NCBI RefSeq assembly: GCF_001458315.1
Contig: NZ_CYRX01000033.1
Location: 496,001 to 560,000 of the forward strand
From: Thalassobacter stenotrophicus
Lineage (GTDB): Bacteria; Pseudomonadota; Alphaproteobacteria; Rhodobacterales; Rhodobacteraceae
DNA: 64,000 nucleotides
Direction: 5' to 3'
Under the pieces are notes generated by a model. The model was not told the origin of the DNA. It ran no database searches and saw only the letters and a program-made list of their open reading frames with translations. Of this stretch, positions 1 to 64,000 are shown one piece after another (positions within the stretch are counted from its first letter, which is position 1; each line of letters opens with the position of its first letter). A program made the translations under genes and the position numbers.

Positions 1-580
1 TTTCGGGCGGTGCGCTCGGTTTTGCGGCTGGGGGCAGCGGCGCTTTGGTGATGCGGAACGGGCCTGTTTCAGGCTCCAGAACTGCGCCGCCAAGCAGCTC
101 ATTTGCGCCGGCACAGGGGCCAAAGTTCGGTTGGCCATCGAACTTCCCCGCTGGCACATGGGCCGAGAGCGCGACGGGGTTAAACCCATGCTCAACAGCG
201 AAACCCTCGGCCTCCCGCAGGGTGTCACGCGCGACGGCTGCGACCCTGCGCACTGTGCCACTGCCGGACCAATCAAACACCAAATCCGCAACGGAATAGG
301 GGGTAAGTCCCTCTAACTGCTCCGCGATTTCGGCGCGTGCGGCAGCGTCTGTGCTGACGGTGACGTCCGTGTACAGCACCTGATCTTGGGGCAAGATCAG
401 CAGCGTCGTAAACGCGGCACCGCTGTCGGCAATGGCCTCACCGCGTAGGTCCGAAAGTGCGCCTTGCAGGTCCGGATCGCTCAGCTTGACCACGCCCAGC
501 GACAACCAACGATTGCCCGGCCGCCGCGCAAAAAGCGTGATATCCTGATAGGAAAAGGCCAGTGCAGAGGTCGGTTGCAT
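1..580 (-). CDS. GspL/PilM-like hypothetical protein (5' part, runs off left edge)
   Basis: An uninterrupted minus-strand frame of about 193 codons begins at the ATG at 580 and leaves the window at position 1. The visible part is the N-terminal half. Around residues 60-100 it carries LPQDQVLYTDVTV followed by EQLEGLTPYSVADLVFDW. This resembles the actin-like cytoplasmic domain of GspL/PilM-type secretion or pilus assembly proteins, which have the pattern E-x-x-L-T-P-(F/Y)-x-x-x-x-V-x-(F/Y)-D. The last visible residues are Pro/Ala rich, like a linker. No clear Shine-Dalgarno sequence precedes the ATG, and the frame stays open upstream, so the true start may lie earlier. Function is inferred from a short motif only. 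A lineage-specific protein of unknown role is equally possible. Confidence 0.6.
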   Translation of the reverse strand, partial: MQPTSALAFSYQDITLFARRPGNRWLSLGVVKLSDPDLQGALSDLRGEAIADSGAAFTTLLILPQDQVLYTDVTVSTDAAARAEIAEQLEGLTPYSVADLVFDWSGSGTVRRVAAVARDTLREAEGFAVEHGFNPVALSAHVPAGKFDGQPNFGPCAGANELLGGAVLEPETGPFRITKAPLPPAAKPSAPPE

Positions 581-615
581 ATCGGATTGGGTCCAGACGC
601 GCGGCGGGTTTGCGC

Positions 616-635
616 CGTACCTTATGAAGGGTACG
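616..635. repeat. Short inverted repeat in the divergent promoter region
   Basis: CGTACC (616-621) and GGTACG (630-635) form a perfect 6+6 dyad with an 8-base spacer. It lies just upstream of the leftward partial gene and 143 bases upstream of the rightward SIMPL gene. It could be an operator for either gene or a small hairpin. No known regulator is assigned. Confidence 0.35.
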
Positions 636-778
636 CGCGCTTTGGTTAATTTTACCCTAGGATAGGCATGAGCGAAAGACTTGCGAAATGACAGCTGGGG
701 CAAAATAGGCGGGCCGCCGGGGGCAAAGATTGGTATTTCGGGCGGAGTTCCGCCGATCCGAACCGAGAGAGGAAAGCT

Positions 779-1483
779 ATGAGATTGAATATATTGAGTG
801 TTGCAGCCGCCTTGGTCGTGGCTATGGCTGCCGCGTTTGTCGCGCCGGTCCGGGCCGAAACGCTGCTACAGGTCACGGGCGAAGGGCGGATGACCGCCGC
901 GCCAGATATGGCCGTAATCTCGCTGCGGGTGTCGCGCGAGGGGGCTACGGCTGCGGGCGTGACGGCGGAAATGGCGGCGGCCGCCCGCGCAGTTTTGGCC
1001 GCACTTGAGACGCAGGGCGTGGCCGAACGCGACGTTCAAACCAGCGCGCTGCAACTTAACCCGCGCTGGACGCGCCCCGCAGACGGTCAGGCCCCGCGCA
1101 TCGTCGGCTATGAGGCGGCAACGGGGTTTGAGGTTCGCATCCGCGATTTGGACCGTTTTGGCGCCGTGCTGGATGCGGTGATTTCGGACGGTGCGAACGG
1201 GTTCCAAGGCGTGCGGTTCGCGTTGACCGACCCACGCCCCATGCAGGACGGCGCGCGGGTTGCGGCCTTTGATGATGCGATGGCCAAGGCGCGGCTCTAC
1301 GCCGAGGCGTCCGGCATGATGGTGGGTGATGTCCGCAGTATCCGCGAAGCCACTGCCGGGCCGCGCCCGATGGCCGAGGGTCTCAGCATGCGGGCCATGG
1401 CGGCCGATGTGCCCGTCGCGGCGGGCGAGCTGGATGTGGTCATGCACGTTAGCCTTGAGGTCGTGTTGGTGCCCGTACCCTAG
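779..1483 (+). CDS. SIMPL-domain (DUF541) periplasmic protein
   Basis: A 234-residue protein. A Sec signal peptide is visible at residues 1-26 (hydrophobic core LSVAAALVVAMAAAF, cleavage near VRAE). The rest matches the SIMPL/DUF541 pattern: an early LLQVTGEGRMTAAPDMAVISLRV strand pair, TAEMAAAARAVLAAL, DVQTSALQLNPRW, and a C-terminal half with ARLYAEASGMMVGDVRSI. Family members (for example BP26/OMP28) are periplasmic proteins that assemble into ring-like oligomers; their role is poorly defined. The ATG has GAGAGGAAAG just upstream. The gene stands alone, divergent from the partial gene on its left and convergent with the DUF1330 gene on its right. Confidence 0.85.
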   Translation: MRLNILSVAAALVVAMAAAFVAPVRAETLLQVTGEGRMTAAPDMAVISLRVSREGATAAGVTAEMAAAARAVLAALETQGVAERDVQTSALQLNPRWTRPADGQAPRIVGYEAATGFEVRIRDLDRFGAVLDAVISDGANGFQGVRFALTDPRPMQDGARVAAFDDAMAKARLYAEASGMMVGDVRSIREATAGPRPMAEGLSMRAMAADVPVAAGELDVVMHVSLEVVLVPVP

Positions 1484-1503
1484 CTTGCCGGGCACCAGAT
1501 GGC

Positions 1504-1806
1504 TTAGCCCAAGTAGCCCTCAACAATCACCAGATCGCTTTCGGCGATGCCAAGACGCAGCTGAAGGGCGGCCTGATACCCCGGTGATGCATAGCAATCC
1601 CGTGCCGCCTGCAAGCTGGGAAATTCGATGACAACCGTCCGGGGCTTGGCATCGCCCTCCATCACCTCTTGGGTCCCGCCACGCACCCGAAACACGCCTC
1701 CAAACTCTGCAAGCGGGGCTGCGTTGGCGGCCCGATAGAGGTCATATTTCTCAGGGTCGTCCACGCGGCCATGGGCAATCCAGTAGCCTTTGGGTGTGTC
1801 GGTCAT
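1504..1806 (-). CDS. DUF1330 family protein
   Basis: A 100-residue protein of the dimeric alpha/beta-barrel DUF1330 type. It shows GYWIAHGRVDDPEKYDLYRAA near the start, the GG(T)QEVMEGDAKPRTVVIEFPS core, then ARDCYASPGYQAALQLRL. Length and motif order are those of the family. The biochemical role of DUF1330 proteins is unknown. The gene lies 20 bases from the convergent SIMPL gene and about 60 bases downstream of rlmJ on the same strand. The start has GAGGAGAATT upstream on the coding strand. Confidence 0.88.
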   Translation of the reverse strand: MTDTPKGYWIAHGRVDDPEKYDLYRAANAAPLAEFGGVFRVRGGTQEVMEGDAKPRTVVIEFPSLQAARDCYASPGYQAALQLRLGIAESDLVIVEGYLG

Positions 1807-1869
1807 TGGACAATTCTCCTCGCTGTTCGGCGGGGATGGAACGGCGCGGGGCAGCCGAAGTCAAGCGGC

Positions 1870-2646
1870 TTACAGCGGCTTGAAAAGCCTATCTAGGCGG
1901 GCCAGTTCGGTCTGTAACCCATAGGGTGGGTTGATCAGTGCCATGCCTGAGCCGACCATCCCATGATCGGGCCGCGCGGGCTTAAATCGAACCTCGTGTA
2001 TCGTGATCTCAGGCACCGCTTCGCGCAAGCCGCGCACCATCGGCTGATGCCGCCCATCCACAAGGATCGGATACCACAGCGCGATCACGCCCACATTCCA
2101 TTTGGCATGGAGTTGCGCAATTTGGCGCGGCAAGGCGTCATACTCGGCTTTGACCTCATAGCTGGGGTCAATCAACATCAACCCGCGCCGAGGCGTGGGC
2201 GGTGTTCGGGCCAGCGCCATGGCAATGCCGTCACCGTGAAACAGCTTATGCGCATCGTCGAAATTTAGATCTTCTAGCGCGGCAAATTCCTGAGGGTGCA
2301 ACTCGGCCAAATGCGCCTGATCCCCGGGCCGCAGGAAATGCGTCGCAATCAGGGGCGAGCCTGGATAGATCGCTTCCCCATAAACCCGCGCAATGCGCTT
2401 TCGCACAGCACTATAGGGATGCTCGGGCGGAAACGCCTCCGCCAGCCGCAAAATCCCCTGCGCCGCTTCACCTGTCTTAACTGCAGCTTCACTCGTTAGG
2501 TCATAGGCGCCACGTCCCGCATGCGTCTCAAAATACGTGAGCGGCTTATCCTTCGCCGTCATATACTCCAACGCACAGGCAAGCAGAGCGTGCTTATGCA
2601 CGTCTGCCAAATTGCCCGCGTGGTAACTGTGTTGATAGCTCAGCAC
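1870..2646 (-). CDS. rlmJ: 23S rRNA (adenine-2030-N6)-methyltransferase RlmJ
   Basis: A 258-residue RlmJ. It methylates N6 of A2030 in 23S rRNA with S-adenosylmethionine. The N-terminus MLSYQHSYHAGNLADVHKH is diagnostic of the family. ETHAGRGAYDL is the SAM-binding GxG region, and the D-P-S-Y catalytic motif is present as LIDPSYEVK at about residue 164. The C-terminus GSGMALINPPYGL is also typical. It lies downstream of pyrG on the same strand, separated by about 75 bases, and precedes the DUF1330 gene. Confidence 0.95.
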   Translation of the reverse strand: MLSYQHSYHAGNLADVHKHALLACALEYMTAKDKPLTYFETHAGRGAYDLTSEAAVKTGEAAQGILRLAEAFPPEHPYSAVRKRIARVYGEAIYPGSPLIATHFLRPGDQAHLAELHPQEFAALEDLNFDDAHKLFHGDGIAMALARTPPTPRRGLMLIDPSYEVKAEYDALPRQIAQLHAKWNVGVIALWYPILVDGRHQPMVRGLREAVPEITIHEVRFKPARPDHGMVGSGMALINPPYGLQTELARLDRLFKPL

Positions 2647-2720
2647 GACCGCGCCCCTCTTTGGTTCACAAATATCCCCGCCGGAGGCCCCGTTTTTTCG
2701 TTAGAAAAAACAGCCAGACC

Positions 2721-4364
2721 CTATACCAAACGAGAGTTTTCTTTGGCCGCGCGGATGAAGTCTTTGAACAGCGGATGCGGTGCAAAGGGCTTTGATTTCA
2801 GCTCGGGGTGGAACTGCACACCGATGAACCAAGGGTGATCTTTCACCTCAACAATCTCGGGCAAACGGCCATCTGGCGACATCCCCGAGAACGTTAGCCC
2901 ATGGGCTTCCAGCTGCTCACGGTAGGTCGTGTCGACTTCATAGCGGTGGCGATGGCGCTCTTCGATCTTGGTGGTGCCATAGACTTCCGCTACCTTCGAC
3001 CCCTTGGTCAGGGCCGCATCATAGGCGCCAAGGCGCATGGTGCCGCCCTTGTCGTCGCCGACTTTGCGCTCAACCTTGTGGTTGCCTTGGACCCACTCTT
3101 TCAGGTGATAGACCACAGGGGTAAAGCGTTTCTTACCCGCTTCATGGTCGAATTCTTCTGAGCCCGCGTCGTCCAGCTTGGCCAGATTTCGCGCAGCCTC
3201 GATCACCGCCATCTGCATGCCAAGGCAAATACCCAAGTAGGGCACTTTGCGCTCGCGGGCGAATTGCGCCGCCTTGATCTTGCCCTCGGTCCCGCGCTCA
3301 CCAAAGCCGCCGGGCACAAGGATTGCGTGGAAGCGTTCCAGATGCGGCGCCGCGTCTTCGCGGTCGAACAGTTCTGCATCGACCCACTCGACCTTGACCT
3401 TGACCCGGTTGGCCATGCCGCCGTGGGTCAGCGCCTCGGCAATGGATTTGTAGGCGTCTTCCAGCTGGGTGTATTTACCCACGATGCCCACGCGCACTTC
3501 GCCGTCTACGTTCCAGATACGGTCGTAGACGTCTTCCCAGCGGCTCAGGTCCGGCTTGGGGGCGGGGCTGATCTGGAAGGCATCCAGAACCGCTTGGTCC
3601 AACCCTTCGCGGTGATAGGCGAGGGGGGCTTCATAGATGGATTTCAAGTCGGGTGCTGCAATCACGCTATCGGGGCGCACGTTACAGAACAGCGCCAGCT
3701 TCTCGCGCTCTTTGGCGGGGATTTGCCCCTCACCTCGGCACACAAGGATATCGGGTGCGAGGCCAATGGACCGCAGCTCTTTCACGGAGTGTTGGGTCGG
3801 TTTGGTCTTGAGCTCACCGGAGGCTTTGATGAACGGCAGCAAGGTCAGGTGCATGAATAGGCACTGACCGCGCGGCTTGTCCTGCGAAAACTGGCGGATC
3901 GCTTCGAAGAAAGGCAGACCTTCGATGTCGCCCACGGTGCCGCCGATCTCACAGAGCATGAAATCGACCTCATCCTCACCGATTGAGATGAAATCTTTGA
4001 TTTCATTCGTGACGTGGGGAATCACTTGGATGGTTTTGCCCAGATAGTCGCCGCGCCGCTCTTTTTCCAACACGTTGGAATAGATCCGCCCGGAGGACAC
4101 AGAATCGGTGCGGCGCGCCGCGACGCCCGTGAACCGCTCATAGTGGCCAAGATCCAAGTCGGTCTCGGCGCCGTCGTCTGTCACGAACACTTCGCCGTGT
4201 TCAAACGGGCTCATCGTGCCGGGATCAACGTTGAGATAGGGATCCAGCTTGCGCAACCGGACCGAAAAGCCCCGCGCCTGCAGAAGTGACCCAAGGGCGG
4301 CGGATGCCAAACCCTTTCCGAGCGACGACACAACGCCGCCGGTAATGAAAATGAACCGTGCCAT
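2721..4364 (-). CDS. pyrG: CTP synthase
   Basis: A 547-residue CTP synthase, which converts UTP to CTP using ATP and glutamine. The start is placed at the ATG at 4364 because the protein then begins [20 protein letters not shown], the canonical N-terminus. The in-frame extension upstream has no conserved features. The synthetase domain (about 1-270) has the P-loop [10 protein letters not shown] and [11 protein letters not shown]. The C-terminal GATase domain has [13 protein letters not shown] with the nucleophile Cys and FHPELKSKP with the catalytic His-Glu. Full length for the family. It follows secG on the same strand at an interval of about 250 bases that contains short tandem repeats. Confidence 0.97.
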
Positions 4365-4520
4365 GGGGGCTCCCGCAAGTCTGTGTGCGCTCGTGTATTG
4401 CCCGGAGGGACGCGAGCGCGCTGCCTTCTTCACGGGAGATGAGTTTAGGCTGAGTCGGGGGGTAAGCGCAACAAAGCATACCATATCCTGCGCATTTTAA
4501 GCACGCAGAGACGATCCCTA

Positions 4521-4592
4521 GTTAGCTTGGTCCTCGTTAGCTTGGCCCAAGTTAGCCTAGGCCACAGGTGACGTGGCCCTTCGTTAGTGTGG
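4521..4592. repeat. Degenerate 15-bp tandem repeat between secG and pyrG
   Basis: The unit GTTAGCTTGG occurs at 4521 and 4536. A variant, GTTAGCCTAGG, is at 4551, giving a regular 15-base period. A fourth degenerate copy, GTTAGTGTGG, is at 4583. The spacers are CT/CC-rich. The block lies in the secG-pyrG intergenic region, 150-230 bases upstream of the pyrG start. It may be a slippage-generated minisatellite or an array of binding sites. Confidence 0.6.
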
Positions 4593-4610
4593 TGGTCTGG
4601 TCCGCGTACT

Positions 4611-4970
4611 TTAGTCGGCGCGGGGTGGCGTAAGCGGAGCGTCCGTCGTGGCAGGCGGCAAAAGCGCGCCGCCACCGGGCAGTGCAGGCACCGCAGGTGC
4701 TGCCGGGGCCGGGACGCCGAGTTGGTCGATGACCGACGAGTTAGCAGAGTTTTGTGCCGCCAAGATCGTCAGTGCCACAGATGTCGTCAGAAACGCTGCT
4801 GCAAAAATCCATGTCAGCTTGGTCATCGCGTTTGCAGCTTGGCGACCGGTCATTGCACCGCCGCCACCGCCGCCCATACCAAGGCCGCCGCCTTCGGATC
4901 GTTGCAAAAGAACGATACCGATCAAGCACAAGGCTAGGATCAGGTGAATGACGAGGATGACATTTTCCAT
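4611..4970 (-). CDS. secG: Preprotein translocase subunit SecG
   Basis: A 119-residue SecG, the accessory subunit of the SecYEG channel in the inner membrane. Two membrane segments are visible: residues 3-22 (VILVIHLILALCLIGIVLLQ) and about 51-70 (WIFAAAFLTTSVALTILAA). They are joined by the typical RSEGGGLGMGGGGGGAMTGRQAANAMTK loop. The C-terminal 40 residues are Ala/Pro rich and not conserved, as usual in alphaproteobacteria. It is the promoter-proximal gene of the leftward secG-pyrG-rlmJ series. Confidence 0.95.
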   Translation of the reverse strand: MENVILVIHLILALCLIGIVLLQRSEGGGLGMGGGGGGAMTGRQAANAMTKLTWIFAAAFLTTSVALTILAAQNSANSSVIDQLGVPAPAAPAVPALPGGGALLPPATTDAPLTPPRAD

Positions 4971-5405
4971 CGGCGGTCCAATCGTGGTCAGTTGGCGGGG
5001 TATGTATGTGCTGCGACGCCGCGCCGCAAGCGTTTAATCCCGACAAGACCCCCCGTCCGTTCGTAACATGACGCTACAACCAAGACGTGTGCTCGTCCAG
5101 AAGATTCTGACAGAATGTCGCAGGACGGTTGCCGGGGCATAGTTTTACGATGCGGTTGGCAAGATATTGTAAATAATTATGAATAATATTCGGCGGGGTT
5201 CAGACGGTGTTCGGGTGCGACGCGGCGGCCCGTGTGGAAATTGCCGCCCGTATTCAAGGTTGCTTAAGGGTTTGCGTCCACAAAGCTTGGGCGAACAGTC
5301 GTGATTGGCGGGCTGAGGTGTTGGAAAAGTGCCCGTCGCGTTTTTCGGTTTCGCCCCTGCGCGGTGTTGGCTATACCCGCGCGCGGACATTAAGGAGCGA
5401 ATGCA
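4971..5405. other. Non-coding interval between secG and purA
   Basis: A 435-base divergent intergenic region with no convincing gene on either strand. Two features stand out. One is a perfect dyad ATTCTG-A-CAGAAT at 5104-5116. The other is an AT-rich island at about 5160-5192 (GATATTGTAAATAATTATG and following), conspicuous in this GC-rich DNA and a plausible core-promoter or protein-binding region for purA or secG. No tRNA arm or riboswitch core was recognised. Confidence 0.6.
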
Positions 5406-6701
5406 GTGGCAAACGTCGTCGTGGTCGGCGCCCAATGGGGCGATGAAGGCAAAGGCAAAATCGTAGATTGGCTGAGCGAGCGGGCTGATATCATCTGCCG
5501 CTTTCAGGGCGGTCACAACGCAGGCCACACACTTGTGGTGGGCGAAACCGTCTACAAACTGCATGCGCTGCCTTCGGGTGTTGTGCGCGGTGGCAAGCTG
5601 TCGGTCATTGGCAACGGTGTTGTGCTCGACCCGTGGCATCTGTTGCGCGAGATTGAGACGATCCGCGCCCAAGGCGTTGAGATTTCGCCTGAGTCGCTGA
5701 TGATTGCGGAAAACACGCCGCTGATCCTGCCGATCCACGGTGAACTGGACCGCGCCCGCGAGGAAGCCGCGAGCAAGGGCACCAAGATCGGGACAACGGG
5801 TCGCGGCATCGGGCCCGCCTACGAAGATAAAGTCGGCCGCCGCGCCGTACGTGTTGCCGATCTGGCTGATGATGCGACGCTCGTGGCCCGTGTGGACCGC
5901 GCGTTGCAGCACCATGATCCGCTGCGCAAAGGTTTGGGGATTGAGGCTGTTGATCGCGACGCCTTGATTGCTGCGCTGCGTGACATCGCAGGTAAAATTC
6001 TGCCCTACGCGGCACCCGTCTGGAAGGTGCTCAACGAGCAACGCAAGGCCGGCAAACGGATCTTGTTCGAAGGTGCCCAAGGCGCGCTTTTGGATATTGA
6101 TTTCGGGACGTACCCATTTGTGACGTCTTCCAACGTGATCGCGGGGCAGGCGGCAACGGGTGTGGGCATTGGGCCCGGCTCGGTCGATTATGTTTTGGGC
6201 ATCGTAAAGGCCTACACCACGCGCGTCGGTGAAGGCCCGTTCCCGACGGAGCTTGAGGATGCGGATGGTCAGCGTTTGGGCGAGCGCGGCCATGAGTTTG
6301 GCACGACCACCGGGCGCAAGCGTCGCTGTGGTTGGTTCGACGCCGCACTTGTGCGCCAGACTTGTGCCGTGTCCGGGGTCACCGGGATTTCGTTGACAAA
6401 GCTGGATGTTCTGGACGGGTTTGAGACGCTGAAAATCTGCGTTGGTTATGATCTGGACGGTACGCGGATGGATTATCTGCCCACCGCTGCGGATGAGCAG
6501 GCGCGCTGTGTGCCGATCTACGAAGAAATGGACGGCTGGTCGGAGTCGACCGAAGGCGCGCGGTCTTGGGCCGATCTGCCTGCGGCTGCGATCAAGTACG
6601 TGCGCCGGGTCGAAGAGTTGATCCAGTGCCCAGTCGCGCTATTGTCCACATCGCCGGAGCGTGATGACACCATTTTGGTGACCGACCCCTTCGCGGATTG
6701 A
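5406..6701 (+). CDS. purA: Adenylosuccinate synthetase
   Basis: A 431-residue PurA. It joins IMP and aspartate with GTP hydrolysis, the first committed step to AMP. The GTG start at 5406 is chosen because TTAAGGAGCG lies 7-16 bases upstream and the protein then begins [18 protein letters not shown], the family P-loop with catalytic Asp. QGGHNAGHT supplies the catalytic His. [15 protein letters not shown] is the C-terminal GTP/IMP segment and LTKLDVLDG the guanine-binding TKLD motif. The length is normal. A long AT-rich leader precedes it. Confidence 0.97.
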
Positions 6702-6782
6702 TCGCAGCGCCCGAATGGGCGTGACACATTTGCCAATCGGGCGCGCCTTATGGGGCGCCCATATCGCCCCAAGGAGTGCCCC

Positions 6783-7010
6783 ATGGCCCTGAGCTACAAA
6801 GCCCGTCGTCGTTGGTCGTTGGTCATCCTGCTTGTCGGGTTGCCCGCCTATATCGTCACGGCGGTGACGATTGTGAACTGGCTGGAGCGTCCGCCCCTGG
6901 TGGTGGAGCTGTTCGTGTATATCGCCCTTGGTGTTGTCTGGGCGTTTCCGTTTAAGTCCGTGTTCAGAGGGATCGGTCAGGCCGATCCGGATGCGCAGCC
7001 CAAGGACTAG
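6783..7010 (+). CDS. DUF2842 family membrane protein
   Basis: A 75-residue inner-membrane protein with two transmembrane helices (about 12-32 and 44-63) and a charged C-terminus. The motif SYKARRRWSLVILLVGLPAYI at the start and VWAFPFKSVFRGIGQADP at the end are those of the alphaproteobacterial DUF2842 family, whose role is unknown. The start at 6783 follows CAAGGAGTGCCCC. It lies 81 bases downstream of purA and is closed by a strong hairpin at 7054. Confidence 0.88.
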   Translation: MALSYKARRRWSLVILLVGLPAYIVTAVTIVNWLERPPLVVELFVYIALGVVWAFPFKSVFRGIGQADPDAQPKD

Positions 7011-7053
7011 ACCTCAGCCCTTCGCGGGCTTCGCACGTCAAATTATGAAAAAA

Positions 7054-7090
7054 TGGCGGAAGGATCGTAAGGATCGCTTCCGCCAGTTTG
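7054..7090. terminator. Intrinsic terminator-like hairpin after the DUF2842 gene
   Basis: TGGCGGAAG (7054-7062) pairs perfectly with CTTCCGCCA (7077-7085), and the inner GATC/GATC also pairs. The downstream GTTTGTTT is a loose U-tract. It lies between the rightward DUF2842 gene and the leftward acidic-protein gene, so it may serve both. Confidence 0.7.
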
Positions 7091-7180
7091 TTTGGAACGA
7101 GCTTCCAAAATCGGAAAGGGGGCGCCTCGTTCCTGCGCTCGCCTTGTTTGTGAGGGCGGCGTTCAGCCGCCCGAGGTGAG

Positions 7181-9049
7181 TTAGCTTGCGGACCGTTTGG
7201 CGGCAGGCTCTGCGTAGCGCGAAGTCCGTGTCAGCTCGAACGAGCCGCGCTTGATTTTCTTGATGGTGCCATTGCGCAGGAGTTGGCCAAAGCTGCGCAG
7301 GCCCTCTTCGCGGCTGAATGTTTCGTCTGCTTCCATCGCGAGGTGCAGAAGTTTGGGGCGTGAAAAGCTTTCGCGGCCCTGCACAAGTTGGCTGTAGGCG
7401 GCAGCTGCTTCTAGGATATCGACCAATTCTTTGGCGCCTAGTTCGGTGGCGAAATCCTCAAAGTCGGACCCAAGCTCAGCGCGGTTTTCACCTGCGGCAG
7501 CGGCCACGGAGGCGAGCGTATCGCGATCGCTTTCAAAGCTGTCGGTCATTGCGCGGCGGACCCGGCGGGGCAGGACTTTGCCGCCAATGGGCTCTGCACG
7601 CGGAGCGGAGATTTCATCGGTATCTTCTGGCGAGGGCGCTGCGAGGTTCTCAATTGCGTCATCTTCTGCCGTATCGTCCAGATCGTCGAGGCTATCCTCG
7701 TCCGACCCATCGTCCACACGCTGCTCGGATACGAGTACGAGGGGAGTAGCGCGCTCCACTTCCATGGCCTCTGGGGTTTCGGTCTGTGGTTCCGCAATCC
7801 GAGGCTCTTGGTCTTTGACGGCGTTTGCCAGATCCTCGCGGTAAGCTTCGGTTTCGTCGTTTTCCTCGACGCTAGCGGCTGGGGCGTCTGCGTTACGGGC
7901 GGCAACGGCGGCCTTGAGGTGCGAGATATTGGCATGCGCACGGGAGGTTTCGGCCCCGTCAAAGCGGGTTTCAGTGGCGTCGAACAAACGCTCCAGATCG
8001 GCGGGGTTGTTCATCGCCGTTGCAGGCAGGGCTTCGGCGCGGCGCTTGGCGGTTTCGGCTTCGATCCGGGCCAGACTGGCCAGCATCTCGGCCTCATCCT
8101 CTGGGGAAATCGTGTCGTCTTCGGCAGAGACGTCGGGCTTGGACACCTGCATCTTGGCAATATCTTTTGCGGATTTCAGAACCCTTGTCACAATTGCGCG
8201 GGCGATGGGCGCGGGCTTGGCAATCGGGGCGAGGGGCGCTGTGTCTTCGATCGTTTCGATTTGGTGGCCATCATCCAGGGTGCCGTCATCAAAATCGGTA
8301 ACCTCAAAGCTGTCCTCGATCATTTCCGGCTCAGAGGGTGGAAGAATGTGATCATCGGCCAAGAGGGCGGCGATGCTGTCTTCTGCCGTCTCTGAGATAT
8401 CCTCGGCGTGCTGATCCTCAGAATACGTGTCGATAAAGGCATCGTCATCTTCGGGGTCGGTGTCTTGGGCGACGACGGCGCGGATGCGGGCCAATCGGTC
8501 GGCAACGGTCGAGGTGTCCTCGGGCGTCTCGACCTCTTCTTGGTCGGTGATTTCGACCTCGGCGGGGGCCTCTTCGATGATGGTCTCATCCGCCACGTCT
8601 TGGACCGGTTCTTCGATTTCTTCGGTCACTTCGGGGGCGTCGTCTGTATCTTCGTCAATCGCTTCGATGTGCTCGGCGATCTCTGGTTCATTCTCAATTT
8701 CAAGGGTTTCTGGAACCTCTGGCGTGATCGGTTCAGGTGTCTCAGTGACGGTATCGGTGGGGCGCAGGGTTACGGCATTGTCGCCCATCTGCGCCGAAAC
8801 GGAAGCCTGGGTATTCACCTCCGCAATGTGTTTTAGCATGTCGGCGTCTAGCTTTGGCGGTTCTGCCCCAAAGAAACGATCCTCCGATGCGAGGTTGCGA
8901 AAATACTCGGAAATGTCTTTCATGGTTGAGAAGGGATCATCAAACCCCTCCAAGGTGCATGAAAATGTGCCATAAGACACTGTGAGAATTTTGCTCGCGT
9001 TGACCATTTCTTGCTGCACTTTCTCCCCGGAATGTCCGAGGCTATCCAT
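7181..9049 (-). CDS. Rhodobacterales conserved protein with long acidic disordered middle
   Basis: A 622-residue protein with conserved ends and a low-complexity centre. Residues 1-100 contain VNASKILTVSYGTFSCTLEG and FDDPFSTMKDISEYFRNLAS. Residues 530-622 contain DFEDFATELGAKELVDILEAA, RPKLLHLAMEA and GLRSFGQLLRNGTIKKIKRG, predicted to be helical. Between them about 400 residues are dominated by Glu, Asp, Pro, Thr and Ser with no fold evident, giving a very acidic protein. No signal peptide or membrane segment is seen, so it is probably cytoplasmic. The start is uncertain; orthologues remembered from this order begin just before KVQQEMVNASK. It is divergent from thiN. The function is unknown; database labels such as chemotaxis protein are not supported by the sequence. 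Confidence 0.8.
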   Translation of the reverse strand: MDSLGHSGEKVQQEMVNASKILTVSYGTFSCTLEGFDDPFSTMKDISEYFRNLASEDRFFGAEPPKLDADMLKHIAEVNTQASVSAQMGDNAVTLRPTDTVTETPEPITPEVPETLEIENEPEIAEHIEAIDEDTDDAPEVTEEIEEPVQDVADETIIEEAPAEVEITDQEEVETPEDTSTVADRLARIRAVVAQDTDPEDDDAFIDTYSEDQHAEDISETAEDSIAALLADDHILPPSEPEMIEDSFEVTDFDDGTLDDGHQIETIEDTAPLAPIAKPAPIARAIVTRVLKSAKDIAKMQVSKPDVSAEDDTISPEDEAEMLASLARIEAETAKRRAEALPATAMNNPADLERLFDATETRFDGAETSRAHANISHLKAAVAARNADAPAASVEENDETEAYREDLANAVKDQEPRIAEPQTETPEAMEVERATPLVLVSEQRVDDGSDEDSLDDLDDTAEDDAIENLAAPSPEDTDEISAPRAEPIGGKVLPRRVRRAMTDSFESDRDTLASVAAAAGENRAELGSDFEDFATELGAKELVDILEAAAAYSQLVQGRESFSRPKLLHLAMEADETFSREEGLRSFGQLLRNGTIKKIKRGSFELTRTSRYAEPAAKRSAS

Positions 9050-9121
9050 ACCTTGTCAACGATTGGTTAAACAAAACGATTCCAGTTAAAAGGCGACGCG
9101 TTTGGGGCGATTTCAGGATGA

Positions 9122-9136
9122 TTAACCACAAATTAG
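9122..9136. promoter_or_regulatory. Near-consensus CtrA-type box upstream of thiN / acidic-protein gene
   Basis: TTAA-CCACAAA-TTAG at 9122-9136 matches the CtrA pattern TTAA-N7-TTAA at seven of eight defined positions and includes the TTAACCA half. It sits in the divergent region, 73 bases upstream of the acidic-protein start and 34 bases upstream of thiN. Two further TTAA tetramers lie about 60 bases to the left. One mismatch makes this weaker than the box at 19558. Confidence 0.4.
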
Positions 9137-9169
9137 GCATAATTGCGGCGCTGGAGGGAGCTCTGTCTT

Positions 9170-9853
9170 ATGATCGTAACCAGTGAAACCGGTGTCACCT
9201 TGGTGGGTGGCGCGCCGATTTCGGCCCAGATGCTGGGGTTGTGCCTTGAACGTGCGCCGACGTTGGTGGCCGCTGATAGTGGCGCGGGCCGTGCGCTGGC
9301 GCTTGGGCATCGGGCAATCGCCACCATCGGAGACCTCGATAGCCTTGATCCAGACGTGCGCGCGCGCCTGCCGTCTGACAGCTTGCACCCCATCGCGGAG
9401 CAGGACACCACGGATTTTGCCAAGGTCTTGCGCAGCGTAGAGGCACCGTTTCTGTTGGGGATCGGGTTCACTGGTGCGCTGCTGGATCACACTTTGGTCG
9501 CCCTCAGCACGCTCGCCGCCCATAAGGGAGCGCCTTGTGTGCTGGTCTCGGACCATGAGGTGATCATTCACGCGCCGCGCTCCTTGTCGCTGAACCTGCC
9601 GCTGGGCACGCGGGTGTCGTTGTATCCCCTGTGGCCCGTGACGGGGCGGTCCCGCGGGCTGGAATGGCCGATTGAAGGGCTGACGCTCGGGCCGCAGAAC
9701 CAGTTGGGCACCTCCAATCGGGTGATCGCGCGGGACGTGCACTTGGAATTTGACGCGCCGGGAACGCTCGTATTTTTGCCGCCAGAGATGTTGGACGCAG
9801 CACTCGCGGGCTTGGGCATTTCCGCTCGCAGCCCCGGCGTGGGCGGTTTATAG
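9170..9853 (+). CDS. thiN: Thiamine diphosphokinase
   Basis: A 227-residue thiamine pyrophosphokinase, which transfers pyrophosphate from ATP to thiamine. AADSGAGRALALGHRAIATIGDLDSL is the conserved nucleotide/thiamine region, with the metal-binding D-S-G and G-D-x-D-S motifs. EQDTTDFAKVLRSV is the second signature (Q-x-x-T-D-x-x-K), and GFTGALLDHTLVAL corresponds to G-x-x-G-G-R-x-D-H. The ATG at 9170 follows GGAGGGAG at a good distance. It is followed 37 bases later by rpiA, probably in one transcript with gor. Confidence 0.93.
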   Translation: MIVTSETGVTLVGGAPISAQMLGLCLERAPTLVAADSGAGRALALGHRAIATIGDLDSLDPDVRARLPSDSLHPIAEQDTTDFAKVLRSVEAPFLLGIGFTGALLDHTLVALSTLAAHKGAPCVLVSDHEVIIHAPRSLSLNLPLGTRVSLYPLWPVTGRSRGLEWPIEGLTLGPQNQLGTSNRVIARDVHLEFDAPGTLVFLPPEMLDAALAGLGISARSPGVGGL

Positions 9854-9890
9854 AGAACGCGCCTGCCACCTTTTATGCAAGGATTCTGCC

Positions 9891-10679
9891 GTGTCCGCTG
9901 ATCTGAACCCCATCGAAAAAGCAAAATATGTCTCGGCGCGCCGGGCCGTTGACTATGTTGAGGACGGGATGCGCGTCGGATTGGGCACCGGCTCAACCGC
10001 GGCGTGGATGGTGCGGTGTCTGGCTGAGATGGTGCGCAACGACGGGCTTAACATTACGGGCGTGGCCACCTCGACCCGGACGGCCGAATTGGCGACGTCG
10101 CTGGGTATCAAGGTCGTGGACCTGAACGAAGCCAAGTGGCTGGACGTCACGATCGACGGTGCAGACGAATTTGACGACAACCTGACCCTGATCAAAGGGG
10201 GCGGTGGCGCGCTGCTGCAAGAAAAGATCGTGGCCACGGCCAGCGACAAAATGGTCGTGATCACGGACCCGACCAAGCACGTCAAAACGCTGGGTGCGTT
10301 CCCGCTGCCGGTTGAGGTGATCCCCTTTGGTTGGCAGACGACCCAGTCGCTGATCGAAAAGGCGCTGGTCGATCTTGATGTGGATGGCCGCAACATCACG
10401 CTTCGGCTGAACCAAGATGCGTCGTTCCGCACCGATGAGGGCAACTTGATCCTTGATCTGCACCTAGAGCGGCTAGAGGATGCGCAGCAGGTAAGCCACG
10501 TGCTGAACCAGATCCCGGGCGTTGTGGAAAACGGGTTGTTCATCAACCTATGCGACGTCGTGATCGTGGGGGCCGCCGACGGCAGCGCGATTGTGCGTGA
10601 CATTAATAACGGCACAGTGACCAACGAACAGGTCGCCGTGAATGAGAGCGACAGCATCTTTACGGATGTTGGTGGCTAG
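9891..10679 (+). CDS. rpiA: Ribose-5-phosphate isomerase A
   Basis: A 262-residue RpiA, which interconverts ribose 5-phosphate and ribulose 5-phosphate. The GTG at 9891 is taken as start (GCAAGGATTC upstream); the long upstream open extension belongs to thiN in another frame. Motifs: VGLGTGSTA phosphate loop, IDGADEFDDNLTLIKGGGGAL with the catalytic Asp residues, and KMVVITDPTKHVKTLG. Typical RpiA ends near residue 225-230. Here the C-terminus is extended by about 30 residues (AIVRDINNGTVTNEQVAV), which is common in alphaproteobacteria. Confidence 0.95.
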   Translation: MSADLNPIEKAKYVSARRAVDYVEDGMRVGLGTGSTAAWMVRCLAEMVRNDGLNITGVATSTRTAELATSLGIKVVDLNEAKWLDVTIDGADEFDDNLTLIKGGGGALLQEKIVATASDKMVVITDPTKHVKTLGAFPLPVEVIPFGWQTTQSLIEKALVDLDVDGRNITLRLNQDASFRTDEGNLILDLHLERLEDAQQVSHVLNQIPGVVENGLFINLCDVVIVGAADGSAIVRDINNGTVTNEQVAVNESDSIFTDVGG

Positions 10680-10697
10680 ACTTTGGAAGGAACTGCA

Positions 10698-12137
10698 ATG
10701 GCGTTTGACTATGACCTCTTCGTAATCGGAGGCGGGTCGGGTGGTGTGCGTGCAGCCCGTGTGGCCGCAGGCGAAAACGGCGCCAAGGTGGCTCTGGCAG
10801 AAGAAAGCCGGTACGGCGGCACCTGCGTGATCCGGGGCTGTGTGCCCAAAAAGCTGATGGTGTTCGCCTCCAGCTATGGCAGCGTCGCACAGGATGCGGG
10901 CGCCTATGGCTGGGACGTCACGCAGGGCGGTTTCGACTGGACCAAGTTCCGCACCAAGATGAACGCCGAGTTGGACCGGCTTGAGGGTGTCTATCGGTCG
11001 CTGCTGAAAAATTCAGGCGTTGAGAGCTTTGATCAGCGTGCACGGGTCAAAGACCCTCACACCGTTGAGCTGGCTGATGGCCGAACCTTTACCGCCAAGC
11101 ACATTCTGCTGGCTATGGGCGGGCGTCCGGTGCGCCCCGATATGCCCAATGCGCATCTGGCGATGGTGTCGGATGACATCTTTAATATGCCCAAAATGCC
11201 CAAAACCGTGCTGATTGTGGGCGGCGGCTATATTGCATGTGAATTCGCCTGCATCCTGCAAGGGCTGGGTGTGCAGGTGACGCAATACTACCGTGGTGCG
11301 CAGATCCTTCGGGGCTTTGATGATGAGGCTCGTGGCCTGATTTCTGAGGAAATGCGGACCCAAGGGATCGATATCCACACGGGGGCCAACGTGCTGCAAA
11401 TGGCACCAGAGGCGGCGGTGAAGGCCGCGGGCGGTGCCGATGCGGCGATGGCCTATCCCGCTGGTGAAACCCCGGTGATGACTGGCGACGGGGACGGCCC
11501 GCTATGGGTCAAATCCACCACCGGCCATGAAGGCGTTTACGACGCTGTGTTCTTTGCTACGGGCCGCGCGCCCAACACGGACAACATGGGCCTAGAAGAC
11601 GTCGGCGTGAAACTGGGCCGTGCGGGTGAGGTTGTCGTGGACGACTACAGCCAGACCGATGTGCCCTCGATCTACGCCATTGGCGACGTGACCAACCGGG
11701 TCAACCTGACGCCTGTGGCTATCCGCGAAGGTATGGCTTTTGTTGAGACCGTGTTCAAAGGCAACCCCACCAAGGTTGACCACGATTTGATCCCATCTGC
11801 GGTGTTCACACAGCCAGAAATGGGGACTGTCGGCCTAAGCGAAGAGGCCGCGCGAGAGATTGAACCCGTTGATATCTATTGCACATCTTTCCGTCCGATG
11901 AAGTCCGCCTTTGCCGGTGCGCCCAACCGCGTGTTGATGAAGCTGGTCGTCTCCAAGGCGACGGACATCGTTCTGGGCTGTCATATTGTGGCGCCTGACG
12001 CGGGCGAGATGATCCAACTTGCGGGTGTCGCCGTGAAAATGGGCGCAACCAAAGCGGATTTTGATCGCACCGTCGCCGTTCACCCCACGATGTCTGAGGA
12101 AATCGTGACCATGAAGAACCCGGTGCGGAGCGCCTAG
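10698..12137 (+). CDS. gor: Glutathione reductase (class I pyridine nucleotide-disulfide oxidoreductase)
   Basis: A 479-residue flavoenzyme that reduces glutathione disulfide with NADPH. FAD is bound by VIGGGSGGVRAARVAA. The redox-active pair is in YGGTCVIRGCVPKKLM (Cys-x4-Cys). NADPH binding is at VLIVGGGYIACEFA. YAIGDVTNRVNLTPVAIREG contacts FAD, and the C-terminal VAVHPTMSEEIVTM carries the dimer-interface His-Glu couple. The VIRGCVPKKL form distinguishes it from lipoamide dehydrogenases. The start at 10698 follows GGAAGGAACTG, 18 bases after rpiA, indicating co-transcription. Confidence 0.94.
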   Translation: MAFDYDLFVIGGGSGGVRAARVAAGENGAKVALAEESRYGGTCVIRGCVPKKLMVFASSYGSVAQDAGAYGWDVTQGGFDWTKFRTKMNAELDRLEGVYRSLLKNSGVESFDQRARVKDPHTVELADGRTFTAKHILLAMGGRPVRPDMPNAHLAMVSDDIFNMPKMPKTVLIVGGGYIACEFACILQGLGVQVTQYYRGAQILRGFDDEARGLISEEMRTQGIDIHTGANVLQMAPEAAVKAAGGADAAMAYPAGETPVMTGDGDGPLWVKSTTGHEGVYDAVFFATGRAPNTDNMGLEDVGVKLGRAGEVVVDDYSQTDVPSIYAIGDVTNRVNLTPVAIREGMAFVETVFKGNPTKVDHDLIPSAVFTQPEMGTVGLSEEAAREIEPVDIYCTSFRPMKSAFAGAPNRVLMKLVVSKATDIVLGCHIVAPDAGEMIQLAGVAVKMGATKADFDRTVAVHPTMSEEIVTMKNPVRSA

Positions 12138-12218
12138 TAAGGGCTTGAATATTCGTCCTTCGACCACAAGTTGAAGAACAACGCTAAAGAGATAAGACGA
12201 CAAAAGGGGAAGACCTGT

Positions 12219-13385
12219 ATGGCTGGGAATAACGGCGGCCCTTGGGGCGGCGGAGGCGGCTCTGGCGGCGGTGATGATGACCGCGGCGGCAACCGAGGCG
12301 GGGGCGGACGTCGCCCCAACGGCAATGGCGACGGGCCTCAAATCCCTGAAATTGATGAGCTGGTGAAAAAAGGCCAAGAGCAGTTGCGCGTCCTGATGGG
12401 CGGCAAAGGCGGTGGCGGCAATGGCCGTGGCCCAATGGGCGGCAGCGGCGGCCCGATCTTTACCAAAGGCACCATCGGTTTGGCGGCCTTGGCGGCTGTT
12501 GGTCTGTGGGTCTATGCTTCGCTCTATACGGTCCGCCCGGAAGAACAATCCGTTGAGCTGTTGTTCGGCGAATACGTGGCCACCGGCAATTCGGGTCTGA
12601 ACTTTGCGCCTTGGCCCGTTGTGCGCGCCGAAGTGATCCCGGTCACGACGGAGCGGACTGTGGACATCGGCACAGGTCGGGGGCAGGCGGCGGATGCTGG
12701 TCTGATGCTTACGGGTGATGAGAATATCATCGACATCGATTTCCAAGTGTCTTGGAACATCAGCGACCCGCGTGCCTTCTTGTTCAACCTGCGCGATCCC
12801 GAGCAATCGATCCGCGCTGTGGCTGAGTCCGCGATGCGTGAAATCGTGGCACAGTCTGAACTGGCTCCGATCCTGAACCGCGACCGCGAAGCCATTGCGC
12901 AGCGCCTTGAAGAACTGATCCAGTCCACCCTCGACAGCTATCAGTCCGGTGTGGCGATCTTGCGTGTCAACTTTGACCGCGCCGATCCGCCCGAAGAAGT
13001 GATTGATGCCTTCCGCGAAGTGCAGGCCGCTGAGCAAGAGCGTGACCGGCTGCAAAGCCAAGCTGATGCCTATGCCAACCGTGTGCTTGCGGGCGCGCGT
13101 GGTGAATCTGCTCAGCTGTTAGAAGAAGCCGAAGCCTACCGGGCGCAGGTTGTGAACGAAGCCGAAGGTGAAGCCAGCCGTTTCGTCGCCGTTTTGGGCG
13201 AATACACCAATGCCCCTGAAGTGACGCGCAAGCGGCTCTATCTGGAAACGATGGAGAACGTTCTGGGCGGTCTCGACAAGATCATCGTTGATGACAACAT
13301 CGGCGGTGGTGGCGAGGGCGGTGGCCAAGGCGTCATCCCGTTCCTGCCCATCAATGAACTGCGCCGTGGCGGAGGAACCAACTGA
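12219..13385 (+). CDS. hflK: FtsH protease modulator HflK
   Basis: A 388-residue SPFH/band-7 protein. The first 70 residues are Gly-rich and cytoplasmic. One membrane helix follows at about residues 88-105 (GTIGLAALAAVGLWVYASLY), then the periplasmic band-7 domain begins with YTVRPEEQSVELLFGEY. The later coiled-coil part has AEQERDRLQSQADAYANRVL. HflK and HflC form a large cage around FtsH in the inner membrane. The start at 12219 follows AAAAGGGGAAG; the ATG 48 bases upstream lacks such a site. The stop overlaps the hflC start by one base (TGATG), showing translational coupling. Confidence 0.95.
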   Translation: MAGNNGGPWGGGGGSGGGDDDRGGNRGGGGRRPNGNGDGPQIPEIDELVKKGQEQLRVLMGGKGGGGNGRGPMGGSGGPIFTKGTIGLAALAAVGLWVYASLYTVRPEEQSVELLFGEYVATGNSGLNFAPWPVVRAEVIPVTTERTVDIGTGRGQAADAGLMLTGDENIIDIDFQVSWNISDPRAFLFNLRDPEQSIRAVAESAMREIVAQSELAPILNRDREAIAQRLEELIQSTLDSYQSGVAILRVNFDRADPPEEVIDAFREVQAAEQERDRLQSQADAYANRVLAGARGESAQLLEEAEAYRAQVVNEAEGEASRFVAVLGEYTNAPEVTRKRLYLETMENVLGGLDKIIVDDNIGGGGEGGGQGVIPFLPINELRRGGGTN

Positions 13386-14257
13386 TGAACAAATCAACTT
13401 TCCTGATCCCGGTCGTCGTTGTTGCGCTGGTCGGTGTGCTGTCCTCGGTGTTTATCGTGGATGAACGTGAAAAAGCGCTCGTGCTGCAATTTGGTCGTGT
13501 GGTTGCGGTCAAGGAAGACCCCGGTCTGGCCTTCAAACTGCCGCTGATCCAAGAGGTTGTCCGTTATGACGACCGCATCCTGAGCCGCGATGTGGACCCG
13601 ATTGAGATCACGCCGTCGGATGATCGTCGTCTCGTGGTTGACGCGTTTGCCCGATATCGGATTTCCGACGTTGAAGACTTCCGCGAAGCTGTGGGCGTTG
13701 GTGGCATTCGGACTGCCGAAATCCAGCTTGATCGGATTTTGCGGTCGCAGTTGCGGGCCGTTCTGGGTTCGGTGTCGTCTAACGACATTCTGAGCACGGA
13801 TCGGGCGGTTCTGATGGACCGGATCGCGACACTTGCCCGGAATGAGGGCCGTCAACTGGGTCTGGAAATCATCGACGTTCGCCTCAAGCGGACCGACCTT
13901 CCGGCGCAAAACCTTGACGCGACCTTTGCTCGGATGCGCGCAGAGCGTGAACGCGAAGCTGCAGATGAGATCGCCCGTGGTGAAGAAGCCGCGCAGCGGA
14001 TCCGTGCCCAAGCGGACCGGACCGTGGTTGAGTTGGTCTCGGACAGCACACGTCAGGCCGAGATCGTTCGTGGTGAAGCCGATGCGCGCCGCAACAACAT
14101 CTTTGCTCAGGCCTTTGGTCAGGACCCGGAATTCTTTGAGTTCTACCGCTCGCTCACGGCCTACAGCCGCGCGTTGCAGGGGAACAACTCGACGATGGTT
14201 CTGTCGCCCGACAGTGAGTTCTTTGACTACCTAAAAGCGGACACTGGTCGTCAGTAA
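13385..14257 (+). CDS. hflC: FtsH protease modulator HflC
   Basis: A 290-residue partner of HflK with an N-terminal membrane anchor (about 6-24) and a periplasmic SPFH domain (FIVDEREKALVLQFGRVV). The RLKRTDLP motif near residue 164 and the coiled-coil region ARMRAEREREAADEIARGEEAA are typical. The C-terminus FYRSLTAYSRAL and MVLSPDSEFFDYL closes the family pattern. It overlaps hflK by one base and the DUF2065 gene by one base (TAATG), so the three form one operon. Confidence 0.96.
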   Translation: MNKSTFLIPVVVVALVGVLSSVFIVDEREKALVLQFGRVVAVKEDPGLAFKLPLIQEVVRYDDRILSRDVDPIEITPSDDRRLVVDAFARYRISDVEDFREAVGVGGIRTAEIQLDRILRSQLRAVLGSVSSNDILSTDRAVLMDRIATLARNEGRQLGLEIIDVRLKRTDLPAQNLDATFARMRAEREREAADEIARGEEAAQRIRAQADRTVVELVSDSTRQAEIVRGEADARRNNIFAQAFGQDPEFFEFYRSLTAYSRALQGNNSTMVLSPDSEFFDYLKADTGRQ

Positions 14258-14457
14258 TGATCGAAGCAGTGTTACTGGGCCTTGCGATGGCCCTTGTGAT
14301 TGAGGGGCTGGTGCTTGCACTGGCCCCTCGGCGTTTGGAAGACCTGATCGCGATGATTGCGGAAATCCCGTTTGAAACCCGCCGCATGATCGGCCTGATT
14401 TGTGTGGGCTTGGGTGTCGTGGGCGTCGGATTTGTGCGGGCGGTGTTTGGGGGTTAG
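14257..14457 (+). CDS. DUF2065 family small membrane protein
   Basis: A 66-residue membrane protein of the DUF2065 family (YjeT-like). It has two hydrophobic helices (3-23 and about 44-62) and the motif LALAPRRLEDLIAMIAEIP between them. Genes of this family habitually follow hflC, as here, where the start overlaps the hflC stop. The role is unknown; an accessory role in the FtsH-HflKC complex is inferred from context only. Confidence 0.9.
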   Translation: MIEAVLLGLAMALVIEGLVLALAPRRLEDLIAMIAEIPFETRRMIGLICVGLGVVGVGFVRAVFGG

Positions 14458-14484
14458 CCCCGATTTTGGCCCGGTTCATGGGGG

Positions 14485-14895
14485 CTATTCGCCCTGAAGG
14501 CTTTGCAGATAGCTGATCAGGTTTGCCAACTCTGGGCTGACAAGGACCGGCTGGCCGCTTTCGACCTTGAGCGGGACGTTTTGATCGGCCTCAAGAAACG
14601 CGCCAAAAATCGGCATGTCGCCGCCGTGGGCCAGCAACGGGGACCGACCGTCGATTTGCATCAAAGTCTGTTCTGTCGGAAAGGTCCCACCGTTGCGATC
14701 CGATAGTGTGGTCAGGTCTGGTGGTGCGATGGCGAGCATCTCGGCCATTGGCCCCGTACCCGCGCCGCTTTTGCCGTGGCATTGCCAGCAATAGGTTTGG
14801 AAAAAGTCGCGCCCGGCTCGTGGGTCGGCCTCTTGCGCCTGCGCGGGTAGGGTCGCGGCCAGCGCGACTGTTAACACTCGAAGTCCCATCGACAT
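14485..14895 (-). CDS. Small periplasmic c-type cytochrome
   Basis: A 136-residue protein with a signal peptide (residues 1-20, cleavage near AQAQE) and one haem c motif, CWQCH, at about residues 36-40. MPIFGAFL at about 94-101 offers the axial Met. The fold is a class I mono-haem cytochrome c. An electron-carrier role in the periplasm is inferred; its partner cannot be told from context. Its maturation would depend on the ccm genes at 42-45 kb. It is divergent from the flavodoxin-like gene. Confidence 0.85.
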   Translation of the reverse strand: MSMGLRVLTVALAATLPAQAQEADPRAGRDFFQTYCWQCHGKSGAGTGPMAEMLAIAPPDLTTLSDRNGGTFPTEQTLMQIDGRSPLLAHGGDMPIFGAFLEADQNVPLKVESGQPVLVSPELANLISYLQSLQGE

Positions 14896-15007
14896 TGGTC
14901 ACCTCCTGCTTTCAGTGTACCAAAATGGGCGGTTTTCGACAACGCTGCTGCATTTTGTGCGCGGGATTGGCGTGTTAAGACAGGTTAAACCACCGGAGCC
15001 GCGCACC

Positions 15008-15493
15008 ATGACCCAACTGCTGATCGTGTATCATTCCCGCACAGGTGGCAGTCTGCAGATGGCGCAGGCCGCTGCGGACGCGGCGGGGCAGGAATGCGAA
15101 ACGGTCCTGAAATCCGCGCAGGATACAGGGCCGGATGACCTATTGGCGGCAGATGGCTACATCTTTTGCGCGCCCGAAAACCTTGCGGCGATTTCGGGTG
15201 TGATGAAGGATTTCTTTGATCGGTGCTATTACCCGGTTTTGGGTGAGTTGAACGGGCGGCCCTATGCGCAGATGATCTGTGCAGGGTCTGATGGGCAGAA
15301 CGCGGCACGTCAGACGGCGCGCATCGCCACAGGTTGGCGTCTGCGAGAGGTGCAGGAGCCGCTGATCCTGTGCACTCATGCCCAAACGCCAGAGGCCATT
15401 TTGGCGCCGAAGTCCCTGACGGAGGCCGAGTTGGCCCCCTGTCGTGATCTGGGGGCTGCGATTGGGGCGGGGCTGAGCCTGGGCGTGTTCTAA
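15008..15493 (+). CDS. Flavodoxin / NAD(P)H-dependent FMN oxidoreductase family protein
   Basis: A 161-residue flavodoxin-fold protein. The FMN phosphate loop is LLIVYHSRTGGSLQMAQ at the N-terminus. DGYIFCAPENLAAISGVMKDFFDR matches the second FMN contact (P-x-N-x-x-x-x-x-G-x-x-K-D-F-x-D) of flavodoxin-like reductases. The length is that of a single-domain flavoprotein. The substrate is unknown. The ATG at 15008 was chosen because homologous proteins begin directly at the first strand. No strong RBS is seen. Confidence 0.82.
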   Translation: MTQLLIVYHSRTGGSLQMAQAAADAAGQECETVLKSAQDTGPDDLLAADGYIFCAPENLAAISGVMKDFFDRCYYPVLGELNGRPYAQMICAGSDGQNAARQTARIATGWRLREVQEPLILCTHAQTPEAILAPKSLTEAELAPCRDLGAAIGAGLSLGVF

Positions 15494-15628
15494 CCCGTCT
15501 GTTGTGCAGGAAATATGTCGCGTTGTGGATGGGGCCCGAGTCGGTGTGTAATCACCCCTAGCGGCGTTAAATTCAGGCCAGTGGGGCAACATGCCACGTT
15601 TTCCGTGCTTGAGATTTTGTCCGCCATA

Positions 15629-15644
15629 GTATACCGCGGCATAC
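15629..15644. promoter_or_regulatory. Near-perfect palindrome upstream of acnB
   Basis: GTATACCGCGGCATAC at 15629-15644 is palindromic at 7 of 8 pairs and is flanked by ATA on the left and AAT on the right. It lies 78 bases upstream of the acnB ATG. A second dyad, GACCC-AC-GGGTC, follows at about 15665-15676. The GTAT...ATAC form resembles GntR-type operators (G-T-A-T-A-C cores). The regulator is not identifiable here. Confidence 0.45.
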
Positions 15645-15721
15645 AATTGCTTCTCGGGAGCGGTGACCCACGGGTCCCGGCGTCGAAGCTGCCCTCTAAA
15701 CTCTAACTCGTCGGGATCATC

Positions 15722-18514
15722 ATGAGCTTGTACACAGCCTACCTAGAAGAGATCGAAACGCGCAAAACCCAAGGTTTGCACCCCAAGCCGATTGATGACG
15801 GGGCGCTGACCTCTGAGATCATCGCGCAGATCAAAGATACCAGCAACGCGCACCGCGAAGCGTCGCTTGAGTTCTTTATCTACAACACGATCCCCGGCAC
15901 GACGCCCGCTGGCCGTCAAAAGGCTGACTTCCTCAAGGAAATCATTCTGGGTCAGGCGAACGTTCCCGAAATCACACCTACCTTCGCGTTTGAGCTGCTG
16001 TCGCACATGAAAGGCGGCCCTTCGGTTGAGGTTCTGCTGGATTTGGCGCTGGGTGATGACGCGGATATCGCGAGCCAAGCCGCCGAAGTCCTCAAGACCC
16101 AAGTGTTCCTTTACGAGGCGGACACCGACCGTCTGGCTGAGGCGTTTGCTGCAGGCAATGCCGTCGCCAAAGACATCCTCGAAAGCTACTCAGACGCTGA
16201 GTTCTTCACCAAGGTGTCGGACATCGACGAAGAGATCAAAGTCGTCACCTATATCGCGGCTGAGGGCGATATTTCGACCGACTTGCTGTCGCCTGGCAAC
16301 CAAGCGCACTCTCGCTCGGACCGTGAACTGCACGGTAAGTGCATGATTACCGAACGCGCGCAGCAAGAAATCGAAGCCCTCAAGATTCAGCACCCCGACA
16401 AGCGCGTGATGCTGATCGCGGAAAAGGGGACGATGGGTGTTGGGTCCTCACGGATGTCGGGCGTGAACAACGTCGCACTGTGGACCGGCAAAAAGGCCAG
16501 CCCCTACATTCCGTTCGTGAACTATGCGCCCATCGTGGCAGGTACCAACGGGATTTCGCCGATCTTTTTGACGACCGTCGGCGTGACCGGTGGTATCGGT
16601 GTCGACCTGAAAAACTGGGTCAAAAAGGTTGATCAAGACGGCAACCCCATCCTGAACAACGACGGCAACCCTGTGTTGGAGCAGCGCTATTCGGTGGAAA
16701 CCGGCACCGTCCTGACGATCAACACCAAGGAAAAGAAACTGTTCTCTGAGGATGGTTCCGAAGAGTTGGTCGACATGGCCGACAGCTTCACGCCGCAAAA
16801 GGTTGAGTTCATGAAGGCCGGTGGCTCCTACGCTATCGTGTTCGGCAAAAAGCTCCAGACATTTGCGTGCGAAACGCTGGGCATTCCGCTGAAATCCGCC
16901 TTTGCACCGTCCAAAGAAATCTCGCACGAGGGCCAAGGCCTGACCGCTGTTGAGAAAATCTTTAACCGCAATGCTGTTGGTGTGGCTTCTGATACGCCCC
17001 TGCACGCGGGATCGGACGTTCGGGTCAACGTCAACATCGTCGGCTCGCAGGACACCACCGGCCTGATGACCAGCCAAGAGCTGGAGGCCATGGCGGCAAC
17101 GGTTCTGTCGCCCAAGGTTGACGGCGCGTACCAGTCCGGGTGCCACACCGCTTCGGTTTGGGACCTCAAGGCGCAGGCCAACACGCCCCGCCTGATGGCA
17201 TTCATGCACAAGTTCGGCCTTGTGACGGCACGTGACCCCAAGGGCGTCTATCACGCGATGACGGACGTGATCCACAAGGTGCTGAACGACATCACCGTGG
17301 ACGATTGGGCCATCATCATCGGCGGCGACAGCCATACGCGGATGTCCAAGGGCGTGGCCTTTGGTGCGGACTCCGGTACGGTTGCACTGGCACTGGCCAC
17401 GGGTGAGGCGACAATGCCCATCCCAGAGTCGGTCAAAGTGACCTTCAAGGGCCAAATGGCCCCACACATGGATTTCCGCGATGTGGTCCACGCGACCCAG
17501 TTGCAGATGCTGGAACAGTTCGGCGACAACGTCTTCCAAGGGCGCATCATCGAAGTGCACATCGGCACATTGCTGGCCGACCAAGCGTTCACGTTCACCG
17601 ATTGGACCGCAGAGATGAAGGCCAAAGCCTCGATCTGTATCTCTGAGGATGAGACGCTGATCGAAAGCCTTGAGATCGCTAAGTCGCGGATCCAGATCAT
17701 GATCGACAAGGGTATGGAAAACGATGCCAAGATGTTGACCGGCCTGATCGCGATTGCCGACAAGCGGATTGCGGAAATCCGGTCCGGCGAAAAGCCCGCG
17801 CTGACGCCAGACGCTAACGCCAAGTACTTCGCCGAAGTCGTGGTCGATCTGGATGCCATCAATGAGCCGATGATCGCAGACCCTGACGTGCGCAACGCCG
17901 ATGTGTCCAAGCGCTACACCCACGACACGATCCGTCCAATTTCGTACTACGGTGCGGAAAAGAAAGTGGATTTGGGCTTTGTTGGTTCGTGCATGGTGCA
18001 CAAGGGCGACGTCAAGATCGTGGCGCAAATGCTCCGTAATCTTGAGAAATCCACCGGCAGCGTTGAGTTCAAGGCGCCACTGGTTCTGGCCGCACCGACC
18101 TACAACATCATTGATGAGTTGAAGGCCGAGGGTGACTGGGAAGTGCTGCAAAAGTACTCAGGCTTTGAGTTCGACGACAACGCGCCCAAAGAAAAGGCGC
18201 GGACCGAGTATGAGAACATTCTCTATCTTGAGCGCCCCGGCTGTAACCTGTGCATGGGCAACCAAGAGAAAGCGGCCAAGGGTGATACGGTGCTGGCGAC
18301 GTCCACACGTCTGTTCAAAGGCCGTGTGGTTGAGGATGCAGGCGACAAAGCGGGTGAGAGCCTGCTGGCCTCCACGCCGGTTGTCGTGCTGTCCGCAATT
18401 TTGGGGCGCACCCCCACGGTTGAGGAATACAAAACCGCTGTCGAGGGCATCGACCTGACCAAGTTCGCGCCCCCCAAGGCCGAAGGAATGGCGAGCCTGT
18501 CCGCGCACTACTAA
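15722..18514 (+). CDS. acnB: Bifunctional aconitate hydratase 2 / 2-methylisocitrate dehydratase (AcnB)
   Basis: A 930-residue AcnB-type aconitase that isomerises citrate to isocitrate in the TCA cycle and can dehydrate 2-methylisocitrate. The N-terminal HEAT-like domain (1-160) is visible as LYTAYLEEIETRK and TPTFAFELLSHMKGGPSVEVL. The 4Fe-4S cluster cysteines are in YQSGCHTASVWD and RPGCNLCMGNQ. GGDSHTRMSKGVAFGADSG is an active-site block. The length fits the alphaproteobacterial form, with an insert around 315-360 relative to E. coli. It is monocistronic, closed by a strong terminator at 18538. A second, unrelated-type aconitase gene (acnA) lies at 45257. Confidence 0.97.
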   Translation: MSLYTAYLEEIETRKTQGLHPKPIDDGALTSEIIAQIKDTSNAHREASLEFFIYNTIPGTTPAGRQKADFLKEIILGQANVPEITPTFAFELLSHMKGGPSVEVLLDLALGDDADIASQAAEVLKTQVFLYEADTDRLAEAFAAGNAVAKDILESYSDAEFFTKVSDIDEEIKVVTYIAAEGDISTDLLSPGNQAHSRSDRELHGKCMITERAQQEIEALKIQHPDKRVMLIAEKGTMGVGSSRMSGVNNVALWTGKKASPYIPFVNYAPIVAGTNGISPIFLTTVGVTGGIGVDLKNWVKKVDQDGNPILNNDGNPVLEQRYSVETGTVLTINTKEKKLFSEDGSEELVDMADSFTPQKVEFMKAGGSYAIVFGKKLQTFACETLGIPLKSAFAPSKEISHEGQGLTAVEKIFNRNAVGVASDTPLHAGSDVRVNVNIVGSQDTTGLMTSQELEAMAATVLSPKVDGAYQSGCHTASVWDLKAQANTPRLMAFMHKFGLVTARDPKGVYHAMTDVIHKVLNDITVDDWAIIIGGDSHTRMSKGVAFGADSGTVALALATGEATMPIPESVKVTFKGQMAPHMDFRDVVHATQLQMLEQFGDNVFQGRIIEVHIGTLLADQAFTFTDWTAEMKAKASICISEDETLIESLEIAKSRIQIMIDKGMENDAKMLTGLIAIADKRIAEIRSGEKPALTPDANAKYFAEVVVDLDAINEPMIADPDVRNADVSKRYTHDTIRPISYYGAEKKVDLGFVGSCMVHKGDVKIVAQMLRNLEKSTGSVEFKAPLVLAAPTYNIIDELKAEGDWEVLQKYSGFEFDDNAPKEKARTEYENILYLERPGCNLCMGNQEKAAKGDTVLATSTRLFKGRVVEDAGDKAGESLLASTPVVVLSAILGRTPTVEEYKTAVEGIDLTKFAPPKAEGMASLSAHY

Positions 18515-18537
18515 GCCGCACTCGCTTTGCAAATAGG

Positions 18538-18569
18538 GGGCCATCCGGGACAACCGGGTGGCCCTTTTT
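18538..18569 (+). terminator. Rho-independent terminator after acnB
   Basis: GGGCCATCCGG (18538-18548) pairs with CCGGGTGGCCC (18554-18564) with a single G-U wobble and a 5-base loop. Five T residues follow directly. The stem is 11 pairs long and GC-rich. Confidence 0.92.
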
Positions 18570-18647
18570 CGTTACTGGCGTTCGCTGTTGGGGGCGGCTT
18601 CCATATCGTGCAAAAGCGGCTAGGGTGCGGACAACCAAGGGGGGCAT

Positions 18648-19499
18648 ATGAACGATATCATTCTACTCGGCACCAAGGGTGGTCCCGCGATCCGGCAGGG
18701 CGGGGCACTGCCTACGGCGTCGTTGTTGCGGCTGGGCGGGCGGACTATTCTGATCGATTGTGCCATTGGCGCGGCCCGCAGCGCGGTTGAGGCGGGCGTG
18801 GGCCTGCTTGAGATTGACGATATCTTTATCACTCACCTGCATTCTGATCATGTGCTGGAATTGGGGCCGCTGATTTACACAGCTTGGACGACAGGGCTGC
18901 AACGGCAGATCACGGTCTATGGCCCGCCGGGAATTGCGGAATATTGGCAGGGGTTCATGGCCTCTCTGGCGTTTGACTATAAAATCCGTCTTGCGGATGA
19001 AGGGCGCCCACCGCTGCTGGATTTGATCAAGATTGAGACCTATACTGAGGGTGCTGTGATGCAGGACGACACGCTCAGCGTTGCGGCTTTGCGTGTAGAT
19101 CACCCGCCCGTCACGGACTGCTTTGCACTGCGGTTTACGGGTGCTGGCGCGACGGTCGTATTTTCCTCCGACACTTGTTATTTCCCACCGCTTGGCGCGT
19201 TCGCCAAAGGCGCGGACGTGTTGGTGCACGAGGCGATGTTGACCGATGGTGTTGAGGCTTTGATCAAGCGGACACCGGGGGCCAGCCGCCTGCGGGAGCA
19301 TCTTTATGCATCACATACGCGGGCCGAAGATGTGGGGCGGATCGCGACGGCAGCAGGCGTGGGGCATTTGGTGCTGAACCATTTGTTGCCAGCCGATGAT
19401 CCCAACTTTTCCGAGCGTGATTGGCATGCCGCGATCCAACCCACATGGGACGGCCCGCTCACCGTGGGGCGTGATGGTTTGTGCATCCCGCTTTCGTGA
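18648..19499 (+). CDS. MBL-fold metallo-hydrolase
   Basis: A 283-residue metallo-beta-lactamase superfamily protein. THLHSDHVLE at about residues 62-71 is the H-x-H-x-D-H zinc motif. Further ligands are likely in FSSDTCYFPPLG (Asp) and LNHLLPADDP (His). The arrangement resembles RNase Z / arylsulfatase-like hydrolases, with YASHTRAEDVGRIA before the last His. No signal peptide is evident. The substrate cannot be assigned from sequence. AAGGGGGG precedes the ATG. Confidence 0.85.
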   Translation: MNDIILLGTKGGPAIRQGGALPTASLLRLGGRTILIDCAIGAARSAVEAGVGLLEIDDIFITHLHSDHVLELGPLIYTAWTTGLQRQITVYGPPGIAEYWQGFMASLAFDYKIRLADEGRPPLLDLIKIETYTEGAVMQDDTLSVAALRVDHPPVTDCFALRFTGAGATVVFSSDTCYFPPLGAFAKGADVLVHEAMLTDGVEALIKRTPGASRLREHLYASHTRAEDVGRIATAAGVGHLVLNHLLPADDPNFSERDWHAAIQPTWDGPLTVGRDGLCIPLS

Positions 19500-19557
19500 C
19501 TGGCCATTCGCAAGCTTTTGCCCAAAACGGCGCGACTTGCAGATATTTGGCTCTAGG

Positions 19558-19572
19558 TTAACCATAGATTAA
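19558..19572. promoter_or_regulatory. Perfect CtrA-type box upstream of the Do protease gene
   Basis: TTAA-CCATAGA-TTAA at 19558-19572 matches the CtrA consensus TTAA-N7-TTAA exactly and contains the TTAACCAT half-site. It is 123 bases upstream of the chosen protease start and in an intergenic region, as expected for a promoter element. CtrA is a conserved alphaproteobacterial response regulator. Confidence 0.65.
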
Positions 19573-19579
19573 GAGACAT

Positions 19580-19595
19580 CTCACACTGTTGTGAG
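19580..19595. repeat. Perfect 6+6 inverted repeat next to the CtrA-type box
   Basis: CTCACA (19580-19585) and TGTGAG (19590-19595) form a perfect dyad with a CTGT spacer, starting 8 bases after the CtrA-type box. It may be an operator or a small hairpin in the 5' untranslated region of the protease gene. Confidence 0.5.
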
Positions 19596-19694
19596 AGGCG
19601 CGCTCTATTGAAAGCTCCGCCCGAGGCCCCGATATGCATCAGCACGGGCGCACCGGGTACGGGCCGCGCCGACAGGGTTCAGGAGGACGATCAT

Positions 19695-21161
19695 TTGACA
19701 CTTAAAACTACCGCACTCGCCCAGCCCGCTCAGACCCAGCCGACATGGCTGCGGGGCTTGTGGCTTTTGGTATTGGGCGTGGCACTGACGCTGGCGCAGG
19801 CGATAGCCGCGCAGGCCCGTGGCGCCCCTGACAGTTTTGCCGACCTTGTGGAGCAAGTCTCGGGCGCGGTGGTGAACATCACCACATCGACCACCGTGGA
19901 ACGCGGCACCGGGCCCCAAGTGCCGCGCGGCTCTCCGCTGGAGGATTTCTTTGAAGAATTCCGCAACCGACCCGGTCAACAGAACCGCCCCCAACGTCGG
20001 TCCTCGGCGCTTGGGTCCGGGTTCGTGATCTCAGAGGACGGGTATATCGTGACAAACAACCACGTCATTGAAGGCGCGGATGAGATCTTGATCGAGTTCT
20101 TTTCTGGTGCGGAACTGCCCGCCGAAGTGATCGGGACCGACCCCAACACCGACATCGCGGTACTTAAGGTGCAAAGCGATATCCCCCTGCCGTTTGTGCC
20201 CTTTGGGGATAGCGATGCGATGCGCGTGGGCGATTGGGTGATGGCGATGGGCAATCCGCTGGGCCAAGGGTTCTCGGTCAGCGCGGGTATCGTTTCTGCG
20301 CGGGAACGCGCGTTGTCGGGTACCTATGACGACTACATCCAGACCGACGCCGCGATTAACCGGGGCAACTCGGGTGGGCCGTTGTTCAACATGGATGGCG
20401 AGGTGATCGGCGTGAATACGGCGATCCTGTCGCCCAATGGTGGCTCCATCGGGATCGGCTTTGCGATGTCCGCAACCGTTGTGACCCGCGTCGTGGATCA
20501 ATTGCAGGAATTTGGCGAAACCCGTCGCGGCTGGTTGGGTGTCCGCATCCAAGACGTGGATGCGGAATTGGCCGAAGCGCTTGAGCTGGACGCCGTCCAA
20601 GGCGCGCTGATCACCGATGTGCCCCCCGGTCCCGCCCTTGAGGCAGGCTTGCAGGCGCGTGATGTGATCTTGTCCTACGAGGGTGAGACCGTTGAGGACA
20701 CGCGCGGTCTGGTGACGATGGTCGGCAACTCGGACGTTGGCGCGGTTGTACGCGTCGTGGTGTTCCGCGATGGCGGCACGCAGACGATCCTTGTGACGCT
20801 GGGCCGTCGTGAAGAAGCCGAACGTGCGGTGCCCGCTTCTGCCCCGGTTGAGGAAGTCCCGACCGAGCAAGAGTTGATGGGGCTGACCGTCGGAGTGCTC
20901 GATGACCAGTTGCGCGCTGAATTGGACCTGCCGGAGGCTGCATCGGGTCTTGTAGTCAAGGAAGTGGATGAGGCCAGCGAGGCCTTTGCCAAAGGCCTGC
21001 GGGTCGGTGACCTGATCACTGAGGCCGGCCAGACTGAAGTCAGCACTTTGGTCGAACTGGAGGAAAAGATCGCAGCGGCAAAAGCAGCGGGGCAAAAAAG
21101 CCTTCTGTTGCTGATCCGCCGCGGTGGTGATCCTCGGTTCGTAGCCCTGTCGCTGGGCTAA
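19695..21161 (+). CDS. Do/DegP-family periplasmic serine endoprotease
   Basis: A 488-residue HtrA-type protease that degrades or refolds damaged envelope proteins. The TTG at 19695 is chosen as start because AGGAGGA lies 7 bases upstream; another in-frame TTG at 19608 has no such site. A signal anchor is visible (WLRGLWLLVLGVALTLAQAIA, cleavage near AQA). The catalytic triad is His in TNNHVIEGADE, Asp in NTDIAVLKV and Ser in INRGNSGGPLFN. Two PDZ domains follow (about 270-360 and 395-485; RGWLGVRIQDVD, SGLVVKEVDEASEAF). A CtrA-type box lies upstream and a strong terminator downstream. Confidence 0.93.
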   Translation: MTLKTTALAQPAQTQPTWLRGLWLLVLGVALTLAQAIAAQARGAPDSFADLVEQVSGAVVNITTSTTVERGTGPQVPRGSPLEDFFEEFRNRPGQQNRPQRRSSALGSGFVISEDGYIVTNNHVIEGADEILIEFFSGAELPAEVIGTDPNTDIAVLKVQSDIPLPFVPFGDSDAMRVGDWVMAMGNPLGQGFSVSAGIVSARERALSGTYDDYIQTDAAINRGNSGGPLFNMDGEVIGVNTAILSPNGGSIGIGFAMSATVVTRVVDQLQEFGETRRGWLGVRIQDVDAELAEALELDAVQGALITDVPPGPALEAGLQARDVILSYEGETVEDTRGLVTMVGNSDVGAVVRVVVFRDGGTQTILVTLGRREEAERAVPASAPVEEVPTEQELMGLTVGVLDDQLRAELDLPEAASGLVVKEVDEASEAFAKGLRVGDLITEAGQTEVSTLVELEEKIAAAKAAGQKSLLLLIRRGGDPRFVALSLG

Positions 21162-21195
21162 GCCGCCGCCTTCGCGCAGCAGCATAAAGACAAAC

Positions 21196-21229
21196 GCCCC
21201 GGCCACCATCGTGTGAGCCGGGGCTTTTT
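21196..21229 (+). terminator. Rho-independent terminator after the Do protease gene
   Basis: GCCCCGGC (21196-21203) pairs perfectly with GCCGGGGC (21217-21224), followed by five T residues. It ends the rightward protease gene and lies only 8 bases before the stop codon of the convergent peptidoglycan-binding gene. Confidence 0.92.
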
Positions 21230-21236
21230 ATGCGCA

Positions 21237-21773
21237 CTAGGTGCTGTCGTCGCGGGGCACAGCCACAAGGCCCAGCGTTCGGGCAGCATCGATACTTAGC
21301 ACACCACTATCGGGCCCTTGGGGGCGTTGATAGGCGCGCACGGCAGCGCGGGTGGGCGCGTCATAGGTGCCGCTGATGGGGCCGTCATAGTACCCCCGTG
21401 CGGCCAAAGCACGTTGGAGCGTGGCAATGAACGCGGGGTCTTGGCCGAGCGCGCAGGGAATTTCAAACCAACGGTTCCCATCATCGACAATGCGCTGCCG
21501 GGTTCGGGTCCGATAGATTGGTGGCTGTGTGATCGTGCCCGCGCTGGAGATTTGGGCGGGCTGGATTAAAAGCCGCTCAGTGATGGTTTCGATGACAGCG
21601 GGCCGTGTGGTTTTGGACCAGCAGGCATCGGGGTTGGCCTGCGCGCGCAGCTCAGCGGGGGCTTTTGCGGCGGGGATAATGCTGGGTTCAGTTGTGTCCA
21701 ACGCGCCGCCGGGTGGCGCGCATGACGGGGCGAGGCAAAGCGCAATAAGGGCGGTGAAAATTCGGTGGGACAC
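21237..21773 (-). CDS. Peptidoglycan-binding-domain protein, putative lipoprotein
   Basis: The C-terminal third holds a PG_binding_1 repeat (FIATLQRALAARGYYDGPISG, then PTRAAVRAYQRPQG and LSIDAARTLGL). With the GTG at 21773 the protein starts VSHRIFTALIALCLAPSCAPP, which reads as a short lipoprotein signal with LAPSC as lipobox. The frame stays open to 21872, overlapping the dnaE2 remnant, but that extension has no signal peptide. No good RBS marks the start. An envelope protein that binds peptidoglycan is inferred. Confidence 0.72.
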   Translation of the reverse strand: MSHRIFTALIALCLAPSCAPPGGALDTTEPSIIPAAKAPAELRAQANPDACWSKTTRPAVIETITERLLIQPAQISSAGTITQPPIYRTRTRQRIVDDGNRWFEIPCALGQDPAFIATLQRALAARGYYDGPISGTYDAPTRAAVRAYQRPQGPDSGVLSIDAARTLGLVAVPRDDST

Positions 21774-21807
21774 TGCTGAGATCCGGTCTGAAGCCGTTTG
21801 GCCAAGA

Positions 21808-22624
<817 letters not shown>

Positions 22625-23386
22625 ATGGTGGCGGCGCCGCGTCCACACGCCCGCTTGTGGCGCGGTCTGGTGCGCGGCGTTTTGCTGGCCGCGAGCCTGT
22701 GGCCCGGCCTAGCGAATGCGCTAGAAATCACTGCGGCGCGCTATTCCGGCGCGACGCAGATCTATGGCCATCTTGTGCTGGGAAAGCCGCACAATTGGTC
22801 GACGCTTGATGTGACACTGTCAGATGGCCGCGTGACTAGCGTCATCTTGTCTGAGCGGGTGTTCGAAGACATAGCCCCGCGGTTGGCGGACATGGATGGT
22901 GACGGCAATCCCGAAATACTGACGGTTGAGGCGACGCCCGGGCAAGGCGCGCGTGCGGCGTTCTATGGTTTGGGTCCAGATGGGCAGCTTGGGCTGCGCG
23001 CGGCCACGCCTTACATCGGTACGGACAATCGCTGGCTTGCGCCTGTGGGCGTGGCCGATTTTGATGGCGACGGGGCTGTGGAATTTGCCTACGTTGACCG
23101 CCCTCATCTGGCAAAGACGCTGCGTGTGTGGCGCTGGAACTCAGCGCCGGATGGTGATGTGCGGCTGCAAGAACTGGCCATGGTGGGTGGGCTGACCAAT
23201 CACCGGATTGGTGAGGATTGGATCACCGGTGGTGTTCGCGATTGTGGCGATGGGCCCGAGATGGTGTTGGCGCGGGGCAATTGGGCCGGAATGGTCGCTG
23301 TGCGATTTATTGGTGGGTTTCGCTTGCGTGAATTAGGGGCTGACACCTCACGCATCGCGTTTGATCGGGCGCTGCGTTGTGACTGA
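22625..23386 (+). CDS. Secreted FG-GAP/VCBS-repeat protein
   Basis: A 253-residue protein with a signal peptide (LVRGVLLAASLWPGLANA, cleavage near residue 36). It has two calcium-type repeats with the D-x-D-G-D-G pattern: LADMDGDGNPEILTV and VADFDGDGAVEFAYV. These are FG-GAP/VCBS blades as found in short beta-propeller proteins. The start directly abuts the ferredoxin stop, so the two are probably co-transcribed. The role is unknown; the pairing with a ferredoxin gene does not reveal it. Confidence 0.82.
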   Translation: MVAAPRPHARLWRGLVRGVLLAASLWPGLANALEITAARYSGATQIYGHLVLGKPHNWSTLDVTLSDGRVTSVILSERVFEDIAPRLADMDGDGNPEILTVEATPGQGARAAFYGLGPDGQLGLRAATPYIGTDNRWLAPVGVADFDGDGAVEFAYVDRPHLAKTLRVWRWNSAPDGDVRLQELAMVGGLTNHRIGEDWITGGVRDCGDGPEMVLARGNWAGMVAVRFIGGFRLRELGADTSRIAFDRALRCD

Positions 23387-23424
23387 GCCCGTGGATGGAT
23401 ATTTGTGAACCAAAGAAGCTGGTC

Positions 23425-24801
23425 TTAGGGTTGTACGTCGTAGGGCAGGATATCGCGCCGGTTTGGGTCAAGTTGGAGGCGGCTTTCCAGCGGCGGGACG
23501 GACCGTTGATGGCAGCCTGCGCGGTTGCAGATGCGGCATGAAATTCCGATCGGTTCAAAGGGTGCACTGAGGTCCATTCCATCCGCGTACACGATGGATT
23601 TGGCGTGCACGACCTCACACCCGAGGCCGATCGCGAGGCGCCGTGTCGGGGCGGAGTAGCTGCCTCCGGATTTTGAGACATCGCGCGCGAGGCAGAAGTA
23701 TTTCACCCCGTCTGGGGTTTGTGCCAGTTGGCGCAGGAACTGACCGGGTGTTTCAAAGGCGCGGTGGACGTTCCAGAGGGGGCAGGCCCCGCCGTAACGT
23801 GCGAATTGGAGCCGTGTTGCAGAGTGGCGTTTGGTGATTGTGCCTGCCTGATCAACACGGACAAAGAAGAATGGCACGCCTTTGGCGCCGGGGCGTTGGA
23901 GGGTTGATAGTCTGTGGGCGACCTGTTCCAGAGATGCGTTGAAGCGGTGGGCGAGCAACTCTAGGTCGTGACGGACGTCTTCTGCGGCGGCCTTGAAGCG
24001 GGCGTAGGGCATAAGTGCCGCTCCTGCGAAATAGTTCGCGAGGCCTACTTTGGCGATATCGCGGGCCTGCCCTGAGAGGCGTGCGAGATCGAGAGTTGCC
24101 TCAAGGATTGGGTCCTTTTCGATGAGTGCGAACTGGTGAAGCATCTGGAACAGTTGCGTCGATTCCGGGCTTTGGGCTGAGACGGTCAGAACGTTGCCCT
24201 CAAACCTACGGACTGGTCCATCGGCGACTTCGACGGTGACGCCGCGGGCGCGCAGGGCAGCTGCGAGCGCCTTTTTCACATCACCGCCCTCGCGTTCGAC
24301 AAAGTTTTCAGCGTTGCGGTCGACGGCGTCGATGTAATTGTCGCAGTAGTGGAAGAAGTCGCGTACTTCTTCCCACGGGCTTTGGCCGACGCCTTCACCG
24401 GCGGAGCCAAGGGCCTCATCCATGGAGGCGAGGCGTTCATTGCTTTGACGGTAGGCGCGGTGCAGTTCCAGGAACGCGCGCGCGAGGCCTGGGGCGTTGG
24501 ATGCGGTTAGCCGTAGGTCCGCAAGAGGTGGCGGGTCTGAGAATACCGGATCGGCCAATGCCTCGCGCATATCGGTCACGACCCGCTCTGCATCGCCCTC
24601 AGACAACTCCGTGACGTCGAAGCCAAATTCGCCCGCGAGGGCAAGCACTACCCGTGTGGATACGGGCCGGTTGTTGTTTTCCATCTGGTTCAAATAGGGG
24701 AGCGAGACGCCGAGTTTTCGGGCGAAGTCAGTTTGGTTGAGAGACAGGCGGCCCCGGACTTCGCGCAGCTTTGCACCGGCATATAATTTGCGCTGGCTCA
24801 T
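23425..24801 (-). CDS. pccR: PccR-type short-chain fatty acyl-CoA regulator (ScfR family)
   Basis: A 458-residue regulator. Residues 8-65 are an XRE-type helix-turn-helix (KLREVRGRLSLNQTDFARKL, VSLPYLNQMENNNRPV). The middle part is the IrrE-like ScfR domain. The C-terminus carries the Cys motif CRICNRAGCHQRS. This layout is that of ScfR proteins; in Rhodobacter sphaeroides the member PccR controls propionyl-CoA carboxylase. The neighbouring pccB gene and TTTGCAAA-type sites upstream of both genes support the PccR assignment. Sites directly upstream of its own start suggest autoregulation. It lies downstream of an MFS gene on the same strand. Confidence 0.88.
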   Translation of the reverse strand: MSQRKLYAGAKLREVRGRLSLNQTDFARKLGVSLPYLNQMENNNRPVSTRVVLALAGEFGFDVTELSEGDAERVVTDMREALADPVFSDPPPLADLRLTASNAPGLARAFLELHRAYRQSNERLASMDEALGSAGEGVGQSPWEEVRDFFHYCDNYIDAVDRNAENFVEREGGDVKKALAAALRARGVTVEVADGPVRRFEGNVLTVSAQSPESTQLFQMLHQFALIEKDPILEATLDLARLSGQARDIAKVGLANYFAGAALMPYARFKAAAEDVRHDLELLAHRFNASLEQVAHRLSTLQRPGAKGVPFFFVRVDQAGTITKRHSATRLQFARYGGACPLWNVHRAFETPGQFLRQLAQTPDGVKYFCLARDVSKSGGSYSAPTRRLAIGLGCEVVHAKSIVYADGMDLSAPFEPIGISCRICNRAGCHQRSVPPLESRLQLDPNRRDILPYDVQP

Positions 24802-24812
24802 GGTTGCTCTCC

Positions 24813-24851
24813 TTTGCAGATTTGCAGCGTGATTTTACGCGGCTTTGCAAA
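24813..24851. promoter_or_regulatory. TTTGCAAA-type operator cluster upstream of pccR
   Basis: TTTGCAG at 24813-24819 and 24821-24827 form an 8-base-period direct repeat, and a perfect TTTGCAAA lies at 24844-24851. All fall in the 56 bases between the MFS stop and the pccR start. The half-site matches the motif I recall for PccR. Autoregulation of pccR is inferred. Confidence 0.7.
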
Positions 24852-24857
24852 GGGGCG

Positions 24858-26084
24858 CTAGGGGGTGATCGTGTGCCCTAACCTGCGGTCGCGCCGGACC
24901 GTTGCAACAATGGTTGCGACGCCGCAAATGGCTGAGGCCAGCATGATCAGAATGAGGGGCATTGCGCTGTTGCCGGTGCCTAGGGCGGCACCCGCCAGTG
25001 CCGATAGTGCTGCGCCTCCGCCGATCATCATCGCGCCGCCCAAGCCGCTGGCGGTGCCCGCAAGGTGGGGGCGGACTGATAGCATTCCAGCGGTTGCATT
25101 GGGCAAAACCAACCCATTGCCGACGCCCACAAAGGTCATCAGGCCGAAAAACACAAAGCGGCTTTCGATGCCAACGGCAAACAGCAGGGCCATCATGCCG
25201 ATGCCCGAGCAGGAAAACAGTGAGCCGCGCAGAACCATCGTGTTGATGCCAAGGCGTTGGCTGTAGCGCCCTGACAAGAAGTTTCCGCAGAAATAGCCAA
25301 TAGCGGGGGCGCCCAGAAATGCGCCTACTGTTGCTGGGTCCATTTTGAACAGCGTGACCCCCACGTAGGGTGCGCCGCCCAAGTACGCAAAGAACGCACC
25401 AGACGTGAATGCCGCACCCATAGCGTACCCCCAGAAACGCGGCGATGTGAGCAGTTCGGGGTAATCGCGGATTTGGGCGATCATGCTGGTGGAGGTGGCC
25501 TTGGCGGTTTCACCAAGGTCAAACCAGCTGAGCGCCCAAAGGCCCAGCCCCGCAATCAGCAGGAGCCAAAAGCTGGCCTGCCAGCCAAAAGCCGCATCTA
25601 GCCCGCCACCAATGGCTGGGCCGATCATGGGTGCCACTGACATGCCCATCGTGACGTAGCCGATCATCGATGCGGCTTCATTTGTGGGCACCATATCGCG
25701 GACAACGGCCCGGCTGAGGACCATGGATGTCACGATGACGGCCTGCGCCATGCGAAAGAGCAAAAACGTCTCAATGCTTTGTGCGATAAGGCAGCCCAAG
25801 GTCGCTACGCAAAACAACCCGCACCCCCACAAGATCACGGGGCGGCGGCCATATCGGTCGGATAGGGGGCCGACAATGACCTGAAGCACTGCGTTCATGG
25901 CCAAATAGACTGCGACCGATAGCTGCATTAGGCGATAGTCAGTCTCAAAATAAGCGGTCATATTCGGCAGTGAGGGCAGAAAAATGCTCATCGTGAGGGC
26001 CGCGATGCCGGCAAGCATCACGAGTGTAAAGACAGTGGGCGGGGTGGATCGGTCGAGAAAGCGGACCGTTGGGCGGGTAGACAT
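24858..26084 (-). CDS. Bcr/CflA-type MFS drug-resistance transporter
   Basis: A 408-residue inner-membrane transporter with about 12 predicted helices. The family A motif is GPLSDRYGRRPVILWG at residues 72-87, and the N-terminal LAGIAALTMSIFLPSLPNM is characteristic of the Bcr/CflA (DHA1) group. MGMSVAPMIGPAIGG is the motif C region of antiporters. The substrate is unknown. It is divergent from pccB across a region with PccR-type sites and lies directly upstream of pccR, so its expression may be tied to propionyl-CoA status. This last point is inference. Confidence 0.88.
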   Translation of the reverse strand: MSTRPTVRFLDRSTPPTVFTLVMLAGIAALTMSIFLPSLPNMTAYFETDYRLMQLSVAVYLAMNAVLQVIVGPLSDRYGRRPVILWGCGLFCVATLGCLIAQSIETFLLFRMAQAVIVTSMVLSRAVVRDMVPTNEAASMIGYVTMGMSVAPMIGPAIGGGLDAAFGWQASFWLLLIAGLGLWALSWFDLGETAKATSTSMIAQIRDYPELLTSPRFWGYAMGAAFTSGAFFAYLGGAPYVGVTLFKMDPATVGAFLGAPAIGYFCGNFLSGRYSQRLGINTMVLRGSLFSCSGIGMMALLFAVGIESRFVFFGLMTFVGVGNGLVLPNATAGMLSVRPHLAGTASGLGGAMMIGGGAALSALAGAALGTGNSAMPLILIMLASAICGVATIVATVRRDRRLGHTITP

Positions 26085-26192
26085 CCTTTGTTTCCTAGGG
26101 AGTTAAGGTTAACAAGTCTATGTGTGCGCCTGTGTGGTGGCGCACACTGCGGCGGTCCGGAATACACAGAGCGGCTTGGTATATCTCAAATA

Positions 26193-26240
26193 TTCGCAAA
26201 TTTGCAATTCGCCAAAATATGCATATGCAGCATTTGCAAA
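26193..26240. promoter_or_regulatory. TTTGCAAA-type operator cluster between the MFS gene and pccB
   Basis: TTCGCAAA (26193-26200) and TTTGCAAT (26201-26208) abut each other. TATGCATA follows at 26219-26226, and a perfect TTTGCAAA is at 26233-26240. The sites lie 75-122 bases upstream of pccB and about 110-155 bases upstream of the MFS start. They match the palindromic half-site described, as I recall, for PccR. The surrounding sequence is AT-rich. Confidence 0.75.
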
Positions 26241-26314
26241 TATTCTAACTGAGCCTTCCCAGATCGCGCGTCACTGCATAGAAGGTCTCAACACCAAAAA
26301 GGGAGTCCCCGGAC

Positions 26315-27847
26315 ATGAAGGATATTCTGAGCGAGTTGGACGAACGCCGTGCCGCGGCGCGTGCCGGGGGCGGAGAGCGCCGCGTGGCGTCACAACATGC
26401 TAAGGGCAAGCTGACTGCCCGTGAGCGCATCGACCTTCTGCTCGATGAGGACAGCTTTGAGGAATATGATATGTTCGTGCGCCATCGCTGCACGGACTTC
26501 GGGATGGAGGCGGAGCGGCCTGCGGGGGACGGTGTTGTCACTGGATGGGGCACAGTTAACGGACGTCAGGTCTATGTGTTTTCCCAAGACTTCACCGTGA
26601 TGGGCGGCTCCGTCTCCGAGACGCATGGTGCCAAGATCTGCAAGATCATGGATATGGCCATGCAAAACGGCGCACCCGTGATCGGGATCAACGATTCCGG
26701 CGGTGCGCGTATCCAGGAGGGCGTCTCATCGCTGGCGGCCTATGGTGAAGTGTTCCAGCGCAACATCGACGCCTCGGGCGTTGTGCCGCAAATCTCGATG
26801 ATCATGGGGCCGTGCGCGGGTGGGGCGGTGTATTCGCCCGCCATGACCGACTTTATCTTTATGGTCAAAGACAGCTCCTACATGTTCGTCACTGGCCCCG
26901 ACGTGGTGAAAACCGTGACCAACGAACAGGTCACCGCAGAGGAATTGGGTGGTGCGACCACGCACACCAAGAAATCCTCGGTGGCAGATGCGGCGTTTGA
27001 AAATGACGTTGAGGCCTTGGCTGAGGTGCGTCGCCTGATCGACTTCCTTCCGCTCAATAACCGGGAAAAGCCCCCGGTCCGGCCGTTCTTTGATAGCCCC
27101 GACCGGGTTGAGCCGTCGCTCGATACATTGGTACCCGAAAACCCCAACGCGCCGTATGATATGCGCGAGTTGATCCTGAAAACCGCCGATGAAGGCGATT
27201 TTTACGAAATCCAAAAGGATTTCGCGGGCAACATCATTACAGGGTTCATCCGGTTGGAGGGACGCACTGTCGGTGTGGTTGCCAACCAGCCTATGGTGCT
27301 GGCTGGGTGTCTCGATATTGACAGCTCCCGCAAGGCGGCACGGTTCGTGCGGTTCTGTGATGCGTTCGAAATTCCGCTGCTGACGTTCGTGGATGTGCCC
27401 GGCTTCCTGCCCGGCACGACCCAAGAATACAACGGCGTGATTAAGCACGGTGCGAAGCTGCTGTATGCGTATGGCGAAGCCACCGTGCCAAAGGTCACTG
27501 TTATCACGCGCAAAGCCTATGGCGGTGCTTATGTGGTGATGTCGTCCAAGCACTTGATGGGCGATGTGAACTACGCGTGGCCCACATCCGAGATCGCCGT
27601 GATGGGTGCCAAGGGTGCGACTGAAATCCTCTACCGCTCTGAGCTGAATGATCCCGAAAAGATCGCGGCGCGTGCGGCGGATTATGAGGATCGCTTTGCC
27701 AACCCGTTTGTCGCCGCTGAAAAAGGCTTTGTGGATGAGGTCATCATGCCCCAATCCACACGAAAGCGGGTGGCGCGGGCCTTTGCGGCGTTGCGGAACA
27801 AGTCCACGAACAAGCCGTGGAAAAAGCACGACAACATCCCGCTCTGA
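26315..27847 (+). CDS. pccB: Propionyl-CoA carboxylase beta chain
   Basis: A 510-residue carboxyltransferase subunit. It moves CO2 from biotin to propionyl-CoA, giving methylmalonyl-CoA. The acyl-CoA carboxylase beta motifs are present: [19 protein letters not shown], the oxyanion loops [12 protein letters not shown] and [12 protein letters not shown], and the biotin-side [16 protein letters not shown] and [14 protein letters not shown]. Length and motifs fit PccB rather than AccD. AGGGAG precedes the ATG. The partner pccA lies 2.1 kb downstream with five small genes between. Confidence 0.96.
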
Positions 27848-27851
27848 TCGG

Positions 27852-28184
27852 ATGGCGAAGGGCTGGCATATGTCGGTGGACGGCGCGCGGCTGACGCTTG
27901 CGCGTCGGACCCCCGTGCGCTGGGACGTGGCGGTGCAGACGGTGTTGACCGGCTGCGCGGATCGTAACCGTGCGGCCATTGCCCATCAGGTCCGCCAAGA
28001 CATATGGCGGGCCTTGGCGCGGGTGCGTGGGTTTTCCCCGATTGTTGAGGTCACGCGCAGCGGCTCGGACATGCAGGTGCGGGCAGGCGGACGGCTGGAC
28101 GCGTCTGCGCCGGATCTCACTGCGCGCATTGCGGGGGTGCTCAATCAACCCACGGCGCGGGCCCGGTGGTGTGCGCGTGCGTAA
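27852..28184 (+). CDS. Hypothetical protein in the pcc operon
   Basis: A 110-residue protein starting 4 bases after the pccB stop. It begins MAKGWHMSVDGARLTLARRT and has an amphipathic centre (AIAHQVRQDIWRALARVRGF) followed by VEVTRSGSDMQVRAGG. It has no signal peptide and no recognised domain. The C-terminus ARARWCARA is basic. The close spacing to pccB and the overlap with the next gene indicate translation from the pccB transcript. I do not recognise a function. Confidence 0.7.
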   Translation: MAKGWHMSVDGARLTLARRTPVRWDVAVQTVLTGCADRNRAAIAHQVRQDIWRALARVRGFSPIVEVTRSGSDMQVRAGGRLDASAPDLTARIAGVLNQPTARARWCARA

Positions 28185-28551
28185 CTGGGTGCTCGCCTTT
28201 GTGCTTGGCCTTGCGGCGGGGCAGGCGGGGGCAGTGCCCTCGGGTCAGCCGCTAGCGCTGTGGCAGATCGCGTGGGAACGGATGCAGGGCACCCAAGACC
28301 TGCAATTGGTCATCCGTGCCATCGCGCCCAAGGTCGGTGCATTGGGGTTTGAAGCCGCGCAAGCGGACATGGATTGGATTTGCGCGACCCATGGCCTGAC
28401 GCTGAGCGGTTTGCCCCATGGCGCCGCCGCCCAAGTCGTGGTCAACCTGATGGACACACCTATCCCGCGCGGCACGTCCAACCCGGACGTCGCGCAGTAT
28501 TTTAGCGTATATGAGCTGGCCGATGGGGCCTGCATCTTGGAGGACTTATGA
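28171..28551 (+). CDS. DUF6497-like exported protein
   Basis: A 126-residue protein with a signal peptide (NWVLAFVLGLAAGQAGAVPS) beginning at a GTG, either 28171 or 28177. The first overlaps the previous gene by 14 bases. The mature part has a single early Cys (DWICATHGL) and a late one (ADGACILEDL), possibly forming a disulfide. The pattern VVVNLMDTPIPRGTSNPDVAQYF is conserved in Rhodobacterales proteins I would place in DUF6497. Periplasmic location is inferred; function unknown. Confidence 0.72.
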   Translation: MRVRNWVLAFVLGLAAGQAGAVPSGQPLALWQIAWERMQGTQDLQLVIRAIAPKVGALGFEAAQADMDWICATHGLTLSGLPHGAAAQVVVNLMDTPIPRGTSNPDVAQYFSVYELADGACILEDL

Positions 28552-28756
28552 AGCGGCCACACGACCTTGAGCTGCGATGTTCACCTGCGGGGAGGGTTGG
28601 TGCATGTGCGCAACAACCCGCGCATGTGAACGCACGCCCGTATGTTTTCCACACCGATTCCGATATGCTGCAAAACGATTGCAGTGGTGCAGTCGGCAGT
28701 CGTCGGGAGGGTTGCGTCGATGCATCGTCCCCCCGCACCCCATTAAGGAGAGCAGA

Positions 28757-28894
28757 ATGTCCAAAAGCCTCAAAGCGCTTATTGCCGTCGGTTTGGTCGC
28801 CATCGTTGCGGCCTGTAGCAGCGGCACCCAAGAAGAAATCGTCATCGTTGAGCCCACGCCTCTCGAAGCGGAACCTGTCTCCGGCAAGTTCTGA
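28757..28894 (+). CDS. Very small lipoprotein
   Basis: A 45-residue lipoprotein. The signal is MSKSLKALIAVGLVAIVAAC with the lipobox IVAAC; lipidation would be at Cys20. The mature part has only 26 residues, is acidic (EEIVIVEPTPLEAEP) and ends GKF. The start has TAAGGAGAGCAGA upstream, a strong RBS, which supports reality despite the size. Similar mini-lipoproteins occur within pcc loci of this order. The role is unknown. Confidence 0.75.
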   Translation: MSKSLKALIAVGLVAIVAACSSGTQEEIVIVEPTPLEAEPVSGKF

Positions 28895-28969
28895 GCCGCG
28901 TGACCTGAACACCCTCATGTGGCGGGCCGTTGCCTCCGCCACATGGACCCCTTCGGTGGGGGGCAGCGC

Positions 28970-29353
28970 ATGCTAAAGCACCGTGGCTTTCCGGGCCGTC
29001 TTCCGGGCACTGACTATCAGTTTGTGATCCGCCGCGCGAACCCGCGTGGAGTAACGCCCCTAGTGGCGCGCAGACGTTTTCCTGACCGTAAACCTGCCGA
29101 TCGGCGCGCCGATGAGGGCTTTATGGCTGCGTTGTGGTCCCACTTCGGGCCAGAGCCGTTTGAGCGGGGCAATTTGGACGCAGGCCGTCTGAACTGGCTG
29201 CTCGACCGTGAGGTTGTGGCCGTCGAAGAGGATTTCGACCCCGTCAGCTACGACTCGCTTTTGCGGATCGATGAGGCCGTGGCGCGCGTGTCTTTCCCGC
29301 GTGTGTTTGAGGCCGAAAGCTTTGACGACTGGGACGAGGAAACCGAGGAATGA
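28970..29353 (+). CDS. Hypothetical protein in the pcc locus
   Basis: A 127-residue protein with a basic N-terminal half (RANPRGVTPLVARRRFPDRK) and a strongly acidic C-terminus (EAESFDDWDEETEE). Between them lies FMAALWSHFGPEPFERGNLDAGRLNWLLDREV. There is no signal peptide, membrane helix or recognised domain. Upstream in-frame ATGs at 28919 and 28943 exist; 28970 is chosen because it follows GGTGGGGGGCAGC. A long inverted repeat lies directly after the stop. The function is unknown. Confidence 0.62.
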   Translation: MLKHRGFPGRLPGTDYQFVIRRANPRGVTPLVARRRFPDRKPADRRADEGFMAALWSHFGPEPFERGNLDAGRLNWLLDREVVAVEEDFDPVSYDSLLRIDEAVARVSFPRVFEAESFDDWDEETEE

Positions 29354-29362
29354 CCTTGGGAT

Positions 29363-29411
29363 TCGGCGCAAATTCGCTGATGGCGAAACCCAGTGAGCCA
29401 ATTCGCGCCGA
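29363..29411. repeat. Long inverted repeat downstream of the pcc-locus hypothetical gene
   Basis: TCGGCGCAAATT (29363-29374) and AATTCGCGCCGA (29400-29411) pair at 11 of 12 positions around a 25-base loop. It begins 10 bases after a stop codon. It may act as a processing or stabilising hairpin between the pccB and pccA halves of the locus. No U-tract follows, so it is a poor intrinsic terminator. Confidence 0.55.
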
Positions 29412-29621
29412 TCGTAATTTGAATGAGCGTTCCTGCTGGCCTGTGCCCATAACTCGTGCACATTTGAAACCATGGCTGATTTCCCCCAAGGATTTCATGA
29501 GCCATGGCGGGGCCCTATGTTCCTCTCGCCTGGTGCAGGCTCGTCGATTTCCTCCGAGCCTGTACTCGGCTGGGAGTGCGGCGCAGGTGTCCGGGGCCCG
29601 GGACATACAGGAGACGTCAAA

Positions 29622-29831
29622 GTGGCAAAGACCATCAAGTTATCAGCAGTCGCAATCGTTTTATCCACGCTCATGGCGTGCAACACCGCAAGCCTGTCCG
29701 ACATCGAACGTGCCGGTATCGGCGCGGCCGTCGGCTGCGCGGTGGGTGAAATCATCGAAGACGGCGAATGCATCACGGGGGCCGCAATCGGCGGCGTCGG
29801 CGGTGCATTGTCAAACGACCTCGGCCTCTGA
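29622..29831 (+). CDS. Small lipoprotein with glycine-zipper segment
   Basis: A 69-residue lipoprotein beginning at a GTG (29622) preceded by ACAGGAGACGTCAAA. The signal ends in STLMAC, with lipidation at Cys20. The mature part is GAGIGAAVGCAVGEI and GAAIGGVGGAL, a Gly/Ala zipper as in glycine-zipper 2TM or YMGG-like outer-membrane lipoproteins. It has two further Cys residues (about 39 and 50). An outer-membrane location is inferred. It is the last gene before pccA and is followed by a terminator-like hairpin. Confidence 0.72.
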   Translation: MAKTIKLSAVAIVLSTLMACNTASLSDIERAGIGAAVGCAVGEIIEDGECITGAAIGGVGGALSNDLGL

Positions 29832-29882
29832 CGCCGAGTGCACTGCACCCCTGACAAGGGGTAACCACGACTCACAAGCCTC

Positions 29883-29917
29883 AAGGCTGCTCGGGAGGGG
29901 ATCCCGAGTGGCCTTTT
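29883..29917 (+). terminator. Terminator-like hairpin upstream of pccA
   Basis: AAGGC-TG-CTCGGGA (29883-29896) pairs with TCCCGAG-TG-GCCTT (29902-29915); the two TG dinucleotides form an internal mismatch. A short T-run of four follows the stem's GCC. It lies 62 bases upstream of pccA, so pccA needs either read-through or its own promoter. Confidence 0.65.
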
Positions 29918-29978
29918 GGCATTTGAACGATATCCGGGGATCAGCCTCGGCAAAAGGTCAAGACAAGGGGACAGCGTA

Positions 29979-31979
29979 ATGTTCGAGAAAATTCTAATTG
30001 CCAACCGGGGCGAGATTGCCTGCCGCGTGATCAAGACTGCCAAAGCCATGGGCATCAAGACGGTGGCGATTTATTCGGATGCGGACAAAAACGCGCTGCA
30101 TGTAAAGATGGCCGATGAAGCCGTCCACATTGGCCCGCCCCCAGCGAACCAGTCCTATATCGTCATCGACAAGGTGATGGAGGCGATCAAGCAAACGGGT
30201 GCCCAAGCGGTTCACCCCGGTTATGGCTTCTTGTCCGAGAATTCCAAGTTTGCTGAGGCGCTTGAGGCCGCTGGCGTGGCCTTTATCGGGCCCCCCGTTG
30301 GTGCGATTGAAAAAATGGGGGACAAGATCACCTCCAAAAAGATCGCCCAAGAGGCCAACGTTAGCACGGTTCCCGGCTACATGGGTTTGATCGAAGACGC
30401 CGAAGAGGCTGTCAAAATCTCAAACCAGATCGGTTATCCGGTTATGATCAAGGCCTCCGCTGGTGGCGGCGGTAAGGGCATGCGGATCGCATGGAACGAC
30501 ACCGAAGCGCGCGAAGGGTTTCAGTCCTCCAAGAACGAAGCGGCCAACAGCTTTGGCGATGATCGGATTTTCATCGAAAAGTTTGTCACCCAGCCACGGC
30601 ACATCGAAATTCAGGTGCTGTGCGATAGCCACGGCAACGGCGTGTACCTGCATGAGCGCGAATGCTCGATCCAGCGGCGGAACCAAAAAGTGGTTGAGGA
30701 AGCGCCCTCGCCCTTCTTGGATGAGGCCACTCGTAAAGCGATGGGCGAGCAGTCCTTGGCGCTGGCACATGCGGTTGGCTACGCCTCGGCGGGTACCGTG
30801 GAATTCATCGTCGATGGCGACCGTAATTTCTACTTCCTTGAAATGAACACCCGCCTTCAGGTGGAACACCCTGTGACCGAGCTGATCACGGGCGTCGATC
30901 TGGTTGAGCAGATGATCCGCGTTGCCGACGGTGAGGTTTTGGGCATCAAACAAGAAGATCTCAAGATCAACGGCTGGGCGATTGAGAACCGCCTTTATGC
31001 TGAGGATCCCTACCGGAACTTCCTGCCTTCGATCGGGCGTCTGACCCGTTACCGCCCCCCTGTTGAAGGTGCGCTGGGCGATGGCACGGTACGCAACGAC
31101 ACTGGCGTGTTTGAGGGCGGTGAGATCAGCATGTATTACGATCCGATGATCGCCAAGCTCTGCACATGGGGTCCCGACCGGGCCACTGCGATTGAGACAA
31201 TGCGCACAGCCCTTGATAGCTTTGAGGTTGAGGGCATTGGCCACAACCTGCCGTTCGTGGCTGCGGTGATGGACCATGACATCTTTATCAAGGGTGACAT
31301 GACAACGGCCTTCATCGAAGAGCAGTATCCCGACGGCTTTGAGGGCGTGACCTTGGATGAGACCGCCTTGTCGCGCGTGGCTGCGGCATGCGCTGCGATG
31401 CACCGCGTGGCCGAAATCCGCCGTACTCGTGTGTCTGGCCGCATGGACAACCACGAACGTAAGGTCGGCGACGATTGGGTCGTGACCGCGCAGGGCGCGC
31501 GCATGGATGTCACCGTGGATGCCGACAAAGACGGCGCCACCGTGCAGCTAAAAGACGGCGCAAGCCTGCGGGTCGAAAGCGATTGGACCCCTGGCGATAG
31601 TCTCGCACGGGTGATGATCGACGGAACACCTATGGTGCTGAAGGTCGACAAAATGGTCGGCGGTTTCCGCATCCGGTTCCGGGGCGCAGACATCAAGGTC
31701 CATGTGCGCACACCGCGTCAGGCCGAACTGGCCGATCTGATGCCAGAAAAACTGCCCCCCGATACCTCCAAGATGCTGCTGTGCCCCATGCCCGGTCTGA
31801 TCGTCAAAATCGACGTGGCCGAGGGCGAAGAAGTGCAAGAAGGTCAGGCGCTGTGCACTGTTGAGGCGATGAAGATGGAAAACATCCTTCGCGCCGAAAA
31901 GAAGGGCATCGTCACCAAGATCAATGCGGGCCCCGGCGATAGTCTTGCCGTGGACGAAGTGATCATGGAGTTCGAATGA
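29979..31979 (+). CDS. pccA: Propionyl-CoA carboxylase alpha chain (biotin carboxylase + BCCP)
   Basis: A 666-residue biotin-dependent subunit. Residues 1-450 are the biotin carboxylase: FEKILIANRGEIACRVI, ASAGGGGKGMR (ATP loop), EMNTRLQVEHPVTE. The middle BT domain mediates contact with PccB. The C-terminal biotinyl domain has VEAMKMENIL with the biotinylated Lys at about residue 632. The start at 29979 follows ACAAGGGGACAGCGTA. Together with PccB it converts propionyl-CoA to (S)-methylmalonyl-CoA, the substrate feeding the mutase gene at 32891. Confidence 0.96.
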   Translation: MFEKILIANRGEIACRVIKTAKAMGIKTVAIYSDADKNALHVKMADEAVHIGPPPANQSYIVIDKVMEAIKQTGAQAVHPGYGFLSENSKFAEALEAAGVAFIGPPVGAIEKMGDKITSKKIAQEANVSTVPGYMGLIEDAEEAVKISNQIGYPVMIKASAGGGGKGMRIAWNDTEAREGFQSSKNEAANSFGDDRIFIEKFVTQPRHIEIQVLCDSHGNGVYLHERECSIQRRNQKVVEEAPSPFLDEATRKAMGEQSLALAHAVGYASAGTVEFIVDGDRNFYFLEMNTRLQVEHPVTELITGVDLVEQMIRVADGEVLGIKQEDLKINGWAIENRLYAEDPYRNFLPSIGRLTRYRPPVEGALGDGTVRNDTGVFEGGEISMYYDPMIAKLCTWGPDRATAIETMRTALDSFEVEGIGHNLPFVAAVMDHDIFIKGDMTTAFIEEQYPDGFEGVTLDETALSRVAAACAAMHRVAEIRRTRVSGRMDNHERKVGDDWVVTAQGARMDVTVDADKDGATVQLKDGASLRVESDWTPGDSLARVMIDGTPMVLKVDKMVGGFRIRFRGADIKVHVRTPRQAELADLMPEKLPPDTSKMLLCPMPGLIVKIDVAEGEEVQEGQALCTVEAMKMENILRAEKKGIVTKINAGPGDSLAVDEVIMEFE

Positions 31980-32077
31980 GCTATGACACGGCACCCCGGC
32001 ATCCAGCATCACCTACACCCTGCGGGCGCTTTGGCGCCGCGCGGGGGCGTGGCTGGTGCGGATGGGGTGCCAGTTGA

Positions 32078-32548
32078 TCAGCTACCTGCGCGCATTTCCT
32101 GTCTGCGTAGGGGCATTTTGTCGATGGAGCGTGTCAGTTCGCGCACGTCCCACGGCAAAGGTTTGCGCAGTTTCACCTGCCCGTCCTTACCAATCAGAAC
32201 CATCATGAACCCCCGGGGACGCAGCTTGGTGCGCAGGGCGCTTTCACCGCTTGGGTCGGTGTCGACGATGATGACCACGTCGCGGTCCGCAAGGTCTTGG
32301 GGGCGCTGCGACAGCAGGTCCATTTGCTGGGTGAACGCTGGATCCCGCTCCGAGTTGGCAAAGACCACGATGGGCCGTGCGACCCATGCAAAGTCGTTCA
32401 AATCCACGTCATCGGCGGCAAAGATGTGGGTTTTGTCAGCCTCCCACACGGCCAGAACGTCTTGGTCTGAGACGTCAGAGGCTATGCCGGTGGTGGCGAA
32501 TACTCCAAGCAGGCCAAGGCCTAAGGCAAAATGCGTCAGTCGTGTCAT
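32078..32548 (-). CDS. DUF4174 exported protein
   Basis: A 156-residue protein with a signal peptide (THFALGLGLLGVFATTGIAS). The mature part has the DUF4174 thioredoxin-like pattern: ARPIVVFANSERDPAFTQQM, then LADRDVVIIVDTD, LRPRGFMMVLIGKDGQVKLR and KPLPWDVRELTRSIDKMPLR. It lacks a redox CxxC. The family is periplasmic and of unknown role. It lies opposite in orientation between pccA and the mutase gene, convergent with pccA. Confidence 0.85.
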   Translation of the reverse strand: MTRLTHFALGLGLLGVFATTGIASDVSDQDVLAVWEADKTHIFAADDVDLNDFAWVARPIVVFANSERDPAFTQQMDLLSQRPQDLADRDVVIIVDTDPSGESALRTKLRPRGFMMVLIGKDGQVKLRKPLPWDVRELTRSIDKMPLRRQEMRAGS

Positions 32549-32890
32549 GGTTCCTCCAGTTCCCTCACATATAGGGGGTGCGCGGCGCGGGGCGAAGGAC
32601 TTTGCGCAATTTGTTGAAAAATCGGCCCTTAACGGGCTGAGGGAACTGCCGCACCAAGGCAGTCAGACCGCCGATTTGACTGACCCTGCTGCCGAACCAT
32701 TTGCATCCATCAGCCCAGATCAGGGGCAAACGATGGGCAGGATATATGGCACCGACCTCACCCGGCTGCGCGTTGGCACGGATGGTTTTGCTAGTTTTAT
32801 TGACACCAAGGCGTCGCGTTCAGTGACCCCTACAGCCGCACACCCGGACGCATGTTCCGGGGCGCAGGCTTAGACAGAGAAGGACATCCC
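32549..32890. other. Non-coding interval before methylmalonyl-CoA mutase
   Basis: A 342-base divergent region between the DUF4174 gene and the mutase gene. A plus-strand open frame crosses it but has no convincing start and a composition unlike its neighbours. The imperfect element ATTTGCATC near 32699 recalls half of a TTTGCAAA operator, but it is single. GTTTTGCTAGTTTTATTGACA near 32784-32805 is the most promoter-like, AT-rich stretch. No RNA gene was recognised. Confidence 0.5.
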
Positions 32891-35035
32891 ATGACGGATC
32901 AGAACACGCCGGACCGCACAAAGCTTTGGACTGAGCTTGCGACCAAAGAATTGCGGGGCAAACCCCTTGAGGACCTGACGTGGAAAACGTTGGAGGGGAT
33001 CGATGTCAAGCCGCTGTATACTGAGGCCGACCTTGAGGGGTTGGATCATCTGGGTGGTATCCCCGGTGAGGGGCCGTTTACGCGCGGCGTTAAGGCGACG
33101 ATGTACGCAGGCCGCCCGTGGACCATTCGCCAATACGCAGGTTTTTCGACAGCCGAGGAAAGCAACGCGTTCTACCGCAAGGCTTTGGCTGCGGGCCAAC
33201 AGGGCGTGTCGGTGGCCTTTGATTTGGCAACGCACCGCGGCTACGACAGTGATCACCCCCGGGTGGAGGGTGACGTCGGAAAAGCGGGTGTGGCGATTGA
33301 TAGCGTCGAGGATATGAAAATCCTGTTCGACGGCATCCCGCTTGATAAAATCTCGGTCTCCATGACGATGAACGGCGCGGTGATCCCGATTTTGGCGAAC
33401 TTTATCGTCACCGGCGAAGAGCAGGGTCATGATCGCTCCGTTCTGTCGGGCACGATCCAGAATGACATCCTCAAGGAATTCATGGTCCGCAATACGTATG
33501 TTTATCCACCCGAGCCTTCGATGCGGATCATTGCGGATATCATTGAATATACGTCGAATGAGATGCCGAAATTTAACTCGATCTCAATTTCTGGCTACCA
33601 CATGCAGGAAGCAGGCGCGAACCTTGTGCAGGAGCTGGCGTTTACGCTGGCCGATGGGCGCGAATACGTGCGTGCGGCGATTGCCCGTGGCATGGACGTG
33701 GATAAATTCGCGGGCCGGCTCAGCTTTTTCTTCGCGATTGGGATGAATTTCTTCATGGAGGCCGCCAAGCTGCGCGCCGCCCGCCTGTTGTGGCACCGCA
33801 TCATGGAGGAGTTCGAGCCTAAGAACCCCAAGTCATCCATGCTGCGCACTCACTGCCAGACCAGCGGCGTGTCGCTGCAAGAGCAGGACCCCTACAACAA
33901 CGTGGTCCGCACCGCCTATGAGGCGATGGCCGCAGCCCTTGGCGGTACGCAATCGCTGCACACCAATGCGCTCGATGAGGCGATTGCCCTCCCGACTGAG
34001 TTTGCTGCACGGATTGCGCGCAACACTCAGTTGATCTTGCAGGAAGAAACCGGCGTGACCAATGTGGTCGATCCGCTGGCGGGGTCATACTACGTCGAAA
34101 GCCTGACGGCTGAGTTGGCGGATGAGGCGTGGAAACTGATCCAAGAGGTCGAAGAACTGGGCGGGATGACGGCCGCCGTGAACTCTGGCATGCCCAAGTT
34201 GCGGATCGAGGAAAGTGCCGCGCGACGTCAGGCTATGATCGACCGGGGCGAAGAAGTCATCGTTGGCGTCAACAAGTACCGTTTGGACAAAGAAGATCCG
34301 ATCGACATCATGGATATCGACAACGCCGCCGTGCGCGATAGCCAGATTGCGCGCCTAGAGCGTATCCGGTCCGAGCGGGACGATGCGGTTTGTGCCGCCG
34401 CCCTTGCCGAGGTTGAGCGTCGCGCCGCCGAGGGTGGCAACCTGCTAGAGGCTGCGGTCGATGCCGCCCGTGCCCGCGCAAGTGTTGGTGAAATCAGTCT
34501 CGCGATGGAGGCCGTGTTTGGCCGTCACCGCGCCGAGGTCAAAACCCTCGCAGGGGTTTATGGTGCCGCCTATGAGGGCGACGCAGGCTTTGCCGCGATC
34601 CAAAAGTCGGTCGAAGACTTTGCAACGGACGAAGGGCGCAGGCCTCGGATGCTGGTCGTCAAAATGGGTCAGGATGGTCATGATCGCGGTGCCAAAGTCA
34701 TCGCCACGGCCTTTGCGGATATCGGGTTTGATGTCGACGTTGGTCCCCTGTTCCAAACGCCGGATGAGGCTGCGCAAGACGCGGTTGATAACGACGTGCA
34801 CGTCATTGGCATCAGTTCACAGGCAGCGGGGCACAAGACGCTCGCGCCCAAGCTGGTTGCCGCGTTGGAGGCCGCAGACGCCAAGGACATCATAGTGATC
34901 TGTGGGGGGGTGATCCCACAACAGGATTACCAATTCCTGTATGACGCAGGCGTTAAGGCGATTTTCGGTCCCGGTACCAACATTCCGGAGGCGGCCCAAG
35001 ACATCCTGCGCCTGATCCGTGAAGCACGGACCTAA
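32891..35035 (+). CDS. Methylmalonyl-CoA mutase
   Basis: A 714-residue adenosylcobalamin-dependent mutase that rearranges (R)-methylmalonyl-CoA to succinyl-CoA. The N-terminal TIM-barrel domain has [41 protein letters not shown] and [15 protein letters not shown]. The C-terminal B12 domain has [18 protein letters not shown], in which D-x-H-x-x-G supplies the cobalt-ligating His, then [18 protein letters not shown] and [12 protein letters not shown]. It is a single-chain form, large enough to act without an MutA partner. The start at 32891 follows AGAGAAGGACATCCC. It completes the pathway begun by PccBA. A terminator follows at 35081. Confidence 0.96.
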
Positions 35036-35080
35036 GCGCTGGGCGCGCCACGGCGTGCCAGTATTTTGAGCCATTAGAGG

Positions 35081-35109
35081 CGGGGCGGTTGTATTGATCG
35101 CCCCGTTTT
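35081..35109 (+). terminator. Rho-independent terminator after methylmalonyl-CoA mutase
   Basis: CGGGGCG (35081-35087) pairs perfectly with CGCCCCG (35099-35105), followed by TTTT. It separates the mutase from the AI-2E-type permease gene that starts at 35141. Confidence 0.85.
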
Positions 35110-35140
35110 GCCATTTGAAGGGTTAACACAGGAGAACTGC

Positions 35141-36238
35141 GTGGCCTTACCCGCAAAACAACAGGTGACCTATTGGGGGCTCGTGAGCTTTGTCTTTCTG
35201 CTCGCGCTGTGGTTTTTGGGCGATATCATGCTGCCGTTCATCGTGGGCGGTGCGATTGCCTATGGGCTTGATCCACTGGCAGATCGGCTGGAAGCGCGCG
35301 GCCTGAGCCGGGCCATTGCCACGACACTGATCTCATTGTTTGCGCTGTTCATCTTTTTGCTCGCGGTTGGATTGGTGATCCCGCTGTTGGTGGAACAGAC
35401 CCTTGCGTTGATCCGGTTCGCACCGGAATTGTTTATCCAATTGCGCGATGGCCTCACGGCGCGTTTCCCGCAGTTGATCGATGTCGATAGCACCGTTGGT
35501 CGGACGGTCAGCCGCGCGGTCGTTTCAATCGGTGAGGCAATCCAAGCGCAGGGCGGTGCATTTGCACAACAAATCGCATCCTCAGTTGTCGGCGTCATCA
35601 ACGCGGTGGTGTTTATCGTCGTTGTGCCGGTTGTGGCATTTTACCTATTGCTTGACTGGGACCGAATGGTTGCCCAAGTGGATGACCTGCTGCCACGCGA
35701 TCACGCGCCAACGGTCCGTCGCCTCGCGTCTGAGGTAGACCGCACTCTGGCCTCATTCGTGCGGGGGCAGCTGACGGTCTGCGCAATTTTGGGCACGTTT
35801 TATGCCGCGGGCCTGATGATCGTGGGCCTGCAATTCGGCGTAGTGGTCGGAGCGGTTGCGGGCTTAATCTCTTTCATCCCCTACGTCGGTGCGCTGATCG
35901 GCGGGGCCTTGGCGTTCGGCTTGGCGTTGTTCCAGTTCTGGAATGATCCAGTCTGGATCGCGGTGGTGGCAGCCATCTTTGCCGCCGGCCAAATGCTAGA
36001 GGGCAACTTTCTCACTCCCAAGCTGGTCGGTGGATCTGTCGGGCTGCACCCGGTGTGGTTGCTGCTGGCGCTTTCGGCGTTTGGGGCGGTGTTTGGTTTT
36101 GTGGGCATGTTGGTGGCCGTGCCGGTGGCTGCGATGATTGGGGTGCTCGCGCGCTTCTTGATCCAAGAGTATAAGGCCAGTCGCCTATACCTTGGCCTCG
36201 AATCGAAACGTGATCCGGACAAAGACGCCGCCGAATGA
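35141..36238 (+). CDS. AI-2E family (PerM-type) membrane permease
   Basis: A 365-residue membrane protein of the AI-2 exporter/PerM family with about seven predicted helices. Visible are LALWFLGDIMLPFIVGGAIAYGLDP near the start, FYLLLDWDRM, and the conserved late block GLISFIPYVGALIGG, MLEGNFLTPKLVGGSVGLHPVWLL. The substrate is unknown; some relatives are sodium or small-molecule exporters. The GTG at 35141 is chosen because CAGGAG lies 6 bases upstream. It overlaps hdaA by 4 bases (ATGA), so the two are translationally coupled. Confidence 0.9.
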   Translation: MALPAKQQVTYWGLVSFVFLLALWFLGDIMLPFIVGGAIAYGLDPLADRLEARGLSRAIATTLISLFALFIFLLAVGLVIPLLVEQTLALIRFAPELFIQLRDGLTARFPQLIDVDSTVGRTVSRAVVSIGEAIQAQGGAFAQQIASSVVGVINAVVFIVVVPVVAFYLLLDWDRMVAQVDDLLPRDHAPTVRRLASEVDRTLASFVRGQLTVCAILGTFYAAGLMIVGLQFGVVVGAVAGLISFIPYVGALIGGALAFGLALFQFWNDPVWIAVVAAIFAAGQMLEGNFLTPKLVGGSVGLHPVWLLLALSAFGAVFGFVGMLVAVPVAAMIGVLARFLIQEYKASRLYLGLESKRDPDKDAAE

Positions 36239-36915
36239 ACGACACACAGCTTCCCCTTCCACTGCCCATGCGCCCCGCGATGGGCCGGGACGATTTTTTC
36301 GTCGCGCCCAGTAACGCAATGGCGCTGGCTTTCGTGGATATTTGGCCCAACTGGCCGAGCAATCGGCTTGCTGTAGTGGGCCAAGAAAGTGCGGGCAAAA
36401 GCCATTTGGCTGCGGTGTGGGCACGTGTTTCGGGCGCAAGGGTGATGCGGGCCTGTGATGTGAATGCGGCCGATGTGCCCGATTTGGCCAGCGGGCCTCT
36501 GGCGATTGAGGATATGCATGTGCCGATGGGGGCCGAAACGGAACGCGCCCTGTTTCATTTGCACAACCTGATTGCGGCAGAGGGGCACAGCCTGATGGTC
36601 ACGGGGCGCGGCGCGCCGAGCAGTTGGCCCATCACACTGCCAGACCTTGCTAGCCGTTTGCAGGCCATTACGATGGCCGAAGTGGCCGCCCCCGATGACC
36701 AATTGTTGTCGGCTTTGCTGATCAAACACTTCTCGGATCGTCAAGTGACCGTATCGCCTGCGGTGATCGCCTATGTCATCCCGCGGATTGAGCGTAGCTT
36801 TGCCGCTGTTGAGGCCATCGCCCAGCAATTAGACGCCGCTGCACTCGCGGGGCAAAAGCCAATCACGCGGTCGCTGGCCCGCACATTGCTGGACACAGAC
36901 GACGCAGAGGCGTAG
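36235..36915 (+). CDS. hdaA: DnaA-related regulatory ATPase HdaA
   Basis: A 226-residue protein resembling the AAA+ part of DnaA without its DNA-binding domain. Residues 5-11, QLPLPLP, match the beta-clamp-binding motif at the N-terminus of Hda proteins. VVGQESAGKSHLAAVWA is the Walker A region, and GPLAIEDMHV stands at the Walker B position. The C-terminal lid is IERSFAAVEAIAQQLDAAAL. HdaA stimulates ATP hydrolysis by DnaA after replication starts. An AI-2E-type permease gene upstream followed by hdaA and ppk is common in Rhodobacterales. Confidence 0.9.
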   Translation: MNDTQLPLPLPMRPAMGRDDFFVAPSNAMALAFVDIWPNWPSNRLAVVGQESAGKSHLAAVWARVSGARVMRACDVNAADVPDLASGPLAIEDMHVPMGAETERALFHLHNLIAAEGHSLMVTGRGAPSSWPITLPDLASRLQAITMAEVAAPDDQLLSALLIKHFSDRQVTVSPAVIAYVIPRIERSFAAVEAIAQQLDAAALAGQKPITRSLARTLLDTDDAEA

Positions 36916-36925
36916 TGTGCCTACC

Positions 36926-36943
36926 TTGTCATAAAGCTGTCAT
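36926..36943 (+). promoter_or_regulatory. Pho box upstream of ppk1
   Basis: TTGTCAT (36926-36932), AAAG, then CTGTCAT (36937-36943). This is the PhoB-type direct repeat of two 7-mers separated by 4 bases, with one base off the CTGTCAT consensus in the first copy. It ends 22 bases before the ppk1 ATG, in the 50-base gap after hdaA. PhoB control of ppk1 is inferred. Confidence 0.8.
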
Positions 36944-36948
36944 TTAAG

Positions 36949-36959
36949 CCCCTTAGGGG
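36949..36959 (+). repeat. Small dyad overlapping the ppk1 ribosome-binding region
   Basis: CCCCT-T-AGGGG at 36949-36959 is a perfect 5+5 dyad. Its right arm AGGGGA is the likely Shine-Dalgarno of ppk1, whose ATG is at 36966. A hairpin with a one-base loop is not stable; the dyad may instead act in DNA or with an extended fold. Confidence 0.35.
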
Positions 36960-36965
36960 AAGTGC

Positions 36966-39173
36966 ATGTTAGATAATTCACACATTCCGGCGTCTGATTT
37001 CCTCAAGTCGCCGCTGCCCGCCCCCCGTGCCTTGGACGAGGATCGGACCACCGGTCCACGCCGTTTCTTCAACCGTGAGCTGAGCTGGCTCTCGTTCAAC
37101 TGGCGCGTACTCGAAGAAGCCGCAAACCCCCGTGTCCCTTTGTTGGAGAGGTTGCGGTTTTTGTCGATCTCGGCGGCGAACTTGGACGAATTCTACACGG
37201 TGCGCGTCGCGGGCCTGCGTGAACTCGCGCGCGCGGGCACCACAACGCCCGCCGCCGATGGCCGCTCTCCGGTTGAGCAATTGCGGCTGATCAATGAAAA
37301 CGCCCGCAATTTGTTGTCGGCGCAGCAATCGACGTGGATCGGACTGCGGCGGTTGATGGAGACGGATGGCATTCGCCTGCTGGAGCGGGACGCCCTGACG
37401 CCCGCCGATGAGCAGATGATGGATGATCATTTTCTGGCCCAAGTGTTTCCCGTGTTGTCACCGCTCGCGATTGACCCCGCGCACCCGTTTCCGTTCATCC
37501 CGAACGAAGGTTTTTCGCTCGCTGTGATGTTGGAACGGCCCAGCGACAAACGCCGCCTGCAGGCCTTGCTGCCCGTGCCGCAACAGATCGACCGGTTTGT
37601 GCGGTTGGCGGATGAGGATGGCGTTGCGCGGTTCCTCCCGCTGGAGGAGCTGTTGTTGATGCAGATCGACGCGCTGTTCCCCGGCTATGAACTAAAGGGT
37701 CATTGCGCCTTTCGGGTGCTGCGCGACAGTGATCTTGAGGTCGAGGATGAGGCCGAAGACCTTGTGCGTGAGTTCGAGACAGCCCTCAAACGTCGCCGCC
37801 GGGGCGAAGTTGTGCGCATGAAAATCACGGCCAACGCACCAGAGGCCTTGCGCAAGGTGATCGTGGGCGAGTTGGGCGTTCAGCCTGATGAAATCATCGA
37901 CATCAAAGGGTTGATCGGCCTCGCGAGCCTTAAGCAACTGGTGCTGGATGAGCGTCATGATTTGTTGTGGCCCCATTTTACCCCACGGGTGCCCGAACGC
38001 GTGCAGGATCATGACGGCGATATGTTTGCCGCGATCCGGCAAAAGGACATGCTGCTGCACCATCCGTATGAGACCTTTGATATGGTCATTCGGTTCCTGC
38101 AACAGGCGGCCCGGGACCCGAATGTTGTGGCGATCAAGCAGACGCTTTATCGGACGTCACGCAATTCCCCCATCGTTGAGGCGCTGTGCGAAGCCGCCGA
38201 GATGGGCAAGAATGTCACCGCTTTGGTCGAGCTGAAGGCGCGTTTTGATGAAGCCGCAAATATTCGTCAATCGCGGCGGCTGGAACGGTCCGGCGCGCAT
38301 GTTGTCTACGGTTTTATCAACTACAAAACCCATGCCAAGATCAGCACCGTTGTCCGCCGTGAGGGTGATCAATTGGTAACCTATACCCACTTTGGGACGG
38401 GCAATTACCACCCGATCACCGCGCGTGTTTATACCGACCTGAGCCTATTTACCTGCGACGCAGCCCTTGGGCGCGATGCCACCAAGGTGTTCAATTACAT
38501 CTCGGGTTACGCGCAGCCCGTTGGCTTGGAAAACCTCTCGATCTCACCGCTGGATATGAAATCGATCCTGCTGGAGCGGATTGAGGGTGAGATCGCCCAT
38601 GCCAAAGCTGGGCGGCCTGCGGTGATTTGGGCCAAGATGAATTCGCTTATCGATCCCGATATCATCGACGCCCTCTATGCGGCCTCTGGTGCGGGTGTGC
38701 GCATCGATCTGGTCGTGCGGGGCATTTGTGGTTTGCGGCCCGGCGTGACGGGGCTTAGCGAAAATATCAGGGTGAAATCGGTGGTGGGGCGGTTTTTGGA
38801 ACACTCTCGCATTGTGTGCTTCGGCAACGGTCAGGGCCTGCCGTCGAAAAAGGCGCGGGTGTATATCAGCTCAGCTGATTGGATGGGGCGCAATTTGAAT
38901 CGCCGTGTCGAAACCCTCGTTGAGATCCGCAATGCGACCGTCAAGGCGCAGATTGTGAGCCAAATTATGGCCGCCAATCTGGCTGACGTTGCGCAAAGCT
39001 GGGTGCTGGGCCCGGAGGGCGAGTTCGAGCGTGCAGATACCTCAAAGCTCGATAATCCGTTCAATTGCCATCGGTTTTTCATGGAAAATCCGTCGCTTTC
39101 GGGACGCGGCTCTGCGGGGGCGAAGGATGTGCCGGAATTGGCGCACTCAGCCGATGATGACACTGCGCGTTGA
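36966..39173 (+). CDS. ppk1: Polyphosphate kinase 1
   Basis: A 735-residue Ppk1, which polymerises the terminal phosphate of ATP into polyphosphate. N-terminal domain: [20 protein letters not shown]. The catalytic half has [13 protein letters not shown], the phosphorylated His in [11 protein letters not shown] (at about residue 457), [20 protein letters not shown], and the second His in [13 protein letters not shown] (about 613). The C-terminal RRVETLVEI is also typical. A Pho box precedes it. The gene ends 71 bases before ppx; the pair likely forms one transcript that makes and degrades polyphosphate. Confidence 0.96.
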
Positions 39174-39244
39174 CCTGCAGGCCCTTCGCGGGCAAAGGTG
39201 ACACCCAGACACCGGGATGTGTCTGAGCGACCAAGGAGATCCAC

Positions 39245-40792
39245 ATGGACGGAGCGGAACGCAGTGCGGAGCCGTGGGATCTGTTTGGAGCCCCGTTGTT
39301 CGACGACCCCAAAGCGCGTGCACTGTCGCGGGTCGGGGTGATTGACGTTGGTTCCAACTCTGTACGGATGGTGGTTTTTGACGGCGCAGCGCGGTCGCCA
39401 GCTTATTTTTACAATGAAAAAATTCTTTGTGGGCTTGGGGCAGGGCTGTCTGAAACGGGCGTTCTAAACCCCGAAGGACGTACACGCGCATTGGACGCGA
39501 TCCACCGCTTTGCGATTATCGCGCGGTCCATGCAGGTGTCACCACTGGTGGCCGTGGCCACCGCCGCCGTGCGCGAGGCCGTGGATGGCGACGCCTTTGT
39601 CGCCGAGGTTGAGGCCGTGACCGGGCTGCGCATTCAATGCATCAGCGGCGAGCAAGAGGCGCGGTTTTCGGCGCAAGGTGTCTTGTTGGGCTGGCCTCAG
39701 GCGGACGGTTTGATGTGTGACATCGGCGGCTCGTCCATTGAACTGGCCGAGGTAACGCATGGCCATGTTGGTGCTTGCGTTTCAGCCCGGCTAGGGCCGC
39801 TCAAGCTTGCGGGGCTGCCCGGTGGGCGCAAGGCGCGCTTGGCTGAGATTGACGCCACGCTCGGCGCGATGCGCGAAGAGATGTCGGGCGCATACAAAAC
39901 GCTGTTCCTCGTGGGCGGATCATGGCGCGCACTTGCGCGGATCGACATGGAACGCCGTGCCTATCCGCTGCATGTGCTGCACGAATATACGATGCGGCCC
40001 CAAGATGTTCGCGCGACGGTGCAATACATCGGCCTGCAAGACCTAGAGGGCCTGCGCCAACGCACAGGAACTTCGGCGGCACGTATGGCATTGGTGCCCA
40101 TCGCTGGCGAAGTCATCTTGCGGCTTTTGCATCATTTCAAGCCGAGTCAAGTAGCGGTGTCGAGCTACGGCATTCGTGAGGGGCTTTTGTATGAACAGAT
40201 GCCCCAATCCCTGCGCGAGCGTGATCCACTGATTGAGGCCTGCCGCTTTACGGAGGCCAAAGATGCCCGCCAGCCGGGTTTCGGGCGGACGCTGTATCAT
40301 TTTATTCTACCGCTGTTTCCCAAGGTCACGGCCGCGCGCAAACGGCTGATCAAGGCTGCGTGTCTGCTGCATGATGTGGGCTGGCGCGCGCACCCAGACT
40401 ACCGTGCGGATGTGGGGTTTGATCGGGCCGCACGGTCCAACTTTGGCGGGCTATCCCATGCGGAGCGTGTGTTTCTTGGCCTCGCTCTTTTGCACCGTTA
40501 CCGCAACAAACGGGCCTATGAAAAATACGATAGCCTCGCGCATGTGCTCACCCCAGAAGAGGCCGAACAGGCTGAGGTTTTGGGGAAGGCAATGCGCTTT
40601 GGGGCGATGTTCTCGGCGCTTGATCCGACGTTGATGGCGACGTTGGAATGGGCGCCCAAAAAGCGGCAAATCACACTGGGTCTGCCCGCAGGTGAAGGGG
40701 AGGTCCTGTTCGGAGAGGTCGCACAGGCGCGCTTTGCCTCGCTCGAAAGCAGCCTTGGGGCCACGTCCAAGGTTCGCGTCGCGCGCAGCTAA
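39245..40792 (+). CDS. ppx: Exopolyphosphatase (Ppx/GppA family)
   Basis: A 515-residue Ppx/GppA phosphatase that removes terminal phosphates from polyphosphate and may hydrolyse pppGpp. The ASKHA nucleotide loops are visible: GVIDVGSNSVRMVVFDG at the N-terminus, VATAAVREAVDG, SGEQEARFSAQG and LMCDIGGSSIELAEV. The C-terminal helical part has an HD-like LLHDVGWRAHPDYRAD and FLGLALLHRYRNK. The start has CCAAGGAGATCCAC directly upstream. Its place after ppk1 supports the polyphosphate role. Confidence 0.93.
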   Translation: MDGAERSAEPWDLFGAPLFDDPKARALSRVGVIDVGSNSVRMVVFDGAARSPAYFYNEKILCGLGAGLSETGVLNPEGRTRALDAIHRFAIIARSMQVSPLVAVATAAVREAVDGDAFVAEVEAVTGLRIQCISGEQEARFSAQGVLLGWPQADGLMCDIGGSSIELAEVTHGHVGACVSARLGPLKLAGLPGGRKARLAEIDATLGAMREEMSGAYKTLFLVGGSWRALARIDMERRAYPLHVLHEYTMRPQDVRATVQYIGLQDLEGLRQRTGTSAARMALVPIAGEVILRLLHHFKPSQVAVSSYGIREGLLYEQMPQSLRERDPLIEACRFTEAKDARQPGFGRTLYHFILPLFPKVTAARKRLIKAACLLHDVGWRAHPDYRADVGFDRAARSNFGGLSHAERVFLGLALLHRYRNKRAYEKYDSLAHVLTPEEAEQAEVLGKAMRFGAMFSALDPTLMATLEWAPKKRQITLGLPAGEGEVLFGEVAQARFASLESSLGATSKVRVARS

Positions 40793-40853
40793 GCGGCTTG
40801 CCCCCGGGCGTTGGCTTGGCTAAGGCAAGAGGGCACTTTTCCGGAGACTTTCC

Positions 40854-42194
40854 ATGCGCCTGAGCCGTTATTTCCTGCCCGTTCTCAAAGAAACGCCGTC
40901 CGAGGCGCAGATTGTCAGCCACCGTTACATGCTGCGCGCGGGCATGATCAAGCAGGCGCAGGCCGGCATCTATTCTTGGTTGCCGCTGGGCTTTAAGGTG
41001 CTCAAACGGATTGAGCAAATCGTCCACGAAGAGCAGGAACGTGCAGGGCATATCCCTCTGCTGATGCCGACGCTGCAATCGGCGGATCTGTGGCGTGAAA
41101 GTGGCCGGTATGATGATTACGGCGAAGAGATGCTGCGTATCACCGACCGCCATGGCCGCGATATGCTGTACGGCCCCACGAACGAAGAGTTGATCACCGA
41201 TATCTTCCGCAGCCATGTGTCTAGCTACAAGGACCTGCCGCTGACGCTGTACCACATCCAGTGGAAATTCCGCGATGAGGTTCGGCCTCGCTTCGGCGTG
41301 ATGCGCGGGCGTGAGTTCTTGATGAAGGACGGCTACAACTTTGATCTGACAAAGGAAGCGGCACTGCACGCCTACAATCGCCACCTGGTGAGCTACCTGC
41401 GCACCTATGAGCGGATGGGCCTTCAGGCGATCCCGATGCGTGCGGACAGTGGCCCGATTGGTGGCGATGACACGCATGAATTCCTTGTGCTGGCTGACAC
41501 TGGCGAAAGCGAAGTGTTCTACGATTCTGCTGTCACGGACCTGACATTTGGTGATCGTGCAATTGACTACGACAGTGTTGAAGAATGCGCAGGCATCATG
41601 CGTGAATTCACCGAGAAATACGCCCGCACCGATGAAACCCACGATGAGGCGAAATTCAACGAAATCCCCGAGGAACGCCGCCGCGTGGCGCGTGGGATCG
41701 AAGTGGGCCAGATTTTCTATTTCGGGACCAAGTACTCCGAGGCAATGGGCGCCACGGTTCAAGGGCCCGATGGGAAGCCGACGCCAGTTCACATGGGCTC
41801 CCACGGGATCGGTGTGAGCCGCCTTTTGGGCGCAATTATCGAGGCCAGCCATGACGACAAGGGCATCATTTGGCCCGAGGGCGTGACGCCTTTCCACGTT
41901 GGTATCGTGAACCTAAAGCAGGGTGACGCCGAGGCTGATGGCGCATGTGAAGGGCTTGAAACCGCTCTGATCAACGCAGGTCTTGATCCGCTGTACGATG
42001 ACCGAAAGGAGCGGGCCGGTGGCAAGTTCGCGACCATGGATCTGATCGGTCTGCCATGGCGGATCACCGTGGGTCCACGCGGCCTGAAGAACGGTGTGGT
42101 TGAGCTCACCTCCCGTCGGACGGGCGAAAGCGAAGAGATGGCCCCCGAAGCTGCGGTCGCTAGGCTGGTTGAGATTTACGCAAAGCATCTCTGA
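40854..42194 (+). CDS. proS: Prolyl-tRNA synthetase (short alphaproteobacterial form)
   Basis: A 446-residue class II ProRS. Motif 1 region: [22 protein letters not shown]. Motif 2: [27 protein letters not shown]. Motif 3: [17 protein letters not shown]. The editing (INS) domain found between motifs 2 and 3 of E. coli ProRS is missing, which explains the short length and is normal for this class. The C-terminal anticodon-binding domain begins near [11 protein letters not shown]. The ATG at 40854 is used; GGAGAC is upstream. A strong terminator follows. Confidence 0.96.
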
Positions 42195-42223
42195 GGGGCT
42201 GGCCCCTCAGTTCACAAAAATGG

Positions 42224-42259
42224 AAAACCCGCCTCAGCTGATGCTTTGGCGGGTTTTTT
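42224..42259. terminator. Bidirectional terminator between proS and ccmG
   Basis: AAAACCCGCC (42224-42233) pairs perfectly with GGCGGGTTTT (42248-42257) with further T residues to 42259. The A-run on the left gives a U-tract for the minus strand too, so it may end both proS and the convergent ccm operon. Confidence 0.92.
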
Positions 42260-42290
42260 GATAGGCGAGTGATCGGGTCAGTGTGGCTTT

Positions 42291-42863
42291 TTACTGCGCC
42301 ATCGCCTCCGCCCGCTCAATCGCGGGCTTGATTGTGTCTTCCATGATGCTGCGTGTGATTGGTCCTGCCCAACGCAGGACAACCGTGCCGTCGCCAGCAA
42401 TCACGTAGGTCTCGGGCACGCCGTACAGGCCCCAATTGATCCCCATCCGACCGGTTGCATCGGCCACGTGGGCGGCAAATGGGTCACCAAGCTCCGCAAG
42501 GAAGTCGAGGCCATCAACTGCCTCGTCCTTGTAGTTGACCCCGTAGACGGGCAGTTGCTCAGACAATTCTTTGATCATCGGGTGCTCGGCGCGGCAAGGC
42601 ACGCACCAAGAGGCCCAGAAGTTGACCAATGTTACGTCACCGCCGCGCAGGGTGGCATCCTCGAATGAAGCCAGTCCGGGCAACTCAACGCCTTCAATTG
42701 CGGGTGCTTGGCGGCCTTCGATGGTTGAGGGCAGGGCGTCGGGATTGTCACGAAATAGCCCTGGGCCAAAGAAGGCACCGATCAGGGCGGCAAATAGCCC
42801 GACAGGGATCATCGCGACCCAATTAACAGATTTCCGCTTGTCCGGGGTGGGGGTCTCACTCAC
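42291..42863 (-). CDS. ccmG: Cytochrome c biogenesis thioredoxin CcmG/DsbE
   Basis: A 190-residue membrane-anchored periplasmic thiol:disulfide protein that keeps apocytochrome c cysteines reduced. The GTG at 42863 is chosen: the protein then begins VSETPTPDKRKS, has one anchor (VAMIPVGLFAALIGAFFGPGLF) and starts within the end of ccmD, overlapping it by 8 bases. The redox motif is NFWASWCVPCRAEHP. GVPETYVIAGDGTV with the cis-Pro and the acidic GINWGLYG loop are typical of CcmG. It is the last gene of ccmABCDG. Confidence 0.94.
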   Translation of the reverse strand: MSETPTPDKRKSVNWVAMIPVGLFAALIGAFFGPGLFRDNPDALPSTIEGRQAPAIEGVELPGLASFEDATLRGGDVTLVNFWASWCVPCRAEHPMIKELSEQLPVYGVNYKDEAVDGLDFLAELGDPFAAHVADATGRMGINWGLYGVPETYVIAGDGTVVLRWAGPITRSIMEDTIKPAIERAEAMAQ

Positions 42864-43026
42864 CTTTGCGCGCCTTTTCTTCCTGTTGAAGCCGTTGCTT
42901 GATCTTACGGCCCTTCCACAGGGATTGCCCAATCAAAAGCGCGAGAAGACCTAGGCTGACACCATAGGCGAGGCCAACCTCTGTCGCGTATTTTCCAAGG
43001 TCTGGCAGAATGCGTGCGATGATCAT
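42856..43026 (-). CDS. ccmD: Haem exporter protein CcmD
   Basis: A 56-residue small membrane protein. It has one transmembrane helix (about residues 17-35, GLAYGVSLGLLALLIGQSLW) followed by a basic cytoplasmic tail (KGRKIKQRLQQEEKARKGE). This is the CcmD layout: it stabilises CcmE release from CcmABC. The start overlaps the ccmC stop by 4 bases (ATGA), and its own stop is overlapped by ccmG. Position and topology make the assignment firm despite the size. Confidence 0.92.
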   Translation of the reverse strand: MIIARILPDLGKYATEVGLAYGVSLGLLALLIGQSLWKGRKIKQRLQQEEKARKGE

Positions 43027-43751
43027 GCGGCCATGCTCCGGGCATCAAGGGCGTGCAGGCGGCGGCGGCGGATTTCCATCCGCGTGCGGTAGAGGACCAG
43101 TGTCACAAACAGGCACACAAAGCCCGCCATGGATATAACCGCTGGGTACCAGAACACGTTTGATATGTTCTGCTCCTTGTCCATTGAGAAGGTCGCCCCT
43201 TGGTGCAGGCCTTGGTTCCAGAACAGGACAGCGTAGCGCGACAAAAGGGCAAAGACGGACCCGACAAGGCAAAGCACCGAGGTCAAGTCGGCGGCGGCGT
43301 CGGGGTTTTCGATCGCCTCCCACAGGGCCATGTAGCCGATATAAAACAGAAAAAGGATCAAGAACGACGTCAGGCGCGGGTCCCATTCCCAGTAGGTGCC
43401 CCACATAGGCTTGCCCCAAATCGCACCCGTAAACAGGGCAATCAGTGTCATGACCATGCCGATGGGGGCTGCGGCGCGGGCGGCAAGCGCGCTGACATGG
43501 TGGCGTCGGATGATCCATATGAGGGAGCAGACCAGCATCATCAGCCACGCATTGATCGCCATCAGGGCGGCGGGCACGTGCAGGTAGATGATCTTGACCG
43601 TTGAACCTTGGCGGAAGTCATCGGGTGTGAAGAAGAAACCCCAAACAAGCCCCGTTACGATCAGCAAAGCTGACATCACAACGAGCGGCGGCAAGAGCCA
43701 CGATGAGGTCGCCATAAAACGGCGCGGATTGGCGTATTCCCACAAAGACAT
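43023..43751 (-). CDS. ccmC: Haem ABC exporter permease CcmC
   Basis: A 242-residue inner-membrane protein with six predicted helices that presents haem to CcmE. The tryptophan-rich haem motif GKPMWGTYWEWDPRLTSFLI is visible at about residues 112-131, and the two flanking His ligands are in KIIYLHVPAALMAI and GLHQGATFS. Length is typical. It lies downstream of ccmB after a 55-base gap and overlaps ccmD. Confidence 0.96.
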   Translation of the reverse strand: MSLWEYANPRRFMATSSWLLPPLVVMSALLIVTGLVWGFFFTPDDFRQGSTVKIIYLHVPAALMAINAWLMMLVCSLIWIIRRHHVSALAARAAAPIGMVMTLIALFTGAIWGKPMWGTYWEWDPRLTSFLILFLFYIGYMALWEAIENPDAAADLTSVLCLVGSVFALLSRYAVLFWNQGLHQGATFSMDKEQNISNVFWYPAVISMAGFVCLFVTLVLYRTRMEIRRRRLHALDARSMAA

Positions 43752-43806
43752 GGGGTGAAATTATGGGGCCGGCCCAGCAGCGACAAGGGACAAAGCGGGA
43801 GGGGTG

Positions 43807-44463
43807 TTAGCGCAAATTGACGCGGAGGGCGGCAGCCGTTGCGAATGGCAGCAACGCGACAGTGCCCAACGTGATGCCCGCAAGAAACGCAAGCGGGGTC
43901 GCTGTTGCCAGCCCATCGGCACCGCGTTTGACGACTTCAGCGCCGAAAATTAGCGTAGGGATATAGAGCGGTAAGACCAACAGCGACATGAGCAACCCGC
44001 CACGTTTGAGGCCGACGGTCAGGGCCGCCCCAAACGTACCCAGCCACGAAAGCGCGGGTGTGCCGACGAACAGCGACAGGATCAGCCACGACATGGCCTC
44101 CACTGGAAGGCTCAGAAATAGCCCAAGCAGAGGCGAGATCGCCACAAGTGGCAGGCCAGTCGTGATCCAATGCGCGAGCGCTTTGGATACTGCGACGCCC
44201 TCCAGCGGTAGCGGGGCGGTGGCCAACAGGTCCAGCGAGCCGTCCTCCCAATCCAGAGCGAACACCCGGTCGAGTGACAAAAGACACGCCAGCAACGCGC
44301 CGAGCCAGAGAATGCCCGGTGCAATCACGCCCAAGGTGACCGAGTTCGGGCCAACCCCGAAGGGCACCAAGACCGTCACGATCAGGAAAAACGCAAGCCC
44401 CAGCCCAAAGCCGCCGCCTGCACGGAAGGCGAGCGCGAGGTCACGGCGCAACAGGGCGATCAT
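43807..44463 (-). CDS. ccmB: Haem ABC exporter permease CcmB
   Basis: A 218-residue inner-membrane protein with six predicted helices. The start [20 protein letters not shown] and the region [26 protein letters not shown] are diagnostic of Ccm[33 protein letters not shown] follows. With CcmA it forms the ABC transporter part of the system I cytochrome c maturation machinery. The start overlaps the ccmA stop by 4 bases. Confidence 0.96.
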
Positions 44464-45092
44464 TCGAAGGCCTCCTCAAACGGGTCGTCGGTTTGGCGAC
44501 CGGACAGTTTGGTAAAGGGGCTGATGTCGAGCACGCGGGCAGTCGGCAGGCCAAGGTCGATATGGGTCGCGATCAGGGCAGAGCCACCCCGAGCCAAATG
44601 GGCCTCAACAGCGCGGGCAAAGCGCGCAACGTTTTCGACATCGAGGCTGACGGTTGGTTCATCCATGACCCAGATGGGCCGCCCGGTGACGACCATGCGC
44701 GCAAGCGATAGGCGACGCTTTTGCCCCGCAGATAGGGCGCCGGCGCGGCGGTCGCGCAAAGTCTCAAGGTCAAAGGTTGCGATGGCTGTTTCTACAGCAT
44801 GCGCACGGTCGCTTTCAAAGACTGCGGCCCAGAAGGCGAGGTTTTCCGCGACGCTCAGCTGTGCCTTGAGCCCATCGGCGTGGGCGGCGTAGGCGATGGT
44901 GTCTTCGGGTGCGTTGATCTGGCCCTCTAGCGGTGGCGTTAACCCCGCAAGGCAGCGCAGCAATGTCGTTTTGCCCGCGCCGTTCGGGCCGCGCAGGATC
45001 AACGCCTCGCCTGCGGCGACTTCAAACGTCACCCCTTCGAGGATGCGCAATTGCCCGCGGCGGCAGGCCAGGTTCGTGACGGACCATTCCAT
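44460..45092 (-). CDS. ccmA: Haem ABC exporter ATP-binding protein CcmA
   Basis: A 210-residue ABC ATPase. Walker [19 protein letters not shown]. Signature: [16 protein letters not shown]. Walker [14 protein letters not shown], followed by the H-loop ATHIDLG. ECRRGQ-type beginnings in CcmA correspond here to [21 protein letters not shown] hydrolysis drives release of holo-CcmE. It is the first gene of the leftward ccmABCDG operon and is divergent from acnA. Confidence 0.96.
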
Positions 45093-45256
45093 GGCTCCGG
45101 TCTAACCCCCTCATGCCACGACTGAAACCCCCGTTTCATCGCCGCGTTGGGCTGCGGCTATCGCTTTTGCAAACGCGACTGGGCCTCGCGCCCTTGTGGA
45201 CGCCACAAAACCTCCCAAATTTGATATAAAGACATTCACATTAGGAGGAGCCCACC

Positions 45257-47947
<2,691 letters not shown>

Positions 47948-47968
47948 GCGCGCAGCCAAACCGATTAG

Positions 47969-47993
47969 GCCCCGCCGGATGATATGGCGGGGC
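47969..47993. terminator. Hairpin after acnA
   Basis: GCCCCGCC (47969-47976) pairs perfectly with GGCGGGGC (47986-47993), 22 bases after the acnA stop. No U-tract follows on either strand, so it may act as a 3' end stabiliser or a weak terminator between acnA and the convergent small gene. Confidence 0.65.
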
Positions 47994-48013
47994 TGATATG
48001 CAGGCGGCCGAGG

Positions 48014-48196
48014 CTAGACCGGCATATTGTCCCACATGTCGTCATCGGCTTCCTCAACCTTTGGGGCAGGCTCGCTACGGTCCTGAAACAATGCAGGCTG
48101 AAGCAGCATTTTCTGCATTTCGATCATCTGACGCGACCATAGATCAATCGTTTCAGCGGTCGGTGTGTCGGGGGCAGTCCGTGGTAGGGTGGCCAT
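48014..48196 (-). CDS. Small hypothetical protein
   Basis: A 60-residue protein starting MATLPRTAPDTPTAETIDLW. The start at 48196 has TAAGGAGGAACACG upstream, a near-perfect RBS, which favours it over the ATG 30 bases further out. It has one amphipathic stretch (LWSRQMIEMQKMLLQPALFQ) and an acidic tail (EEADDDMWDNMPV). No signal peptide or domain is seen. It is convergent with acnA and divergent from the sulfurtransferase gene. The function is unknown. Confidence 0.7.
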   Translation of the reverse strand: MATLPRTAPDTPTAETIDLWSRQMIEMQKMLLQPALFQDRSEPAPKVEEADDDMWDNMPV

Positions 48197-48426
48197 CGTG
48201 TTCCTCCTTATTGAGACCTTTGGCAACAGTATGCCCCGGATGTGTGACAGGTTCTTTGCGGTGCATCAGATGAGTGACGTTTTTTGTGCTTACCCACAGG
48301 TTGAATAATTGGAGCCGCGCTAGAGTTTGGGCGTGGGAGCAGTTGAACCGGCGCGCGTCTCGGTCCACGATGGTGCCAACCTGCAGGGCGAACCCGCCCG
48401 CACCACCGGAAGACACCTAAGGAGTA

Positions 48427-48858
48427 ATGATGGATCTTAGACAATTAGCGCCCGGCTTTTTTGCGGCACCGCAATTGGAGCCCTCAGACATGGCGGCGCT
48501 GGCCGCACAGGGCGTGACGACCGTAATTTGTAACCGCCCCGAGGTGGAGAACCCTCCGCCACTACAGGCCGCCGCGATGCAACAGGCCGCTGAGGCGGCA
48601 GGCCTCGCGTTTGTGTTCAACCCTATCACGATGGGCGCTATGACGATGGACAACGTGGAGGAGCAATCCGAGGCGATGGCCGGCAGCGAAGGCGCGGTCG
48701 TGGCCTATTGTGCGTCGGGCACACGTTCTGCGATCATGTGGGCCTTGGCGCAGGCGGGGCAAATGCCCACCGATGACATCCTGAGCGCGACGGCCTCTGG
48801 GGGATATCAACTGGACGGGCTGCGCGGGCAGATTGACGCGCTCGCGGCTGAGGCATGA
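48427..48858 (+). CDS. TIGR01244-type sulfurtransferase / phosphatase-like protein
   Basis: A 143-residue protein of the TIGR01244 (beta-lactamase hydrolase-like) family, with a rhodanese/dual-specificity-phosphatase-like fold. The N-terminal DLRQLAPGFFAAPQLEPSDM is typical, ICNRPEVENPP follows, and the catalytic loop is YCASGTRSAIMWAL (C-x-x-G-x-R-S) at about residues 94-107. AAGGAG lies just before the ATG. It overlaps the first nitrile hydratase gene by 4 bases (ATGA), so it belongs to that operon; a link to NHase function is not established. Confidence 0.85.
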   Translation: MMDLRQLAPGFFAAPQLEPSDMAALAAQGVTTVICNRPEVENPPPLQAAAMQQAAEAAGLAFVFNPITMGAMTMDNVEEQSEAMAGSEGAVVAYCASGTRSAIMWALAQAGQMPTDDILSATASGGYQLDGLRGQIDALAAEA

Positions 48859-49196
48859 GCGGGCTGGACGGCAAACGCTGGCACGATATGGGTGGCGCGC
48901 TTGCCGGGCCAATCCCGCAGGATGACCATGACTTTGCCCTTTGGGAAAAGCGGGTAGATGCGTTGATGATCCTCGCCTCAGGTGCGGGACATTTTACCGT
49001 GGATGGGCTGCGTCGCGCGCTGGAAGACATGGGCGAGGCGGCCTTTGAAACCATGACCTACTATGAGCGTTGGGTTGCGGCGATCAATCAAAACCTGTTG
49101 GAGCAGGGGGTCTATTCGATCGCTGAGTTGGGCGAAAAGATGCAGGCCGTGCAGGCGCGCGGTGAGACCTACGGTGAGGCGAGCAATGCTGGATAA
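48855..49196 (+). CDS. Nitrile hydratase beta subunit, N-terminal part (split gene)
   Basis: A 113-residue protein that matches only the N-terminal helical half of the nitrile hydratase beta subunit: WHDMGGALAGPI, DFALWEKRVDAL, FTVDGLRRALEDMG, TYYERWVAAINQNLLEQGV and YSIAELGEKM. In ordinary NHases this half continues into an SH3-like C-terminal domain; here the frame stops and the C-terminal domain is a separate gene that overlaps by 11 bases. The N-terminal half is also related to NHase activator proteins, so an accessory role is the alternative. It overlaps the upstream sulfurtransferase gene by 4 bases. Confidence 0.82.
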   Translation: MSGLDGKRWHDMGGALAGPIPQDDHDFALWEKRVDALMILASGAGHFTVDGLRRALEDMGEAAFETMTYYERWVAAINQNLLEQGVYSIAELGEKMQAVQARGETYGEASNAG

Positions 49197-49449
49197 GGTA
49201 CGGGTGCGCACTTGGGCACCGCCGGGGCATGTTCGCACGCCCAGCTACCTGCGCGGCAAAATCGGCGAGGTTGAGCGGACCTTGGGCCCGTTTGGCAACC
49301 CCGAGCAGCTTGCATATGGTCTGCGGGCGGACCCTTTGGCTCTGTACCGGGTGCGGTTTCGGATGGGCGATGTTTGGGGGGCAGATGCAGAGCGTCCCGA
49401 AGATGTGCTTGAGGCGGAAATCTATGCCCATTGGCTTGAGCCCGTTTGA
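49186..49449 (+). CDS. Nitrile hydratase beta subunit, C-terminal part (split gene)
   Basis: An 87-residue protein equal to the SH3-like C-terminal domain of the NHase beta subunit: DKVRVRTWAPPGHVRTPSYLRG, KIGEVERTLGPFGNPEQLA, LYRVRFRMGDVWG, VLEAEIYAHWLEP. Its ATG at 49186 lies inside the end of the N-terminal gene, in another frame. Both halves keep their conserved residues, which argues against random decay. They would assemble with the alpha subunit to form the active site. Confidence 0.85.
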   Translation: MLDKVRVRTWAPPGHVRTPSYLRGKIGEVERTLGPFGNPEQLAYGLRADPLALYRVRFRMGDVWGADAERPEDVLEAEIYAHWLEPV

Positions 49450-49499
49450 TGGCGTTGGAATTTTGAGTATTTTTGGAACAAAGGAGGGAGGGGTGCGCG

Positions 49500-50141
49500 A
49501 TGCCACATGATCACCATGACCATGATGAATTGAGCCCGTCTGGCCATCCTTACCGTGCAGATCAAGACGGACCGCTGAGCTATTGGCAGGTCATGGAGAT
49601 CGCGGTGCGGGAATTGATGATCGAAAAGGGCGTGACAACGGCGGAGGCTGTGTCGGCCCAGATTGAGGCGATGGATGCGCGCAATCCTGCGCACGGGGCC
49701 GCAGTTGTGGCGAGGGCTTGGGTTGATCCCGCGTTTCGGGCGCGGCTGTTGGCGGATGGGTCGGCGGCCTGCGCCGAGATGGGGTTCGATGTAGGGCCTA
49801 TGCGTTTGATCGCGATCGAGAACACGGCGGACGTTCACAACGTGGTCGTTTGTACGCTGTGTTCTTGTTATCCGCGTAACTTGTTGGGCTTGCCGCCTGA
49901 TTGGTACAAATCGCGGGCGTACCGGTCCCGCACTGTGCGTGAGCCGCGTAAAGTGTTGTCTGAGTTCGGCTTGGAGCTGCCCGCGGGAGTTACACTGCGA
50001 GTGCATGATAGTACGGCGGATATGCGGTATCTTGTGGTGCCCGCGCGGCCCGAGGGCACTGCGGATTTGAGCGAGGCTGACCTTGCTGCGTTGGTCACGC
50101 GGGACGCTATGATTGGCGTTGGTGTGGCCAAAGCGCCCTAA
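49500..50141 (+). CDS. nthA: Nitrile hydratase alpha subunit, cobalt type
   Basis: A 213-residue alpha subunit that binds the catalytic metal. The metal loop is VVCTLCSCYPRNLLGLPPDW; the Thr in CTLCSC is typical of the cobalt enzymes (iron forms have Ser). The two later Cys residues are normally oxidised to sulfinic/sulfenic acid. WYKSRAYRSRTVREPRKVL and LRVHDSTADMRYLV complete the family pattern. The first 12 residues are His/Asp rich (MPHDHHDHDE). It hydrates nitriles to amides. GGAGGGAGGGG precedes the ATG. Convergent with DUF1223, sharing 4 bases. Confidence 0.95.
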   Translation: MPHDHHDHDELSPSGHPYRADQDGPLSYWQVMEIAVRELMIEKGVTTAEAVSAQIEAMDARNPAHGAAVVARAWVDPAFRARLLADGSAACAEMGFDVGPMRLIAIENTADVHNVVVCTLCSCYPRNLLGLPPDWYKSRAYRSRTVREPRKVLSEFGLELPAGVTLRVHDSTADMRYLVVPARPEGTADLSEADLAALVTRDAMIGVGVAKAP

Positions 50142-50833
50142 TCGATGCGTAGCGTCGCAAGGTAGGGGCCATAGTTTTCCCCTTGGGCAAGCACCACGCG
50201 CCGCGCCGGTGGTTCGGGCGCGGGGGGCAGTGTGACCGTTAGAGGGCGCGCGCCATCAAAGCGTTCAAGTGCGGTCCAATCCGTTACGACATGCGTATAG
50301 GTCACAGATTTGCCTGCGTTCTCACCGGAGGTGATGTCCACGGTTTGTGACGGCGTATAGGTCACAAGTATGATCCGAGCGGGCGGGTCGATTGGATTGT
50401 CAGCCTCTGCACGAATGGTAATGCCGTTCGGCCCTGAAGCCACCGTCATGCGCATGGCGGGCGCGCGTTCCGTGTGGGCCGCAATCTGTTCCATGACTTG
50501 CATCGGTTTGGCGCCTGCCACGTGGTCGGTGCCGCCCACCACCATATGCGGCGTGTAGACGACGGTACTGCCAGCGGCGCGGGCATACCCCTTTTGACGT
50601 TTTCCAAAGGCCGGCTGGGCAAAGGTGTCGGGCCAACCGATATAATCCCAATAGTCCACGTGCAAAGCCAGTGCGATAACGTCCTCATTGCGGCCCAACT
50701 CACCCAGCAGCGCATCTGCGGGTGGGCAAGAGGAGCACCCCTGCGAGGTGAAAAGCTCCACCACCACGGGATCAGCCTGAACGGCGGATAGGGGAAGAAG
50801 GGCAAGAACGCAGGCCGCGAGAGTGTGACGCAT
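50138..50833 (-). CDS. DUF1223 periplasmic thioredoxin-like protein
   Basis: A 231-residue protein with a signal peptide (HTLAACVLALLPLSAVQA). The DUF1223 core is VVVELFTSQGCSSCPPADALLGEL with a CSSC redox pair, then ALHVDYWDYIGWPDTFAQPAF and the cis-Pro region VYTPHMVVGG. The start at 50833 is chosen because it gives a signal peptide directly; a longer frame adds 43 unlikely residues. Function is unknown; a periplasmic redox role is inferred. The stop shares bases with the convergent nthA stop. Confidence 0.88.
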   Translation of the reverse strand: MRHTLAACVLALLPLSAVQADPVVVELFTSQGCSSCPPADALLGELGRNEDVIALALHVDYWDYIGWPDTFAQPAFGKRQKGYARAAGSTVVYTPHMVVGGTDHVAGAKPMQVMEQIAAHTERAPAMRMTVASGPNGITIRAEADNPIDPPARIILVTYTPSQTVDITSGENAGKSVTYTHVVTDWTALERFDGARPLTVTLPPAPEPPARRVVLAQGENYGPYLATLRID

Positions 50834-50912
50834 CAAGATGGCTCCGATGTTTGGTAATCTTGCATATAGAGCAGCCCACGGCGCAACGCCAATCAAGCAA
50901 TTGCGAGCGGTG

Positions 50913-51362
50913 TCAAAGCCAGCGGCGCGTGCGGGAGATATAGTCAAGCGCGGTGTCGCCAAACGTCAGGTGCAAGGCGATCTCTTCGGGTTCGATGAAG
51001 CGACGTTGCAAGATGAGGGCGAAGATCGCGGGCAGGGGCAATGTGATCAGGGCACCGTGCCAGAAAACGGCTGCGGCGGCGATGGCGACCATGCCCAGAT
51101 AGATCGGGTTGCGGGTTACTTTGTATGGCCCCTCAACGATGAGGACGCGTGGGGTGTGGTGCGGCTCAATCGTGGTTTGCTTTTGGTAAAACCATGACGC
51201 GGACCAGACGATGAGCCCTAGGCCCAGCAGAAGTAAGATGACCGAGATGAATGTGGCGACTGGCCCTGCAAAAGTAGCGAGTGGTAGCCACGAGGCAAGC
51301 GCCCACGTCAGGAGCAAACAGGCCAGCAGCCAAAGTGGCGGGAGGTCGGGAAACCCTTTCAT
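50913..51362 (-). CDS. Isoprenylcysteine methyltransferase (ICMT)-like membrane protein
   Basis: A 149-residue membrane protein with four or five predicted helices. The conserved ICMT/PEMT motif is GPYKVTRNPIYLGMVAIAAA at about residues 79-98, which binds S-adenosylmethionine, and RRFIEPEEIALHLTFGDTALDY follows. Bacterial members methylate unknown, probably lipid-like, substrates. It is a stand-alone gene upstream of DUF1223 on the same strand. Confidence 0.87.
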   Translation of the reverse strand: MKGFPDLPPLWLLACLLLTWALASWLPLATFAGPVATFISVILLLLGLGLIVWSASWFYQKQTTIEPHHTPRVLIVEGPYKVTRNPIYLGMVAIAAAAVFWHGALITLPLPAIFALILQRRFIEPEEIALHLTFGDTALDYISRTRRWL

Positions 51363-51571
51363 CGTGGCCAACACCGATCAAGCGGCTGCCACGCATGCGC
51401 AAACTGCGGCGCTGAGGTCACAAGGGGATGCAAACATTCCATTCGCCCTGGTCGCAAGCGGCAAGAGACTTGTCAACGGCGCTGCGGCTGCGAACACTTA
51501 GGTATTATTGACGGATCAGCTTTGCGCGCGGTGTATTTGAGCGCGCGGGTTGGCACAGACCGAGGCATTTG

Positions 51572-53614
51572 ATGAAAGATAGCATGACCCAAACGCGGCC
51601 CCAATTTGTGAACCGCTATGATCAGCGAGGTGTTGCAATTATCACGTTGGCGCATCCTCCGCGGAATGGGCTGGAGCCGGAGGTCATTGCCGAGGCTCAA
51701 TCGGTTGTTCAGGCGGCGCTGTTAGATGCTGATGTGCGGGCATTGGTGATCAAGGGTGGGGGCACGGGTTTCGCGTCAGGCGCGGATTTGCGTGGCGCGG
51801 TGGTGCGGCCGGATCCGGCATTGTCGGCGCTGTGCCGGATGCTTGAGGACGCGCGCAAGCCGACTGTCGCCGCGATCCATGGGGCTGCGATTGGCCCGGG
51901 ACTAGAGTTGGCGCTGGCCTGCCACTTTCGCGTCGCACAAGTGGATACGCAATTCTCATTCCCGGACATCGCGCTGGGCTGGTTGCCTGCGGCGGGCGGA
52001 ATACAAAGGTTAACGCGGATTGTCGGCGGGCGTGCCGCCATGAGCGCGCTGCTGGGTGGGCGCGCATTCGGCACGCGGCGGGCTAAACAATTGGGACTTT
52101 TGGATATAGTCACCCAAGGCGCACCATTGGACGCCGCGATAACACGGGCCTTGCAGGTTGCCCCGCGCCCGACGCGAAAACGGTTGGATGCCTTGGTTCA
52201 TTCAAAGCTGGATCTTGAGGCTCTGGCCGCGGAGCGGACCAAGCGGGCTGTTGTTGATGCACCAACTGCTGCGCCACGTGCAATTCTGGCCTGTATTGAG
52301 GCCGCTTTGACGGATGATATGGCATCTGGTTTTCGGCTGGAGGCACGATTGGCGGCAACCTGTGCAGAGGACCCGGCCGCGCGGGCTCTGCGTGCTATCT
52401 TTCTTGCGCGGCGGGATGCGGTGCGGCCCAATGCCTTAGATATAGGGCAGGTTTCGGTCGGGCGGCTTGGGCTAGTGGCAAGCGGTGACGCGCAGAGTGA
52501 TCGGATCGCCGCCCTTTTGGGAGCCCGCGCTTTGCGTGCGAATTTGGCATTGGTCGTGGGCGGCGATGATCCTGATGCTCGTGCTAGGCTGAATGCTCAG
52601 ATTGAGCGTCACCTCCAGCGGTCTGAGGTTGCGGGTCATCTTTCGGCCGGACGCCTCAATGCCCTAATGAATGGGATTAACCTAGTCGAAAACTTGCAGG
52701 ATATCGGGTCATGCGATGTGGTGTTTATGGGCGGGGTGCGGCCTGATGTGCTTGCACATATGCGGGGCGATGCAGTCTGCTTGTGCCCGTCGGACGGACA
52801 GGTCGTGCCTGCGCCGCTGGCTGCTCAAGTGTTGCCCTGTCGGGGGTTGATGGCGCCGCGCGCGGTGTTGGAGCTGTGCCCGTCTGAGACTACCAGCCCA
52901 GAGGCGCGGGCCCTTGGCCTCGCATTAGCGCGTGCATTAGATCAGCCCGCGATTGAGGTTCCAGCAGGCAAGCCACCGGTGTTGCCTGCGCTTGAGGCAG
53001 CTTGGCTCGTGGCCGCAGATCATTTGCTTATGGCGGGGGCGAGCGTGGCGCAGATCGACGCGGCTTTTGCCAAGGCTGGCTGGCGCGAGGGGCCGTTTGT
53101 ACGGCAAGACCGCTTCGGCATTGTGGCCACTCGGACCCGCATCGCACAGGCCGCGGCGCATCAGTCGGAAGGCGGCATCAAACTAGCCGCATCCTTGATC
53201 GCGGCGGGGCAAAACGGGATCAAATCCGGCTTGGGCTATTACACGTGGGACGCCGGTGAACTTGTGGGCGAAAATCCGGCGGTTCAATCGGCGATCGCGC
53301 TTTTGCAGCCTGCCCAAAAACCGGTCCTTGATGCCGATATCGTGCCCTATTGCGCGGCGGCGATTAGCAATCAAGCGGCGCGGATTTTGGGCGCGCAGGG
53401 TGTTGCCCGCGCCTCTGACCTAGATGTGGCGGCTGTGTTTGGCTTGGGTTGGCCGCGCGCTCAGGGCGGTCCCATTTGGGCGGCTGAGGATGAGGGGCTG
53501 GGCCTTCTTCTGAGCCGTATCTGGGGCTATAGCACGCGCGATTCCACGTTTTGGCAGCCCGCCCCACTGCTCGAAAACGCCGTGGCCAAGATGCGGGAAA
53601 CGCTTGTGCCCTAA
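51572..53614 (+). CDS. FadJ-like fusion protein with degenerate dehydrogenase half
   Basis: A 680-residue protein with the FadB/FadJ layout. Residues 10-200 form an enoyl-CoA hydratase domain: GGTGFASGADLRG, AAIHGAAIGPGLELALAC (first catalytic Glu kept) and FPDIALGWLPAAGGIQRL, where the usual second Glu is Asp. The region 290-560 aligns with the 3-hydroxyacyl-CoA dehydrogenase domain but lacks G-x-G-x-x-G (here VGRLGLVASGDAQSD) and H-F-F-x-P (here VLPCRGLMAPRAVLEL). The C-terminal helices are still recognisable (NGIKSGLGYYTWDAG). NAD-dependent oxidation is therefore unlikely. The start at 51572 is supported only by a weak GAGG. Convergent with the SnoaL gene, sharing stop-codon bases. Confidence 0.85.
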   Translation: MKDSMTQTRPQFVNRYDQRGVAIITLAHPPRNGLEPEVIAEAQSVVQAALLDADVRALVIKGGGTGFASGADLRGAVVRPDPALSALCRMLEDARKPTVAAIHGAAIGPGLELALACHFRVAQVDTQFSFPDIALGWLPAAGGIQRLTRIVGGRAAMSALLGGRAFGTRRAKQLGLLDIVTQGAPLDAAITRALQVAPRPTRKRLDALVHSKLDLEALAAERTKRAVVDAPTAAPRAILACIEAALTDDMASGFRLEARLAATCAEDPAARALRAIFLARRDAVRPNALDIGQVSVGRLGLVASGDAQSDRIAALLGARALRANLALVVGGDDPDARARLNAQIERHLQRSEVAGHLSAGRLNALMNGINLVENLQDIGSCDVVFMGGVRPDVLAHMRGDAVCLCPSDGQVVPAPLAAQVLPCRGLMAPRAVLELCPSETTSPEARALGLALARALDQPAIEVPAGKPPVLPALEAAWLVAADHLLMAGASVAQIDAAFAKAGWREGPFVRQDRFGIVATRTRIAQAAAHQSEGGIKLAASLIAAGQNGIKSGLGYYTWDAGELVGENPAVQSAIALLQPAQKPVLDADIVPYCAAAISNQAARILGAQGVARASDLDVAAVFGLGWPRAQGGPIWAAEDEGLGLLLSRIWGYSTRDSTFWQPAPLLENAVAKMRETLVP

Positions 53615-54597
53615 AGCGTTCGGCGGGGTGCTCCTGCGTGGTGTGCTACCCGCGCTAAGACGTCTACGCCCATCTGGGCCGCGAGCCCGAGGATGTCGAT
53701 TGGTAGCCAATTTTCCGCGATCCGATCACCATCGAACCGGTAAAAGTCCATGACTGACATTCTGATGGGGCGGCCTGTGGGGGCCATGCCGAGGTATTCA
53801 CCCGTGTGGGTCGCGCCCACGTCACCGCCTGTTACGGCAAAGTCACCGTCCCCAATTCGGATGAAATGACCGATTGCGTAACGATCTGGAAAGGCGTGTA
53901 AAAACGGTATCTGGTGATGCGCGCGAAACCCTGCAAGGCCGCGGGTCGTACCGATACCGCCCCCGGCATAGTACATAAAGTTTTCGGTCCACCAGTCAGA
54001 CATCGGCATGGAATCGAGCGATTTTCCGTCAAAGCTCAAAAGGGCGTCGTGCATCGCAAAGACGCGGGTCAGTGCATCTGCAGGACCCGCCCTGTCGAGC
54101 AAAACACCGCCACCGCCTTTGGGCCCCGGCCAGTGACCCGGCGCACCAAGAGGCGCGGCCAAGGGCCAGCGGCCCACTTGCAACAACAGGTCCGCAAGAT
54201 CCCAAATTAGCCAAGACCGCCTCAGGCGACCGTCCTCAAAGTAATGCGCCTCACCGTAGCGTAGGGTGACGACGCCGTGGCTGGGCGGAATGCCAAACAG
54301 TGGCGCGCTAAAGGTACCTTGATAACTGCCCATGCAGGCGACCAGCGGTCCAAATCGCTCAAATTTTGCCCGCGGGTCTGGGTGGTTTTCGCCTGCAAGA
54401 AAAATGTCGTCTCTCCGCTCCCCATCGGGCAGGGCGCGGCGCAACGCGTGCCATATCTCCGCCACGTCCGCGCCGCCTGTCACATGGCCGACCGGATGCA
54501 TGGCCTGCGCTTGGGCGTCTTCGTGTGGGGCGGTGGTACCTGAGAAAAGGCCCTGAAGGGTGGCGAAAGCCTCTGATTTCAGCTGAGCGAGATCCAT
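53611..54597 (-). CDS. Two-domain SnoaL-like (NTF2-fold) protein
   Basis: A 328-residue protein made of two SnoaL/NTF2-like domains. The first (about 20-150) has HPVGHVTGGADVAEIWHALRRALPD and VTLRYGEAHYFEDGRLRRSWLIWDLADLL. The second (about 175-315) has SDWWTENFMYYAGGGIGTTRGL, FPDRYAIGHFIRIGDGDFAVTGG and IRMSVMDFYRFDGDRIAENWLPIDIL. Such proteins are often ester cyclases, hydratases or isomerases. It is divergent from the ABC ATPase gene; a perfect inverted repeat sits 20 bases before its start. Linked by context with the GMC oxidoreductase and the second SnoaL gene. Confidence 0.85.
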   Translation of the reverse strand: MDLAQLKSEAFATLQGLFSGTTAPHEDAQAQAMHPVGHVTGGADVAEIWHALRRALPDGERRDDIFLAGENHPDPRAKFERFGPLVACMGSYQGTFSAPLFGIPPSHGVVTLRYGEAHYFEDGRLRRSWLIWDLADLLLQVGRWPLAAPLGAPGHWPGPKGGGGVLLDRAGPADALTRVFAMHDALLSFDGKSLDSMPMSDWWTENFMYYAGGGIGTTRGLAGFRAHHQIPFLHAFPDRYAIGHFIRIGDGDFAVTGGDVGATHTGEYLGMAPTGRPIRMSVMDFYRFDGDRIAENWLPIDILGLAAQMGVDVLARVAHHAGAPRRTL

Positions 54598-54616
54598 TTG
54601 ACGATGCGTTCCGTGA

Positions 54617-54638
54617 TTTTTGCAAACCTATGCAAAAA
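54617..54638. promoter_or_regulatory. Perfect 8+8 operator-like dyad in the SnoaL / ABC ATPase divergent promoter
   Basis: TTTTTGCA (54617-54624), 6-base spacer AACCTA, TGCAAAAA (54631-54638): a perfect inverted repeat. It also contains TTTGCAAA (54619-54626), the same core as the PccR-type sites near pccB, followed by TATGCAAA. It lies between two divergent starts (54597 and 54700), so one bound regulator could control both. Confidence 0.7.
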
Positions 54639-54699
54639 CTCTTGCCCCGCCCTGCGCGCGCTGTCTAGTGTGCTTGCGACACAACAGAGGTAGCAGATC

Positions 54700-55749
54700 A
54701 TGGCCGAGATCGTCTTAAAGGATGTGACGAAGCGTTGGGGCGATTTCGTCGGCGTGCATAAATTTGATCTGACGATTGCTGATCGGGAATTTTTGGTCCT
54801 TTTGGGCCCCTCTGGCTGCGGCAAAACCACGACCATGCGGATGATCGCGGGCCTTGAGGACCCGACGTCTGGTGACATCGTGATTGGCGGCAACCGGGTT
54901 AATGACCTCGACCCAAAGGATCGGGATGTGGCGATGGTGTTCCAAAGCTACGGTCTTTATCCGAACATGGACGTCTATGAGAACATCCGTTTTCCACTGA
55001 AGGTGCGTAAAGTGCCAGAGGCCGATCATCACGACAGGGTGATGAAAGCCGCCGCTATGGTTGAGTTGGAAGAGTTTTTGCATCGCAAACCCGCCGCGTT
55101 GTCGGGTGGACAGCGTCAGCGGGTCGCTTTGGCGCGCGCAATCGTGCGCAAACCCCAAGTGTTCTTGATGGATGAGCCGCTTTCCAACCTTGATGCCAAG
55201 TTGCGCGTATCGACCCGTGCACAGATCAAAAACCTGAGCCATGAGCTTCAGGTCACCACGATTTACGTCACACACGACCAGATCGAGGCTATGACGCTTG
55301 CGGATCGTGTAGTCGTGATGAAGCAGGGCAAGGTGCAGCAAGTCGGCACCCCGACCGAGATTTATGATCGACCGGCCAATACGTTTGTCGCGGGCTTCAT
55401 TGGCAACCCTGCGATGAACCTGATGGAAGGTGAGATGCGCGATGGCACCTTTACGGGCGACAACATAACTGTTTCTGGATTTAGCGGCGTTGCCAATGGC
55501 CCCGTGATCTGTGGGTTTCGTGCTGAGGACGCCAGCGTCGCGCAAGGCGAAGGCCAGTTGAGTGCCCCGGTTTATTCGATGGAATTATTGGGCGATAGCA
55601 CGATGGTCACCGTCAAAGCCGGAGGCGCATTGGCGGCCGTGAAGGCGGGAAAAGAGTTCCGCACACAGATCGGTGCGCCCTTTGCCGCAGACATTCCTGT
55701 CGGCATCTGCCATCTGTTTGATGCGCAAACCGGCGAACGGGTTGGCTAA
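54700..55749 (+). CDS. Orphan MalK/UgpC-type ABC transporter ATP-binding protein
   Basis: A 349-residue ATPase of the carbohydrate-uptake (CUT1) class. Walker A: LLGPSGCGKTTTMRMIAG. Q-loop: MVFQSYGLYPNMDVYEN. Signature: ALSGGQRQRVALARAIV. Walker B: VFLMDEPLSNLDAKLR. H-loop: YVTHDQIEAMTLADR. A C-terminal TOBE/OB regulatory domain follows (about 240-349; VICGFRAEDASVAQGEGQ). No permease or binding-protein gene is nearby, so it must pair with membrane components encoded elsewhere or be a stranded relic. It overlaps the GMC oxidoreductase gene. Confidence 0.93.
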   Translation: MAEIVLKDVTKRWGDFVGVHKFDLTIADREFLVLLGPSGCGKTTTMRMIAGLEDPTSGDIVIGGNRVNDLDPKDRDVAMVFQSYGLYPNMDVYENIRFPLKVRKVPEADHHDRVMKAAAMVELEEFLHRKPAALSGGQRQRVALARAIVRKPQVFLMDEPLSNLDAKLRVSTRAQIKNLSHELQVTTIYVTHDQIEAMTLADRVVVMKQGKVQQVGTPTEIYDRPANTFVAGFIGNPAMNLMEGEMRDGTFTGDNITVSGFSGVANGPVICGFRAEDASVAQGEGQLSAPVYSMELLGDSTMVTVKAGGALAAVKAGKEFRTQIGAPFAADIPVGICHLFDAQTGERVG

Positions 55750-57220
55750 GACGTTTGATCTGATCGTTGTCGGGGGCGGGGCTGCGGGTGCGACGTGTGC
55801 TGGCCGCCTGGCGGCGCAGAATCCCACGCTTTCGATTGCCTTGCTTGAGGCTGGTCCATCGGATCGGCACCCTTTGGTGCGAGTTCCGTTTGGCCTGATT
55901 TGGTTGATGGGGTCGCAGCGCGATTGGGCCTATCGCACCGTGCCTCAAACAAGTTTGGGCGGACGGTGTATTTCCGTGCCTCGGGGCAAGATGTTGGGCG
56001 GATCGGCATCGATGAATTCGATGGTCTGGTTCCGGGGCCGCGCGGATGACTATGACCACTGGGGCCCAGGGTGGGGTTGGGATGATGTCCGCCCTCATTT
56101 CGAGGCGGTTGAAGAACAAATGCGGCCCGCGCCCTTGCGTGATCCGCATCCACTGAGCGCCGCCTTGGAGCAGGTCCACGGTGGCCCGCCAACGCCCGAG
56201 ACTGTGTCGAGCGGACCGTTCATTGTGAACATTAAAAACGGGCAGCGCCGCTCACCTGTGGATGCTTTTTTGCGAGGCACCAATGTTCATGTGCTGAAGG
56301 GGCAGCATGCTCGTAAGTTGACGCTTACCAATGGGCGAATTCAGGGTGTGGAGACTTGCGGGGGTGACAAAATCATGGCCCGTGCAGGCGTCGTTCTCAG
56401 TGCGGGGACAATTGGAACACCACAAATTTTGATGCAGTCGGGTTTGGGTCCTGCCAACATGTTGCGGAACACTGGTATCACCCTGCAGCATGATATTCCC
56501 GGGGTGGGCGCCAATTTGCACGATCATCCAGCTGTGGCGGTCCATCACGAAAGACGCGGTTCGGGACGTGGGCTGACATTTGCGCAATTGCCGCTTTGGG
56601 CCCTAGCGCCGTTTCAATGGCTTGTGTCTGGGCGCGGGCCTTTGGCTTCGAATACTGTCGAAGCGGGTGCGTTCCTGTCTGGTAAGGACGGCGTTGCTCC
56701 TCAGTTTCAGGTTCATTTTGTCCCGACACGCATTGGCTATGGCAAGCGAGCGATAGGTTTCGGCGCGGGGTACTACGCGGATGTTTGTTTGATGCAACCG
56801 CGCTCGCGTGGGAGTATGACGCTTGGGACCGACGGCGCGGTGCAGATTGATCTTGGGTTGCTGAGTAATCGTGATGATAGGGTGAAGTTGCGCGAGGGCC
56901 TGTGCGCCCTGCGCGCGCTTTTGCGCGCAGCCCCCTTCGGCCAGCGGTCGGCACCGGAAGTGTTCCCGGCGACGGGTGATGATACTGCGGCAGTTGACGC
57001 ACATATCGATGCACGTCTGGGAACCGCGTACCACCCGGTTGGAACATGTGCGATTGGTGCGGTCGTTGGCCATGATCTTGCGGTTCGTGGCATTCGCGGG
57101 CTGTGGGTTGCTGACGCGAGTGTTATGCCGCGTATCACATCTGCGAATACAAATGCGCCCTCTATCATGATCGGTCACCGCGCAGCGCGGCTGATCACAC
57201 AACAAATCAAAGCCAAATAG
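55721..57220 (+). CDS. GMC-family FAD-dependent oxidoreductase
   Basis: A 499-residue glucose-methanol-choline oxidoreductase. FAD is bound by FDLIVVGGGAAGATCAGRLA. The first GMC signature is GKMLGGSASMNSMVWFRG, the second region is VLSAGTIGTPQILMQSGLG. The active-site His is in GTAYHPVGTCAIG and the C-terminal Asn in TSANTNAPSIMIGHRA, as in choline-dehydrogenase-like enzymes. It oxidises an alcohol of unknown identity. Starts: ATG at 55721, or TTG at 55742; both overlap the ABC ATPase gene (by 29 or 8 bases), indicating coupling. Confidence 0.92.
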   Translation: MRKPANGLAKTFDLIVVGGGAAGATCAGRLAAQNPTLSIALLEAGPSDRHPLVRVPFGLIWLMGSQRDWAYRTVPQTSLGGRCISVPRGKMLGGSASMNSMVWFRGRADDYDHWGPGWGWDDVRPHFEAVEEQMRPAPLRDPHPLSAALEQVHGGPPTPETVSSGPFIVNIKNGQRRSPVDAFLRGTNVHVLKGQHARKLTLTNGRIQGVETCGGDKIMARAGVVLSAGTIGTPQILMQSGLGPANMLRNTGITLQHDIPGVGANLHDHPAVAVHHERRGSGRGLTFAQLPLWALAPFQWLVSGRGPLASNTVEAGAFLSGKDGVAPQFQVHFVPTRIGYGKRAIGFGAGYYADVCLMQPRSRGSMTLGTDGAVQIDLGLLSNRDDRVKLREGLCALRALLRAAPFGQRSAPEVFPATGDDTAAVDAHIDARLGTAYHPVGTCAIGAVVGHDLAVRGIRGLWVADASVMPRITSANTNAPSIMIGHRAARLITQQIKAK

Positions 57221-57235
57221 CAAAAGGACGTCCCC

Positions 57236-57763
57236 ATGAAAGGCAGCCGCCCCGAACAAGCCACCCTCACGCGTGAAGCCGATATGTCCAAGACCGAAGA
57301 GACCCGGGCGGTAATCGAAGGTATGGTCGATGGATTGAATGACCACCGCATTGCCGACATCGGAGAGTTCTTTGCTGAAGGTTTTCGTTGGATGGGTAAT
57401 ACGGGATGTGGCACCAAAGAAGGCCTGCGCGCGTTTCAAGAAAACTGGCAAAAGCCCTTTCAGGCTGCGTTTTCGGACAAAGTCTGCGTGGATGAAGCGC
57501 GACTTTATATGGGTGAGTGGGCCGCAGCTTTTGGTCGGCAAGAGGCCAATCATTCAGGCCGGTTTATGGGCGTCGAAGCCACAGGTAAGCGGATTACAAT
57601 CCGCTACATGGATTTTTGGAAGGTTGAGAACGGTAAGATTGTCGATAATTACGTAATGGTAGACTTTCCCCACGTGCTCGCACAGCTCGGGGTTGATGTT
57701 TTCAACGGCGAAGGTTGGGAAGCGTTTGATCGCGGTGACAAGCAGCCGCCACAGCCGGGGTAA
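57236..57763 (+). CDS. Single-domain SnoaL-like ester cyclase family protein
   Basis: A 175-residue NTF2-fold protein: VIEGMVDGLNDHRIADIGEFFAEGFRWMG at the start, GLRAFQENWQKPFQAAFSD, RFMGVEATGKRITIRYMDFWKVENGKIVDNYVMVDFP near the end. The pattern is that of SnoaL-like ester cyclases. AAAAGGACG precedes the ATG, 15 bases after the GMC gene, so it is in the same operon as the ABC ATPase and GMC enzyme. A second in-frame ATG at 57284 is possible as start. The substrate is unknown. Confidence 0.86.
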   Translation: MKGSRPEQATLTREADMSKTEETRAVIEGMVDGLNDHRIADIGEFFAEGFRWMGNTGCGTKEGLRAFQENWQKPFQAAFSDKVCVDEARLYMGEWAAAFGRQEANHSGRFMGVEATGKRITIRYMDFWKVENGKIVDNYVMVDFPHVLAQLGVDVFNGEGWEAFDRGDKQPPQPG

Positions 57764-57766
57764 GCG

Positions 57767-57982
57767 TCAGCTGAGAAAGATGCCGACAACAACCAACATC
57801 AAGCCTAGCGCGGATATAGCCACGGCACCGAGGTTCAGTGCCACCAACCCGCGTAGGCGCAGCTCCATTTCTGCACCTTCAAGTCCTGCACGCTTGGCTT
57901 TCACCGCAATAGCGACACACCATACAAGCAGCGCTATTCCCGCGAATGTCATGCCTGCGCCGATCCACACCATCCATTCCAT
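57767..57982 (-). CDS. Small two-helix membrane protein
   Basis: A 71-residue protein with two hydrophobic helices: about 3-27 (WMVWIGAGMTFAGIALLVWCVAIAV) and 47-70 (LVALNLGAVAISALGLMLVVVGIFL), linked by a charged loop (KAKRAGLEGAEMELRLRG). AAAGGGAGCAAAACC precedes the ATG at 57982. This resembles small inner-membrane proteins seen across Rhodobacterales. The function is unknown. It is convergent with the SnoaL gene and divergent from gapR. Confidence 0.75.
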   Translation of the reverse strand: MEWMVWIGAGMTFAGIALLVWCVAIAVKAKRAGLEGAEMELRLRGLVALNLGAVAISALGLMLVVVGIFLS

Positions 57983-58089
57983 GGTTTTGCTCCCTTTGAG
58001 TTGCCCTTCGCTAGCGTCAGAATCCCCGTTGCGCAAGACGGGTCGTCAGGATAGGCACGGTGCTCATTCCGTTCCGCAGGAGCTTGCTT

Positions 58090-58371
58090 ATGTCCGATAT
58101 GTCCGCCGAAACCCACTCGAACTCAACGCCCGATAGCTACCGTGTCACAGCCGACGAACTGCGTCAGTTCATCGAACGTCTTGAGCGCCTTGATCAAGAG
58201 AAGAAGGACATTGCTGAGCAGCAGAAGGAAGTGATGGCCGAAGCCAAAGGGCGGGGCTACGACACTAAGGTTATGCGCAAAGTAATGGCGCTGCGGAAGC
58301 GTGAGCCTGACGATATTGCCGAGGAAGAGGCAATATTGGACATGTACAAAGAAGCCCTGGGGATGCGCTAG
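58090..58371 (+). CDS. gapR: GapR family DNA-binding protein (DUF2312)
   Basis: A 93-residue all-helical protein matching GapR: VTADELRQFIERLERLDQEKKDIAEQQKEVMAEAKGRGYD, then MRKVMALRKREPDDIAEEEAILDMYKEALGM. GapR is an essential chromosome-structuring protein of Caulobacter that binds overtwisted AT-rich DNA ahead of replication and transcription. The ATG at 58090 follows GCAGGAGCTTGCTT. It has its own promoter region in the gap from the small membrane protein gene. Confidence 0.94.
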   Translation: MSDMSAETHSNSTPDSYRVTADELRQFIERLERLDQEKKDIAEQQKEVMAEAKGRGYDTKVMRKVMALRKREPDDIAEEEAILDMYKEALGMR

Positions 58372-58438
58372 GCGCTCTATAGTTCCAGCGTGGCCTTGGT
58401 GTTTGAACCCAAAGGCTACGTTTTAACTTGTATACTGC

Positions 58439-60823
58439 TTATGCCACCAAAGCGTTCTGTCCGTCTTCTGTGGTATCCTGCTGTGTTTTGAATGCGCCAA
58501 CCGCGCCCATTAGGCTTGCCGCTTCCTCGTTCATTACATTGATAGCCGCAGTTGTTTCCTCGAACATTGCTGCGTTTTGTTGGGTCGATTGGTCCAGATG
58601 AGCACATACTTCGTTCACTTCAGCTAGACCTGAACTTTGTTGATCCGACGTTTCTGCAATGCGTTGAATCCGATCGGAAATTTCCTGCACGCGCGTAGCG
58701 ATCGCTTCAAGTGAAGAGCGGCTTTGGTCGACCAGTGCCACACCGTCCCCGATGCTTTTGTCGTTGAGTGAAATCAAGCCAGCAATCTCTTTTGCGGCCT
58801 CAGAAGAGCGGCCAGCGAGACTGCGAACTTCATTGGCGACAACCATAAATCCGCGACCAGCTTCACCCACTCGGGCGGCTTCAACGTTAGCATTCAGGGC
58901 CAAAAGGTTGGTTTGGAAGGAAATGTCGTCGATCAGGTCAATCACCTTGTTGATTGCGGCGGAGCTTTTCTTGATCTCCTCCATCGCCTGAACGGTTTCT
59001 TGCAGAAGGGTATTGCCTTGATGGGTTGCCCGGTTCACATCGGCGGCGTCTGCGCTGGCTTCACGTGCGATGCCAGATGCCTCTTGAACCGACGTCGTGA
59101 GCGCGGCCAAGGAGACGGTGGTTTCTTGGAGCGACGCTGCATTGTTTTCAGTCCGTTTTGCCAAGTCTTGAGCGGCAGAAGCGATGCTATCGGTTGAGTC
59201 GCGCATATTCATGCTGCTGTCGCGGATGCTGCTAACGATTTTCGTCAGGCTGTCCATCGCATCGTTTACGCTGCCGATGATCAGTTTAAAAATACCATCG
59301 TATTGGCCTGCAACTCGGTGGCTCATATCGCCCTCAGCCAAAGCTTCAACCGCTGTCTTAATAGCAGAGAGGCTGGTTTCCGTTGCCTGGCCGATCTCAT
59401 TTATGCCGACGCAAAGCTCTTTGAATGTGCCTTCTTTGTCCTCGACGGGGAGCCGCTTTGAGAAATCACCATGGGCGAAAGATCGTACAACTGACGCGAT
59501 TTCCTCCGCGATCTTTTCGTTCGTTTTGCGGGCTTGTTCCTCATTCGCGGCTTCGGCCAAAGCGGTTCGTTCCGCGGTCGCTGCTGCTTCGCGCTCCTGC
59601 TGTCGCCGTGTTTCGACTTCGTTGCGTTCACGCTCCTGCAACTCTGCTTCTCGGGATTGAGCTTCAAGAATGCTGTCGCGGAATGATGCGATTGCGGCCG
59701 ACAGTTGCCCCAGTTCAGTTTCTGTTACCTCGGGCACTTCGGTTTGCAATTCGCCCTCTGCCATTTTTGTCGCGACAGTTGAGATCTCAACCACCGAGTT
59801 GCGAATGACCCGTGCCATCAGCACGCTGAAGGCCAAGCACAAGAGGAAACAAGCTGTTAGCCCTGCGACTGTCAGGATACCGTTTGTGAGGATTTGTCTT
59901 TGGGCGGCATTGGTGAACGCGAGCAAATCTGCGGTGAGCGAGTCTTCAAATTCCTTCAAAAGGTTGATTTTGTTTGTCTGTGCGGAGAAGTGTGCGGGCC
60001 CTGTGATGCCCTCAGTCGCACCACTTAATCCACCCGCGTTCGCCACATCGCGCATACGCTGAACACTGGTCGCGGCCTCAGAGGACATCAATGTATCAAA
60101 CCGAGCGATCTGTTCTGCGGTCGCGTCGGATTTGAACTGCGAATAGTACACGTTTTGCGCAGCGATCAGCACGTTGAGGCGCGTTAGGGACTGCACCGTA
60201 AAGCCCGCCGCGAAGCCACCGGAACCGATGGCGCGCTCAATGCCGGCTCGCTCCTTGCCTTGCAAGAAAGCGGAATAGGCGGAAATGGCTGCAAAGCTGC
60301 GTGGGTCTGGGCTTTGCGCGGCAAAGGCGCGGATTGCTGATAAGACGTCTGCGTTGAGCTTGGTGTAGTAGGCGACAGCCTGGCCCACCGAAACCGATTG
60401 CGCATCCACTTGCGACCGCATGTCATCCATCACGGCAAGCTGGGTTACGATGCCCTTAAGCTGTGGATTGATCGGATTGTCAGGATACCGTTGCGATAGC
60501 TCTGCAATCTGCCCTTTGATCTCTGTGCGTAGCTTCGTCGTCAACTCGCGCTGATCACGCAATTCGGGGCCGAATGTTTGACCCTTTGAGCTAAGAAATA
60601 GGGCGGATGCGCCCCGCTCTTTTTGCTGTTCATGCACCAATGCGGATAGCCGCGTTGAAAAGGTCGTATATGTGATTAACGTGCTGTAATCACTGTATTC
60701 CCTCACACTTTTCACAGTGGAAAAGAGCGACAGCATCGCGGCAAGAACAATGGGCAGGGCGGTCGCTGCAAGGATAGCCCAAAGAATCGGTTTATGGCGA
60801 AGGAATGCAGTGATTTTGGGCAT
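58439..60823 (-). CDS. Methyl-accepting chemotaxis protein with NIT sensor domain
   Basis: A 794-residue chemoreceptor. A first membrane helix (about 12-35) is followed by a periplasmic nitrate/nitrite-sensing (NIT) domain, recognised by LVHEQQKERGASALFLSSKG at 62-80 and ISAYSAFLQGKERAGIERA. A second helix (about 315-337) leads into HAMP segments (ISTVATKMAEGELQTEVPEV; GDMSHRVAGQYDGIFK). The signalling domain has its hairpin tip at IDDISFQTNLLALNANVEAAR (about residue 630). No C-terminal CheR-tethering pentapeptide is present. It should sense nitrate/nitrite or a related ligand; the ligand is inferred from the domain. Confidence 0.93.
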   Translation of the reverse strand: MPKITAFLRHKPILWAILAATALPIVLAAMLSLFSTVKSVREYSDYSTLITYTTFSTRLSALVHEQQKERGASALFLSSKGQTFGPELRDQRELTTKLRTEIKGQIAELSQRYPDNPINPQLKGIVTQLAVMDDMRSQVDAQSVSVGQAVAYYTKLNADVLSAIRAFAAQSPDPRSFAAISAYSAFLQGKERAGIERAIGSGGFAAGFTVQSLTRLNVLIAAQNVYYSQFKSDATAEQIARFDTLMSSEAATSVQRMRDVANAGGLSGATEGITGPAHFSAQTNKINLLKEFEDSLTADLLAFTNAAQRQILTNGILTVAGLTACFLLCLAFSVLMARVIRNSVVEISTVATKMAEGELQTEVPEVTETELGQLSAAIASFRDSILEAQSREAELQERERNEVETRRQQEREAAATAERTALAEAANEEQARKTNEKIAEEIASVVRSFAHGDFSKRLPVEDKEGTFKELCVGINEIGQATETSLSAIKTAVEALAEGDMSHRVAGQYDGIFKLIIGSVNDAMDSLTKIVSSIRDSSMNMRDSTDSIASAAQDLAKRTENNAASLQETTVSLAALTTSVQEASGIAREASADAADVNRATHQGNTLLQETVQAMEEIKKSSAAINKVIDLIDDISFQTNLLALNANVEAARVGEAGRGFMVVANEVRSLAGRSSEAAKEIAGLISLNDKSIGDGVALVDQSRSSLEAIATRVQEISDRIQRIAETSDQQSSGLAEVNEVCAHLDQSTQQNAAMFEETTAAINVMNEEAASLMGAVGAFKTQQDTTEDGQNALVA

Positions 60824-60889
60824 CAGGAGCTCTCAGGTTGTGCGAGTGTTCCATCCTGCTACCGCAAAATTCTTTATTGTCTGTGAACA

Positions 60890-60922
60890 GGCAGGCCGCG
60901 CTATGGGCCTGCCGTAGTTTTT
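60890..60922. terminator. Hairpin between purD and the chemoreceptor gene
   Basis: GGCAGGCC (60890-60897) pairs perfectly with GGCCTGCC (60906-60913). The T-run is on the plus-strand side (TAGTTTTTGG), whereas both neighbours are transcribed leftward. For purD it is thus a hairpin without U-tract, just after its stop. Confidence 0.6.
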
Positions 60923-60928
60923 GGGGCG

Positions 60929-62191
60929 TTACAGCGCCCGCCACCCGATATCACGGCGGCAAAAGCCACCGGGCCAATCAATTGTATCGACCATCTTATA
61001 GGCGCGTTCGCGTGCTTCTGCGAGGCTATCTGCCCGCGCGGTCACCGCCAACACCCGGCCGCCTGTTGCCACGATTGCGCCATCTTTTGCCGCTGTACCT
61101 GCGTGGAACACCATGGTTTTGCTGTCTTCTGCAATGTCGTCCAGCCCGTTAATCTTGCTGCCTTTTTCATAGGCGCCAGGGTAGCCATTGGCAGCCATCA
61201 CAACGGTCATCACGTGATCATCCGCCCAGTGCACCTGCGCTTGCGAAAGCCGCCCTTCGGCACAGGCAAGCATAACATCCAATGCTTGCCCACCAAGGCG
61301 CATCATCAGGCATTGGCACTCAGGGTCACCAAATCGCACGTTATATTCCACGAGGCTTGGCTGGCCGTCTTTGATCATCAGACCGACGAACAAAATACCC
61401 TGATAAGGGCTGCCGCGACGTGCCATTTCCGCCATCGTTGGCCGCACGATTTGCGCAAGTGTTGCCTCTACCACTTCGGGCGTCATCACGGGCGCGGGGG
61501 AATATGCGCCCATACCGCCAGTGTTGGGACCGGTGTCGCCATCACCGACGCGCTTATGATCTTGAGCGGTGCCGAGCGGCATGAGGTTTTCGCCATCGAC
61601 CAGCACAAAAAAGCTGGCCTCTTCACCTTCGAGGAAGGCTTCGATCACGACCTCCGCGCCGGCATCGCCAAACGCACCGCCAAAGATATCCTCTAGCCCG
61701 GCAAGGGCTTCGGCCTCTGTCATCGCAACAATCACGCCTTTGCCCGCAGCAAGCCCGTCGGCTTTGACGACGATAGGCGCGCCCTGTTGGCGAACGTAAT
61801 CCTGTGCGGGGGCCAGTGCGGTGAAACGTGCGTATGCGGCGGTTGGGGCACCTGCGGCATCGCAGATCTCTTTGGTGAACGCCTTGGAGGCTTCTAGCTC
61901 AGCCGCGGCTTGGCTGGGGCCAAAGCACGCGATGCCCGCCGCGCGGATCACGTCAGACACGCCAGCGGCCAAAGGCGCCTCAGGTCCGATGATTACAAAA
62001 TCCACTGCATTTGCCACGGCAAAGTCCGTCACCGCAGCGCCGTCCATAATGTCGAGGTCTGCGCACCAAGCGAGGTGCGCCATACCCGCGTTTCCGGGCG
62101 CCACAATCAAGCGGTCACATTTTGGGTTTTGCTTGACCGCCCAAGCCAGCGCATGTTCGCGCCCGCCGCTGCCGAGGATCAGAATATTCAT
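60929..62191 (-). CDS. purD: Phosphoribosylamine-glycine ligase
   Basis: A 420-residue PurD (GAR synthetase), the second step of purine synthesis. It begins MNILILGSGGREHALAWAV, the canonical N-terminus, with AAGGAGGCCCGC before the ATG at 62191; an in-frame ATG 21 bases upstream is less likely. ATP-grasp features: PIVVKADGLAAGKGVIVA, EEASFFVLVDGENLMPLGTAQDHKR and YNVRFGDPECQCLM. The usual PurD block is DHKRVGDGDTGPNTGGMGAYSP (starts DHKRV). Length is normal. Confidence 0.97.
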   Translation of the reverse strand: MNILILGSGGREHALAWAVKQNPKCDRLIVAPGNAGMAHLAWCADLDIMDGAAVTDFAVANAVDFVIIGPEAPLAAGVSDVIRAAGIACFGPSQAAAELEASKAFTKEICDAAGAPTAAYARFTALAPAQDYVRQQGAPIVVKADGLAAGKGVIVAMTEAEALAGLEDIFGGAFGDAGAEVVIEAFLEGEEASFFVLVDGENLMPLGTAQDHKRVGDGDTGPNTGGMGAYSPAPVMTPEVVEATLAQIVRPTMAEMARRGSPYQGILFVGLMIKDGQPSLVEYNVRFGDPECQCLMMRLGGQALDVMLACAEGRLSQAQVHWADDHVMTVVMAANGYPGAYEKGSKINGLDDIAEDSKTMVFHAGTAAKDGAIVATGGRVLAVTARADSLAEARERAYKMVDTIDWPGGFCRRDIGWRAL

Positions 62192-62323
62192 GCGGGCCTC
62201 CTTGGGCATCATCCAGTTGGCCTCGGTTTACGCGCCTCGGCCCCCGCCCGAAAGAGGCAAAACGCCCGCTTGGCAAGGCGCTGTGTCGCGCCTAAGGTCG
62301 CGCTGCAAACGCACAGGTGAATT

Positions 62324-63010
62324 ATGCACATCGGTATCTTGCAATGCGGCCATACCTCGGGCGAGGTCGCAGCGCACCACGGAGACTTCGACACCATGTT
62401 CGAGGGCCTCTTTAACGGACACGGCCTGACCTTCTCCAGCTATGACATCGAAAACATGGTCTTTCCGCCCAGCGTCACCACGTGTGATGGCTGGCTTCTG
62501 ACTGGCTCAAAGCACGGCGCATATGAGGACCATCCATTTATTCCTCCGCTTGAGGCGTTCATTCGTGACGCCTACGCAGCGGGTATCCCGCAGGTTGGGA
62601 TTTGTTTTGGCCATCAAATCATGGCGCAGGCGATGGGCGGAAAAGTTGTCAAATATGATGGTGGCTGGGGGATTGGACGCGCTGTTTACCGCATGGGGGA
62701 CCGCGATATCGCGCTGAATGCGCTGCATCAAGATCAGGTTGTCACACGGCCCGAGGCGGCTCGTGTTCTGGCCTCTTCTGATTTCTGTGAGAATGCGGCG
62801 CTTGTGTACGGGGACCGCATGCTTTCGCTTCAGCCGCATCCTGAGTTTTCACCGCAAGTGATTGAGACCTACATTAAGATGCGCAGAGGCATGGCAGGCT
62901 ATGACCCTGACCGCATGGATGCGGCGGTGGTTGCGTTGGATCAGCCCATTGATCAGGCATCAGCCGCTGCCATGATCGCGGCCTTTTTCAAGGATGCACA
63001 TAATGGATGA
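62324..63010 (+). CDS. Class I glutamine amidotransferase
   Basis: A 228-residue stand-alone GATase of the GMP-synthase-like group. The nucleophile Cys is in QVGICFGHQIMAQAMGG (at about residue 90) and the His-Glu pair in LSLQPHPEFSP (about 171). It hydrolyses glutamine, or a gamma-glutamyl compound, and hands over ammonia. It overlaps the downstream PuuA-like gene by 8 bases, so the two form an operon. It is not of the PuuD type; its exact substrate is unknown. Confidence 0.88.
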   Translation: MHIGILQCGHTSGEVAAHHGDFDTMFEGLFNGHGLTFSSYDIENMVFPPSVTTCDGWLLTGSKHGAYEDHPFIPPLEAFIRDAYAAGIPQVGICFGHQIMAQAMGGKVVKYDGGWGIGRAVYRMGDRDIALNALHQDQVVTRPEAARVLASSDFCENAALVYGDRMLSLQPHPEFSPQVIETYIKMRRGMAGYDPDRMDAAVVALDQPIDQASAAAMIAAFFKDAHNG

Positions 63011-64000
63011 TTGGCTTTCTGGATTGCCCGAGCACGCGCGCGCCTACCTTAAGGGGCGTCGTCTGGATGAGGTGGAATGTATCGTTTCGGACCTGTCGGG
63101 CATTGCCCGGGGCAAGGCGATGCCGGCGGCTAAATTCGCCAAGCAGTCTCATTTTTACCTGCCTGCCTCAATCTTTCAGCAGACCATCACAGGTGAGTGG
63201 GCCGACGATGGGGACCAGCCATTCCTTGAGCCCGACATGATCCTGCAACCGGACCTAGAGACTGCCTGCGCGGCACCGTGGACGGCGGATTGGACCCTTC
63301 AAGTCATACACGACATGGTCGATCCTGACGGCGCGCCTGTGCCCGTCGCTCCGCGCAACGTGCTGGCGCGTGTCGTCGCGCTGTACCGCGCCCGCGGGTG
63401 GGAGCCCGTCGTTGCCCCAGAGATGGAATTCTACCTTGTGGCGCGCAACACGGACCCGCGCCAACCCGTGGTTCCGCCCTTGGGGCGCTCTGGGCGGCCG
63501 GCGGCGGCGCGACAGGCCTATTCCATGTCTGCGGTGGATGAATACGGTCCCGTTATCGACGATATTTATGATTTCGCCGAAGCGATGGGCCTCGAGATCG
63601 ACGGCATCTTGCAAGAGGGCGGCTCGGGTCAGATCGAGATGAACCTGCGCCACGGTGATCCGGTGAAACTGGCCGATGAGATATTCTATTTCAAACGCAT
63701 GATCCGAGAGGCCGCTCTGCGCCACGATTGCTATGCCACGTTTATGGCCAAGCCGATCCAAGATCAGCCGGGCAGCGCGATGCACATTCACCACTCGGTC
63801 GTTGGTACGGATGGTAACAACATTTTTGTGGACGCGCAGGGCGAGGAAACGCCTGCCTTTTCGCACTTCATCGGGGGCATGCAAAAGCACTTGCCGCAGG
63901 TGATCGCGCTTTTGGCGCCTTACGTGAACAGTTATCGCCGGTATGTGCCGGATTTCGCCGCGCCAATTAACCTCGAATGGGGGCGGGATAACCGGACCAC
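63003..64000 (+). CDS. PuuA-like glutamine synthetase family protein (3' end beyond window)
   Basis: The first 332 residues of a glutamine-synthetase-family ligase; the gene runs off the right edge. Matches to gamma-glutamylputrescine synthetase PuuA include VSDLSGIARGKAMPAAKF, YLPASIFQQTITG, DPDGAPVPVAPRNVLARV and VVAPEMEFYLVAR (metal-binding Glu). QEGGSGQIEMNLRHGDP, ATFMAKP, GSAMHIHHSVV (catalytic His) and LLAPYVNSYRRY also match. It probably ligates glutamate to an amine or polyamine with ATP. Its start overlaps the GATase gene. Confidence 0.93.
   Translation, partial: MDDWLSGLPEHARAYLKGRRLDEVECIVSDLSGIARGKAMPAAKFAKQSHFYLPASIFQQTITGEWADDGDQPFLEPDMILQPDLETACAAPWTADWTLQVIHDMVDPDGAPVPVAPRNVLARVVALYRARGWEPVVAPEMEFYLVARNTDPRQPVVPPLGRSGRPAAARQAYSMSAVDEYGPVIDDIYDFAEAMGLEIDGILQEGGSGQIEMNLRHGDPVKLADEIFYFKRMIREAALRHDCYATFMAKPIQDQPGSAMHIHHSVVGTDGNNIFVDAQGEETPAFSHFIGGMQKHLPQVIALLAPYVNSYRRYVPDFAAPINLEWGRDNRT

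Follow-up and report, generated by a model that had tools for sequence, protein, structure and literature searches.

An open reading frame of the FadJ/MFE1 type with a degenerate dehydrogenase half lies at 51572..53614 on the forward strand of the window, which is the whole 64-kb stretch of DNA analysed here. Translation starts at an ATG at 51572, the stop codon ends at 53614, and the 680 codons contain 0 internal stops. The original prediction had described this frame as full-length; its coordinates were exact and the frame is open throughout. Also present in the window are a BLH-phosphatase-like gene (48427..48858, +; PF04273) and a GapR gene (58060..58371, +; PF10073), each of which recurs in the neighbourhood of FadJ-type genes at 11 further fetched loci. 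The FadJ-type gene is preceded by sequences matching the N-terminal part of nitrile hydratase beta (PF21006; 48855-49449, +) and nitrile hydratase alpha (PF02979; 49473-50141, +), and the remainder of the beta subunit may be encoded in the overlapping open reading frame 49063-49449. Two SnoaL-like (PF07366) proteins, at 53611-54597 (-) and 57236-57763 (+), lie on either side of an ABC transporter ATPase and a GMC oxidoreductase; relatives of the first of these two proteins also adjoin FadJ-type genes, at L109 and L124. Around the FadJ-type gene there is no obvious operon with other fatty-acid genes, and the context names no substrate. Rfam and tRNA scans of the 64-kb window returned no matches.

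The enoyl-CoA hydratase (crotonase) core of the protein covers residues 10-195 (51599..52156, +), and a crotonase domain is clearly recognized by Pfam (PF00378, ECH_1; residues 18-222, 111.5 bits, cut-off 27). The Rossmann (C) domain, residues 297-463 (52460..52960, +), lacks the NAD and catalytic residues but is predicted to be folded, with strands and helices in the AF2 model; its match to the NAD-binding domain 3HCDH_N, at 14.1 bits, falls below the cut-off of 22. The 3HCDH C-terminal D/E domains occupy residues 464-675 (52961..53596, +) and are matched by PF00725 (3HCDH; residues 476-559, 39.6 bits, cut-off 22.1). Against the NCBIfam FadJ equivalogs TIGR02440 and NF008363 the protein scores 167.1 bits (cut-off 968) and 201.7 bits (cut-off 869), low values that alone do not set it apart from intact relatives of the family.

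The closest solved structures by sequence are enzymes of the MFE1/FadJ type. Confidence in the AF2 model is high along the entire chain (pLDDT 87, pTM 0.87), with a weaker stretch at residues 380-430 (block means of about 69-83), and the model may be pulled toward the intact fold by an input alignment composed mostly of intact relatives. Superposition gave 6ium_A as the best solved match (Z 41.1 over 652 of the 680 residues), with a Z of about 37 to rat MFE1 and a Foldseek TM of 0.84. It can be seen that the five-domain hydratase-dehydrogenase fold is complete in the model. The earlier statement that length and C-terminal helices are preserved was thus borne out by structure prediction and structural alignment, the means by which it had been proposed to be checked.

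For rat MFE1, the NAD and dehydrogenase residues have been described as Glu326, Phe382, Glu383, Ser410, His431, Ser434, Glu443, and Asn481 (PMC5715344). In the alignment, the GxGxxG motif is replaced in the window protein by V-A-S-G-D together with a 5-residue insertion, and the former NAD loop reads A-S-G-D-A-Q-S-D-R (residues 303-311; 52478..52504, +). Glu326 aligns with G330, Phe382 and Glu383 are deleted, Ser410 is lost, Ser434 is likewise replaced or deleted, and the position of Asn481 is taken by Pro472. Gly425 stands at the position of the catalytic His431 (52844..52846, +). Among Ser410, His431, Glu443, and Asn481, only the dyad residue Glu443 survives, as Glu434 (52871..52873, +; alignment and residue table). 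Both absences named in the original prediction, that of the NAD-binding G-x-G-x-x-G and that of the dehydrogenase catalytic segment, were confirmed by these replacements and deletions and by the sub-threshold 3HCDH_N score. That the dehydrogenase half is catalytically dead is a well-supported prediction from the sequence.

The hydratase site has also been altered. In rat MFE1, the N-H groups of Ala61 and Gly100 are the oxyanion donors, and Glu103 and Glu123 are catalytic (PMC5715344); the N-H of the matching Gly118 is employed by DmdD (PMC3660561). In the window protein, Ala61 is kept as A71 and the first catalytic glutamate as Glu112 (51905..51907, +), the second is replaced by Asp132 (51965..51967, +), and Pro109 (51896..51898, +) occupies the oxyanion Gly100 position, 3 residues before the first glutamate. 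This proline matters because its nitrogen carries no hydrogen for the thioester oxygen. Only one other protein (L148) among the 224 aligned homologues has proline at this position. The full crotonase set of two catalytic glutamates and two oxyanion N-H donors is therefore absent. The hydratase half had been considered largely intact, and this description held for the retained Glu103 and the exchange of Glu123 for aspartate, while the substitution of the oxyanion glycine had been overlooked; since Pro109 has no N-H to donate, the hydratase is damaged too. With both Asp132 and Pro109, any crotonase activity of the protein would at best be slow or altered, and acyl-CoA binding or very slow hydration is about as likely a role for it as a hydratase-only function. 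It is a very diverged member of its group and may be a poor hydratase.

The distribution of such proteins was surveyed in 296 Rhodobacteraceae genomes, one per genus, which gave many full-length matches. For the alignment, 80 named loci of other bacteria were added to these matches, and 224 distinct homologues were entered in the residue table. Glu383, Ser410, His431, and Asn481 (rat MFE1 numbering) were scored as the diagnostic dehydrogenase residues. None of them is lost in 184 homologues, one or two are lost in 5, and three or four in 35, a sharp split that argues against gradual noise. The 35 degenerate members span at least 32 genera. Every fully degenerate member among the matches listed belongs to Rhodobacteraceae; the loci from outside this family, having been recovered through one hydratase pattern, do not form an unbiased sample.

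At the hydratase site of the degenerate members, Glu103 is present in 29/35 and Glu123 in 25/35, and 21 have both glutamates with a residue other than proline at the oxyanion position. The first glutamate has been lost in 6 members (3 Asp, 2 Ala, 1 Ser). Among individual loci, it is also lost in L148 (G358:C5), which has Ser, and in L156 (G253:C1), which has Ala. At the dehydrogenase site, arginine is the commonest replacement of the catalytic histidine (24/35), and the dyad glutamate is retained in 33/35, suggesting that the His-Glu dyad may have been converted to an Arg-Glu salt bridge. Two FadJ-type proteins, L010 (G229:C4) and L161 (Maritimibacter harenae), are only partly degenerate and share near-identical altered motifs: His and Asn are kept, Ser410 is changed to Ala, and the first hydratase glutamate is Lys in L010 and Glu in L161. 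Their state is possibly an early stage of dehydrogenase loss.

Median identity in the hydratase domain is 0.41 between degenerate members versus 0.46 between intact ones; the corresponding values are 0.26 versus 0.52 for the Rossmann domain and 0.34 versus 0.51 for the C-terminal domains. As the drop is confined mainly to the latter domains, the loss of constraint across genera is concentrated in the dehydrogenase half. No close relative of the window gene was found by genus, contig, central-region, and nearest-relative scans, the maximum identity being about 38%; dN/dS was therefore taken from a relative genus, represented by G262 and three congeners. Rough pairwise Nei-Gojobori estimates for a degenerate congeneric pair (dS 0.42) are 0.146 for the hydratase, 0.107 for the Rossmann, and 0.100 for the D/E domains, and an intact FadJ pair of the same genus gave 0.13 overall at dS 0.99. 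Within this genus, the dead dehydrogenase half is under purifying selection. Retention of the frame had been attributed to selection for a non-redox role, with dN/dS in relatives as the proposed check. Selection of this kind is likely for the group, in view of the relative-genus value of about 0.11 in the dead domain and the preserved fold.

The window protein forms the longest branch of the tree, with about 2 changes per column. A quick tree needed 4 changes between the intact and degenerate states; in a second, carefully built tree of 27 rows, 3 were needed and a single degenerate clade appeared in 0 of 200 bootstrap trees. These trees suggest several losses of the dehydrogenase. Multiple independent losses are not claimed here, as one common loss is not rejected by the AU test (p 0.67 and 0.18).

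Most of the fetched degenerate loci share a sensor histidine kinase (HisKA/HATPase), a FliMN_C-domain protein, a BLH-phosphatase-like gene, and GapR as neighbours, and a response regulator, an ScfR-type acyl-CoA regulator, and a periplasmic binding protein are found upstream in most of them, in an arrangement that varies between loci. Intact FadJ-type genes occur at the same locus in other genera (n=6: L063, L011, L013, L015, L020, and L068). As at the degenerate copies, their neighbours include the sensor kinase, BLH phosphatase, and GapR in varying combinations. Their products share about 30% identity with the window protein over the full length and, unlike it, carry all the dehydrogenase residues. 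The remaining intact copies examined lie mostly among acyl-CoA dehydrogenase and thiolase genes. On the simplest interpretation, the dehydrogenase was lost in place at one locus. Because only the BLH phosphatase and GapR of the common set are found in the window, the position of its gene at this conserved locus is probable. Elsewhere in the T. stenotrophicus genome, genes for an intact FadB-type enzyme (3HCDH_N, 210.7 bits), an acyl-CoA dehydrogenase, and a thiolase are clustered with an AMP-binding gene; no second FadJ-type gene was found in this genome.

Compared with known systems, the window protein resembles FadJ/MFE1 enzymes (rat peroxisomal MFE1 and 6ium from Ralstonia eutropha H16) in its order of hydratase, linker helix, Rossmann domain, and two C-terminal helical domains, and in the first hydratase glutamate and the dyad glutamate. 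It differs from them in lacking the NAD loop, Glu383, Ser410, His431, and Asn481, and in having Asp for the second hydratase glutamate and Pro for the oxyanion glycine. The crotonase fold and first catalytic glutamate are also shared with AcuH and DmdD. These two monofunctional crotonases, which occur in the same bacterial family, have no fused module, possess both catalytic glutamates, and have measured activity (PMC5651017, PMC3660561). The distance from known MFE1/FadJ systems is modest. Neither a published account of a degenerate FadJ group nor a published activity measurement was found in the open-access literature.

According to the explanation that we somewhat favour, these Rhodobacteraceae FadJ/MFE1 fusions are no longer bifunctional and consist of a crotonase half joined to a folded, non-redox dehydrogenase module. 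The crotonase half would still bind enoyl-CoA and 3-hydroxyacyl-CoA and, in most members, hydrate enoyl-CoA. The dehydrogenase half would be kept as a folded module packing against the hydratase, as in the MFE1 fold, and would be unable to bind NAD or oxidize 3-hydroxyacyl-CoA, which would be set free rather than channelled. We infer a hydratase-only function for the group, which fits the 21 of 35 degenerate members with a complete hydratase site; against it stand the compromised hydratase of the window protein and the 6 members without the first glutamate, so it is possibly wrong for a subset. That such fusions still work as dehydrogenases through other residues, for example by binding NAD without the glycine motif, is very improbable: the dyad glutamate persists in nearly all degenerate members and AF2 predicts a Rossmann fold, but Ser410, His431, Asn481, and Glu383 are missing together, the Rossmann score is under the Pfam cut-off, and the arginine that most often replaces the catalytic histidine is an improbable base.

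Damage at both active sites and the longest branch in the tree could also be seen in a decaying relic, under relaxed constraint, heading for loss and persisting through harmlessness. The function also seems dispensable, as 79 of the 296 genomes (incomplete ones included) lack a FadJ-type match at E<=1e-30. Decay is nevertheless an improbable explanation, given 680 codons without a stop, a full predicted fold, the low dN/dS of the dead domain in a relative genus, and retention of the degenerate form by so many genera. Because the same loss recurs in at least 32 genera, the findings suggest a protein that now has a different or reduced job, not a dying gene. This job might be entirely non-catalytic, the protein binding acyl-CoA or another protein as an acyl-CoA sink, sensor, or beta-oxidation partner. 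Such a full pseudoenzyme would accommodate the two damaged sites of the window protein, the loss of the first glutamate in other degenerate members, with Lys there in the partly degenerate L010, and the proximity in many genera to a sensor histidine kinase, a response regulator, and an ScfR-type acyl-CoA regulator. Moreover, changing Glu to Ala at either position abolishes or nearly abolishes crotonase activity in AcuH (PMC5651017) and DmdD (PMC3660561). We regard it as possible but unlikely, since the complete site in 21/35 members indicates that selection probably still maintains catalysis in most of these proteins, and the neighbour arrangement is not constant, with just two of the neighbours in the window. 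A further proposal, which we consider rather doubtful, is that a whole class of MFE1/FadJ pseudo-dehydrogenases, often with Arg-Glu for His-Glu, arose several times in Rhodobacteraceae at one syntenic locus near the sensor kinase and acyl-CoA regulator, the dead module having taken on a new task such as sensing acyl-CoA or regulating the hydratase.

Genes of this kind are likely annotated as 3-hydroxyacyl-CoA dehydrogenases. Such an annotation would attribute to these common marine bacteria a step of beta-oxidation that the protein should not perform. The sharp split across the family between intact and dead forms, often at the same locus, represents a natural experiment on why a module of 400 residues is kept after its chemistry has been lost, be it to support the hydratase structurally or to serve a new role.
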